From Aphelidium insulamus (Eukaryota > Aphelidiomycota > Aphelidea > Aphelidiaceae), in the NCBI GenBank assembly GCA_036784855.1, contig JAZDSV010000056.1, positions 1 to 64,000 on the forward strand: a stretch of 64,000 nucleotides of DNA, written 5' to 3'. The notes below the pieces were generated by a model. That model was not told the DNA's origin. It worked only from the letters and a program-made list of their open reading frames with translations, and ran no database searches. The first letter of the stretch is position 1. Each line of letters opens with the position of its first letter. Below are positions 1 to 64,000 of this stretch, piece by piece. The translations under genes and the position numbers were made by a program.

Positions 1-629
1 CAGCCTATATATATAGACAATGTAGAGATTTTGGACACATATCAAACCATACAAGCCATGTTCAAACTAAATTGCCGTACAGGACCTCGCTACCATCTAT
101 TTGCCGTGTATGTAATGCCCTTATAATTCACCAAGAAGCACCATAGCACGGAATATGTCCACGCATCTGCCAAATATACGTAGTATAGAAGCTTGGTTGC
201 ATGATTGGGTGTGACAGCCACGCAAACAAACACATTCACTGACCACTGACACACACTCGCACCCATGCACCCATTCACTGCGCTTGCACACTCCTTGCAC
301 ACCTGCACTTGTATATATTTGCATATATATATAGTTACCAGTAAAAGAGCATGCTCGTGGTGCTAGTTTTTTTAAAAGGCCGTAATAATCGAAGTACAAA
401 TTGTTATACAATATTGCTTTTGTATAATGTACATAATACGGATTGCAGACAGGGCCATCCTCTCGTGGTCAGCAGTCACCATGCGTCTTGTGTCTGCATG
501 TGCGACATCGACTTCGACACAGTGTTGTTTCTCTAGTCTACCTTAATTATTGGACCGCATTTTAGCGTGACCGTATCTCTGAATGCACTGTTGTCAACCA
601 CATGCGGCGGTGACTCATTATGACACTAC
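1..629. other. 5' edge non-coding stretch
   Basis: No convincing coding exon was found here. It holds AT-rich sequence, a CA/CACACTC-rich patch around 220-310 and short TATATA runs. It probably contains the promoter of the TmcB-like gene that starts at 630. I saw no tRNA-like B box and no repeat family. Confidence 0.5.
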
Positions 630-3600
630 ATGTCGTCTACAGCCGCCGAAATGTCCAGTCTGAACTCGTTCGGTAATCTGTCTGGCAGTCTAGGCCTGCT
701 CCTATGGACAATCACTTCCATACAGTCGTTCGGAGCAGTGTTTAGCGGTTTGGACTCTCTATGGCACGATCAGTACGCCCAATGGATTGCCCAGGTGGCC
801 GGTACGTGACATTAACTATGGTTATTGTACTCATAGTTGTGTCAGACGGCGTGCTGCTGCGTCAAGTGATCGCCACGAACCTGTACGCCTACTACGTGGC
901 ATGGTCGCTCGCCGTTAGTGTTGTGTTGGTGCTGGGCGCCGTTGAGGCATTGCGTGAACTACGGCTGCGCAGCTGGAACGGCGTGTTACTACGCGCATCG
1001 AATATCATATTCCACTTTCTCGGCGGGGTGGCCTACTTGCCACTGTCGGCCATGCTGGGCGCAGTTGCCTCCTGCAAGATTTCCTATGATCCGGCGCTGG
1101 CCGAGCAATGCTGGAGAGGGAGTGGCGCGTTACTCCCAGTGTTTTCCGTAATGTTGTACTTGCTACTGTCCGCCATGGCGGCGCTAAAAGCCCTGTGTCT
1201 GACGGAGCAAGTCGCGGCGGACAATCAATACTTGTCCAAGGCGCATGGTCGACTCGAGGCGCTGGACATGCTGGTGTGCGGCGCTCTGCTGTTCTTCTCA
1301 TCGGTAATTTCGGTTATATCAGCGAGTAGCGAGAACGCAAATCTTGTCTACTACATCGTGGCCGGTATCGTATTCACTGGCATGACCGTGTTCCAAATAG
1401 CGTTCGGCGCCTATTACTTGTACTCGGTGCAACTTGTCAAGACTCTGTGCACATCCCTGTTGGCGTGGTATTCGTTTTCTGCCGCGCTTCTAATAATCTG
1501 CCAGCCGAGCGGATTTGAATGTAGGTCCCTCACACTGCATTCCTTCTCTCTATACATATCTATTGGATACACTTGATACTTATGTATAACAATTTGAATC
1601 ATGTGCAGCTGCTGTGCTGTTGTATATTTGCGGGTTGACGATGGCTGTAACATGCTTTTGGGCGGAGAAGCACCGGCGACAGTATTTGGTGGAAACCGAT
1701 GTGACCAAGCTGGCCTACGACTACGCAGTGGAGCTAAAGTACAGACTGTTCATGCTAAAGGTCAATGAATTCTGGAACCGGGACTCCACATATTCGACAA
1801 AGTCCGTGGATTTACGAAAAGAACATTATAAGCTTGCTGACGAGGTATTCAGGGACGGCTTAAAACGGCACCCAAAATCTGCATTTCTTCACTTGGCCTA
1901 CGCGAATTTTCTTTTCGGCAAACGCAACTTGAACTATGCGCTTACAATACTTAGACGAGCTAAAAGGTCAACTAAAATGGCTTTCGACTTGGAATTTTGC
2001 ATGGTACGACGCAACGAGCGCATTAAAGAACTATTCGATGCTCAACGAGGCACGGGCGAGATTAAACATTATTTTCGTTTCTTGGCGCTAGCAAAGCGCG
2101 CCGATGCGACACAACAGCAGTTTGTCATTGATAAATTGGCCTTCTTTTCCGAGGTCAGCAAGCCGCAGCCAAACCACGAGAAGGTCAACACGGTGATAGC
2201 CGCCATGCACGACAATATCCGCCAACTGCAAGACAGCTACTGCGAAATGTTCACTCTGAACCCGAATTCGAAAGTGTTGCGTCAGTACGCCTCCTTTGTT
2301 TCCAACATTATTGGGCACCCCATTGCCACAAAGTCCATTGTGCAGCACGCTGACCGCCTGGAGGCTAACGAGGCGGCCAAGTCCCAGCGCTACAACAATA
2401 AAACACTGGAAACCCAAGATGCGCTATTTGATGATTCAAACGCCGTATTCGTACTCAGTGGCAAGGAAGAAAATCTCGGCCAGATCCTTGAAGTTAATGC
2501 GGGTGCCGTGGAGTTGTTTAAATTTGCAGTTTCCACCGAGATGATCGGCACAAACATATCGACGCTGATGCCCGCTCCATTCTCAGATACGCTTAGGTTT
2601 AATTGTCACATTTCACAAGTTTAATGAGTGTACAGAGGTGCATACCGGTTATATGAAGCGCTTCCTTACGTCGAGCACTTCCTCTGTGATAAATATCTCG
2701 CGCACGGTCTATGCACGAACTAAAATTGGTTATATCTTCGAGGTAAATCATCATTCTACCGGTCTGCTTGCTGACTTAATTTTCATAGGTGATGTTGCAT
2801 GTGCGTCAAATAGTAATCAACGGCGAAATCAGTCTTGTTGGCGCAATGCACCGTACCAAGGAGCAGCCAGAGCTTATAATTACCGACAGTAAAGGACAGC
2901 TGGTCGCCGTGTCCGAAAACTGCCATCACATGTTTCGTAAAAGTGGAGAGCACTTCAGCTTCTCCACAGAAGAGCAGTACTTGCAAACCATTGGCTCCGT
3001 GAACATCTCCGAGTGGTTTGGCTCACTTGTGGACTTCAACGGTTTGATTGAGAATGGGCAAGCTCAGGCCGAACTTGGCACGGGGCATAGCATACATCTG
3101 AAGGGCATGAAGCTCGCGTACTTTGGTGGCGATTACTGTCTGATAGAAATTACAATAGTGAATGTTGAAGACGATCTTGACGGAGTGTCGGCCGATAACC
3201 TAGGCCCTCTGCGCAATTCTACCTCTCCACTTGCTGTCCGCCAGTCTCCAAATTTGCTGCAGAGAATTGCCATTTCGCGCAGTTATTCTGCACAACCTGC
3301 TGCCGCGGTGGACGTCTGTGCCGCCGAACAGTCACCGACGGACTCACCCGACATAACGGATTCGGATAATACTGCCACGAGTAACGCTACAAAGAATGTG
3401 GTATCGCGTTTCAACACCGTGGTGCGCGCATACCGCAACAGTCTGAACCCCAGTCGTTATCGTGTATTTCTGCGTTCAGCCAAGTGTTTCAAGTTTTTAA
3501 GCGGTGCTTTATTACTGTGGCTCATAGTAACTAGTCTGGTATTTAACAACTTGCTGGGCGGTCTGAAGGATTCGGTGGACGAGTTGAAAAATCAAGGAGT

Positions 3601-5602
3601 CCGTGCCATTGACTCACTGCGTGTGAGAACAAATGCCCGATCAATTGACATGCTTAGTGGGTGTACACCCGGCTACTCGTCGCCTATTTGTGCGGTGCTA
3701 CGGGACGAGACGTGGACATCGCAGTCGTACCAGCAGATTGCAGACGCCATGAGTAATGCTCAGCACAATTACGTGTTGGCCAACGTGGAAACGTTAGTTT
3801 CTCTGGCGGGAAAGTCGTCGACCCCAGAATTATTTACTCCATTGGCATCATTTTTAGCCGAGCCTGTCACTGCAAGGCGACTGCGGTCCCTGGGACAAGC
3901 TTCGTCATACAACACCTCACTTCTCGGACTGGTTACAGACTTTTCACGCAACTCAGCCTTTCTGGTTAGCATACCGCCGAGATTTAGCTTTCAAACCGTG
4001 CTATCAAGACCAATTCCCGACCCGACGTTTGGATACTTCAATGAGCCGAACCCGGCCATGTGGCGATCAATGTTTTTCATCCACGAAAATACTGTCACTA
4101 TAATGGAACTGTTTGAGTCGTTGAACGCAGTGTACGAACAACTTTTCAACGACAAGGTCAACAACATTGAGCAGATTCTATTGATTTTGTCCACGATCCC
4201 GACGGCCTGTCTGGTGCTGTGCCTGCTAACAATTATCGCACCGGGAATACTACAAATGATTCGCTGGCATTCATTGGCACTCTCGGCCGTGCTAAACATC
4301 CCTCGACTACTTGTGCAGCAGTGGCACGTAACTTTTCTGCGCACCGTGGAGAGCGTGGCGCGCGAAGAGGAAGGTGTCAACGCCGAAGTGTACATGTATT
4401 TGCAAGATCGAAAGGGCGCCGGAATCGAGAAAAAGCGGTCCAAAAGATCCGTCGACTTGAAACAGGAGAAGATCAAGTTAACAATGAAAGAAGCTTTCAA
4501 GTCTTTCAGGCAGACCGGCGTGCTTTGGCGGTTCCTGGTGTGCTTCTTGATCCTTTGCTTCGTGCCGCTCACCAGTCTGTTCATGATTCCAACGCTGCAC
4601 ATGAGCTCGGAGGTGCACTTTCAAATGCGCTGGTCAAACCTGGCAATGGCTAAAATGTATCGCTTTCATTACTTGATACGAGAATCTTACTTTGCGCGCT
4701 TTTCGGACATGGTCGATGCATCAGCTTTGCTCCGACTCCGCGCCGTCAGTGAGCTCGAGGACTTTGTCCAAGACGTCGCATACCTGGTGTCAGGGGATAC
4801 ATTGCGCGGACTGGCCGGACTGGATAGCAAGTCGGCATTCTACGATATTCTGGTCGGCAACGTGTGTCAATATGTACTGCCAGACTTTGTCGCGGATCTG
4901 GTGCTGCCAGTACCGTGTGCAGACTTTGAGCAGGGTCTGCTGACGCACGGTTTGGTTACTGGTTTCCACGAATATGGAAGGCGCGCACAGGAGCTACAAT
5001 TGCTAATGAACGACGCCAACACCACAGCGCGGACGGTGTCACAGAAATTTATCCCGTTCGAGGGGCTGATGAAACAGTTGGCGGCCATCATTCTGTCCAT
5101 CAGCCCCAAGATCTCCGATGAACTGGCTAATTTGTCCAGCATGAACTCTACAATAATCCAGCCGATACAGCTTGTTGTTGCAACGCTGGTGCTTGTTTAC
5201 ACATACTTTTATGTCTACGCGCCCTTCTTGGTCACTCTAAATCGACTCACTCGCAGCACACATTCGATGCTGATGTTGTTGTGGTCGGCGACGGAAGGAT
5301 CCGGTGCACACTCTGGGCCAACCGAAATGACTTCGGACGTTGGATTGACGGATTCTGGGAGTAGCGCCGCAGCCAAGCAAACCATGCCGACTATTGATTT
5401 ACCGGATAATCACGATGATATCTATCGCGAGCTCCGCCAGAAAATGGCCGACATTGAAGCAACTGCGGAACTTGATGAGAATGTCCAGAATGCCAGCAAC
5501 GGCAGCTCCAACGTCAACACCGGCGAAGAAAGTGGCGAGGCACGCAATATGTTCTATAACAGCACCAATTCCTACACAGACTCCATCTCGAACCAACTGT
5601 GA
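630..5602 (+). CDS. TmcB/TmcC-like multipass membrane protein with TPR-like and PAS regions
   Basis: Exon 1 (630-801) joins exon 2 at 837 across a 35-nt GT-AG intron. Further introns lie near 1519-1609, 2597-2637 and 2743-2788, and the last exon runs 2789-5602. The spliced protein is about 1,590 residues. The first 300 residues are strongly hydrophobic and predict several membrane segments. Then follows an alpha-helical repeat region (motifs YKLADEVF, LHLAYANFLFGKR, and RAKRS followed by an RRNERIKE-like helix) typical of the TmcB TPR block. A PAS-like segment comes next (VNAGAVELF, MPAPFSDT, ARTKIGYIF). The long C-terminal part has membrane segments around 3490-3560, 4180-4260, 4530-4590 and 5160-5240 and an acidic Ser/Asn-rich tail. 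The family is named after Dictyostelium tiny macrocysts proteins and is common in protists and zoosporic fungi; a sensory role is assumed only. The reading phases flanking the junction near 2597-2637 do not agree with any GT-AG choice I tried, so that exon edge is unresolved. Confidence 0.75.
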
Positions 5603-5747
5603 TGTGAGGTGCATATTAAGATACTCTTGCCGTATGCTGCTATTGCCGCATATTATTAGACGATATATCTTGCTGACTTGAGCACTGTGTTGGCTGTGTT
5701 CTTGGCTACTTGCTCACCTTTCTGCGTGCTATACTCTATATCAAAGA

Positions 5748-7990
5748 ATGATTGCCGATAGCGGCTGGTTGGCGCTCGCATTGCTGACGGGTGCCGCAAT
5801 ACTCTCAGCAGTTGGTGCCTCGGCCGGTGATGGCGATAATGCCGCTGCGATAGAGGAACAGCAGGTGCCAGTAGCCGACTTCAACTCACCAGACATTGTC
5901 CACCTGACGCCCGATACGTTTGACCAGAGCATCGCTGCCGGTCGGTGGTACGTCTCCGTGGAGAGATACAGCTGAGATTCACATCATTATGCTGCAGGAT
6001 GGTGGAATTTTACTCTCCCAGTACGCCTACATATCCCGTGCTAAAACGTTCATGAGTTTACGGCGCGACAGTGTGTGTACACTGCCAAGTGACTGCCCCG
6101 GTCTACGCCAAAGTGGCACAAAAGCATATCGGTCTGCGCGAATCCCGCAACTTCACCATAGCCAGTCTGGATTGTCAGCAGTATGAGGGTGAGTGGAGAG
6201 CGGACAAGATTTCTGCCTGTTGCCTTATGTCCCTAATGCAGCTAAATGCACCAAGCTCGACATCTCTGGCTTTCCCACATTCAACTTTTACATCGACGGC
6301 ACAAAGGTCAAAGAATTTCTTGGTGCGCGAACAGAGACTGCTTTGTCGGACTTTGTTGAAGTCGAGTCGATGGCCACGGCACCAATGAACGGCCAGGTGG
6401 TGGAACTTGGCGCGGCCGGCTTTGAACAGGTGATAAAACATTACGACACTGCTAAATATTGTGTACGTTTGTTCTGATATACATGCAGCGCATATCTGCC
6501 GGGCCATGGTTCATTGTAAGCGTTGTGGTGCATTGAAAAGCGCAAGCTCACTTGCCAGAAATTTTACGCTCCCTGGTGCGGCCACTGCATAAAGCTCGGT
6601 AAGTTGAACTGTAAGCGCACCTTAATATCCAATTGGCAGCCCCCATTTGGGAAACGCTTGCACAAGACACCGTGGGACAAGTCAACATTGCAAAGGTCAA
6701 TTGCGAGGCCGAATCGAGTATGTTAATTCTCGTGGAAATCTGGATTTAACTCTCTGTTCGTAGCTATGACAAGCAAGATGAGCATTCGCGGATTCCCCAC
6801 TCTCAAATTGTACGCAATACCGGCTATTATGCTCGCTTTAATGCTCTTTTTACGTGAAGTTTTTTTGATGGCGAGGAAGTATCAGAGTACAAGGGTCCCC
6901 GGCAACTTCAAGATATGAAGGCGTTTGCAGAGGCGATGTCCAAGTACATTTAATCTTTAAGGTCTCATTTAATCCTTTCCTCACTTCATACATCAGGCCA
7001 CCCACTTCAGTTGTAGAGGGAGCAGAAAAGCTGACAGAACTTATTACTCAACATGGCGTCGTGTTTTTGCTGGTCGGACCCCGAGTAGCCGCTAGACTGG
7101 CAAGTTTGCATCGTTATATGTCTCGTCCTTACCGTGGACAGCCAAAAGTATTCGTCACGTCGGCCAGAAAGTTCTCAATGTTCGCCAAATTTGGCGTGTC
7201 GTCTGATGACGTACTCATCAGCCAGTATGGCACTGATCAGCATAGCCGTTCTGTCCTAGTGTTCAAGGATGGCATACATGAGCGATATGATGGCGAATTC
7301 ACCGCCGATGCTCTGCAACCATGGGTAGAGGATGAAAAGTACATCATTAAATTTGCATCAAACCGTTGCAGATCGCGCTGAAAAAGTACCCGACAGTCTT
7401 TGAGCTGGACTACGTCAACTCGGCTGATGTGTTTAAACTTCATCGATTCGTGGTCATCATATTTGCAGAGAACAATTTTCCCGAAGTCATCGAAGGCCAC
7501 AAGATCACGCTGAAGAAAGTTGCCAGCACAAGCAACACCGGGGATGATGCGCTGTTCACCTGGGCAAGTGGCATATGTAGCAAAGAGCTCACACCATTTT
7601 TTTTAAGTGATTTCCTAGATCAATGGTGCTCTGTGGTCACGCTATGCCGAGAGTGTCTTTGGCGTCAGAGAGAATCAAATGCCCACAACTGTTATTGTAC
7701 ATGTGGGTGATGCGCTATATTGTCTGACCATATTTAATGCAATGTAGCCTGATGGAGACGAATACTTCCCCACAGGGTCGGACGGATTGCCCATAGCTGC
7801 AACGGTGGCTTCTATCGAATCGGCGCTCAATGATGCACGGCAGCACAAGCTGAGCCCCAAGCACATTCAGGGCTTTATGGGGCGTGTACTTAAGGTGAGT
7901 AGTACTCTTTTACTGTTACTTACTGTTAACGGTACAGTATGCTCGCAACGCTGGTCACACACTTTGGGTACGTAGCTCTAGTGTCAGATG
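5748..7990 (+). CDS. Protein disulfide isomerase (four thioredoxin-fold type), 14 short exons
   Basis: This is an ER-lumen thiol oxidoreductase. A signal peptide covers the first ~26 residues. Exons: 5748-5947, 5998-6020, 6072-6188, 6242-6429, 6489-6515, 6559-6598, 6640-6717, 6764-6809, 6860-6943, 6997-7324, 7372-7563, 7619 to about 7700, about 7748-7893, then about 7936-7990. The first catalytic domain reads FYSPMCVHCQ where most PDIs have FYAPWCGHC, so the active site is CVHC preceded by Met. The second reads FIKFYAPWCGHC, the classical site, followed by NCEAES and GFPTLKFFFDGEE. Two redox-inactive thioredoxin-like domains follow (GALWSRYAESVFGVREN, HPDGDEYF, GLPIAATVASIESAL), so the order is a-a'-b-b'. 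The intron at 7564-7618 appears to start with GC (GCAAGT). No KDEL or HDEL is visible at the stop. Either a last exon is missed or retention differs. The gene is tandem with the upstream gene (145 bp gap) and convergent with QTRT2. Confidence 0.88.
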
Positions 7991-8106
7991 AACTACGCTA
8001 AATCAACAACGTGGGCAACAAGGTGACGGACACGGCGGTCTTGGAGGCAAACTCGACTAGGACCATGATGCACAGATAGATGAATGCACAGATAATGTCA
8101 TTCAAT

Positions 8107-9624
8107 CTAGTTTTGCGCAAAAGGCCGTCTAAACTCCTCATATGCTCCCATCATAATGCTGCGCCGTAATCGCGCAAGAAAAGCTCCAAACTGGTAGAGA
8201 TTGTGTCTAGCCATGGAAGTCAGTACCTTGTAATATACGGTTAAACTAGACAGCATTATAACGTACGATGTGAGCAGCACGGTGCCCAAAATTTCTTTCG
8301 TGCTCAGCAAGTGGTGAATGTAGGCTCGCGAGTAGCCCTCGGTACACGATGTGCACTCGCATCCCGACACCAGAACGTTCATGTCACGGCGAAACCCGTC
8401 GTCGTCAGCGCATTCAATGCGGCACTCGGTGTTGTCAATGGTCAGCGAGTGATTACGCTCGGCAAGATCTTGCGCCCAGAAAGTGTCGACAATATCCACA
8501 CCGGCGTCGATAGCAGCAATGATATCAGTAATCGACGAAGCTCCCATGGCCATTCGAGGCTTGCCGGCCGGCAGCTCCTTTATCACACAGTCAAAGTATT
8601 CAAGAAACTGTTGCCGCTCCAGCCAGTTGTGATTAATGCCTAGAGGGAGTTGACAAAGAATAGACTATTGCATGGCCATTAACACACTCTCAGCGCACCT
8701 TCAATGACAAAACCGTCAACGGGGCGCTTGGCAGTCTCGGCAGCCGAGCGGTGCATTTGAGGCAAACTGGGGGACCCGAGCACCACGCCAAATACGGAAG
8801 ACTTCACTTGGCTGCCGGCGCCCAGAAATTCATCGAGATATAGTAGGGAGCGGTCTACGGCCTTTCTTATCCGCTTCTCAGCCACCTGCCACAAGGATGT
8901 TTGCCTCTCCAACTGCATTCCGGCCGGCGTGATTATATCTGCCATGGGAGTGACGATGTCGGCGCCCAATGAGAGCACGTGTGACGGGTAATCGGCCACA
9001 TTGACCTGTTCAGTATCAGCCGCCGGCCGTGAATTTAAAATTACATATGTTCGAAATCACCTTTTGAACGCCGCGCCATGTTCGAAGTGCGACAAAGGTG
9101 TCGCCGTGGAGCAGGCTGCCGGGCAGTTGCATGCCGGTGCAATCCATTTGGTCACGCATACGCGCCACCGTTAACGTGTTATCAATGTGCGGGTTCTGGA
9201 ATCCGGCAATGGTCAATGAAGCGCCGCTCAGTCCCAACTGCTTGACAATGGAGCATTGGGTGATGGCGGCGGTGGTTCTATCTGCTTGACTAGAGGACGG
9301 TGTCAACTTTTGCCGGCGGCCAGTCAGAATTTGAGAGTCGAAATCGTCCATTCTACACGGAGCGGATAAGCATACGGCGGACACCAGTGCACACAGTTGG
9401 TACAACATTTGTGGCACGGGAAGAAAGAGCGGCATGGCGGCGAGCGCTGCGGGCTGCCTGGCAAACAGATCCGGCAGAGTCAAGTGCGGCACACACCCGC
9501 GCCGCGTCACAATCACCGCGGTGGGAGTGGCGAGTGCTTGTGCGCGGCTAGAAGACGTGGCGGTCAATTCGCCTACACGCGCGCCGCCGCGTCCATTTGC
9601 CGTGGCGGTTACGCGGAATTGCAT
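8107..9624 (-). CDS. QTRT2: Queuine tRNA-ribosyltransferase accessory subunit 2
   Basis: In eukaryotes this non-catalytic subunit pairs with QTRT1 to exchange guanine-34 for queuine in tRNAs for Asp, Asn, His and Tyr. The start at 9624 opens a ~200-residue first exon with TPTAVIVTRRGCVPHLT, the N-terminal barrel strand of the TGT fold. Exons 2 and 3 carry RPVDGFVIEG, NHNWLERQQFLEYFD and KPRMAMGASSITDI. The zinc-binding region reads CECTSCTEGYSRAYIHHLL, followed after a short intron by SHNLYQFGAF. I chose the accessory over the catalytic subunit from the overall pattern (PRMAMGASSITD...GVDIVDTFWA), where QTRT2 proteins have PR..SG.S.PDE..E. Three introns are GT-AG; one interrupts the Leu-Thr-Ser/His-Asn boundary. 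The gene is convergent with the PDI gene. Confidence 0.85.
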
Positions 9625-9834
9625 TAAATCAGTCTGTTGCTGTTAAATGCATAATTCCGGCAAAGTATGCCGCAATAAGTGCATCTCCTATTGGATTGTT
9701 AATGAAGGACGAGCTGACTGTGATCCCAATTGTCCACTTTATACACCTCTTTGTACTTCTATGTACAGTATTACAAAAGTAAATTCCCACCAAACAGAAA
9801 CACCCGTGAATAAAAGAAAGTTTAGCACACAAAT

Positions 9835-11621
9835 CTATTTGGACGGGGGCGGGGTAATTGTTTCGCTGCACTTTTTAAACTTTGCCACAAAGAATCCGTC
9901 CATGTTGTGCGCGTGCGGATAAAAGCGCCGTGTCATCTTCAGCGAGGGCAAGAACGACTTGCCGCGGAACTGTGTGAAACCCTCCTTGCCAAAGTCCAGA
10001 CCGGTCGGCACCAGCTTGACATTGGGCCGTTTGCGCAAGGCATAGTTGACAACGTCCTCGTTCTCGTCCACGGTCACAGAGCACGTCGAGTACACAATGT
10101 AGCCGCCGGTTTTCGACGATGAGTCCACCGAGTCGATTGCAGCCAGAATCAACTCCTTCTGCAGGTGGGACATGAGTTGAAAGTCCGCATCGGTCTTGTT
10201 GATCTTGACGGACGCATCCTTGGATATGACTCCGGTGCCACTGCACGGTGCATCCAACAACACGCGGTCAAACCCACCAATGACCTCGGGGAACTTGCGG
10301 CCGTCATAATTGCAGACAATGGCATTCTTGACGCCCAGTCGGTGCAGATTTGCCACCAGGCTCTTGCATCGCTCCTTGGTGGCGTCATTGGCAAACAGAC
10401 AACCGGTATTCTTCATCAGCGCAGCAATGTACGACGACTTGCCGCCCGGAGCCGACGCCATATCGAGCACGCGCTCATTCTCTTGCGGTGCCAGTGCCAT
10501 CACCGGCAAGAACGACGAGGCAGACTGCAGCATGTAGTGGCCGGCCATGTATTCGGGCGTGGCGCCTATTGGCACGGCAGAGTCGAATACCGTCAGCCCC
10601 ACTTTTGTCCAGCTGCCGGTCGGGTCTAGATTGACGCCGCGGTTGATTAGCGCCTGGGCAAGGTCTCGGCGTCTAGTCTTCAGGGTGTTGGTACGGATTG
10701 TGACGGGTCGGGCGACTTCGTTGGCCTCCAGAAATTCCACCAGCTCCGACACGGGGAACAAGTGGAACAACTTTTCGATCATGAACTCGCTGTATCCATA
10801 GTACACTTGCATGTCCTTGAGCATCTGCTGCACATAATCTGTGCGGGATCTGGCCGTTATTACTGATGTTTAAACAACGCATAAGTAAGTACATACTTGC
10901 TGGGATCTGCCAGAGCCTTAAAGTTGTTCAAGACGCGCACAATCTCCAGGATTCGCTGATTTATCTCGCTAATACTGTCTACCTTCTCGCCGTCGGCCGG
11001 GAGCAAGGTGCTCACAACGTTGGCTGCATCGCCGCCTTCCGCATCGCTTTCGCCTGCAAACTCATCTTCGGCGACCTCGCCGTCATCAGCATCAGACATC
11101 GATGCAATATTCTCCACGAACGAGGCGTCGGATCCCGCGTTCGACAACAAGTCGTCTTCATCTATGCCTCGCCCGTCGTCAGATTCCGCCTCACCAAACA
11201 GTTCGTCTTCATCTCCGGCGCCTTCGCCAATAAAATCATCCAACTGCGGCACGACCTCGGCAGATATGGCATCCACGACTTCGTCGTCGCCAAAGTCAGA
11301 GTAGTCATCCATTTCCTCGTCGTGACTGGCAGCTCTACGCGTCAAATGTTACGAATGCATATTGGATAGTAGCGCGGTAACGTACGAGTTATTTGACGTC
11401 GACTTGACCCCCGTCACTGCAGCGCCTGTGCCCTTCATTAGCGTGACTTCTTGAACCGATTCCTTTGACGCGGCTGCAGCCTCGGCGGCCGCCTCTTGGA
11501 TACGCTTCCGCTTCTTGGCATGGCGTTTCTGGGTTGATGCTAATTTCTCGGTCGGCTCCGGAGTGGGATCCTGCTGCTTCTCGCGCACGCGGCGCCCTTT
11601 ACGGCTGGCGAATTCGGGCAT
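9835..11621 (-). CDS. NOP2: NOP2/NSUN1 25S-28S rRNA cytosine-C5 methyltransferase
   Basis: A nucleolar S-adenosylmethionine-dependent methyltransferase needed for large ribosomal subunit assembly. The start at 11621 begins MPEFASRKGRRVREKQ, followed by a Lys/Arg-rich nucleolar-targeting region and a long acidic Asp/Glu stretch (exon 2, about 10900-11330). The catalytic domain has DMASAPGGKSSYIAALM (SAM loop), DAPCSGTGVISKD (first catalytic Cys) and YSTCSVTVDENEDVV (second Cys), then RFYPHAHNMDGFFVAKFKK at the C-terminus, the NOP2 ending. Two introns of about 50 nt are evident: one in the Ser codon of NNS/AAS, one in the Lys codon before SRTDYVQQML. The gene is about 580 residues, close to fungal NOP2. 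It is divergent from SPEF1 with about 220 bp between start codons. Confidence 0.93.
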
Positions 11622-11840
11622 ATCAACAAATATTTTTCTGCAATTGTTAACAATCAGCGCGCGCAACGAAGAGGAGAAAACGGAAGAAGGGTCAAGGTTA
11701 AGGTTGATTGCATCCTGGCTATACAATGTCCATGGCGACGCCCAACTGCATGTTACGTCGCCCGCATGGCAACCGCAATTCCGTTTCATTGACGCCAATA
11801 AATTAAGAACACACTCAAGCAGCCTACACGCACACGTACA

Positions 11841-13285
11841 ATGTCCATCCAGCTCTCCGATGCTGACGCTCAGGCTCTGTACGCGGCATGTACAGAACGG
11901 CGATGATTATCATGGTACAGTGGTTAACAACTGTGGCAGTGGATCGACGGTATTCCTTTGACACGCCCAAAGCGTAACATCGCACGCGACTTTGCAGACG
12001 GCGGTATGATAAAATTGTGGATAATTGTTCGGTGCTAAGTAGAACACAGTGATGATGGCCGAAGTGGCGCGACACTTTTATCCCCGCTTGGTCGACATGC
12101 ACAACTATCCGCCCGCCAACTCATTGGCTCAGAAACTATACAACTGGAACACTTTAAACCGTAGGTGCACACTACTGGCAAATACACTACTGACAAATCT
12201 CTAAATGAATATGGCAGACAAAGTATTCAAAAAGATCAACATATTTGTCTCGGACTTGGCGGTGGAGAATATTGCCAATTGCCGCGCTGGCTACGTGGAA
12301 CATTTGCTAAATGACTTTAAGCAAAAGGTACATTTAGATTAAATTAAGTGGATAAAATTATGGCGTCTCACACACGCGAGCAGGTGGAGCAAGCAAGAAT
12401 TATACGGTCAGCATCAAATACGCAGTCCTCATTTTCGCGTCTGCCTCAAGAACTTCGTTCTAACCAGCAGCAGCAGCCACCGCAAGGAACATTTCCCAAT
12501 GGCCCAATGTCGCCTCAGGCAGATATCAATTTGTGGACGCCGGGAGCCATGCAGCAGCTCGGCCTACAGACCGCATATCAGACCAATCCATACATTCACC
12601 CACAACAGCAAGCATACTTGGCCTTTGTTCAGCAGCAACACCAACAGCAGCAGATCCAACAACAGCAGCAGATCCAACAACAGCAGCAGATCCAACAAAT
12701 GCAGCAACAGCCGCAGCAATATAGCAACTCACACTCGAATGGTGCGTACATAAATGCTATCCATGATATACTTATGACCGCAGTTTGGTCTACGGGACGC
12801 AACAGTTCCCCGCCGCGAATTTCAAACCTGCCGCCGATTCCGCAGATACCATTGCAGCCGATTGCACCTTCATCTGCACAACAGCCACGTCAAACAGAGC
12901 CGGTAGCACATCGGGCGCGCTCTACAATCGCTGCATCATCCGAACCGCACTCGCTGCCCGTGCTCTCAAAGCCAGATTTGAACAAGCAATTCAATGCAAA
13001 ATTGGCAGCAAAACGATTTGTGTCCGTTAAACTCCCTGCCGAAGAGCCAACAGCAGCCCAAAAGGCGGATAATTCATCCGTAGTAGAGCTAAAGCTGCGA
13101 GAGAAGGAGAAGACTATCGCGGATCTGACGGAGACAGTGGAGGTGCGTGCTGATATGCTTTGCGCACATTACTAAACTCAAGGGCGCAGATATTGCAACT
13201 AAAGATTTCCAAGTTGGAACAATTGGTATCGTTGAAGGACAGGAAAATCGGGGAGCTGATGACCAGACAACAAGAGAGTGTTTGA
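11841..13285 (+). CDS. SPEF1: SPEF1/CLAMP sperm-flagellar calponin-homology protein
   Basis: A microtubule-binding protein of the ciliary central apparatus and of some cortical microtubule arrays. Exon 1 (11841-11885) reads MSIQLSDADAQALYA. Exon 2 (11940-12003) gives WIDGIPLTRPKRNIARDFADG. Exon 3 (12050-12160) gives VMMAEVARHFYPRLVDMHNY and PPANSLAQKLYNWNTLN, and exon 4 starts at 12218. Together these form the SPEF1-type CH domain. The middle is low-complexity and Gln-rich (about 12600-12720). The C-terminus is a coiled coil, ILQLKISKLEQLVSLKDRK, the usual SPEF1 tail. The first intron (11886-11939) needs a GC donor (GCATGT) to keep the Ala-Trp junction in frame. The gene implies a motile cilium somewhere in the life cycle. 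Its stop is 44 bp from the end of the convergent beta-COP gene. Confidence 0.9.
12631..12719 (+). repeat. CAG/CAA repeat coding for a Gln-rich tract in SPEF1
   Basis: Three near-identical units of roughly 18 bp (CAACAACAGCAGCAGATC type) encode repeated QQQQIQ blocks. The mixed CAA/CAG use within each unit, copied unit to unit, suggests recent tandem duplication rather than pure triplet slippage. Confidence 0.85.
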
Positions 13286-13329
13286 TAAATGGGTTCTTTT
13301 CCGCACAATGTCATTTTCCGCTACGGCGT

Positions 13330-16300
13330 TTACACCTTTACCTTCTGCGTTAGAGTGATCTTGTCGCCCAGGCTCAGTGCAATGCCCTGCGTCTTGCTGC
13401 GGATTCGGATATGTCCAACTACGGGCGAGTTGGGAGCAGGACCGTTCTCTAGCGATATATTGGCAAGTGCATCCTCGCCTGCCACAGTGTAAAGGGCAAT
13501 TCGTACAATGGTAAAAAACTAACCGAATATGCTCTTGGCATACATGTTGGCAGACAAGAATCCACAATCGCCGGTCAGCGCTTGCTCGGGCGTGAGACAA
13601 GCTAGATTAGTGGATTTCATAACATGATCGAGGAACTGGTGAAGGTCGGTAACGTTGGTGTTGAAGTTGATCTTGTTCTCCCACTCAAACTCGGTCCACA
13701 TTGACCGGAACTGCGTTGAGCTTGGTCAGGGATGCACAGGAAAGTACGGGTGAGCATACCTCGTTCTCGTCGCACGTGGCAGGGTGGATATAGTCAATGA
13801 TGTCAATATGAATGTCATTAAGAACAATGACATGGCTTTCCCCCGCTCCTGTCCCGTCGTACACGATATTGCCGAATATAACTCCCGTCTCCGTGGAAGA
13901 GACTTTGATATTAGCCTTGATGCTGTGGAAGCTGTGTGGCGCCATGTTGCACGGCACAGGACGTTCCACCAACTTCAAATCGCCTAACGTGGCAAATTCC
14001 ACTGCAAGATTTTGCAATGTCTCGGAGGTCTGGTTGACGATCAGGATGTCTGCGAATGAATCAGGATAATGGAGAGATGCATGCAACTACTGTACCCAGC
14101 AATATATCGTACTGGTGCACGTCAACAAACGCCTCGGCATACACCGGGTCCGAGAAACCTGACAAGTTAGATGCAAGATTTTAATATCTGTATAACCGTA
14201 CCACACAGCTGAACAATTCGGTTGAGGCGGTTGGACGTTTCGTTCTTGTAGTCGTTGGCGCCAGTAGCTTTCACAATATCAGCGGAATACTGTGCACAAT
14301 TTAGTTTGCAAAAAAAAACTAGACATGCACATTACCGCATCAACCAACTCTCCGGCAGACTTGTTTTTAAACTGCTTAAAGGTGAGCAAGTCTTCCAGGC
14401 CAACTTTGGACGAGGATTTAGACTGGATGGCTTTTTGCTGAGCAGCTTTTTTCTGTAATAATCACATGAGACCACGTGTGGAAGCATCAGATATTACCTC
14501 ATGGTTCAACACCATTCGCGCATAAATCTCATGGCAGTGAGAGGTGAACACGTCCGACAACAGTGACGAATCGAGATTGGCAAGCACACGCAAGCACGTC
14601 AGAATACGGTCATACGAATCTTCGTCGATGGGAATGGTGACGTGCTGCGACTGACCAACGCGCACAATGCTCGTCATAATAAGCATGGCTTCGGCACGTA
14701 GGGCATTTTTGCGAGCGCCATCTTGACAAATTTTAAATGCCCGCAGAACAAGCTTTGTCAAGGCGGTGGCCAATACGGCTCCAAGAAAATAGTCGCCGTT
14801 CATGATCAGGTTGCGGACGGGCGGTCGTTCCGTGCCGGATTTCTGCGACAGTACCGGCGACGTGGCGGTCAGTGCACTCTCTGCGGCGTAGGTCCCATCA
14901 GCCAGCACACGTTTTACTGAAGTCCTAGTGGGTGACATGATTTCGTCTTTCTTGTCGGTCTCTGCAGCTGCTGCAGCTTCGTCCAGCATTCGCTGGTACA
15001 TATTAGTTATTCTTATTGGAGAACGACTACATGATTCCAACCTGCTCCGATGCAACAATAGGGAGTTCACCTAGGCCAGCGCGAATTTCTTTAAATGCTT
15101 GCGCAATAGCTAAATGTTATGAAACATGGCTGCTTGCATCAACGTGGCACCTACTGTCAACGTCGAGACAATATTCGCCTAGAATCCACAATGCACCGCG
15201 CATAACCTTTCCCGTCTTGATTTCACAAAAGTTTTGCTGCAGCTTGTTCACGATTTCAGGACGCAGCGCAGAATTCAGCTCCACCGCTTCTCTGATAGAA
15301 AATTAGTCTAAGAGTATAGCATCAGCTCAACCAACTTGACAAAGGAGATGACATCAACGGCTGACGTGTTGGTGGCATCTGTTAGGAACTCCATCAATAC
15401 GTGCACAACATCGCCGGCCACTTCCGGAAACTTGATTGCACACTGATGCACTGCGTGAATGAGCAACTGCCGGTAATCGGTGCTCTACGCCAATTTGAGG
15501 CTAATAGTTTGCAACAAATGTATTACAAGACCTTGTCGTTGACCGGCTCGTAAGTCTTGGTAATCTGTTTCTTCAAAAATGCCACCACTTCAAACACGTT
15601 GCGAAGCGACAGCATGTCTAACGTAATTTGAACCGCTTTGCGACACACAGCCATATCAGGACTAGCAAGTTAGTAAGATTGCTACAGTATGCAGTTTCGT
15701 ACCTGGTGATGATGCGCAAAACATCCATGGCCACGTCGTTGAGTAGCTTGCCATTCTTTTCTCTCAGCGCGCTGAACTGGTCCAACACAATCAACTTAAT
15801 GTTGTTATCGTTCTCTTTGGACGCCAACTCCAGATAGCATGATGCAACCTCTGCGACAATGAGTGACCAAATGTACGCGGAAGCATATTTGTACAACAAA
15901 CCTTTGATCGCAATCGGCGAGGTGGTCAGCGAAGGGAGCACGGAAGCGGCTTCATACTTGACTGCGTGCGATGGCACCGACAGCAGAGAGACGATGCACC
16001 GAACGTAGTTGGCCTGTTCAATAAGAAAATTATAACAGATAAACAAGGCAACCGACCTTGACAGCCAAAGTTTTGGATGCCACGTTGGTGTTGTAGTCTT
16101 TGCGAATGAGTTCAATAATTGCCAGCTGCATGAGTTGGTCCATGGTTGTAATCTGCTGCAGCACCGAGTTCAAGTACGCCAGAGCGCGAGTACCGTCCGT
16201 ATTGCACAGCATGATAAATGCATTACGCTTGCACTCTGGATCTGCCTCCTGACGACCATTATCAGTAATAATACACTCAAATGGATAACAGTACTATACC

Positions 16301-16942
16301 GATTGCAAGTGCTCGTAAATGATTTCCGGCGCATCGGGAATCAAGTAGTCAAAGTGCTTGTAGATTGTCATGATGGCAAAAATGGCATTCTTGCGCACGT
16401 AGGGAACACGGTGTGTCAAACAGGTGCGACAAGACGGTACCAACGGCTCCAGCAACTCCGGTTCCAGCAGTTTGCAGAGCAGACGCAGGGTGCAGCCACG
16501 CACGAATTCATTGTGCGACTGCAGATCGCTCCTGATATAATTGCTGCAATGGAGTGTGTGTAAGCAGGAGCCACAATAATATCTTGCAGAGGAGTACTTG
16601 CCACACCAAAATCATTTCCTGGCGCAGCTTGCCGTCTGAAGTCTTCTTGGGGCAGAGTTCCCAGTAGAATAGCTGCAACTTCTTGAGGGCCTTGCTCTTG
16701 TGTGGCAGCACAAAGCGGATGACGTGCATAATCATGTCGGGCAGCGGGTCCCCCGACAGCATCATGGCCAAGATAGTCTTCATTGTGGCAATCTTTTGCT
16801 GCTCATTGCCCTTCTCCAGAGACTTTTTCAACTCGGCCACGGACGGCACGTCGCTCGGACTGGAGGCGGGTGGTGCGGCCGCCAAGGTCCAGCTGGCCTC
16901 CTGGTGCGCCGCCGCGGGATTCAAAGTGATTGCCGGCGACAT
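13330..16942 (-). CDS. COPB1: Coatomer subunit beta (beta-COP)
   Basis: A large HEAT-repeat and appendage subunit of the COPI coat for Golgi-to-ER and intra-Golgi transport. The chosen start is the ATG at 16942 ([14 protein letters not shown]), since the upstream in-frame extension has no ATG. Family landmarks appear in order across many small exons: [104 protein letters not shown], then the appendage with [97 protein letters not shown]. At least ten short introns make it one of the most intron-dense genes here. The 3' end is 44 bp from the SPEF1 stop. Confidence 0.95.
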
Positions 16943-17042
16943 GCTGCTGGGTAGTAGTGCGGTGTCTGTCTTGTCTGTGCGCGGATGGGTGTCCGAGTGC
17001 GGCAAAGGCGCAAGTTGAGCAGGCAGGCGCAAAGCAATTACG

Positions 17043-17129
17043 CTTGTCAGAGTTGCCTGTGATTGCCTGTTTCAATTGTTTTCACATGCATATATATATA
17101 TGTAACTGACTATGTGGCTGTATGTATAT

Positions 17130-17160
<31 letters not shown>

Positions 17161-17562
17161 TACATGTAAGCTTGTATAAGGCACTCGCATTGTGGTTCAT
17201 AATTGCCCGCTCAACCAGCGTCAACTACACGTTGACTAGTCAACACTGTAAAACTGGACGCATTGCTCTTACAAACACCAAAACTGTAACTGTACTCTGA
17301 TACTCAACTATCCAACTATACTCTTTGTACGTGCCAATAACCAGCGATGTTTGAAATTATTGCATTTCAAACCTACCTCTGCAGCTATGTACTGGCATTA
17401 CTCTCTGCGATTATGATCAGAACTGCAGCGATAGTCGTGCATAGTTGAGAGCCACCTATTGCTCACAACTAAAGATGCTTACAACGGCGTTCCAAGTGGC
17501 ACGGATTATTGTCAACGATAAAAGATAATCAGATCAAGACTCACTGAAAGTCAGTTGAGTTG
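17043..17562. other. Intergenic region with (TA)n tract
   Basis: Shared upstream region of beta-COP (minus) and TMEM18 (plus). It contains an imperfect TA tract at about 17090-17162, and a perfect 14-bp palindrome GTTGACTAGTCAAC at 17231-17244. I see no coding exon. Confidence 0.6.
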
Positions 17563-18137
17563 ATGGAACAGTTTAGGCGCGATGCAGGCGCATTCATTGC
17601 CGCTGTATGTGCGATGATGCAGCCGTCGTATGTAGAGTACTGCTAACACGCCATTCCATTCGGTAGGTGGAGTGGTCGGAGCCGTGGTTGCGCGGCCTGC
17701 TATGCGTCCACGTGGTGCTGCTCATGTTCGTTTGTGCATCATGGCGCCACACGGGGCCCACCGTCGCGCTATTTCTGATATGCGGTACGGGTGCTGCAAT
17801 TGACATGTGCACACACAGCGCCCATATGAAGGCCACAGGCGTGATGATATTGCTGGCGGAGCGTGTAAACACGTGGGCACGCGACAACTGGCGCTCGTTC
17901 GCCACGCAAAACTACTTTGACAAGAACGGCCTCTTCATCACCATCACCTACTCCATGCCGGCACTTTTATGCTGCATAATTGCATCGGTATATATGTTGT
18001 ATAATGTATATGCATACAGATTTGTCTACTTCATGTGCAAGATGGCACTGTTGGGGCAAGTGTGGCGCATGATGGTCACGGTGAAGCGGATGGAACTGCA
18101 AGCTCGCCGGCGCCGCGGAAATGTCAAGTCCGATTAG
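17563..18137 (+). CDS. TMEM18: TMEM18-family nuclear-envelope membrane protein
   Basis: A small multipass membrane protein of the inner nuclear membrane in animals. Its molecular role is not settled. Exon 1 (17563-17604) gives MEQFRRDAGAFIAA. A 62-nt intron leads to exon 2 at 17667 with VEWSEPWLRGLLCVHVV, matching the TMEM18 signature W-[ST]-E-P-W-L. Then come two hydrophobic segments, ERVNTWARDNWRSFATQNYFDKNGLFI in pieces, and YSMPALLCCIIAS. A second intron with GTATATATG donor (about 17989-18040) is followed by MALLGQVWRMM and a basic tail (RRRRGNVK). The length of about 135 residues fits the family. The gene is convergent with the SLC45-like gene, 58 bp apart. Confidence 0.88.
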
Positions 18138-18195
18138 AGAATACTACGTATGTATTGTACACTGTATGACTGTATGAACAAGAGGTGCCAGGCCG

Positions 18196-20401
18196 TCAGA
18201 CCCAGTCGGGGTAGCAGTGTTGTCGCGCCGTAGCATTCTCCAACGGTGTCAATGAAGCGTTTTCCGTGGACCTCGAACGGACCTCGCCGCAGTAGAGTGA
18301 CGCGGCAGCTGCGCCCAGCGCCATCACGCCGCCCACCTGCCACACCAGCGCTATCGAGTGCGGCCCGTCGCCATAGTGGTGAAATATTATACTGCCAGTC
18401 AGCGAGGCCAGCAGTTGTGGCATTACAATGTACGCATTGTGTATCCCGAGCACGACGCCCGTAGTGAGCGCGCCATCGCTGCCGCCGTTACGCTCGCCCA
18501 TCATTCCAGTCGCGTCATTTTCAGTCAGCAGACAAAAGTGTCCAACGGTCTCGGCGTCGTCGTCTATGCCGCCGCCGTCCTCGCCATCACTGCAGCCGCT
18601 GGATCGATCACATCCGGCGGAGTCCTCGTCGGACAACACATTGATGGTATCCACCGGCGGCATGTCAGACTTCTTTTGCCCGCTCTTGCGCCGTCGCCGT
18701 TTCAATCTGTTTGGCGACACGGACATTGGCGTGGCGCCGCTTGAATCGGCACTGTTAAGCGGATCGAATGCGTGCACGTCCAGCTGCGTGCGGTGAATAC
18801 ACTCGCCGAGCAGCGCGAACGGAATCCACATTGTCACCGCCCAGCACAGACCCACGCTGGTCACCACGGCCATCCCGGCGGCAGCGCTATTCACAAAGAA
18901 GGCGCACAGCATCAATGCCGCAAATAGTATGTGGCTAGCAGCCCACACTGTAGTCAAGCGCATCCCGGAGAGTCGGGTGACGTACGGCACAATCACTGCG
19001 CCGCCCAACGAGACTCCCGAAAACAGCAGCAGTGTGAGCGAGCCTACGCGAACTGCGTCGAGAGACACCGCGTCACTGTCAATGCCGTCTCCACGATGCT
19101 CCAGCACCACCAGTTCACGGATCCATTCGGAGCTAGAAAACCAATATTATGTTAGTTTAACGATCAGTCGGAACAGGGAACGAACCTGAAAAAGTTTACG
19201 GAAAACCAACCAAACCAGGCAAAGAATTGTGCACAGCAAATCAGCTGAATGCCGCGCGGCAGGTAAAACAGGGTTGAAAACAGGCCACGCATCGATGCGA
19301 CCACATCGGCCCAGCAACTATTATGCGATATGTTGCTGCGATCAGTTAAAGAGATACCGATATGCATCGCATGCGTACCGATCATTGTGGCGCAAATGCA
19401 GTGGAGACTCATGCACACAGTAGCATGTTATCGCAGCGCCGGTAATCATGAGGATTACAGCCAGGCATATCAGGCCCTTCAGCTGGGACATTGGAAGCAG
19501 TCGGGTCAAATTTATGCCTCCACTATATATGAAAGTTAATCCTACTATACATTGAGATAAGCATTCATGCGTACATGAGATAGCCGGCAATGTTGCCGCA
19601 ACCAATCATCAGCGAGGCCCAGGTGCTGCCGGTTTGTTGGTGCCGCAGCGGCAGTACATCCACGATCAGCGAGCGACAGCTGGCTTGGACGGCGTTGATA
19701 GCAAAGTCCAGAGAACAGAATCCCGCAACGGCCAGTACAATAGTTATCACGTGGCCCGTGTCTGTCTGAGACTCCGTTGCCAGCTATGAACTGTAAAACT
19801 ATATAATGCGCTGGCTGTTGGTAACGTACAGTGCCGATGGCGGCGCCGAGTTCCTCTGCCAACGCCACGGTACTCAGGCTCAACACAATGCCGACAGTGC
19901 CGCCCACAATAAACGGCCGTCGCCTGCCCCATCTGGGCATTGTCAGCGCATATTTTGTGGAGGTGCGTGATTTTATACTTTAAAACATGCAAGTATACAC
20001 GGTACCAGTAAATGCACACCTTGACGCGCACGAGTCTGACCAGCGACCTACTAGCGGCTGCATGATGAGTCCAGAGAGAGGGCCCGCAAGCCAGCCAATG
20101 CCATAGATTTCGAGAGACCCAGCTGCGACAAGTAGGGCGTGCCGTAACCCATCTCCACCGCCCACACCAGCTGCAATCCGGCCAGGACAATGGTGAGCGG
20201 TAGGAGGGTGCGCCAGGTGGGCGGTGCCGCGTCAGTTAAAATGTGCTGCCGACCGTCATCGGCGGTGGAAGAGTCGGCGGCGGTGACATCTGTGCTGCAT
20301 GTGGTGGTGGATGGACGCGCCTCGCTGCCACCGCCCATCTGCAGTAGACGGGCAGAGTCACCTTGGGGCTGTTGCGGAGCATCGGAATCATCGGCGGCCA
20401 T
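18196..20401 (-). CDS. SLC45/SUT-type sugar transporter (MFS, GPH-like)
   Basis: A major facilitator protein of the sucrose/proton symporter group that includes plant SUTs, S. pombe Sut1 and animal SLC45. The start at 20401 opens a ~70-residue cytoplasmic Ser/Thr/Asp-rich tail before the first membrane span (LLPLTIVLAGLQLVWAVEMGYGTPYLSQLGLSKS). The signatures LAGPLSGLIMQPLVGRWSD and RWGRRRPFIVGG (the loop 2-3 motif with GRRRPF) are diagnostic. Later exons contain QASCRSLIVDVLPLRHQQTGS and GCGNIAGYL. A long acidic, Ser-rich central or late loop (about 18520-18720) is predicted cytoplasmic. At least six introns. Substrate is unproven; sucrose or maltose-type sugars are the family norm. Confidence 0.82.
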
Positions 20402-21012
20402 GTTGGCATAAGTGTGTATGTGGGTGCGTGTGTGCAAGGGGCTCTGCGACAAAGCGTGGGTATTTTCCGTGTGCGAGCCGACACGTCACCACAGCGACAG
20501 TCAAACGTGTGTCATCGTTCGGCTGGCTGTTAAGTAAGCTTATTTCCAAGCACAGTATTATTTATACACACACAACGTTATGGCATTCAGACAGTATGCT
20601 ATATAAACGGTAATGCAATCTACACCTAGAGTTAAAAACATGTTAGATATTGCATTTTGCAAGTACATATTCTCCGTTACATTGGACTTCAAGGGCGTCC
20701 TATGACTGTGGCTTGTAGTTGGCTACTACAGCAGTCTACTGTACAATCCAAGTGCCTCATACTGTATGGTAAATATATCAATGTACTCGCGGTTGGATGA
20801 TGCGGCATGGTCATATTTACAACTGAACAAATGTATACAACGACATCATGATACATTGGCCGGGACATCGACGCCCGCCCAGACACGCAGCTCTCCCAGC
20901 CTACAAGTGGAAGCTACTCCATCTGCACCGTAGCACACCCCCATTGCCGGCATCCAGTGGGCTTTCCCAACCTGCATGGAGATTTAATATAACAGTATTT
21001 AACAAAGTCACA
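20402..21012. other. Intergenic region upstream of the SLC45-like gene
   Basis: Between the start of the SLC45-like gene and the 3' end of the WDR20-like gene. A GTGTGTATGTGG-rich stretch lies next to the start codon. I found no coding exon, tRNA or clear repeat. Confidence 0.5.
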
Positions 21013-23226
21013 CTATACCACGGCTGGAGTCAAGTGTTGTGGATCGTTTCCGCGCGGCATAGCCCACAGACAAATCCGGGTGTCCTCTCCAACTGATGCC
21101 AGCTGGAAGCCATCATGCGGCAGGTCTGCGTAGTTGTCGGCGCTAGTACCAATTAAATGCAGCTCTGGCCGCCGGAAGGATAGCGATGTCACCCAGCTGA
21201 CATGGCCATCACACTGTGCCACCAGCTGACCGGGCGCGGAAGACGCCGCAGAATAGATATATACCATGTCATCCTGGCCGCCGGCAGCTAGCCAACGCCC
21301 GCACGGACTCCAGTCCACACACAACAGTGCTCCGTACGCCGAACAGTGCACGTCCGTCAGATGTGGTGGCTCGGCGATGGAGTCTGTGCGCATCACGCAC
21401 AAATGTCCGCCGGAAGTTGCAATCGCCACTCCCAGCTGCGGAATATTAGTTCATTATAAATGTTCATTATAGAACACTCGCGCTACTCACGCTGCTGCCA
21501 TTTTGGCCAAGAGAGAGCGCCATCGCCGTTATGAGTGGCGTCTGCTTGTTTGTCGGCTGGGGTATGCTGCTCAGTTGTTGCTCCAGGTGCCTGTCATCGC
21601 CGAGTGCAGCCGATGGGGGCATTGTTTCACGGCGCGCACGTCCGACCAGTGGCGCGTGCAGCCGCAACGCCAGCACCGGATTCGAACGTTTGCGCCGACC
21701 CTTCTTGTTCTGTTCCAACAGTCGCAGCTGGTATGTCGCAGCTGGGCGGTCCGGTGACGGGGCCGTATGTGTGATCTGCACGGTGGTGTATGGGAGATGT
21801 GGCGACGACGATCGAGTGGCCTCGTCATCATCGGATGAAGACGACGGAGCGGGCGATGGTTGCCGTGCCGATCGCCTGACACCCGTCCAGTTCGTGTCGG
21901 ACTGGGGCGGTCGCAGAGACGTCGCACCAGACGAAGAGAGATGGCTGCTCTGCGACAATGAATTAAGACTGGTACCGTCCATCGCGGCGGCGCTCTTGCC
22001 CGCCAGTGCCACACTCGAGCCCGCCATTGAGGAGAGTGCCTTGCCGTCGTTGCGGGATGGCGATGCACCTCCAGACGCCGGCATGTCATACCGTCTAAAA
22101 TCCAGTAGCAGCAGGGTGCCGTCCGTAAATGCCAGCATCACATGCGACTCTGACTGCGGACACCACTTGACCTGTGCCAGTGGAGCCGCGCGACAGTACC
22201 GTCCCTGATATGTGATATACACAGATGCAAAATTGTCATGCACACCGTGCGCACCTGCTTGTTGAAGCGCAGATACGTGTTGAGCAGCGGGTTGTACCAG
22301 ATGCACTCGCCGGACGCAAACCCTATGACCACGTCCAGCCGGCTCTGTGCCACATTGGCCGTGTATGAGTTGATGTCGTGGCAGGTGGGCGGCGACTTGA
22401 ATGTCAGACACGCAATGGGCGTCTATGTGTGTGTATTACACCCTTAGATATACATATATCAGTCTGCAATACGAACCGCCTGGCTGGTGGCGGCACGGCC
22501 ACCCAAACCGCCACACGCCACAATCACGATCGAGTGGCCAATGTTCAGACAGGCAATGGGACCCACGGCTTCCGTGGCATCAGGCGCCATCCACACCTGA
22601 GACAGCCAGACACTGCTGGCGGTGGCTGCAGCTGCTGCCGAAGATGCCACGGCCGTCAGTGCCGGCGCGGGCAGAGGTTTCGGCAGTCTGCGCCACTTGA
22701 ACATTTTGCGACTGGCAGTGGATGCCACGGGCGCAATTAGTGGCGGCCGGCCATTTGGTTGCGGCAGACTTGACGCACTCACCTGGGCGCTGTTGGCTGC
22801 ACTGTCCGTGTAGCTGCCAGTGCTACCCGGCACCGACAGCCAGCTCTGCGTGGCCGGCACAGTGTGTCGCGGTAGTCGGCCATGTTGTTGCAGCTGGTCC
22901 GACTGTTGGCGCACACTGCTGGACCGGGACCGTCCGGCGGCAGTGGCAGCATTGGCAAAGAACGAGGACGGAGAGTGTGAGGCGCTTGTGCTGCTGCTCC
23001 GACTGCGAGCCGGGCTCCTGTCGGGTGTGCGGTCTGTTTGGTCATTAGATGGCGGAACTGTTTCGCCACTGTCTGTTGCGCCACTGCCGACCGCGGGCGC
23101 CATGGACAGCCGGGTGCCAATATGGATGTTGGGCAGCATGTTTGGTACCGCCAGCAGTGACGGCTGCTGCTCTGCCTCCACGGGCGCACAGTGCAGCCGT
23201 AAATCTGTCCGCAGTTGCATTGGCAT
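21013..23226 (-). CDS. WDR20/creC-type WD40 protein
   Basis: In animals WDR20, and in fungi creC/Bun107-type proteins, bind and activate USP12/USP46-class deubiquitinases; in Aspergillus this affects carbon catabolite repression. The start at 23226 begins MPMQLRTDLRLHCAP. A Ser-rich N-terminal part precedes the WD core: VVIGFASGECIWYNPLLNTYLRFN, VKWCPQSESHVMLAFTDGTL, LLDFRRYDMP, then GALLCVDWSPCGRWLAAGGQDD, DGHVSWVTSLSFR and FQLASVGEDTRICLW. The phrase GFASGE.WYNPL is distinctive of this subfamily. A Ser-rich insert (about 21800-22080) separates the two blades sets. Three or four introns of about 50 nt. The matching deubiquitinase is not in this window. Confidence 0.88.
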
Positions 23227-23626
23227 CGTGGTTTAATACATACGCAGAGTGAGTGGCGCAGTCTGGCAGCTAAATGATATATTGTGACCACATATATAAA
23301 TGTCTGCTACAGTTAAGCACAGCGCTCACCTGTCGGGCTAGGTAATCAATGGACATGTATACACAAGTGTTTATACGATTCATACATAGGACTGAATGCA
23401 ATGAGGACAAAACTAATGCATATAATCACATGATAGCCAGCAGCCCGCTAAGCGCCGCCGCTCTGCCGCCAACACCTTGTAACTTCCATGCATGCATGCA
23501 TGCACACTACGTACGACAGCAACAACCCCCCCGCGCAGGGGACGGGAATAACTTGAACAGATATACATATGCACTATCTAAATACATATGATACAAAACC
23601 TTTGTATTAACCTGAGCGCCACTACC
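23227..23626. other. Intergenic region upstream of the WDR20-like gene
   Basis: Non-coding as far as I can see. It carries a short (ATGC)n run near 23488-23502 and a C-rich patch near 23525. BET1 ends at its right border. Confidence 0.5.
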
Positions 23627-24447
23627 GCCTAATCATCCAGTAGATGACGAGAAACACAAACACCACAAAGAACATCATGTAGCACATGTAGCGTCCCGAC
23701 TGCGTGGCCATCATCTTGTTCAGCCGCTTCATGGTGCCCTGCATGGCGCCGCGAGTCCTGTCAAAGTCGTGTGTCTAACATAGTGCGTGTTAGTCATATA
23801 TATACATATATATATATATAAGTGATATATGGACTCTAATAATAATGAATAGCCATACGCACAAATTGAGCGATATCTCAGGCACATATCACGATATATA
23901 GCGCTATAATATATGTCACATTGCACTGAACTAACCATGCCAGCGAGAAAACGATTCTGGTCCGACACCTCATTCTCAATTTGGAGAGTCAACTAGCAGC
24001 AGCAGCAGCATGGCGTCAGCGCGCAATATCTGGAATAATAGACGTCCACCATACCGACTTCAATGCGCCCACTTTGGAGTGCAATAGTCCCAGCTGGTCG
24101 TCATTCTGCGACTCTAACTGGTGCTGCGTGTTGACCACGCCACTGCGGCCACTCATGCCGGTACTGCCACTATCGTACGGCTGAAAGTTGTTGGTGCTGC
24201 CACTGCCGGGGCTACTACGTTTCAGCGGTTGCTGCAGCGTCGGATCGATGGGTCTGGTAGCGAGTGTGTGAGTGAGGATCGAGGATACCCAATGCGCAAA
24301 GAGAGAGACAGAGAGAAGAGACAGAGGAGAGGCAGATAGATGAGCAGAACGAGTGCGCGACAATGCGTGTGAGAGATGAACGTACCGTGGATAGCGGCTG
24401 CTCGACGCGCGGCCACCAGTCGATCCTGGGTGGAAATTGTTGGACAT
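23627..24447 (-). CDS. BET1: BET1-type Qc-SNARE
   Basis: A tail-anchored SNARE for ER-to-Golgi vesicle fusion. The start at 24447 reads MSNNFHPGSTGGRASSSRYP. A long intron (about 24225-24380, CT-rich) precedes PIDPTLQQPLKRSSPGSG. The SNARE helix starts with QLESQNDDQLGLLHSKVGAL, continues across an intron with LTLQIENEVSDQNRFLAGM (Gln layer in the LQIENE segment), and after a ~160-nt intron with THDFDRTRGAMQGTMKRLNKMM. It ends with a C-terminal anchor, YMCYMMFFVVFVFLVIYWMIR. Order, helix phase and tail all match BET1, although BET1L/Sft1 cannot be fully excluded. Confidence 0.85.
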
Positions 24448-24887
24448 GCAAAGCTGTGGGTGTGTGTAATTCTCTGGGTCATATATTTTCTCTGCTTGGC
24501 ATTGTGCCGCTCGTGCTATGAAAAGGGACAATCATGTCCCTAATGCTAGACTTCACATATGTATATAATCGTGTAGTGATGCCTGCCGTCCATTAGGCAC
24601 ACTTGAAAGTCAATGGCAGCTAGTGTGGTGTAAGCGCTTTACTTGGTATAATATTATCAGTTTTCTTTCCTATGTACCACTATTTACCTAATATGCATTG
24701 TTAAGTCTAACGCTATACATAATCAATATACATAAACTATTGGTTTTTACTATTTGTGTCTTAGTCGTTCTTGCTGAGTATATAAGCGCTCATGGACACA
24801 TGTTAATAGTGTAAATATGTATTTACGCTTAATATTTATGTACAGTTGAGACATCTGTTTCAAGCACACACAGAGGTCGACACCCGC
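24448..24887. promoter_or_regulatory. Divergent promoter region BET1 / trypsin-like gene
   Basis: A 440-bp AT-rich region between two divergent starts. On the plus strand a TATATAAG box lies at 24779-24786, 102 nt before the protease start codon, a plausible core promoter. I see no coding exon. Confidence 0.5.
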
Positions 24888-25830
24888 ATGCATCCGACTG
24901 TAACAGTTTTGACCGCGCTGACTACCAGCGCCTGGAGCACTGCGTACGGCCAAGATGTTTCACTCCAAGCTGTGCCGATCGGTGTTCTTGGCGCAAATGC
25001 CGCGGCCAGTCAAGCGCAACCCACCAGTACAGCGGGCGCGGTCACACCAGAGATTGTGGGTGGTGTGCATGCGCACAACGAATACCGCTACGCCAACTGG
25101 ATGGGCGCCATTTTCGTCGACGGTCAATTCAACTGTGCCGGCACAATATTTAGCAAGAACCGACTGGTCACTGCGGCCCGTAAGTTGTGCTCATCTGCTA
25201 CGTATGTATGTAACAAACCCGGAAACTCATATTGCACCTTTACTTGCGCGCATAGACTGCAGCGAGTTTGCCGCCAAGCGCCTCACTGTCAAGGTGGGCA
25301 GGTATGACATGAGCAAATCGACGCGGGAGGAAGGAGGAAAGAACTTTTCTGTGGACCGAGTGCACGTGCATCCCAAGTTCTCCGACAGCACTCTGGACTA
25401 CGATGTCGCTGTGTGGGAGCTGTCGGGCAGCGTCACCGATCGCTATGTCAACTTGGACGATGGATCCAGTTCGACTCCGGGCACCAAGTGCACTGTGCTC
25501 GGCTGGGGCACCACTAGTGAAGCCGGCACACGTATCAGCAATCAGTTGAAGCAAGTGGTAGTCACCGTGTGGCCAGACGCCCAGTGCCGCGCCAACACCG
25601 AACTCCAGCAACAGTACGGCGTCACTGACAGAATGATTTGTGCTGGTGGCCGTGTGAATCGTGACTCGTGCCGCGGGGACAGTGGCGGCCCGATGCTGGT
25701 GCCGAAAAACGGCGGTCGCCCCATTCTCACTGGTATTGTGAGCTGGGGTGCTGGCTGTGGCCATGTCAATACGCCTGGAGTGTACACCCGTGTCTCTGCC
25801 GTTCGTGACTGGATCATGGGCTTTGCATGA
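24888..25830 (+). CDS. Secreted trypsin-like serine protease (S1A), catalytic triad intact
   Basis: Exon 1 is 24888-25179 and exon 2 is 25256-25830; the 76-nt intron splits the codon of the catalytic His, giving VTAAHCSEF. A signal peptide (MHPTVTVLTALTTSAWS region) and a propeptide lead to the mature end IVGGVHAHNEYRYANW. The triad is complete: His in TAAHC, Asp in LDYDVAVW, Ser in CRGDSGGP. The residue six before the Ser is Asp (VNRDSCRGDS), with SWGAGC and PGVYTRV behind it, which predicts trypsin-like cleavage after Arg or Lys. The residue just before IVGG is Glu rather than Arg or Lys, so zymogen activation would need a different protease. It is the left partner of a tandem pair with the gene at 26215. 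Confidence 0.95.
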
Positions 25831-26214
25831 GTACTTTTGATATGAGAGTATGTACTAAAACTTAATCTCCTGCTTGAACCTGTGCATCAACCGCAATCCA
25901 GTGCATTGCGGAGCAGGTCAAATAATCTGCGGTTAGCTGCGCTCATATTTAGAAGCAATTATTGTCATCATTCGAATGGAAATAACTGTATTGAGTCAAA
26001 TAGCCCATCAACAGTGTACATGTAATTCAGGGACGGTGAAAGTGAGCTGTGATTGGGCACCGACCGAAATTGGCAATATTGCGCCGACCAATCGGCGCGT
26101 CAACAGCGTTTGACAAACAGTTGTGTAACCTTGACCGAAACCCTACAAAATCGCCGCGCCGCAAACACGCAGCTCTCAAACAGCAAAACAGCTCTAAAAC
26201 TTCCAACATTGAAA
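25831..26214. promoter_or_regulatory. Spacer between the tandem protease genes
   Basis: 384 bp without a coding exon. It holds a perfect 7-bp-arm inverted repeat at 26081-26098 (GCGCCGA-CCAA-TCGGCGC) that embeds a CCAAT box about 117 nt before the next start codon. No TATA box is obvious. Confidence 0.45.
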
Positions 26215-27113
26215 ATGAAAGCCGCACTGTTCGCCGCCGCCTGTGCTTTGACCATCGCTGCCGTAGCCGATGTGGCCACAGTATCTGGAGAGGGTGTGCC
26301 TTCCACACCGCTACTGATTCCAAACACAATCACTCCGAACATTGTGGGTGGCACAGTTGCGGCAACAAGCTTCCGCTACGCCAAGTGGAATGCTGCACTG
26401 TTTGTTGACGGTGTCATTAATTGCGGTGGTGCCATTTTCGCCAAGAACTTTCTGGTCACTTCTGCTCGTAAGTGTGCTGTATGTGCACGTGATTCCGAAC
26501 TCGTATGACTCATGTCTGTTTGTGTGGCGTAGAGTGCAGCTTGTTTGACATTAGCCGCCTAACTGTCAATCTTGGCCGTTTCGACTTGAGCAAGACAGTG
26601 GACGAAGAAGGCGGCATCCCCTTCACCGTGGCCAGCGTGACGATCCATCCCAACTTCAACCCGGCCACGCTGGACTACAATGTTGCGGTTTGGCAGCTTA
26701 CCGGCAACCGCACAACTCGCTACGTCAACCTCGACTCGGGCTCATCTTCGATTGCGGGCACCAAAAACATTGTGCTGGGCTGGGGCTCCACCAGCGAAGC
26801 CGACACAACCTCCAGCGGCTTGCTGAAGCAAGTAACGGTGCAGACAATTGCCCAGGAAGTTTGCGCCGCCAACACAAACTTGCAGCCCGTGCACTCCATC
26901 ACGGATTCGATGCTGTGCGCAGGCGGTCGCCTCAACCGCGGCCCGTGCCACGGTGACGAGGGCGGCCCGCTGGTGTTGCCCACAAATGGCCGTCCCATCC
27001 TCACCGGTGTTGTCAGCTGGGGCGTTGGGTGCGGACGCGCAAACACGCCGGCGGTGTACACTCGCATCTCGCTGGTGCGCGACTGGATGTTCACTCTGAT
27101 CACCCCGCAATAA
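26215..27113 (+). CDS. Secreted trypsin-fold pseudoprotease (all three catalytic residues replaced)
   Basis: Exon 1 is 26215-26467 and exon 2 is 26533-27113. The intron sits at the same place and phase as in the left neighbour, so the two arose by tandem duplication. The signal peptide is clear (MKAALFAAACALTIAAVADV). The fold is kept: IVGGTVAATSFRYAKW, CGGAIFAKNFLVTSAQC, GWGSTSEAD, VVSWGVGCG, PAVYTRI and paired cysteines. The triad is lost: the His codon now spells Gln (TSAQC), the Asp is Asn (LDYNVAVW) and the Ser is Glu (CHGDEGGP). The specificity Asp is Gly (RGPCHGDE). The reading frame is otherwise intact, which argues for a maintained non-enzymatic protein such as an inhibitor, binding or regulatory homolog, although recent decay is possible. 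An AATAAA lies at 27210. Confidence 0.93.
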
Positions 27114-27259
27114 TCTCGCAACTGTGCAACCCATATATATACACGTCAGCCACACATCACTCGAAGTAGAAAATCGCGATTTAGTAATGCTAGTAATGAA
27201 GAAAGTAATAATAAAAGTTTAATGCTATAAAGATTGCAATCAAACATTCTATGGCAACG

Positions 27260-30200
27260 CTAAGCATATGAATTGCTTCGGCGTATGCGACCGCTGGGGT
27301 TGCTCCTGCCGAGCAGCTGGTCGCGATCTATGGGCGGGAGAGGTGCGAGGCCAGAGAATATGCGTTTAATGCGTTGCATTTCTTGCTCTGAGAGCGGCCC
27401 AGGGATATTGTTTGGCGTCTCATCGTCGCTGTCTCCATCTGAAAGTGATGAAGCCTCATCGTTAAAACCGCCATTGATGGAAGCTTCTGCAGAATTGTCG
27501 TTGGCGCACTCGCCTAAGCTGTGAGATTTTTGGTATTTCAAGCGTATCACTGTTACCTAGCAGAGCCGACGGTGCATTAAATAGCGGGAGAGACCCGTCG
27601 GCGTGATGATATCTTGAAGTATCATCTGGATCCTCATTCACCAAAGTTGATGCCGTTTGTATCGAGATGTGCGAACTAACTGATTCATTGATCGTCATGC
27701 GTCTGTCAGCAACTTTCGCAGGCATATCGGCAACATCGACTTCCTGGCCGGTATGTATTTCACCGGGAGAAGCTTCCTTTGCGGCAAATTCTTCTGCTGG
27801 CGAGAAATATGGGGCGCTGCGGCGAGGAGACTCGAGCAATCGCTGCGGCAGGAGCGATGGAGACAGTTCGGGTGATGCAGTGAACTGGCTTCTGCGATAG
27901 AACCGCTCTATGCACGCTTGTTGCACACTTTGTAGTCGTTTTTCTTGGCTTTCAGATGGCGAGTCGCTTTCCGCCGTAAGTTGATCGTCGCCGTGACCCA
28001 GGTCTGGTTGTTCAGCTTCCATCAAGTGCAGTCGTACTCGTACACTTCCCGCGTTACGGCCCTGCTCGTCCGAGACAATGTACCAGCCATCAATGACGGT
28101 CATTCCAAACGCCATCGGTGAGAGGTCAACTGACGCGGTGCCCAACAGATGATCGGGAATCTCGTTTAATTCTTCTGCGTGGTAGAGTTGTACCAGCAAG
28201 CCACGGTGTTTCCAGAATGATGGCTCTCGCGCAGGTGCCGCGTGTGCAATGCAAACGCTCCACGACCACGCCGGGTTTACAGATGCCGTCTGAAAAACAT
28301 CTGTGCGATATTCGGTATGCTGTTCGACAATTAGCGATTGCCACTTGAACGTGGCGTAGGCGCGCGGTTCGACAAGTTTGTGCGGTTCATTTGCCGCGTC
28401 GTCTTTGCACACGATTTGAGGCAAGTGCATGGCTTCCACAATCTCAACATGTAGCGGCACGCCGCTGGGCGTTGGCGCTTCTATAATTTTTGGCTCGTCA
28501 TGTTTCGAAATTTCTGTCGCCACTAATGGAGCAACCGGCTGTTTCCCCAGACTGCACTCTATAATCAGTGTCATTGTGTCCGCGTTGACAGCATTAGCAT
28601 TGATAACGACGCATTTTCGTCTAATAGATACAGAATCGTGCGAATCGCCTAAAGTCGACAACGGCGCGAGCGTCAGCGTTGACGTTCCGCAATATATGGG
28701 CTTTCCATGGGCAGTCCGCGCAACTTGTACCAATATCGATGAGGTTGATATGGCGCTCAAGGTGTCACGTTGAAGTCGGAAACGACACGGTTCCATCAAG
28801 ACAACCGGCGTCCATCCCTCATGTTCTTCTGAGCCCTTGTCCGACACATTAAATTTCACCAGAAAGCAAACATTGCTGATGTCAACTTCAAACGGAGCCA
28901 CAGGTTCGACGCCACACAACGTCACGGTCAACTCCATCATCTCGTCGAATTTCTCTGAACGCAGATGGGAGCTGGCCGCACGATTCTGCGGCATGGCGTT
29001 GTCAATAGTCGGAGTTTGTATTGAGGCTTCAATGTATCCCGCGATCGAGTCATCGTCTGCCATTATTGGAAACCACGATAAATTCGCTGTGGGTTTTGCA
29101 GTAAAACGACCAATACTAAACTCTCGCTCGGTCTCGACACACCACAGTGACCCAAGATATTGTAAACACTCCGATACTGAAGGTGCCTGGATAGTCTGTC
29201 GGCATAAAAACTTTGGTGTGTACGATGCGATAGCGCCAGAGGAGACGACGGCTAGTGGCTGCGCTGCTCCATCGCTCGTCACTTGCACGCGAGCTTGGAC
29301 TTTAGCTTCGCCAGCGACTCCGGCTTTGTCTAATGCAGTCTGTAGACCGCAGGCACGATTGATGTGGATTTCTATCGGCACGGTTTGCTCTGCAATGATG
29401 CTTTCTTTCGCGGATGATTTCAAAAGATCTGACATGCTTGACGTTGTGTCCTTGTGGTCCGTTGTTTTTGCTCTAAATTCGTCAGAAACTTCGTCGGTTT
29501 TCGGTGGCAATATAGGCGAGGACGTAAAGCACATGGAACATGTGACCCAACCGCGCGCCGCTCCAGAGACAATGTCAACGATGCAGTACTCAGTGGGAGG
29601 AATTAATAGATCATCGACCAGCACATTATTGCGATCCTGCAAACGACGTGGCAAAGCTGCCAACAGGTGGTGTACAGGTAGCTTGCACATGCCGACGAAG
29701 TGTGGTTCGTCTGTCGAAGTACTTGCACGAGACCAAACTTCCACAATGGCAGGAATATCGGCAAACCTGTTCTCCACGTCGTCAGCACTGAGCGACAAGG
29801 GAATGTTGTATGCGAGATTAAAGTCACCCGCGCCCGACTGTCCAAGTGGTAAGTGAACAGACTCTATATGCGCTCGAGGATCGTACGGTATTCGCAGCCG
29901 GGCATACAGCAACTCTTGATTATCGCGGCATTCAATCTGACGGTGTTGCCGTGCTGTCACAAACAGATAAACGGTGGGAAGCATAACCGTTTGTTTTGGC
30001 GGTATGGGCGGTACTACATTCATGTCGACTTGTGGCTCTTGTGCCCTTACTGTCGCAGTTGCTGGAGACGCTGTAGTACCCCACGTAATTTCAACCGATA
30101 GCCAACCGCACACGTCCTTTGATGGCGAATCAACTGTTAAAGATTTTCTCAACTTGGAGGATGAAGGTTGTGTGCGATGCAACGGAAGCAAATGCCGACT

Positions 30201-31699
30201 GCTGGTGGATGTATCGCCGCCCAAAAGTTGTGATATTGGAATGCCAGCCACAGCGCGCACAATAGCGGATTTCGTTGCCTTCTTGGTCGCGCCGTCTCGC
30301 AAAACTTCCGCGTCGAATAATATATTTCCAGCCTCCCATATTTTTACCGCGTTTGCGTTCAATTTAAGCGGCACAGTCAGCTGTCGTGAGACTGGCAATT
30401 TGCGGCCCACGGACGTAGCACGAGGCAGATCAAGCGCATGCGCAGAGGATTCTTTGGTGTCTGGCAGGTACACTTCCAAGTGGAGTGTGTCGGCAGCAAC
30501 GGTGCTGATCCGACTCCACTGGATGTAATGAATTGTAGCAGTCAGGGACGTTGTATGCGACAAGAATTTCGCTGCCGGTGAATCCGCGGCTTCGTTGATG
30601 GTCCCATCGTTATTAAAGGCGGCAGTATCTGCTTTCGATGAAGTAAATAAACTCGCAAGCTCAATAGCAATTGAATCCGATTCTTCCGCGCCGTGAAAAT
30701 CCATTTCCTCGACATGCAGTGTATCACCAACTTGCCGCAGGGTGTGCAAGTTTGCAGCATGCAGTGCCAGCTCTTCGGCGTCACCGTCAAAAAGCAAATC
30801 TTCGTCGGAGTAAGACACTTTCTCGGCCATGGTAAGAGTGTTTTCGTCCATAACGCTATCATTAAGATCGGCATCGTCGGCATCTGGCCGCATCCACGCT
30901 TCCAACATGCGTTTGAAACGCAGCGCTCGTCGGTAGACGCGATCAACATTCAAAGAGCGGCTGCCAGGATCCGCAGAGTTTTCGTCTGGCTTCTGATTTT
31001 CTTGCTGATGTAGTGGAGCTAATTTATTTTTCGTTTGGTCAACGCTGACCGGCATGGACTTTTGTGTTTCAGCAGGGGACAGGGCCTTAGTGTCGATATC
31101 ATGCCCGCTACCACTCCACCGTGTAAGCGCCATCGAAACCTGGATCTCGCCCACAAGTCGCTGGTCTCGAGTGTAGACGGAATAAGTACGCGGCACATGC
31201 TCAATGAGATCTATAATGTGTCAGTTGCCATAATGACAGCCAGCTTGATCGCAATATGACGCACTTGTGACGGGCCGCAGTGCGCCCTTATCTATACGGA
31301 GCTGACATTCGGCGGGGAGCTGCTTGGTTTGAGCATGGCTGTCACCAGTATCGACAATATCCAAGTGCAGCGCGCCGCCCATATCATCAACATAACGTTG
31401 AAACAGCGGCAGGGAACATCGGACCACATATCGCAGCGTGGCGGGCAGCCTGTTACCACTGCAAGTCTCCATTAGCACGGCAGCATGCGGCAATCATTGT
31501 GCACCCGCCTCAGGGATGGCACCGAGGCGGGATCTCCTTCGGTGCCCCACCATCGCGGTCGCAGCACACATGTTGCAGTATCAGACTGCAGCCACCGCAG
31601 GCTGGATACGTGCAGCACAAACGACCACTGCGGCCGTCCAGACACCCGCGGGGGCAGTGACAGCGCCTTGTCAGACGGCGCTGCCTGTTGGCGCAGCAT
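27260..31699 (-). CDS. C2CD3: C2CD3-like centriolar C2-domain protein
   Basis: C2CD3 acts at distal centrioles in centriole elongation and appendage assembly, needed for ciliogenesis. The start at 31699 gives MLRQQAAPSDKALSLPPRVSG, then CVLRPRWWGTEGDP, matching the N-terminal C2 that has RVRWWGE in animals. Exon 2 gives LRYVVRCSLPLFQRYVDDMG. One very long exon of about 1,200 codons (about 31190-27560) holds several C2-like units, including TVYLFVTARQHRQ, HVEIVEAMHLPQIV, ATFKWQSLIVEQ, VFQTASVNPAWSW and HLLGTASVDLSPMAFGM with GWYIVSDEQGRNAGSVRV, the C-terminal C2CD3 pattern. A short last exon ends SGRIRRSNSYA. The total is about 1,430 residues, smaller than human. The first intron (31459-31508) appears to use a GC donor. 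Assignment rests on the first and last C2 units. Confidence 0.78.
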
Positions 31700-32151
31700 G
31701 GCCGTTAAATAATTCCAACTGAGAACGTTTGCTAATCCGTGAACGTTGCAGTTCCGCCTTCTTATCTCTTATTTGGTATTTGTCCAATGTACTACATTTC
31801 TACATGTACATATTTAGATAGTCATCGTGTCATGTACTTCTTGCAGCCATGCTTCACCGCACTGACTTGTTCTCCAGAGCAGCAACTTCACAACTTCCTA
31901 GGTCGACTTGGCATACATAGACGTACAGCTAAAGAAAATGGCACATGTGCTATTATTTATTATAGTTCTTCCTAATACTGAGTATCTTATTAAGGTACAA
32001 GTTAGGAAAGTTATTTTGCTTTATTTGCTCAACTGGCTTGTCAGTGCTGGCAATACCGAACGCACAAATTCATCAAGCATGTCAGCGCATGAGTCGGTAT
32101 GAAGCACAGACGTAAGACTTCAATAAGATGTGTCAGCAACACAATTACAAT
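31700..32151. other. Intergenic region upstream of C2CD3
   Basis: About 450 bp, AT-rich, between the C2CD3 start and the EAF6 stop codon. Short open frames exist but have no family resemblance I recognise. I see no tRNA or repeat. Confidence 0.5.
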
Positions 32152-33374
32152 TTATTTATCATCTGCTGGCGGTGCAGGCGTCGCACTACCATTGAAACTA
32201 TTAATACTACCGCTATTACTACCGCCACTGGCTCCGCTGAATGACAGCCGCAGTCGGGGTGTCGGGGCGGTCGAGGGGCGAACACTGGCATCTCCGGAGG
32301 CATGATCACCGCCACCACCGCCACCACCGTCATCATCAGCATTCATGTCATCGACATTGCCGTCATCATCATTGGCCACACCGTCCGACACGCTCCCACC
32401 GCTCGTGACACTGCTGCTGGACTCGCGCGACGCTGACCGGTATCTGACTGTGGACGAGTTTGCAGACGGTGCCGGTCTGCGGCGCCGGGGCTGTGATGCC
32501 CGGGCAGCGGTTCTCCTTGCAGCCGGCCGCGGTGTCACCGGTGCGTGATACTGTTGTGACGGTTGATGGCTGTGGAATGCCATATTCGGCAATGCGGGCG
32601 TAGTTGACCTCTCCAACTCTTTGATGGCTTGCAGCGACTATGGGCATTTAACAGACATAAGAAAATATAAGATACCAGACATATGATAAGATAAGATAAC
32701 AGACATAACAGACACTAGATAAGATGAGATAACAGACATAACAGACATAACAGACATATGATAAGATAAGATAGCAGACATAACAGATACAAGTATACAC
32801 ACATACACATAATGGACAATAATGTAGCGCACCTTCTTGAAGGAGGCGCTGGACTGACTGAAGAGCCGGTCAGATTCGGGGACGGCCGAGTCGCCAGTCA
32901 CCGCGCCAAATACATTGTAGTGCCGCGGTGTCCCGCCCGCGCCGCCACCACCACCCGCACCGCCAGTGTAGTCCACACCGCCGCGACCGTCACGCGCCGT
33001 GGCCGTACTGGCCGCATAGCCCTCAAAGCCCTTGACCAGGTTGCCCAGCTGTGCCGTCTGCTCCAGGTAGCGGCCCTCCGAGTTGAACAGCTGCACCTCT
33101 AGGGTGGCCAAGTTGCGCTCCAGCTCGCGTTTGCGGTGCAGAAGCGTCGCCAGCTCGTCCTCCATCTGCAGCATCTTTTCCAGCGTGAGCAGCTAGGTGG
33201 TTAGCGCACGAAAAATGCATGCGTGCGTGAGTGGGTACCAACCTTCTCGGGGGCGACGGCAGCGGGTGCATTCCGTGCAGTCATACTACCAGCGGCAGCA
33301 TTCTGTGCGCCCGATGTGGCACTGGAGCCGGTGCCGGAGCCGGTGCCGGGCGTGGCCGTAGTCGCCGTAGTCAT
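32152..33374 (-). CDS. EAF6: EAF6/MEAF6 histone acetyltransferase complex subunit
   Basis: A small coiled-coil subunit of NuA4, NuA3 and MOZ-type acetyltransferase complexes. Exon 1 starts at 33374 (MTTATTATPGTGSGTG) and ends APAAVAPEK. Exon 2 carries the family core: EDELATLLHRKRELERNLA, LEVQLFNSEGRYLEQTAQLG, NLVKGFEGYAAS, then FGAVTGDSAVPESDRLFSQS, matching the ER.LFS.SS motif of EAF6. A 195-nt intron (32638-32832) is filled largely by a tandem repeat. Exon 3 adds SLQAIKELERSTTPAL and a long basic then acidic Ser/Gly-rich tail ending APPADDK, unusual in length for the family. Divergent from CHMP1 by 124 bp. Confidence 0.87.
32650..32789. repeat. Intronic tandem repeat (CAGACATA / GATAAGATAAGATAA)
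   Basis: Repeated short words cagacataa, cagacatatgataagataa and agataagat fill most of the 195-nt second intron of EAF6. Two copies of a composite unit of about 66 bp start near 32684 and 32750. It explains why this intron is three to four times longer than most in the window. Confidence 0.8.
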
Positions 33375-33498
33375 GGAGCCGTGCTGTGCGCAAATATAGA
33401 TCGAGTGTCTGCTGCTGCTACCGCTTTGTCCGTGCGCTTACGTCGCATCTGTCTCCGCCACTCCGCCACCCACACGTCCCGTCACAACAGCCGCAGCC
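33375..33498. promoter_or_regulatory. Divergent EAF6/CHMP1 promoter
   Basis: Only 124 bp separate the two start codons, so both core promoters must lie in this interval or overlap the first exons. No TATA box is evident. Confidence 0.4.
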
Positions 33499-33995
33499 AT
33501 GAGTGGCATGGAGAGTATGTGTGTGGTGCCTGTGTGTGGTGCATTAATGTGTGTACCCCCCTGGCTAACCTGTGCGTATGTGCGTGTGCAGAAGCGCTCT
33601 TCAACCTCAAGGTAGTTGATACAACTACCATGCATGCATGCATGGACACCGCGTACACAGATACTAACGCGGCATGTGCTGCTAGTTCACTGCCAAGCAG
33701 CTGGCCAGGCAGAGCAAAAAGTGTCAGAAGGAGGAGGTGCAGGAGAAGGTGAAGCTGAAGAAGGTGGGAAGTGTGTACCGCGCTCTCTCTGCGCGGCACT
33801 CTACATGACACCCTATAACACCGTCCCCGCGTGCAGGCCATCCAGCAAGGCAACACCGAGGGTGCCAAGATATACGCGCAGAATGCCATTCGGAAAAAGA
33901 ATGAGGCGCTGAACCTGCTGCGGCTTGGATCGCGTATTGACGCCGTGGCCGCCCGCGTAAACACCGCCGTCACCATGCGCAAGGTGAGTCTACTT

Positions 33996-34037
<42 letters not shown>

Positions 34038-34494
34038 TTGTGTGTATGCTTATATAGTGATAAGTCAGCTTATACTGAACTGTTGTGCAGGTAACAAGCT
34101 CCATGGCCAACGTGGTCAAGGGAATGGACAGCGCCATGGCGTCCATGAACATTGAAAAGGTCTGTGCGTGAATTGCACACGTTACGCCATTTGCTGACCG
34201 GTTGCACCACTGAGACAGATATCAATGGTCATGGACAAGTTTGAGAAGCAGTTTGAGGACCTGGACGTGCAGTCGCAGTATATGGAGAACTCCATCTCCA
34301 ACACAACCACACTCACCACACCGCAAGACGATGTGGAGCGGCTGATGCAGCAGGTTGCCGACGAGCACGGCCTGGAGCTGAATATGGAAATGGGTGCGGC
34401 GCCGTCCACTGGTGTCGCCGTAGCCTCGTCCAATGTTGCCGCCGCCGAAAAGGACGATCTGACTGACCGGCTCACCAAGCTGCGCAATGCTTGA
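33499..34494 (+). CDS. CHMP1: CHMP1/Did2 ESCRT-III-related protein
   Basis: An ESCRT-III accessory subunit that recruits VPS4 in multivesicular body sorting and cytokinesis. Exon 1 is 33499-33514 (16 nt, MSGME+). Then follow [101 protein letters not shown] and the C-terminal MIM1 helix [13 protein letters not shown], whose Leu-x-x-Arg-Leu-x-x-Leu spacing is the VPS4 MIT-binding motif. Length is about 200 residues, as in the family. Five introns, including one with a TA run at about 34000-34033. Divergent from EAF6. Confidence 0.95.
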
Positions 34495-34617
34495 TAGCGC
34501 ATTGTCAGAGAACAACACTCAATACATCTGTTTGCTACATTTAAGCAGATTATTTTTTCAAGTGCACCTTCACGCGGCATATCATAGAAAACAATCTATT
34601 AACGCGCTAAAATGTGT

Positions 34618-36243
34618 TTACGAGATGGTGCAGTCCGAGTTCTCGCTGCGCAGTTTGTCTGCGCCGATTTTGCCTTGCATCTTGTTGTACTTTTTTATCT
34701 CTGCCAGACGTTGCTTCGCCCGCTGGTTTCCCTGTGCCGCGGCCTTTGTGTACCAGCGGATCGCCTCCTCTATGGTCGCCTGAACACCGATTCCAACTGC
34801 AAATGAACATGTCAAGTAACAAGTATATATATATTACAAGCAAGTACGCTTACCTTCAGAGTAGTATCCCACGGCGTACTCGGCCTTGGCAAACGCTTGC
34901 TCCGCAGACTTTCGTGCCCACAGATAGGCCTCCGTGTCACTCTGTTGCAGTATGCCCTCCGATCCAGTCAGGTACCATCCCGACAAGGCGAGTTCGGCTT
35001 CGGCGTGGCCCTGCTCGGCAGCTCGAGTGTACCACGCAATCGACCGTCTGGCGTCCACCTCACACGTCAAGTTGCCGTACTCATAGCAGAACCCGAGTTT
35101 GAACTGTGCCTTGGCGTGGCCCAGTTGCGCCGCCTTGGTGTACAGCTCACGCGCATACGCCTCGTCGGCAATCACGGACGGCACGCCACCCTTCTCGTAC
35201 ACGCTGGCCAGTTCATACAGTGGCTCGGGGTGTGCCTCGTCCGCAGCCGCCGCCGATCGTTTCAACCACGTGACACCCTCACGCTCATTCTTGGGCGTGT
35301 TCATGGACCCGGTGAGCAGCACCATGGCCACCTTGTACATGGCGCCCGTGTCGCCCAGCGCCGCTGCTTTGCGGTAGAACTGTACGGCGCGCGCATAGTC
35401 CCGCTTCGGCCCGGCTCCAATTTCGTAGCAGACACCGGCACGATAGGTCGCGGCCGGCAGATTCTGTTTGGATGCCTGCACGTACAGCGAGAACGCCTTG
35501 TCGTGGTCGATGGGTAGGCCGAGCAATCCGTTGCCATAACACTCGGCCAGGTAGAACTGTGCTTCGGGGAACGCGGCCTTGCCCACGCCCAGTCCGGTGC
35601 TGGCCAAACGCTTAATCCACTTGACGCCCTCGGTCATGAGTGCGTTGCGCGCCTTACGGGCCTGTCGGTCCATCTGCGGCTGCTGCTGAATGGACTCGGC
35701 CAGCTGGATGAGATATCGCGCAAATTCCATCTGGATCTGCGGGTCGTTGGACTTTTTGGCGTTCTGTCGGTACAGTTCCAGCGTGGCTTCGTACGGCATG
35801 ACGGACGCCACTGTGGCGGTTCCACTGGTGTTTGCGGCTGACGGAGGTGTTGCAGCATTGTTGGCATTGTCGGCCATCGACACCGGAGACTTGACGGATT
35901 GCGGCTGCGATGAGAAGCCTAGCTGATACTGCGGCGGCTGCGTGGCAGATTGCTGCAGCGGCAAGCTCTGGGTCGACAGCTGCGTGGGACGCATAGATGG
36001 CGGGGAAGAGGCGGATGCCACGCTGTTTGCCCCGGCCGACGAGCGTCGAGACTGCACGGCAGACCCGTCACTGTCCTGTCGCGACGAGGAGGACGCGGCA
36101 TCCGTGATCGCCAAGTCTCGCAGCGCCATGGGCGGCAGCTGATTCTTCTTTTCCATGCGCTGCTGCTGCTGAAACTGCTCCAGCGGCGGCGGAGGCGGCA
36201 GCATGCGGTCCAAATACGAAAAATCTGGTTGTTGCTGCTGCAT
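34618..36243 (-). CDS. SKT5/Chs4-type Sel1-repeat chitin synthase regulator
   Basis: In yeasts SKT5/Chs4 activates and localises chitin synthase III and is prenylated. The start at 36243 gives MQQQQPDFSYLDRMLPPPPP, a low-complexity Ser/Pro/Gln region, then YRQNAKKSNDPQIQMEFARY, AEAQFYLAECYGNG-like and further Sel1 repeats: AATYRAGVCYEIGAGPKRD, AVQFYRKAAALGDTGAMYK, ELYTKAAQLGHAKAQFKLGF, WYTRAAEQGHAEAELALSGW. Seven or more repeats are visible. After one intron the protein ends NSDCTIS, a CaaX box with Cys four from the end and a terminal Ser, predicted to be farnesylated. The combination of Sel1 array and CaaX is the Chs4 architecture and a good fungal-side marker. Confidence 0.88.
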
Positions 36244-36548
36244 TCAGAGTATTATTATCGGTGAGTATAGTGGATGGATGTCTGGCGTCGATATGGCAGC
36301 GCGGTGCACACGCGATGTGGCAGCAAGTAGGAGCGCGCGGTATTAATCGGTCCTTGGCCGCCTGTGCAGACAATTGAGAGACAAGAACTAGTGTGTGACA
36401 GCCACGTGCGGCTCATATAACAATCACATGGCGGCCATCTCCCGCAGCCAATCAGCGCCGCGAATTATCAGCCAATCACAGCGTAGTTCTTAATTAAGGG
36501 AGATTACTTAAACTCCAATTGCATTCATTGCTATCAGAGTTAACCGAG
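36244..36548. promoter_or_regulatory. Divergent SKT5-like/KTI12 promoter with two CCAAT boxes
   Basis: Two direct CAGCCAATCA elements lie at 36445-36454 and 36469-36478, 24 bp apart, about 70-100 nt before the KTI12 start codon. CCAAT boxes bound by NF-Y/HAP complexes are usual in fungal promoters. No coding exon is visible. Confidence 0.5.
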
Positions 36549-37529
36549 ATGCCACTGGTCGTGATGTGCGGTCTGCCGTGCTCCGGCAAGAGCAGAGTTG
36601 CCGCGGCAATAAGACGCAGTTTTAAAGAATCACATGGCACCGGCGGTGGACGCGTCCATCTGCTGACTGATGAGGCGGCAGAGGTGGACAAGAGTACCGC
36701 GTATGCCAGTATGTATTCCTTCCGAGATGTCAATATGCGGGTGAAATACTTATATCGCGCGTGCAGCTCAATTTGAAGAGAAAAAAGTACGAGCGGCTAT
36801 TCTGTCTGCGGCAGAGCGCACTCTCGACAAGCAAGTTCTGGTAATTGTGGATAGTATGAATTACATCAAGAGCATGCGGTACCAATTGTACTGCATGGCG
36901 CGCGCTGCCTCCACGCCACACTGTGTCGTATTTTGCGCACTAGACCCTAGCAAAGCAAAGGAGTGGAACAGAATCCGCAGAGAAAGCGGCCACGCCGCCA
37001 CCAGCTACACCGACGTGGTATTTGATGAGTTGACGATGCGGTTCGAAGAGCCGATAGAGTTTAATCGATGGGATAATCCGCTTCTGACTGTACAAGCCGG
37101 CGATGATTTGACACTGACTGCTGACCGCGTTCTCCAAACTGTGCTTCAGCCTGCCAGTGTCCGAGCGCCATTGCTAGCAACTCAGCCGGTATGTAGAATG
37201 GTTTTCGTTGTCGGTAAATGTAGTTTTAATCGGTGCAGAAATTCTCATCCGACACATCTCAAGTGTTTGACTTGGACCACGTGACAAATGAGGTGATACA
37301 GGAAATTATCCGTGCCCAGCGAAGCGGTGCAGCTCAAGCTGGTAGTACAATTCGGCTTTCTCCGCCGTGTTCGGTGCCATTGCAGATTAAGCAAGGAGTG
37401 CTTAGCATGGCAGAACTGCGCCGATACCGACGACAATTTATGAACATGAACAAAATGCAACGCGGAGTGGCTTCAGACAGGCTGGCCAATTGTTTTGTCG
37501 AATACATCAACGCGGCACAAGTGCCATAA
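36549..37529 (+). CDS. KTI12: KTI12 P-loop protein (Elongator partner)
   Basis: KTI12 is a tRNA-stimulated P-loop ATPase related to PSTK that works with Elongator in wobble-uridine modification. The start at 36549 is followed by VVMCGLPCSGKSRVAAAI, with the Walker A motif GLPCSGKS. After an intron in the TQFEEKKVRAAIL region come LVIVDSMNYIKSMRYQLYCM (Walker B-like DSMNYIKG-type motif), SYTDVVFDELTMRFEEP and RWDNPLLTV (the FE.P...NRWD.PLF family motif). The C-terminal exon has QVFDLDHVTNEVIQEII and LRRYRRQFMNMNKM, the LR.LRR.F pattern. About 290 residues, family-typical. Convergent with H2A. Confidence 0.94.
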
Positions 37530-37597
37530 ATAGAACCGCTTTTTTAACGTGTCGATCTCTATATCACAATGCCAAGCACACCAGTAGCGCTTGAGGT

Positions 37598-37613
37598 GGT
37601 GTTTAAAAACACC
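37598..37613 (-). terminator. Histone-type 3' stem-loop of H2A
   Basis: Reading the H2A strand, 40 nt after the stop codon, the sequence is GGTGTT-TTTA-AACACC: a perfect 6-bp stem starting GG and ending CC, with a 4-nt loop. This is the geometry of replication-dependent histone mRNA 3' ends that SLBP binds in animals. No AATAAA is seen between the stop codon and 37540. Confidence 0.8.
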
Positions 37614-37653
37614 ATTGAATAGTTAATGTAGACTCCACAAGATTATCCAACAT

Positions 37654-38043
37654 TTAGTGTTCCTGGCTAGCACCCTTCTTGGACTTTTGCGGCAGCAGCA
37701 CCGAGTGAATGTTGGGCAGCACACCACCCTGGGCAATGGTGACACCTCCCAGCAGCTTGTTCAACTCCTCGTCGTTGCGGATGGCCAGCTGCAAGTGACG
37801 CGGAATGATACGGGTCTTCTTGTTGTCACGCGCGGCGTTACCGGCCAACTCGAGAATTTCAGCAGTCAGGTACTCGAGGACGGCGGCCAGGTACACGGGG
37901 GCGCCGGCACCAATGCGCTTGGCGTAGCTGCCCTTGCGCAGTTTGCGGTGAATGCGGCCCACGGGGAACTGCAGACCGGCCTTGGACGAGCGGGACTTGG
38001 TAGCCTTGGCGGCGGGTGCAGCGGCGTTCTTTCCTCCAGCCAT
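37654..38043 (-). CDS. H2A: Histone H2A with C-terminal SQE motif
   Basis: Single-exon core histone of 129 residues. The start at 38043 gives [20 protein letters not shown], then [60 protein letters not shown] and [19 protein letters not shown]. Acidic-patch residues (EYLTAE, NDEE) are present. It ends GASQEH: the SQE motif phosphorylated by ATM/ATR-type kinases in H2A.X and in fungal H2A, but with a terminal His in place of the usual hydrophobic residue. [11 protein letters not shown] has Lys where most H2As have Leu. Divergent from H2B through a palindromic promoter. Confidence 0.97.
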
Positions 38044-38117
38044 TGTAAAAGTAGATGTAGATGTATAAGTGAGAGTCGATATAACACACAGACAGTCAGT
38101 GCACAGAAAACCAACAG

Positions 38118-38243
38118 CAATCAAGCGCCCAATTTATAGGCGCGACCGATGTCAAGGCCAATCCGGCGCAACCGAAGCGCCGCCGCCACAACAAACGGAT
38201 TGGCTTTGACACTGGTCGCGCCTATAAATTGGGCGCTTGATTG
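38118..38243. promoter_or_regulatory. Symmetric palindromic H2A/H2B bidirectional promoter
   Basis: Left arm 38118-38165 and right arm 38196-38243 are inverted copies of 48 bp with about three mismatches, around a 30-bp centre. Each arm carries CCAATCCG near the centre, then GGTCGCGCC, then a TATAAATT box, then GGGCGCTTGATTG. The TATA boxes lie about 90-95 nt from each start codon (38043 and 38313). The mirrored layout should give matched H2A and H2B transcription. Confidence 0.88.
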
Positions 38244-38312
38244 CCCGCTGTTACGCCACCCGCCTTCTACAGTTTATTACACAGACAGTCAGTCACCCAC
38301 TCAACTCTAACT

Positions 38313-38696
38313 ATGCCGCCCAAAGCCGAAGCCGCCAAGAAGCCCGCCTCCAAGCAGCCCGCGGGCAAGAAGCCCAAGGTCGTCGACGCCAGCAAGAAGA
38401 AAAAGTCTGCCCGCAAGGAGACCTACAACACGTACATCTACCGCGTGCTGCGCCAGGTGCACCCCGACGTCGGCATCAGCAACAAGGCCATGTCTATTCT
38501 CAACTCGTTTGTCAATGACATTTTCGGCCGCATTGCCGGTGAGGCGTCCAAGCTTGCTGCCTACAACAAGAAGTCGACCATTGCGTCCCGCGAGATCCAG
38601 ACCGCCGTCCGTCTGCTGCTCCCAGGTGAGCTGGCCAAGCACGCCGTGTCCGAGGGTACCAAGGCCGTGACCAAGTACACGTCGACTGCTCAGTAA
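38313..38696 (+). CDS. H2B: Histone H2B
   Basis: Single-exon core histone of 127 residues. The start at 38313 gives [20 protein letters not shown] with a Lys/Ala-rich tail, then [60 protein letters not shown] and [20 protein letters not shown], ending KYTSTAQ. The ubiquitin-acceptor Lys in AVTKYTS is conserved. It shares the palindromic promoter with H2A. Confidence 0.98.
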
Positions 38697-38748
38697 ATTG
38701 GTCGTTAGATGCTTGCATATTCGAGTTGACTATATTTAAGATCTCAAT

Positions 38749-38764
38749 GGTGTTTCTAAACACC
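38749..38764 (+). terminator. Histone-type 3' stem-loop of H2B
   Basis: GGTGTT-TCTA-AACACC, 52 nt after the H2B stop codon: the same 6-bp stem as downstream of H2A with one loop change. The shared AATGGTGTTT lead-in and identical stem in two otherwise unrelated 3' regions indicate function. I see no purine-rich downstream element like the metazoan one. Confidence 0.8.
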
Positions 38765-38944
38765 GCCCCATCTTCTCTTGATTATGGCACACACCCTCAG
38801 TTTCTGCGCATACATATGTATTTACCTCACAGAAGCACATCTACACACTTCTTGTACATGTTCCAGCCTTGTAAATACAAGTTGCTGCAACAGGCCAAGA
38901 TATATGTCAGGTTAAGGTCTGCCGCAACAGAGCAATCACATACA

Positions 38945-40127
<1,183 letters not shown>

Positions 40128-40248
40128 AGTAGCTTGCTCTTTGATGGACAAGAAGCAGCTACGATAAAACACATCTGTACTAAAACAAATGGATGTCTAA
40201 AGCCACTATATTTACGCAGCATTATGAACCGTATGAAACCAATTTTTC

Positions 40249-42083
40249 CTAGTTGCGCATGGATTTGCGCTCCACGCGTGTAATCATCTCAACCCCCTCC
40301 TCATCGGATGTCGGCTCGCCAAACACCAGAACTAGCGTCAGATAGATCACCAAGCCGCACACCAGTCCAATCCACCAGCCATAGTCAAACAGCGATGACA
40401 GCACAATACCAGCCGTGCTCGACGAATCAACCACATTAGTAAGACTGAGGTATCCTGGTAGCAGTGCGCAGACGCCAAGAAACCAGGCTCCGAGTGCAGT
40501 CAAGTTGAAACCGTAGTAAAACCAGTACTGGCCGTACTTGTAGTTGGTTTCCACCACGTCGACAGAGCGCACATTGCAGATATAATAGTCGGCTATAAGG
40601 ATGCCGATTATAACGCTGAACTGCATATTGAACGCGGCCAGGAATGGTTCCACAGCCTGAAAGTGCAGCTCAATGTACCACGGACACACCAGCAAAGCCA
40701 AAAACGCATTGATAATGACACCGGCGCGCAGGCTGTGCGTTAAATTAGCATCAGCTTTACAAAACTGTACAGATAACGAACCTAATGCGACTGGGTAACC
40801 AGTTCGAAGTGCAATACGCAGCGGGAAACACATTCAAGTAGAGGTTGGAAACAATTGTCGCAAATCCAAACATCAGTCCAACAAAAGATACCAGCACCGG
40901 TTTCTCTGCAATGGACGTGAGCAATGCATCTCAATTACCACAGTAACACATACGCAGCGTGAGCGCTATCGTTTCCAGATCTTTGATGGAAGAGACGCCA
41001 AACTTTTGATAGAACTGAGACATCATAATCATTCCCAGTGTGCTGAAGAAAGTGGTCATGAGTGGAATGGAGACTGCGCCGCCAATCGCCTGCGACGACA
41101 CAGACTTTGCATAGCGAGTGTAGTCCGAAGCATTGATCGCGTAGAGAAACTACAAGATGCCAACGTTTTAGCACAACAGCCCCATACATCATGATAAATA
41201 CGCACCCAGAGGCCAGACATGCGGGCCACCACCGCGAAAAATATCTTGGCCACATTTGCCGCACTCATGTCTTCTAAATTCTTAGCACCGCCCATGGGAT
41301 CTTCCAGCAGCAGAGGTCCAGACCGGCCATCATCCGCAGCAGCAGCAATAATCAAACCAATAAAAAAGAGAGTAAGCAGAGCGATCTTGGCCAGCGCCAG
41401 GAAGATCGTGTGGCGCACACTGATCATGCCGCAGAGTAGCGTCGCCAGCCAGAACAGCATAAAGGCAACAAAGTGTGCCACGTCTGTCCCGGCACTTGCA
41501 GGAAACGTATTGCTGATACCATCGAAGCCAATGTTCCACGACTGCAGCACAATGAACAGGCACTGGCCGCCGAACCAGGTGAACAGCGCCGATCCGATGC
41601 AGCCAGCAATCCAGCGAACAGCCCCTACGATGTAGCTACCTCGCAAGCCAAAACTAGCGCGTGCCGTCACAATAAATGGAATACCACACTTGGCGCCAAC
41701 GCGTCCCAGTAGCGCGTGCGGCAAGACACCGATAATCTGCGCAAAGAATATGGCCAGCATTGTCTGCCACCAGTTGAGGCCGCGCTGCAACGCGAATCTG
41801 CATAGTACACCTCGTTATGCACTATAACAGCCAATGAACATAAAAATACGTACAGCGGAGACAGCAGGGTGGGCACGCAAATAATGACGCCGCCCCAGTA
41901 GGCGACATAGTGCCACGCGGTCCAGTCACGGTGCTTGAAGGGCGTGACGATAAAGTCGGCATTTGTGTAGGACATGGCATCATCCATGGACGTGTGGTCA
42001 AATTCCGTACCGTTCTTGTCCATGTTGTACGACGAATAGGATGGCATTTCGTCCGAGTCGCGCTTCCACCAGCGCCAGTGCAT
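40249..42083 (-). CDS. NCS1-family nucleobase/allantoin permease
   Basis: A 12-span membrane symporter of the Fur/Dal4/Mhp1 group. The start at 42083 gives MHWRWWKRDSDEMPSYSSYN. Then come TPFKHRDWTAWHYVAYWGGV, LNWWQTMLAIFFAQIIGVLP, GIPFIVTARASFGLRGSYIV, ALFTWFGGQCLFIVLQSWNI and a central FLYAINASDYTRYAKSV segment (after splicing near 41090-41160). The later part has FNMQFSVIIGILIADYYI and QYWFYYGFNLTALGAWFLG. The C-terminal tail is VERKSMRN. Several ~50-nt introns. The R-D-W...W and DY-T-R-Y signatures are family hallmarks. Uracil, allantoin, uridine and purine-cytosine substrates cannot be told apart by eye. Confidence 0.9.
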
Positions 42084-42756
42084 TTTCGTTCTTTGCGGCG
42101 CCTCTCGGTCAGGGGCTGGCAGGAGTCCACTTCAAGCGGCCAATCACCTTCCATTGTCGCATTGAAGTGTTTAATAATACAGTTTTACCAATATACTTAA
42201 TTTAATACCGGATATTAGTAATATCCGGTGAGTATGCTGCTACTTATCGCATTGTTTCACAGAGTTACTTCACCGAACTTTCACATTTGGTACCAATGTT
42301 TACTCTGCACAATCGATTGCTAATTCTGTTTCAATGTTATCGTAATATGACATATGACGACGACATTAATATTTGCTATAGTTGCTATGTGGACTTTACC
42401 TTAACGATCATAAAAACATCAGATTATCTTCACGCATTTTTAAGGAGTTTAGATTTATCAGGCAAAATGCGAAGTATTAATTTCAGCGGTGCGACCTGAA
42501 AGGTATCACACAGCAAGGCTGCATAACAGCTTTGTGGCAATGTTTTAGTTTAACTCAGGACTAATGTTAACATTAATGCAAGCCAGGTAATGCATGTACA
42601 CCGCAAAGGACACAAAAGTCTCCGCGACGCGTGAAATTGTTGCTTGGTGCTGATTGGCTGAAGCAAAACGCATTTTCACTTCACGTGACTGCCAATATTG
42701 CGCGTAGCCAACCCGGAGACGATATACCGCCCAAGTGCATTAACAGCTTGGCGTGC
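42084..42756. promoter_or_regulatory. 673-bp divergent spacer with a 23-nt perfect palindrome
   Basis: Between the NCS1 permease start and the start of the unknown PH-like gene. It contains a CCAAT box at about 42137-42141, a reverse CCAAT (ATTGG) near 42653, and a perfect palindrome at 42207-42229 (ACCGGATATTA-G-TAATATCCGGT). I see no coding exon. Confidence 0.5.
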
Positions 42757-44380
42757 ATGTCGGACGCTGAAGAATTGGATGTGACCAGTCCACGTGGCTT
42801 GGATGCCTTCCTGCAGAATCTGCCCAAGACCGCCATGGAGAACATGATTGCCGTCAGCAATATTCCGCGGCTGCATGCCGATACATTGCCGCGCCCGCAG
42901 GCCGTCGCGCAGGCTGAAACCACACTCCGGAAATGCAGCAGTCAGCCTGATATACGCGGCCGCCGGCAGCTGCTGTCGGATGGCGGTGGCAGTAGTCGGT
43001 CTGAGAGCCCGGCGCTTCTGGCCACAATGGATACCTGCAGCATCAGCAGCAGTGGCAAGGTCGGTACTGCTTCTACCACAGAAAAGTCTTTGGCGCGGTC
43101 TGCTTCCAGTGGCGACTTGCAGAGTAGAACTAGCGCGTCGTCGGCCCAACCGAAACGGCACTTCTTCATGCCGCTACTACACGTTTTACCCGAGCGCGAG
43201 GCTCTCTCTGCTGCCGTAATGTTTAATCGAGCGCGGCACGTGGTCACGGCAACGGATATCGGTGATACTGCAGACAGCATGGTGCCATCTGTGGCGGGCA
43301 GCAAAGCGGGCAGCACCCACTCAAATGATGTAGACGACGATGATTACGACGAGTTAGATGGGATCGCTGACGACGTCGATGATGAGCACATAGTCGCTCT
43401 AGATGAAGATGTCGTTCAGCGTTCACTCAATGGGGCAAGTCGCCGTTCCAGCAGCCTTAATCACTCTTCGCGGTTCAATTCGGCCTTTGACAGCCTTTTG
43501 GAATCGGCCAAGGCCGCTCAGGACGAAGAAACGCTTGATCAGTCCCAGCTACATGCGGAGATTGTTGTGGCCAGTCCCGCGTTGGCCGATCGCAACTCTG
43601 CGGTGGCCGTCTTGCTGCTTCCGTCGTTTAGCGTATGTGGTTAATGTACTTGTATCATCTTCTTACATCAATAGTTTGACTCTTCGCGTGTGTGGCTGCG
43701 AGAAATTTCGCGTCTAAACAAGCTCTGCGAGGTTATTGAATCATTTCCGTGCAGCCGGCGAGGTTTGCTCTACCGCATTGAACATGGTCGCAACGAGTTT
43801 ACTCGAAGGAACACGCTTAAATGGCAGCCGTATATGTGCGAATTGCGCGGCCCGTTTCTCTTCTTCTTTGCCGCCAGTACCCAGATCCGAGCGCCCAATG
43901 TACGTATGACTGCATACCGTGCATTTATTTGCGCTAATCAAATGTCAGAGTACGGACGATTCACCACTGCCGCTTGCGTACCTACGGCTCTCCCCCAACA
44001 CCGTAACAGACATATCGTATGACTACCTTAAACGACATAAAAAGCACGTGTTAAATATATGGCGCAATGGAATACCCGGACTGGTTCTGCCCGGCAACGA
44101 GGTGATGAATCCTCGGCCGGACATTATGGATTCCTTGCAGGCAACCAGCGAGACCAATATGGTCGCCTGGGCGCTGGCAGTGAGGGAAGCGGTGCGTCAC
44201 ACTGCAGACGGAGAGGCGACGCATCTTTCCGCAGAACGTATTCTAGTAAAGGGAGACGATAGCAACAGGTCTCGTTCCAAGAGTCATGCTGTTGCAGCTA
44301 AAGTTCGTGGACTGTCGCCCATAGTTGGGCGAATCCGGGCATTATCTTTGTCGCGCTCGGCAAAAATTCCGCTATCGTAA
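42757..44380 (+). CDS. Unknown Ser-rich protein with a PH-like C-terminal domain
   Basis: I do not recognise this family. The start at 42757 gives MSDAEELDVTSPRGLDAFLQ; upstream in-frame codons lack an ATG. Exon 1 (to 43632) encodes about 290 residues rich in Ser and Asp, with an acidic block NDVDDDDYDELDGIADD. Exons 2 and 3 (from about 43672 and 43956) form a more ordered part: VWLREISRLNKLCEVIESFP, RRGLLYRIEHGRNEFTRRN, LKWQPYMCELRGPFLFFFAA, then LAYLRLSPNTVTDISYDY and a final helix MVAWALAVREAVRH. The strand pattern followed by a Trp-containing helix resembles a pleckstrin-homology fold with an insert. This is inference only. The tail is basic. About 490 residues. Confidence 0.6.
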
Positions 44381-44474
44381 TAAAGTGGCTTTCGTGTATT
44401 TACTCTTAGTGCCTTTAACAATTAATCTATTCACAAACTTCATCGCGTGCTCGCCTGAATGAGATCTCGCAATA

Positions 44475-46543
44475 TCATTTCGGCGAGCTAAGTTGGGTGG
44501 GCCGCGGACCAGACTTCAATTGTGTAGCCGCGGTCAGCCTGTTCGACTTGATCTCGGCCTCAATCGCATTTCCGGCAACCAGATCATCTATGAATATGCC
44601 TTCCCGTCCTTGGCGCGCTGCGGTGGTGGTCGCGCCACGAAAAAGCTGCTGGCCATCATTGTTGAAGTATGTTGGCGACAGAGATTCATCAAATCGGATA
44701 CTCTTGATCATCCGCGAACCAGGAGAATGATACATTGGTGCCTTGAGTATATCCTCCTGAAAACAATGAGCACAAAACAAAATCAATGTTCATAAGCCAC
44801 TCACCATGACAAACTTCAATCCACGAGCGCCAGTGGATCGATCAATCACTCGGCGAGCGATCGCGCTCAGAGCACCGTCGGTAAATTCCAAATCCACATT
44901 CCACGCCTGAAAGAGCCGTGTGTACTGCTCCACGAGGGAGTTCTTGGTCTCGCGCAGTATGCGAATCAGTTCCTGCTCGCTGAGTTTGTTTACGGCCACA
45001 ACCAGTGGAATGCGTCCCACAAACTCTGGTATTAATCCATACTGAATCAAGTCACGTTCGTTGAAGTCTCCGGGACTCTCGCATGATTCCTGATCGCTAA
45101 CAGGCGTGGTGACTTTGGCGCCAAATCCCATGGACTACAGCGAGGTCAACACTGATGAATAGATGCACTAGTAGTTGTCCAACTCACCCGATCCGCTTTG
45201 GTCCGATGCTGAGCCACCCTGTCAATACCAACAAATGCACCAGAGAGAATGAACAGGATGTTGCTGGTGTCGACGGGTACGGGCTCCTGTTGCTGTTGTT
45301 GGGACTTTTTGCCGCCCTTGTCGTTCACATAGACGGTGGTTCCTTCCAGCATCTTTAGCAGTGACTGCTGAACGCCCTCGCCGGCCACATCGCGGGAATT
45401 TCCAGAATTGGCAGCCTCACTGCGCTTGCTAATCTTGTCGATCTCGTCAATGAACACAATTCCAATCTCGGCCTTCTTGACGTCAGAGTTGGCAGACTGC
45501 ACGGTGACGTAATGAGCCAAGTGTGCATTGTGTTTGACATCGCACTAAACCTACGGCAATGAGGCGTGATATGCACTGTTCCACATCGTCGCCGACATAT
45601 CCGGCTTGCGTGAACGTGGTGGCATCGTTGGTGGAGAAGGGCACGTGGAGTATCTCGGCAATGCGCTTAGCAATCAGCGTTTTGCCGGAACCAGAAGGGC
45701 CCAGCATCAGTATGTTGCTCTTGTCCAGCAGATGCGTTGGCGGTTTTGACGGGAATGACGCTGCAGATTGTATGTTATAAGTGGGAAGTATCGCAACCAA
45801 CTCATGTTTACTCTACATACCTTTCATGGCGGCCTGTTTAGCATTCAAGTTGTGCAGCACACGCGTGTAGTGGTTGTATATGGCGCACGACATGGCCTGC
45901 TTGGCGGCGTCTTGCCCGATTACATAGTCGTCCAGGTGCTCGCGGATCTGTGCACAGCAGCTGGTGAGCACTGACAGTCACGGAAGCACCAACTTGCCTG
46001 CCGGGGATTCGTCTCGGCCAACATCTGGTCCAGCACTGCGGTATAGTTCTCCGGCGTCTGTTTCTGTGCGCCTGCCTTCCACGTGGCCGGCACCTGGTGT
46101 TCAGCGTTGGCGGCACGTGCCGGAATCTTTCCTGGCCAGTGTCAGCCACAGAAGACACCGCAGACCTAATGTTGCACTCACTAACCTGCACCATTGCCAG
46201 CACCACCACCAATACTCTTATCAGCGGGAGTGCGCGGGCCCCCGCCAATCAGCGCGGCGGAAAAGGGCGACAGGAATGTTGGCGGGGGTGGTGCAGCGGG
46301 CGTCGGGTCAAAGTGGGCATACATGTCAAAGAAGCGGTCCATCTTATTGCGTTTGCGGCGGCCGCGGTAGCCGCCCCGCTTCGACGAACTGCCACCGGTG
46401 CCGAAGCCATCATTGCCGTCGCTGCCGCCCGTGCTGTGATGACGGCGCTGAAACAGTGCCGTCAACACATTGATGTGCTGTTGTGGCGCAGATTGCGGCG
46501 AGTTGCGCGCAACCAAACGAGCGCAAATGACTGTGGGCAGCAT
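44475..46543 (-). CDS. CLPX: Mitochondrial ClpX AAA+ unfoldase
   Basis: An ATP-driven unfoldase of the mitochondrial matrix that works with ClpP or, as Mcx1, in heme-synthesis enzyme activation. The start at 46543 gives [20 protein letters not shown], Arg-rich and lacking acids like a mitochondrial presequence. Then [20 protein letters not shown]-type and [19 protein letters not shown]-type segments lead to the AAA domain: [20 protein letters not shown] (Walker A), [36 protein letters not shown] (Walker B), [34 protein letters not shown] and [19 protein letters not shown], with sensor-2 region [12 protein letters not shown]. No N-terminal zinc finger (CxxC) is seen, as in Mcx1. Five or more introns. 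Confidence 0.93.
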
Positions 46544-46740
46544 GGAATGTGCAGCTATGTATGTACTCCAGTGCACTTTATGTAAGTATGTAGATCGATG
46601 ACAGCACCGCGCCTCGTTGACTGCCGCCTGCCGTGACAAACAGAGGCATGTCAGCTGACACGGTGACACGTGGCCGTTGCCATGGAGACATGCTATAGAT
46701 ATACAAGATACCTGACGCTTCTTTACATTTACAACATTAT

Positions 46741-49700
46741 CTATGGCACATTTGGAGTGCGTCTCCGTCGCCGCTGCGTCGCTTCCAACCGTCGCTGGTT
46801 GCGCCGTTCTAGGCAGTAAATGTGCATTAGGGCACCGCGCTCGAGGTCGCGTTCACTGGGCGCCGAGTATTCGACGCAAAATGCCCCAATGTGCACCGGT
46901 TGCTTGCATATCGGACAGTCGATGGGTGCATCCTTGGTTACAAACACGGCGCCCTTTGTAAACAATTCCGCTCGCAGTGCCGTTGTCTGAATATTTTGAG
47001 CCTTAACTAGATTCTTGACTAGCAGGGCATTCCGCTTGCGGGCGTTGGTGGCCAGCACAGTCTGTTTCAGAAAGGATTCCAATAGGCCAACCGACCAGGT
47101 GACAGGCAGTAGCCGAAGCACAGCGGCGTGATCAAAGTCTTGGGCGTGTCGCGTAAGCAGAGGCACCGCATACTTTATTGCCTCTTGCGAGCTGCCCAAG
47201 TTTAAAAATACTTGCAATAATTGCTGGAGTAATGTGCGCGCCGATGCGGCAGACTTCTTCTTCTCCGACATGCAATACTCTTCGGCGCCGGAAAAGTCTC
47301 GCAACTTGTGCACCAAGATTTGAAACACTTGATCGTGTTGTCCCAACTAGCAGTATGTAAGTTTCAAACTTGACAATAAATCCGCCGTACTTTAGCGTGC
47401 AGCACGGCCTTTTCTGCGTGGTAAGGCGTCGATTCCAACGCTGTCAGTACGGCGGCATGATTTAGCGAGTATGGAGAGCGTAAAAGTTTCAAGAATCGAA
47501 ACCTCGCCAGCAGATATTCATCTCTGTTGCCTGATGATACAGCTGCCGACAAGAACTGGAAAAATGACGGATTGTTTGCTGCCACGGAAAATTGATTGAC
47601 TACGAGTGCATAATATGAGCACAGGTAGTCACGGCTAATAACGTAACATACCTAAGGACTGAGCGGCAATGTAGGTCTTTTGATCGCGAGCATGTATTTG
47701 TTCGCGGTAAAGCTGCCACAGTTGATTGCCGTACTTTTCCGCCCGCACTCCTAGGTGGTCGATAAGATGTTGCAAGTAATCAATCTTGACACCGTCGCCC
47801 AGCGGTGCAATAGAATCCAAGACTTGATCATGTGTGATGCCAAGCTTGTTAAACAAAGCTGGAGCTGGAAACAGCTGGAAGTAAGATAAATGTTGACAGT
47901 TAAGCAAATTCTCTTACGGTTGGAAATAGACTTCCGTCCATTTTTAAGCAGAATGACACTACTGCGAGGTAGAGCAAAGGGTCAGTGATGTTCTTGGCGC
48001 AGTATTCGGCAAGCGTCGCCACTCCAGGAAAATCGGGATCAATTTTGTCTCCCGAGAGCGAGCTACACGTTCAGAGATGAATAAGCCTAAAATAGAGCGC
48101 TCACTTCATCCATAATTGCGCAGCTTTGTCGTGACGGCCAGCGCCAGACAATAAGAGCGACAGAGAATATTGCCGACCTGATGCAAGCAGCTCAGGTTCC
48201 AGCTCCACCAGTATACACTTGTTTGGCGCTCTTAATAGTGAATTCAGATCTTCAGATCGATTCAATTGGATATAACACCGAGCGATAGAAGTGTCAACAA
48301 TTGCCTTGTAAAATGAAATTCAAGAGCCCTCACATTACGAAGCACAACCAGTACGCACCTGATCGCCAGAGTTGCTGACGTGGCAGTTGAGCAAGTAGTA
48401 GAGAAGTGAAGCAACTGCCTTATCGTATAAAGCATCAGCGCTTTCTACTGTCGATTTAGAGCCCTTCTCCCCAGCAGCCAGGAGGCACTGGTCGATAATG
48501 TCTTCGACTGCGTGACCGTCGTTCCGTCGCGGAACCATTGTCCCAGCAATGCGAAGATATAGTGCAACAAAATTCACTGGACTGAATAGCGGTGCCTTGA
48601 GAAACATTTCAGCCGCCTCTTGAAAGTTTCCAGAACTACAGTAGACCCAGCCGGCTTTGTGGTAGATGTCTGAACGCAACTTGGACAGCGAAGTCGTGGT
48701 GGTGCTGCCGCCCTCGACTTGTGCAGAGGATGAGCTTTCTAGCTGAGGCCACAGGACACACTCGGCAAGTTTGAGCGCGAGAGCGACTTCTCGTTGCGCG
48801 ATCAGTCCGTCGATTTGATCCTCTATCGGCAGGATGCACAAGGCGTAGCATACGCCGTCCGGTAGCACTGCAATAATTTGGCTCATCACGATGCGCATGT
48901 TGACCTCATCGGCGGATTTGGCGTTGGAGAAGAACTGTATCGCTCGAAACCCATACACCCTGGACAGCATGGAGGGGCCGCGAGCACCAGGAACTCGCTG
49001 GCCGAGTGAAATGTTGTTGACGGAATGCACCAACGTCTGATCCAACGCGCTATACACATTCACAGAGTCGGCGTGCATCGAGAGAATGTAGGGAAATGAT
49101 ACGGCCAGTCCAAGCGGGTACTGCTGCCATGTTATCGTGCCGCGCGTTGCTTGTCCCGCCGCTGTTACAAACACGCCCATGGCCGACTCATTGGCGCCAG
49201 TCGCGGTCACGAGCAGAAACTCATTGTCGGAGACGGCTGCTATGAGCGGGGGCCGTACCGGGCCAGACGGAATGGCAGACGAGCGATACGAAAACAGTGG
49301 CATTGTGGCGCCAGAGCGCAAATTTACGATTCCATACATGCCGACAGTGTCTGCATAGCACACAAAATCCCCGCGACGCTCTGCCAGACACACAGTCTCG
49401 CCAAGCGGAATATCCTTGAGTGTAACCAGCTTTCCGGACCGTAGTGCCGCCAGATGACACGCACGTCGTTTGAATACGCATATCTGGTCCGCCACATCCG
49501 CCGTGGATGCAGTAGATGAAGATGCGCCAGAGTCGGCGCACAATGCCGTGACGCCCTTAATTAGAGCCACTCCAGGCGCGGGCTGCAATGTGCCCACATC
49601 CAGGAATGTCACTGTCCCCTCGCACAGCGCCGCCATCATGCCCGCATTGCCCATCACAACTAAACGCTCCACGGGCGCACCCTTCTTGCCTGACCCACCA

Positions 49701-50132
49701 CCACCACCACCACTACCACCAGCTATCAAGTACCGCCCAGTCACTTGGTTGGGAAACTGTGCGTAGATCGCGACGGTTAGAGCTCAATGCGCAGGTCCGA
49801 CAGATATATGCATACCTCGTTCAGGACTGATGGATCCTCGCCCATCGTGATGCGCACAATGTGCCCAGACGTGGTTCCAGCGTACACCGAGTTCTCTGCA
49901 TGGACATCAGTGCGTGCTCAGTGCGGTGAAGCATGTCAGGCGCACCGTACGCCTCGACGCAGGTTGCGTGCTGCTGGCCGTCGGAAGAGCCGCCAACGCC
50001 GCCTGACCCGGTGGACCAGAGACGTGACCGTGATGCACGCTCTAGCGAGGACGACACAGAAGCATCTCGGGGTGTCGCAGCGTGCGCGGGAAGCGTGCAG
50101 ATTTTCTCCGCGGTGACCGGTTCAAACGGCAT
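46741..50132 (-). CDS. TGFBRAP1: VPS3/TGFBRAP1 CORVET tethering subunit
   Basis: The Rab5-effector subunit of the endosomal CORVET complex. The start at 50132 gives MPFEPVTAEKICTLPAHAAT. After an intron come ENSVYAGTTSGHIVRITMGE and the CNH-type beta propeller (ICVFKRRACHLAALRSGKLV, CLAERRGDFVCYADTVGMYG, QIIAVLPDGVCYALCILP). Then the alpha solenoid, with LIAQREVALALKLAE, and the C-terminal domain: LGQHDQVFQILVHKLRDFSG, SSQEAIKYAVPLLTRHAQDF, RLLPVTWSVGLLESFLKQTV. A terminal Cys-His cluster reads DCPICKQPVHIGAFCVEY and MHIYC. The HDQVFQILVHKL...W.V.LL..FL pattern separates this from VPS39. About 950 residues. VPS11, shared by CORVET and HOPS, is at 60417-63582. Confidence 0.88.
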
Positions 50133-50339
50133 CGTGCAATCTGACTGTGCTAAGATATTGTGTCTACATATGTACATAGTAAGCTAAACAGCATCAGGTC
50201 TCAGATTGATTTCTTGCTATTACATACATTACAAATCGTACATAGCCAGCAACATATTACAGGACAGATGTAGGCCTTGGGTGGGATGTAGTCCGTCAGA
50301 ACCTCGCCAGAGCTTGACTGATATACAGACTACATATTT

Positions 50340-50347
50340 GTATTGAG
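50340..50347. repeat. Left target-site duplication of the hAT element
   Basis: GTATTGAG directly abuts the left end of the element. The same octamer follows the right end. It fits the hAT target preference nTnnnnAn. Confidence 0.9.
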
Positions 50348-51479
50348 CAGTGGCCCAACGTTATGGAGGGAAGCTGACATTACCCTAAGTCAACTTTTCT
50401 CTAACCCCTTTCCTAACTGACGGTTCGTTCCCTCCATAAATGGCCATATAGGGAAATTAGGGTCTATAAGAAGTAATCCAAGCGTCCGGATAAAGCGTTA
50501 TTATTTATTCGTCAATTTTTAGTTTCAGTCCAAATTGAGTTCCACCTCGTCCTCATTGCCAACATCGTCTTCGTCCGTTTCAGGAGCATCTTCGCAAATG
50601 AGTTCACCCTCGTCGTCCTCGTCATCAGCAGCTACGTTTTGTGCGATCTTTTTGGCATCACAAACAGTTTTTGAGTCCCAGAGATCCTCATGCATGCACA
50701 ACATGGTGAGCGCCTCAAAACTTTCATCGTGGAGATTGCGGCCCAAGTCCGTTTGAACAAATTTGCGCGGCTAAACAAACGCTCGACAATGTTTGACGTT
50801 GGCATAACATGTGTGGCACTGATGTACTGATCAGCGCAAACTTTGCGCTGTTTTAGAGAGAACGCCTGCGCTAGCCTTTGTTCCATAGAGGGTTCTTCAT
50901 CTTCGTCTCCTCCATTATTGTCTTCATCTACTTGGACTTGCAATCGGACCACCGCTGCCTTTTCGTTGTTTGAAAGCAGATGAGACTGTTCATTTAAAAG
51001 CTCGATGACTCCGCTCAAAAAATGAGGACTCTTAATCTTGGTGGTGTTAGGGGACAGCCACGGTTCCATGACTGCGAATTTGGGCTTGCTGAGCAAAATG
51101 TTGAAGGCATCGCGGGCTTGCACCATTGTCACGTCGTCGGCTTGGAGCTTCTTCGTCACCAACTGAAGAATCTTCATGTCCTTGAACAGTGAATCAACTG
51201 CCTTGTCTGCTGTGGCATTGAGCATCAGCTTGCTCACACGCTCATTCAGATTCGCCAAATGCGGGCGCAGTTCCTGATAATGGTGAAGCATTTTGTAAAT
51301 TGACGACCATCGCGTCTGGTTCCACGTTCTGCCAGTCAGGGATATTAGGGTACTATAGGGCGGTGCTTCCCTCCCTACATGGCCCTATCTTGGTGGCATT
51401 CCCTCCATCCCTACCCTAACGTCCCTAATCCCTATTATGGCCATATATGGAGGGCGCCCTAAAAAACTTCGGGCCCCTG
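50348..51479 (-). mobile_element. hAT-superfamily DNA transposon, internally deleted copy (1,132 bp)
   Basis: The left end begins CAGTGGCCCAACGTT and the right end, read inward on the other strand, begins CAGGGGCCCGAAGTT: 12 of 15 positions match, with the CAG-G start usual in hAT ends. An 8-bp duplication GTATTGAG (50340-50347 and 51480-51487) flanks it. Subterminal inverted repeats of about 33 bp lie at about 50430-50463 and 51421-51454, including TATGGCCATATATGGAGGG in near-identical inverted form. A second smaller inverted pair TTATGGAGGGAA / TTCCCTCCATAA is at 50361-50372 and 50428-50439. The interior keeps only the 3' part of a transposase gene, so the copy is non-autonomous. Confidence 0.93.
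50525..51343 (-). pseudogene. hAT transposase 3' remnant, frameshifted
   Basis: The open frame runs through TWNQTRWSSIYKMLHHYQEL, the conserved TRW-S motif near the end of hAT catalytic cores, and the C-terminal dimerisation region HVMPTSNIVERLFSRA. Just after that, near 50755-50758, one base appears to be missing. The expected continuation (DLGRNLHDESFEALTMLCMH then an acidic tail) is found in the next frame, ending at 50525. The zinc-finger and first catalytic acidic regions are absent because only about 140 bp remain before the right end. The product cannot be active. Confidence 0.85.
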
Positions 51480-51487
51480 GTATTGAG
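51480..51487. repeat. Right target-site duplication of the hAT element
   Basis: GTATTGAG, identical to 50340-50347. An exact match suggests an insertion young enough to have kept its duplication. Confidence 0.9.
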
Positions 51488-54090
<2,603 letters not shown>

Positions 54091-54203
54091 ATCTATGGCC
54101 GCTTGCCCGCGCTCAGTAGATCAATCATCCATCCCAGATACTTATTACGTTTGGGTAATGTGCCAGAAATATAGCAGTGCAGGTTAAGGGTTATCCCGCT
54201 CAA

Positions 54204-56453
54204 ATGGATGTTGTAAAAATGATTGAAGCGCTTAATGAGCACTTGCCGGACGCTGGAAGTGCGACGGCAACAGTGGCATCGGCAGCTGTGCTGGTGGCCA
54301 TATTATACGTGTTTCGTGTGTACGTACATAGACACCGTGGATATGCACGCAATTCATGCTACAGAATTGGCAAAGCGCGGCCAGAGTGTTGGCATTGTGG
54401 CAAACGCTCCGCAGTAGACTGGACGCGCCAAAGAGATCCCAGGAACTGGAGGTGTCTTGACTGCGGTGACTGGAACGTTCTAGACGAGGTGCGCGGGGGG
54501 TCTATGCGAGCTGATGCTCCTGCTTACGCGTTTGGAGCAGAACTTGCAGCCCCTAGACTTTGTGCCGGATGCTGCACATCTACATGCCGGCATCAAGCCA
54601 GCCAATTGTGAGTATCGCGGCGGCTACTCCTCACCCAACGGCAAGTTGATTACAACAGAGGCTATTCCAAACTTTTCTAATGTGTTGCAGCGCGCAAGAG
54701 ACCGCATTCGCCGATATTTGGCAACAACATAACAGCCGGACAAGACAATAGACTATGCGACGTATGCATTGCTCAACAAGAGCAAAAGATGGAGCTGTTA
54801 CGCAACTTTGACCCTCCCGGCCTTGGCGATGTGCGCGCTGTTTTTTTTATAGTAATACACTTCACATTGCTCATTGGTGCCGTGCAGAGAATGTTTGGCT
54901 ATGCCGCTGATGATTATTCCGCGCGGCTAGATCGCCAATTTCCACTTTGTCCGCGCTGTGAAACTGTTGTTCAGCGCGCAATATTTGCATCGCAGCGTCT
55001 GGTAATGACGTCCACGCTTGGCACCATATTGGACCGGTCAAAGACATTGATAGCTGGGCCCGCTGGTCGCAATTCGTCGAGGCGTGCCTCACGTGGACGA
55101 GAATTTCGGTGGTACCTTATGACTGGTGTGCGGCGATGCGTACATTTATATACTTGGATTTTGCTGCTCCTAGCATGTAAGCCCTTCTGTCACTGTATTC
55201 CAGCATTGATTTCTAGCGGACTTGAATATCGGCGAATGGGTTCTGGCTGCGATGAATAACTCTGCTTTATCATCATGGTTGAGAAATTTCTTTTCAACGG
55301 TCATATTGCTGACTATGTTGCCGGCGCTATATGTGCCGGTTTTGTCGCAAGGCGGCGCTGACAAACCCTGCGGAACTGGCCGTCACAAACGTCTTTACTT
55401 GGTACTACTTATCATGCGTATTACTAAATTGTATTAATGCGGTAGGCGCTTAGAGCTTTTTTGTTGCTGGCCAGGCTTCTTGTTTCCATGGACTATATTC
55501 CCGTGGTGTTTCAAAAGTCCGTGGCACGCTGGCTTTTGTTCGGCGATGTTACGGTGAGTTTTTGTGACTAACTTCCAAAAGCGTCGTTGATGGTGATAGA
55601 TTGTGATTGTATCACGCTTGCTCGTGGCGATGCCTAAACGGTCCAAGTCCACGATTATTCTGTCAAAGGTTGCTTCGTCGATATCAAATAAGCCTCCATC
55701 TGGTCCTGTCTCGGACAGTTTCTCATCAACAACTGATATGAACCGCCAAACTGTATTAGATCATGTGATGGCCTCAGCAGGGAAGCACCCAGTCTCACAG
55801 CCAAGTTTGCTACATGGGCTCGACTTGAACTGCGATGACGACATTAATGACACAGCTATTAATGACAGTGGCAATGTGCGGGGAGTAGCCACATCGCCGC
55901 GCTCAACGCATCCATTCTTTGTCGAGACCTACAGACCTACGGCGGCTTCCGCTGCTTCATTTGGACAAGTCACGCCATTGCGCACCGGGAATACATTAGA
56001 ATCCAAAACAGTAGTCGCCTCACTGACCATGACACCATCTCAGGCCGAGTTGATCCACCGACGGGGATTTGGAAGCCAGTCAAATGCGAACAAACCGGGC
56101 ATGCTGCGCAAAGATGGTACGACGTACCACATGCAGTCTAATTGGGCCCAAGAAAGGAGTGACCGCCCGCACCAGCCCGTCTTTGCCGACCCGAAATTTC
56201 ATGTTAGACAGGTATGCTGGAACTTTGAAGTATCAGTACTTAATGTCACTGCACACTTTAGGAACCAACTGGCCTGGAAACTTTGCTGGAGGGCGTTACC
56301 CTTTGTGATCCCAACTTGGAATACGCCAGCAAATATTTATCAATGAATGGTCGACGGTGGGCAAAGTGGCTACAGCTTCTGGCTTCAGTGGCCATTGTTG
56401 CATTTTTGGTGGCGGGATATTATTGGCGCAGGTGGTGGTGGCAAGACCTATAG
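54204..56453 (+). CDS. Ima1/Samp1 (TMEM201)-type inner nuclear membrane protein
   Basis: Ima1 in S. pombe and Samp1/NET5 in animals are nuclear-envelope proteins linked to LINC complexes and nuclear positioning. The start at 54204 gives MDVVKMIEALNEHLPDAGSA, one hydrophobic segment (VASAAVLVAILYVFRVYV), then paired zinc-binding cysteines: PECWHCGKRSAVDW and NWRCLDCGDWNVLDE, as in the Ima1 N-domain. Further exons give NRLCDVCIAQQEQKMELLRN, NFDPPGLGD and RLDRQFPLCPRCETVVQRAI, the F-D...L...YP-C..C signature. Two central hydrophobic stretches lie at about 55150-55350. A Ser-rich tail follows, then a last exon with WLQLLASVAIVAFLVAGYYW, a C-terminal membrane anchor. Some middle exon edges are uncertain. 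Confidence 0.78.
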
Positions 56454-56537
56454 AGCTTTTGCATATAGCTCAAGATTTGTGTGACAGGGCCGTGAATGCT
56501 TTATTAGGGATATCATTCTATATCTCGGACAGTTGAT

Positions 56538-57603
56538 TTATGCGGGCGCTGCATCCACCACTGCAGGTGCTTGCTCGCCGCCAGTTGGCTTGGTAATGCT
56601 AAAGAATTATGTTAGCACGTCGGCAATTGTCACGCAAGACTCGCTTACCCTTCCTGCACATTAAGAAGCAGAGTGTCTGCGGACAGGTACAGGCGATTCT
56701 TGGAGTTTGCCAACGTGCCGGCAATCTCACGAGCATTTTCAATCTTTCGCAGCTCCAAGAAACCCGGGTTCTTCATGATGGCCTTTCCGATCAGCTCGGC
56801 AGCTTTGGCCTCACCTTCTGCACGAACAATAGCAGACTGCTTCTCCATCGACGCCTTCTCCACTAGAAATGCCGCTCTCTGCGCATCTTGCTGGGCGATT
56901 TGTTTAGCCTCGACGGCCTGCGCGAATTCAGTGCCGAATTTCAAGTGCGTAATCGATATGTCGTCCACGAGGATGTTAAAGCGTTGCGCACGCTCACTCA
57001 AATGATCGCGGACTAGTTTGCTGACGCGTTCACGCTGCGTGATCAACTGGGCAGCGTTGAATTGTGCCACAACACTCTTCAGTGTCTCGTTGACGATGGA
57101 AGGCAGCACAATCTCGTCATAGTCCATGCCAAGAGTCTTGTAGATCATAGGGAGCTTGTCGACATGTGGCCGCGTCAGCACACGTACGGTAATGTTGACC
57201 ATTTGCAAGTCTAATATCAGCTTAGTGGCACGTGTTTTCACATGATCAAAGACTCTACCCTTGGTTCCCGTCAGCGAGGGAATGTTGCGTGGCTTCGCTC
57301 GCACGTCGTAAATGATGGCTTGTTCCAGCCACGGAACACGAAAGTGGGTACCTTCAGCGTACACCTGGTCCTGCACACCAAATATACGCGAGTATTTGAC
57401 GGCGCGATGACCACCATCCACTGCGTTCATATATATAAATTTCAGATGTCCGTATCAAGGGAACGCGTACCGTTATACAGACTGGCGTTGACACCGTATG
57501 CCGCAGCGGCCAGGCCAACTAACGCACCCGCACCGCCAAGGACGCCTTTGCCGCCGAAACCCTTGAGTGCCTGAGCAGCTGCCTGCTGCGCTTGCTGTGC
57601 CAT
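56538..57603 (-). CDS. PHB2: Prohibitin-2
   Basis: The prohibitin ring subunit of the mitochondrial inner membrane that scaffolds m-AAA protease and cristae. The start at 57603 gives [20 protein letters not shown], with a hydrophobic anchor at [20 protein letters not shown]. Then [100 protein letters not shown] and coiled-coil [20 protein letters not shown], ending [10 protein letters not shown] 48-nt intron inside the SLTGTK/DLQMVN junction (about 57184-57231) has no stop and keeps frame, so it looks like coding sequence until compared with the family. Four exons. Divergent from DBP4 (181 bp). Confidence 0.96.
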
Positions 57604-57784
57604 ATTTTTTTCCGTTTCTAGCTGAGGTGATATTTACGCGGCGCGCACTAATATCGTATATGCCACGCGACCTTAACCCAAACTAAGAGTTAATTATTCT
57701 GCCATCACCGAGCCCTGACCCTGACCTATTTAATCCATTGGCGATGTAATTTGACTTCTTTTTTTTCTGACCGCGGTCTTAATC

Positions 57785-60369
57785 ATGAAGGCAAAAACGG
57801 GAAAGCGGCCGCGTGATGCCGGCAAAAACAAGTCGCCGCAGCCGCCTGCCAAACGTGTAAACAAGGAGAATGCCGAGATATCTAGACTGGTGGAGATGAC
57901 ACGCTTGGATGCTGTACGTTACTCTGCGCCATTGACTGTACTATTGGTAACTCCCGCAGGATACGATTGTCGATACGAGCTCCACAAAGTTCTCCGATCT
58001 TCCCATCAGCCAAAAGACGCAACAAGGACTGACCAGCAGCAACTACGTGACAATGACCGACATACAGCGCAAGAGCTTGCGTCTGGCACTGGCCGGTCGT
58101 GATATCCTTGGAGCGGCAAAGACCGGTTCTGGCAAGACGTTGGCATTTATTGTACCGGTGATGGAGGCGCTGTACCGCGCGAAGTGGTCGGCACAAGACG
58201 GGCTGGGTGCGCTAATTATATCACCCACACGCGAGCTGGCGTTGCAAATATTCAATGTGCTACGCGTCGTTGGCAAATATCATGCTATTTCTGCCGGTTT
58301 GGTGATAGGCGGGAAAGACTTTGAGTTCGAGAAGGAGCGCGTTGACAGGATGAACGTGCTGGTTGGTACGCCTGGCCGGCTTCTACAGCACATGGATGAG
58401 AGTCCAAACTTTGACTGCAATAATGTGATGGTGCTCGGTAGGTGGCATGTCGATGTGTATTTATTTCTCTGATTCCTAGTGCTTGACGAAGCTGATCGTA
58501 TTCTGGACCTCGGATTCAAAAAGACAGTTAATGCCATCATTGCGAATTTACCGCGCAAGCGTCAAACTCTTTTGTTCTCCGCCACGCAGACCAAGAGTGT
58601 CAAAGATTTGGCGCGACTCAGTCTCAATGATCCAGAGTACATTGCAGTGCATGAAAATGCGGCTCAGAGCACACCAGACTCGTTGAAGCAAAACTATCTG
58701 GTGTGCGACCTTTATGAAAAGCTTGATATTGTGTACTCGTTCATGCGTACGCATCTCACGAGTAAGGTCCTCATCTTTCTATCCAGCTGCAAGCAGGTCC
58801 GTAACATACAGTTTATGTCAACTACTGACTTGCCAACAGGTCCGCTTTGTGCATGAAACGTTTTGCAAGTTGCAGCCGGGAATTGTGTTGATGTGTTTGC
58901 ACGGCAAGCAGAAGCAAGCCAAACGAAGTATCATGTTTTCGAAATTCTGCCAAGCCAAGGCGGCCGTTATGTTTTGTACTGACATCGCCGCTCGCGGACT
59001 CGACTTTCCCGCTGTAGATTGGGTGATCCAGGTAGATTGTCCGGAGGATGTTGAGACGTACATACACCGTGTGGGACGTACTGCGCGGTACAATGCAAAC
59101 GGAAGTGCTTTAACTCTGCTGCTCCCGTCCGAAGAGGAAGGTATGGTGCAGTCGTGGGAGAGCAAGAACGTTCCTATTGGCAAGATTGCAGTCAATCCCA
59201 GCAAGACCCAGTCAATAATACCGCTGCTTCGCTCACTCTGTGCTCAGACGCCAGAGATAAAGTACCTGGGCGAGAAGGCCTTTATCTGTTACTTGCGTTC
59301 GATTTGGTTGCAGAAGAACAAACAGGTGTTTGACGTCTCAAAGCTACCTTTGGAAGACTATGCCGCCTCCCTCGGCCTCCCTGGTGCGCCCAAAATCAAA
59401 TTTATTAGGGTGAGTGTCATATATTATGCCGCATGTGAGAAATTTTAAATCTTTCTGTAGAAATTGAATGAAGATAAAAACAAGTCGCGCAAGCTGGAAG
59501 CTGCTGCAAAACTAGAAGCCGAAGCCATGGAAGCTCAAAGCCATACTGATTCGGACAGCGACGACGAGGTGAATACCGGATCAAAGGACAAGCCCCGCAC
59601 GAAAGCAGATAAACTTTTTGCCAAGAAGAATCAAAGTATTCTGTCATCGCATTACGAAAAGATTAAAGCTCGCGATGATAGCGACGACAGCGATGGCGAA
59701 ATGAGCTGCCATGACGCAGATCATGTGGAAGCCGTTGCAATGCCCCTAGTGAACCCGTTCGCCGATGAAGACAATGAAGACGAGAATGAAGACTTTTTGA
59801 AGCTAGCCAGGAAAGATCACGATCTTGATGGCATTCCGAAATCTGCTCCCGGCTTCGAAGATCGACCAGAGTCGGTGCGTGACAAGCGCAAGGCCAAGCT
59901 GAAGAGCAGGATCAAGAAGGAATCGGCATCTGGCACGCGAATGATATTTGACGATGATGGAACTGTAAGATTGTGCAATCTGTTATAGTCACTGTAACAC
60001 TCTGCGCAGCCGCGTTTGTCCTGGCAGCTGGAAACTGAAGGCCAATTTATGGCTGGCGAAGATGATATTATCGTCAAGAGACAAAAATTCTTGGCTGCCA
60101 CTGAGCAGATTATGAAGGAGGCTGATCAAGATGACAAGGCGTTGCAAAAGGAAAGACTGCGCGAACGACGACGATTGCGGCGCGCCAAGTTGGAACCAAA
60201 GGGCGCTAATGCGGACAGCGGGGCAGTACTGGCTCAACTGCCTAGTGATGTGGATAACAACAGTGGTGGTGATGCCGACGACTTTGACAGCTCGTCAGAA
60301 CGTGACGACGAGCTCGATTTGCACGACCGAGAGGAGTTGGCATTAAAGCTCCTTAACAGCAAACAATAG
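57785..60369 (+). CDS. DBP4: DBP4/DDX10 DEAD-box helicase of ribosome biogenesis
   Basis: A nucleolar ATP-dependent RNA helicase for early 18S rRNA processing and U14 snoRNA release. The start at 57785 gives [20 protein letters not shown]. After an intron come [14 protein letters not shown] and [20 protein letters not shown] (Q motif), [20 protein letters not shown] (motif I), [10 protein letters not shown] (Ia), [10 protein letters not shown] (Ib), [13 protein letters not shown] (II, DEAD), [11 protein letters not shown] (III), [20 protein letters not shown] (V) and [12 protein letters not shown] (VI). The LDLGF and NSLKQ-like SLKQNYLVC details favour DBP4. A long Lys/Asp/Glu-rich C-terminal extension (59460-60369) ends [10 protein letters not shown]. 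Six exons, about 740 residues. Convergent with VPS11, 47 bp apart. Confidence 0.95.
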
Positions 60370-60416
60370 ATAGAGCGAAGGAACGCGCACCTATATGCAA
60401 ATCGTTCAATGCTGTA

Positions 60417-63400
60417 CTACTGCTCGTTGAAAAAAGTATTTCTGCCGAGATAGTCGGCAATAACGGCAAACCCGTCGTCCGTACCATCAAGCTGCATGGT
60501 GCGTCAGGAATTATCTACACGCACATTCCCACCACATTACCTGTCGAAAAAACTGGTCGTGATCATTCGCGCTGGCTTGCTGGCTCTTCATTATCTCAAT
60601 GACAAGCCGCTGCTCGGGCGCACACTTTGGGCACTCCTTATCGTCATCACCGAGGCATCTACAAATTGAGAACACGCTAGTGTCACCAAACACTCTCTCA
60701 CCTAAGGTGATAGGAATGCTTGCACAAGAAATGCACGGCAGGCAAGTCGAGCGATACAGAGCACGCGGTACATTTGGTGACCTGGAATACCTGGGCATTG
60801 TGCGTCAAGTCGTAGATCTCCTGCTTCAGCTGCTCTGTCTCTTCACGGTACGAGGCAATAAGTTTTTCATCCTGGTCGATTTCGGCCGCACTTTCCAGCG
60901 TGCTTCGCAATATAAAGTCATGTACCACGGAGAGTGGCACCACGGAATTTTTCGCCAGAGTCTCGATTATCTTTATCGGCGACATCAGTTTCTTCTCGTT
61001 AAGTACGCGAATGCACTCGGCCAGCTCGCGTTCACACTCGGTGTAGTGGTCGGCAAAGTACTCGAGAGCCATATTCCACATGTCCAAGTCACGTTGTCCG
61101 AAACGCTTGCACGATGAAATCACACCCTTGTAATCCCGATTTTCCATGTAGTGTTTGAGCAGACTCTTGAACAGTCGCATCTTCTCGTACATGAACAATT
61201 TGCCGGGCCGATTATTGTGAAATTTGCACAGCACCAATGCGTGATCATCGTCGTACTTTGCATCAGGATTGTGAAATAGCTTCATGGCCTTATCGGAGTA
61301 CTCTTGGCTCTCGGTACCGGTAGTGGATGCAGCGGTGGAAAGGTACAGCTCCAGCAGAGTGTTCCACACGGTTGTGCTATCCACAGCAACGCCTTGCTCG
61401 ATGAGACGCTCAAGGAAAATAATCAACCACAGCGGCTCGTTGACAAATATTTGGATGAAATCCTCCGGCCGACTCCGTCGCCCTCCTGGAGAAGCGGGTA
61501 TGCTGGAGTCAAGGTGGCGATTTGAGGGCGGTGAAGATGTAGGAGTGACCGGGTGCACACCATTACAGAGACCGATGAGAAATTCGGTAGTCTCCTCGGG
61601 AAGATTCGTCACCAAGCTTTTCCCATACTTTCTAAGCGTGCTCTCGGCGTCATACATGCCCAACTTGGAAATGTAGCTGATGGCCTCCTGGTAGTTCTTC
61701 AAGTCCTCCAGCTGGATGCGGATGAACGCCTCGTGCTCATTGAATTTTCTGGCCATGAAAACAGCATGTTCAAAGAAACCAGATGAACGACAAACATTTA
61801 TCGCTGTTTGAACGTCAAAAAATACTTGCTGATCCGTCTTCGAGCATTAATTAAGAAAACACGCCAGTACCCTCACTCACCTTGATGAACTCGTCCAATT
61901 TCTTGACATCACGCAACTTTGTGTAACAATTCAGTAGTAAGGTCGTGTGATCCTGCGTGGCCAGTCCCTCTTCGTGCAGCGCTTGAAGGTACGAAGTCAA
62001 GCTGTGTATTCGCTGAGCATCGAGGAACTATGCAACAAACATAGTGAGTACTATGCAATAAGGAATGCAATGTATCCCACTTTGCGAATGACATATGACG
62101 GCTCCAGTTTACCAATAGTATGGCGATACTGCTGCATGGCGGCTTCGTAGTCGCCTTTGCTGTCCAAAGTCAGACATGTAAATATTCATATGCATATTCA
62201 AGTCCGCGTACCTGTACAAGTGATCACCGTACCGCTTGAGAATGTCTGTGATTTCGTCTGGATCATTGTTTTGCAGCGTGGACAGACTGATGGCGAGCGG
62301 GTACAGATTCTTCTTGAATAGAATGTCCAGCTTGGTTGCCGCATCCTTTTCATGCAAGGTGAATATGCGTTTGTTCTGCGTGAACAGGTGCAGCAATCCC
62401 CATTCACGTTCCACGAACAACACATCGCCCACAATCGACTCGGAGTACGCGATGAACTTATTTTTCAAATCGTAAATCGTCACCGTACGACTGTCACGGT
62501 TCTTCTTGTCCTCGCCAAGGATGATTGCATAGTTTCTGTGCCAGCGAATGCCATGCTTTTCTCCGTCGAGCACAAAACAAGCGCCACGCCCCTCCGGACC
62601 GTAGAGATAGACTGCCTCTGGCCGCGCAACCACCAGATCGTGCCGGTCGGTCCAGGTGACACAGTCGGGCCGAGCGCCAAGATTGTCCGTAAACTCGCGC
62701 ACCTCTTTGCCACCGCTTCCCCCAGTCCACCTGTACATGAAGGTGCTGGCCTCGGTGACTCCATAGAGCATTGTGTACGGCAGATCGTTGGGCGACTCGC
62801 GAAACTTTAAGCACACCACCCGACCAGCATCACGCTGCTCCTCGTTGAGTATGCGCTGCTTGGTGAACCTGTCACGGGTGATGTCGCCCTGCACGTGGTT
62901 CATCAGTGTGTCAGCGCTATAAATCTACTGTCACGACAACAGCCCCACCTTGATGAGTATGATTACACCGTTGGAGAGACCAATTGCCACGTGAGACAGG
63001 TTCTCCATTGCAGCCAGCGCCGTCACCGGGAACGCTTCGCCGGCATACTGAATGCGGATAGTGCGCAGACAGGTGGGCACTTTGCCGCCGCCACCACCAC
63101 CACTACGACTCTCCAACTTGTCCATGTTCCACGCCTTTAGCATTGGCATGGCAGACGGCACCGTCTCATCCGTGCCGACAGACAGCAAGACATTTGGCTG
63201 CAGCAGTTGGTGCAGATGTGTCACGGTGCCTTGGTAGGCGGGAAAGGCCAGCACGACGTTGAAGTCACGATCTATCTTGTGCACCCGCCCGCCGGAATCC
63301 CCAGCCAGTATGTGTCCCCGTCCGTGAGTAGTGCAGACCACGTCCAGTGTCTGCGTAGCCGCGGTGGTTAATCGCCGATATGTATGGATATGTAAGGGGC

Positions 63401-63582
63401 ACAGCGCATCCAACACGCTCGCTCACCTGGTAGAGCCGAGGAAAGTAGGGCCGCGACGGATCCTCGGCAGGAGATGTAGGACCACCAACACCTTCATTAG
63501 CACCGCCAGCGCTTTGCCGCGCGTCCACCGGCAGCTGCTTGCTGGTGAAGAAGTGAAAGTTGCGCCATTGTATCAGCGACAT
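60417..63582 (-). CDS. VPS11: VPS11 HOPS/CORVET core subunit (RING-H2)
   Basis: The shared scaffold of HOPS and CORVET tethering complexes on endosomes and vacuole. The start at 63582 gives MSLIQWRNFHFFTSKQLPVD, the family opening QWR.F.FF. The propeller has TTHGRGHILAGDSGGRVHKI, IQYAGEAFPVTALAAMENLS and HVAIGLSNGVIILIK. The solenoid follows with AEAVYLYGPEGRGACFVLDG-like and LFTQNKRIFTLHEKDAATKL. The clathrin-repeat part has SYISKLGMYDAESTLRKYGK, PEDFIQIFVNEPLWLIIFLE, KLFMYEKMRLFKSLLKHYME and DMWNMALEYFADHYTECERE. The RING reads KCTACSVSLDLPAVHFLCKH, SYHLRC and CPKCAPEQR. It ends ADYLGRNTFFNEQ. Seven or so exons, about 930 residues. A retroelement fragment starts within about 20 bp of the start codon. 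Confidence 0.94.
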
Positions 63583-63599
63583 GCGGTAATTGTGCTTTC

Positions 63600-64000
63600 T
63601 AATCAAAGACAGTGGGGCCGACACAACTTTCTGCGAAATGCGCTACATGACATGGCATCAAAGGCTGGACTGGCACCACAGAAAGAACCAGAAAACCTGA
63701 TACCCGGTACAAATTTACGACCTGCCGATGTATATATTCCACAGTGGGCGGGACGCCAGGGCCTGTGCATTGATGTCACTGTTGCCAACACATTCAGCCA
63801 CCCCGACATCATAGCGCAAAAGGAGCTGCCAAAACACAGAAATATCTGCAAGACTGCCGGCGCGAGGGTCTCCTGTTCTCACCATTTGTGGTCACCAACA
63901 CTGGCATCTTCAGTCGGCGGGCTCTACAGATTGTGCGAACTATTGCTGTGGGGATTGCACAGCGCTACGGCATGAAGGGAATGTCTTGCTATACACCGGG
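63600..64000 (+). mobile_element. 3' fragment of a reverse-transcriptase-type retroelement, cut by window edge
   Basis: The translated plus strand reads RQWGRHNFLRNALHDMASKA, AGLAPQKEPENLIPGTNLRP and RPADVYIPQWAGRQG, then LCIDVTVANTF. This RHN.LRN...AGL.P..E...L.PG...RPADVYI..W......DVTV pattern is what I know from the C-terminal part of polyproteins of reverse-transcriptase-bearing elements found in many animal and protist genomes. PADV...DVTV spacing is compatible with a restriction-like endonuclease fold (inference). One base seems missing near 63838-63842: the downstream match (LQDCRREGLLFSPFVVTNTG, RRALQIVRTIAVGIAQRYGM) is in another frame. No RT core is in the window. It looks 5'-truncated and inactive. 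Confidence 0.65.

Follow-up and report, generated by a model that had tools for sequence, protein, structure and literature searches.

We analysed a window of 64,000 nucleotides, contig C126 of the searched genome of Aphelidium insulamus, an aphelid parasite of algae. It harbours a divergent pair of intronless histone genes: H2A is encoded on the reverse strand (37654..38043; 129 aa; Pfam PF00125 and PF16211 over cut-off) and H2B on the forward strand (38313..38696; 127 aa; PF00125 over cut-off), and an inverted pair of CCCAATTTATAGG boxes can be seen in the promoter region between them (38044..38312). Both coding sequences are followed by an SLBP-type hairpin (hairpin 1), GGTGTT-TTTA-AACACC at 40 nt past the H2A stop codon (37598..37613, reverse strand) and GGTGTT-TCTA-AACACC at 52 nt past the H2B stop codon (38749..38764, forward strand). 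An earlier reading of this DNA, made from the sequence only, had described these identical-stem hairpins and their distances, which we confirmed in the sequence, and had named the G4-C13 pair as the sole departure from the animal 16-nt plan, which was right by eye when set against the animal consensus. That reading gave one hairpin per gene, however, and in both cases overlooked a second one (hairpin 2) that begins 3 nt past hairpin 1. After H2A (37572..37594, reverse strand) it has an 8-bp stem, TCAAGCGC/GTGCTTGG, with G-U pairs; after H2B (38768..38787, forward strand) it consists of an outer 4-bp stem, CCAT/ATGG, and an inner 2-bp stem. A search of positions 36000-40000 with the Rfam Histone3 model (RF00032), at E up to 10, matched just the two copies of hairpin 1 (21.3 and 19.2 bits). 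Elsewhere in the window, two adjoining open frames at 24888-27113 have the look of trypsin-type serine proteases, with GDSGGP- and GDEGGP-type motifs in their translations.

The genome searched comprised 17.95 Mb in 169 contigs, the published A. insulamus assembly being given in PMC10608142 as 18.93 Mb in 274 scaffolds with 52.05% GC. The sequence-only reading had spoken of a lineage carrying an SKT5/CaaX chitin-synthase regulator; the organism is an aphelid and not a fungus proper, aphelids being described in the relevant passage of PMC10608142 as the sister lineage of Fungi.

Hairpin 1 at the canonical histone genes

Eight canonical core histone genes were found in the genome, two each of H2A, H2B, H3 and H4: C92 has two divergent H3-H4 pairs, and C100 and C126 have one H2A-H2B pair each. 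In all eight, the same 16-nt hairpin follows the stop codon at 40-52 nt (the distance being taken by eye from the sequence for the frameshifted H2A gene of C100), always in sense orientation and with flanks AAY...RCC. The reading frame of this second H2A gene (C100:64210-64760) is broken by a frameshift some 60 codons in, owing either to a mutation or to an error in the assembly, yet both hairpins are kept. In 17.95 Mb we counted 21 places with the skeleton GGNGTTNNNNAACNCC (42 rows, as both strands match), versus 11 with a reversed control pattern; 8 of these 21 lie in the 3'UTRs of the eight canonical core histone genes, which is more than chance. A genome scan with RF00032, in which 75 of 1753 candidates were scored, returned canonical histone genes as its seven best matches (31.6 to 21.3 bits, E 2.5e-6 to 0.018), the next listed match scoring 16.2 bits; the window H2B hairpin (19.2 bits locally) was absent from the matches listed by that scan. 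Matches to RF00032 at E up to 10 were also given by 14 bacterial and archaeal control genomes, none of them over cut-off. The gathering score of 34 bits was not reached either by the best genome match (31.6) or by the window hairpins (21.3 and 19.2), so these hairpins are claimed to work like the histone stem-loop in an outlying lineage and not as a member of the Rfam family.

The hairpin was present at 8/8 canonical versus 0/4 other histone-type loci. At the latter, an H3 variant (C108), a CENP-A-like gene (C1) and two H1-like loci (C99, C129), a model of the tandem of both hairpins gave no convincing match with filters off, the best score being 6.7 bits versus at least 46 at the histone genes, which helped build the model. 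The idea that the hairpin would recur at other histone genes held for the two H3 and two H4 genes in the canonical clusters but not for the two H1-like loci. H2A.Z was not found in the genome, and the Pfam histone matches on C131 and C125 were dropped as candidate histone variants, being NF-Y- or CHRAC-like by eye. The reported lack of AATAAA near the hairpins could be extended, as neither AATAAA nor ATTAAA occurs within 300 nt downstream of any of the eight hairpin-bearing histone genes; this absence carries little weight, however, because simple arithmetic predicts only about 1.2 occurrences by chance.

An SLBP gene, whose existence the sequence-only reading had left to be checked, was found on C160. 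Pfam PF15247 scored over cut-off (27) in two adjacent exons (52.2 and 36.1 bits) and matched none of the 14 control genomes, and a hand-built model (C160:92000-99500) joins seven exons in frame into a protein of 572 residues. Among PDB sequences, the RNA-binding domain of this protein matched four entries bearing the name histone RNA hairpin-binding protein, with E values between 9.4e-18 and 5.8e-14: 4tux, 4tv0 and 4tuw, which we take to be from Drosophila, and 4l8r, presumably human; GKNT, TP-K and LH were aligned in both of the alignments viewed. The first protein search with this SLBP matched four proteins, the nearest named one being that of Amoeboaphelidium occidentale (66% identity across half of the 181-residue query stretch). 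A profile search then gave 250 proteins at E 0.001 or better, and among the matches listed (120 of the 250) were proteins of Allomyces macrogynus, A. javanicus, Batrachochytrium dendrobatidis, Piromyces finnis, Saprolegnia and green algae, together with a 'Partr' transcript taken, from its prefix, as Paraphelidium tribonemae. The A. insulamus protein resembles these zoosporic-fungal and other aphelid SLBPs among the matches listed in carrying PF15247, and the motif RQKQ..GKNT is found in those of Allomyces, Batrachochytrium, Piromyces and Amoeboaphelidium, with RLKQLSIGKNT in the presumed Paraphelidium one. The N-terminal motifs RRVRP, PPPG, GDW, KRRL and RTPRAP, in contrast, are wholly or partly common to A. 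insulamus, Amoeboaphelidium, the Paraphelidium-like protein and two unnamed ones, and are lacking in Allomyces, Batrachochytrium and Piromyces; among the other SLBPs viewed, only a sea anemone protein has KRRL.

These 3' ends are like the metazoan replication-dependent histone 3' end (RF00032) in the 16-nt plan with its 6-bp stem and 4-nt loop, the A-rich 5' and ACC-type 3' flanks, the intronless canonical genes and the encoded SLBP, and unlike it in the G-C fourth pair. That the histone hairpins serve as SLBP-binding sites appears very likely, and those of the window are probably SLBP sites with which replication-dependent-type histone mRNAs end, each forming the first half of a conserved tandem structure.

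Histone processing in protozoa is reportedly the subject of a 2008 paper in the journal RNA. A passage of a 2019 review (PMC6723414) states that animals and some protozoa use the histone stem-loop, and that plants and fungi do not. If the SLBP entries listed above are right, zoosporic fungi contradict the latter statement as far as the gene is concerned, and SLBP retention is not peculiar to A. insulamus, since zoosporic fungi proper are also among the matches listed. The sequence-only reading had proposed that an ancestral mechanism was retained in this lineage; hairpins and SLBP are indeed present, but retention would be wider than this lineage. A full hairpin set with SLBP in the sister group of Fungi, plus SLBP in the listed zoosporic fungi, would place the loss within Fungi. 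Among the papers listed we found none linking SLBP, histone and Batrachochytrium, nor any on SLBP retention in zoosporic fungi.

A second hairpin at a fixed distance

Hairpin 2 begins exactly 3 nt past hairpin 1, at the fourth base, in all eight histone genes, with a stem of 4-8 bp, giving the plan GGUGUU-N4-AACACC, a 3-nt spacer RCC and then a helix of variable stem and loop. The ends of this helix are CCA...UGG in seven of the genes and UCA...UGG in one. Its stems are CCATT/AATGG in H3, CCATT/GATGG in H4, CCATTC/GAATGG and CCAT/ATGG in H2B, and CCAAGCGC/GTGCTTGG and TCAAGCGC/GTGCTTGG in H2A, with compensatory changes between histone gene types; the window H2B copy is the weakest of the eight. 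When start offsets from 16 to 59 were scanned, the mean best stem over the eight genes peaked at offset 19 (5.75 bp), with 4.75 to 3.5 bp at offsets 20-23, partly the same stem shortened, and 1.88-3.62 bp otherwise.

At random window positions, a stem of at least 4 bp (G-U allowed) is obtained with a frequency of 0.32 and one of at least 5 bp with 0.147, so a single short stem is unremarkable and it is the agreement among genes that counts. The 41 downstream bases were permuted 20000 times and the summed stem was compared with that observed. None of the 20000 shuffles reached the observed sum for all eight genes, 4 did so with one strong gene per type, 26 with one weak gene per type, and 126 for the two window genes alone. 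In a covariation alignment of 12 rows (A2), which leans toward the structure because its loops were cut by hand, 95.8% of the cells were paired versus 86.6% after shuffling, with 16 double-change cells versus 6.3 and a covariation score of 0.255 versus 0.083 (0/500 shuffles in each case). The counts of changing pairs and of pair types were no higher than in the shuffled alignments. Sliding the partner by 1-3 columns brought pairing down to 35-61%, and the fourth pair was U-A in 6 rows, C-G in 4 and A-U in 2. We consider with good confidence that hairpin 2 is a real RNA structure. No literature report was found on a second stem-loop in histone pre-mRNA, and a tandem second hairpin at a fixed distance is, in this sense, a feature for which no report was found.

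A non-histone gene family with the tandem structure

Chance was rejected as an explanation for 11 of the 13 non-histone skeleton places, all of them part of a single repeated gene family; the other two (C95 and C160:3218, the latter viewed as 16 letters only) have other stems and look like chance. Family loci lie on C2, C16, C42 (three), C53, C93 (two), C101, C105, C118 and C164 (two), and two further copies, on C105 and C164, carry an altered hairpin 1. The tandem structure stands behind 13 of the 14 family loci examined, the exception being a relic at C118:317751, and hairpin 2 is intact in 10 of those 13. Decay is evident in several copies, and the one at C53 is no more than a fragment of about 105 bp. 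In the better copies a TATA promoter precedes a coding sequence that starts at MRKKKRS and is interrupted by an intron with GTATGT...CAG ends, and the second exon is similar at the protein level between two subfamilies (31-39% identity); no Pfam match was obtained at E up to 1. In subfamily B an AATAAA lies about 50 nt ahead of hairpin 1, so its transcripts may be polyadenylated.

The core promoter GGCGGCTATAAAAGGC is exact at 13 places, namely both H4 genes, 10 family copies and the relic (the last by eye). Its standing as a histone-specific signal was weakened by 14 further places at one mismatch, one of them a family copy, which means that the box is not exclusive. Retrotransposition of mature mRNA was not supported as the source of the copies, which keep intron and promoter, and two of which are alike past hairpin 2. 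Target-site duplications were sought in seven copies, of which four showed nothing of at least 7 letters and three showed single matches of 8-9 letters, none convincing; Helitron-type ends were also considered, and the ends of the copies do not fit them. Viral contigs, among which near-genome records may be missing, gave no exact match to hairpin 1 plus its 3' flank. AATAGA was tried as a downstream element and set aside, as its 7 occurrences in 19 tandem structures (p 5e-9, uncorrected) all belong to the gene family, the histone structures having none; in 7 of the 11 family copies it lies 3-15 nt past hairpin 2, at varying distance.

Possible routes to the histone 3' end

Animal histone pre-mRNAs are cleaved about 5 nt past the stem. 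An animal-type cleavage point falls inside the 5' arm of hairpin 2, so this hairpin must belong to the processing signal, be melted by that signal or stay in the mRNA. We favour the first option, with modest confidence, because the helix sits roughly at the place of the U7-HDE duplex: the second hairpin of the aphelid is found where animals have the cleavage site and the U7-paired HDE. In the animal pathway, as outlined in a passage of PMC7614891, SLBP binds the stem-loop, the U7 snRNP pairs with a downstream element and CPSF73 cleaves. In A. insulamus, SLBP would bind hairpin 1 within the pre-mRNA and the 3' end would be made nearby and left without poly(A), CPSF73, the general endonuclease, being the probable enzyme. 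Hairpin 2 would form a helix within the same molecule that marks this end or shields it, and may take over part of the role of the downstream element. Its replacing U7-HDE pairing is put forward tentatively. If true, it would offer a simple test of U7-free histone 3' end formation. The broader scheme, in which aphelids would have exchanged the intermolecular U7-HDE helix for an intramolecular hairpin 2 in a U7-free SLBP pathway, and the gene family would have co-opted the tandem signal and the H4-like core promoter for expression with histones, is speculative and rather improbable as a whole.

Processing might instead be animal-like and depend on a diverged U7 snRNP, with cleavage 4-5 nt past hairpin 1 and with hairpin 2 either arising incidentally from conserved flanks or having a minor stabilising role, which we regard as somewhat unlikely. 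The 3' flank RCCCCA does resemble the animal ACCCA, and 9 of the 19 tandem structures have a purine-rich ATAGA in the 70 nt that follow +44 (2/8 histone genes and 7/11 family copies); over the eight histone genes, however, no downstream word was significant after correction, the best 6-mer being TCTATT (3/8, p 2.4e-5 uncorrected). A U7-like gene, which the sequence-only reading had named as something to look for, did not turn up: RF00066 gave no match at E up to 10, with 65 of 1641 candidates scored, and the genome holds no TCTAT-spacer-AATTTNTCTAG site, that is, a U7-like Sm site preceded by TCTAT. Among 15 LSM loci, sorted presumptively into families by eye, we saw one SmD1-like and one SmD2-like protein and none resembling Lsm10 or Lsm11, in a scan that is incomplete and could have missed these two, because LSm1 and LSm3 were likewise unseen. 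With U7, Lsm10 and Lsm11 all unfound in these incomplete scans, the aphelid may differ from metazoans here too.

It is also conceivable, but in our view unlikely, that both hairpins are kept in the mature mRNA and that the transcript ends just past hairpin 2, which would act as a terminal cap against 3' exonucleases. Counting from the first base of hairpin 1, homology between family copies often breaks off at +42 to +48, at or just beyond the end of hairpin 2, with varying 5' limits (one comparison set ran to +55 only, a limit reached by two pairs, the others being untrimmed), and the duplicate H3 and H2A genes lose similarity directly after hairpin 2 by eye. The family copies retain intron and promoter, however, and thus were not copied from mature mRNA, and the C16 and second C164 copies, like the two H4 genes by eye, are alike beyond hairpin 2. 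Nor does a terminal cap match C. elegans, where histone mRNAs end 3-6 nt past the hairpin according to the passage concerned in PMC1924863. The nematode 3' ends resemble the aphelid ones in combining a hairpin with SLBP (CDL-1), but the same source describes a conserved AATCC element and AATAAA downstream, whereas A. insulamus has a second hairpin and 300 nt free of AATAAA; the C. elegans U7 snRNA is there presented as yet to be sought (PMC1924863). Very improbable, finally, is that the near-palindrome is a DNA element, either a transcription factor site or a terminator, with histone mRNAs being polyadenylated and SLBP serving something else. The 16-mer is nearly a DNA palindrome that also stands behind the non-histone family, whose subfamily B has the AATAAA described above, but in the eight histone genes the flanks keep one orientation with respect to the coding frame, SLBP is known from just such a setting, confined to the 3'UTRs of canonical histone genes at 40-52 nt, and the genome encodes SLBP. 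A term search of the main text of a zoospore RNA-seq paper (PMC11767097) gave no occurrence of the word 'histone'.

Two minor observations were made during these searches. The H2A gene of C126 (at 37556-37566 of the window, reverse strand) and the H2B gene of C100 (past its hairpins) have TGATATAGAGA in common downstream, and two genes that are SmG-like by eye lie about 1 kb apart at C93:138900-140250.
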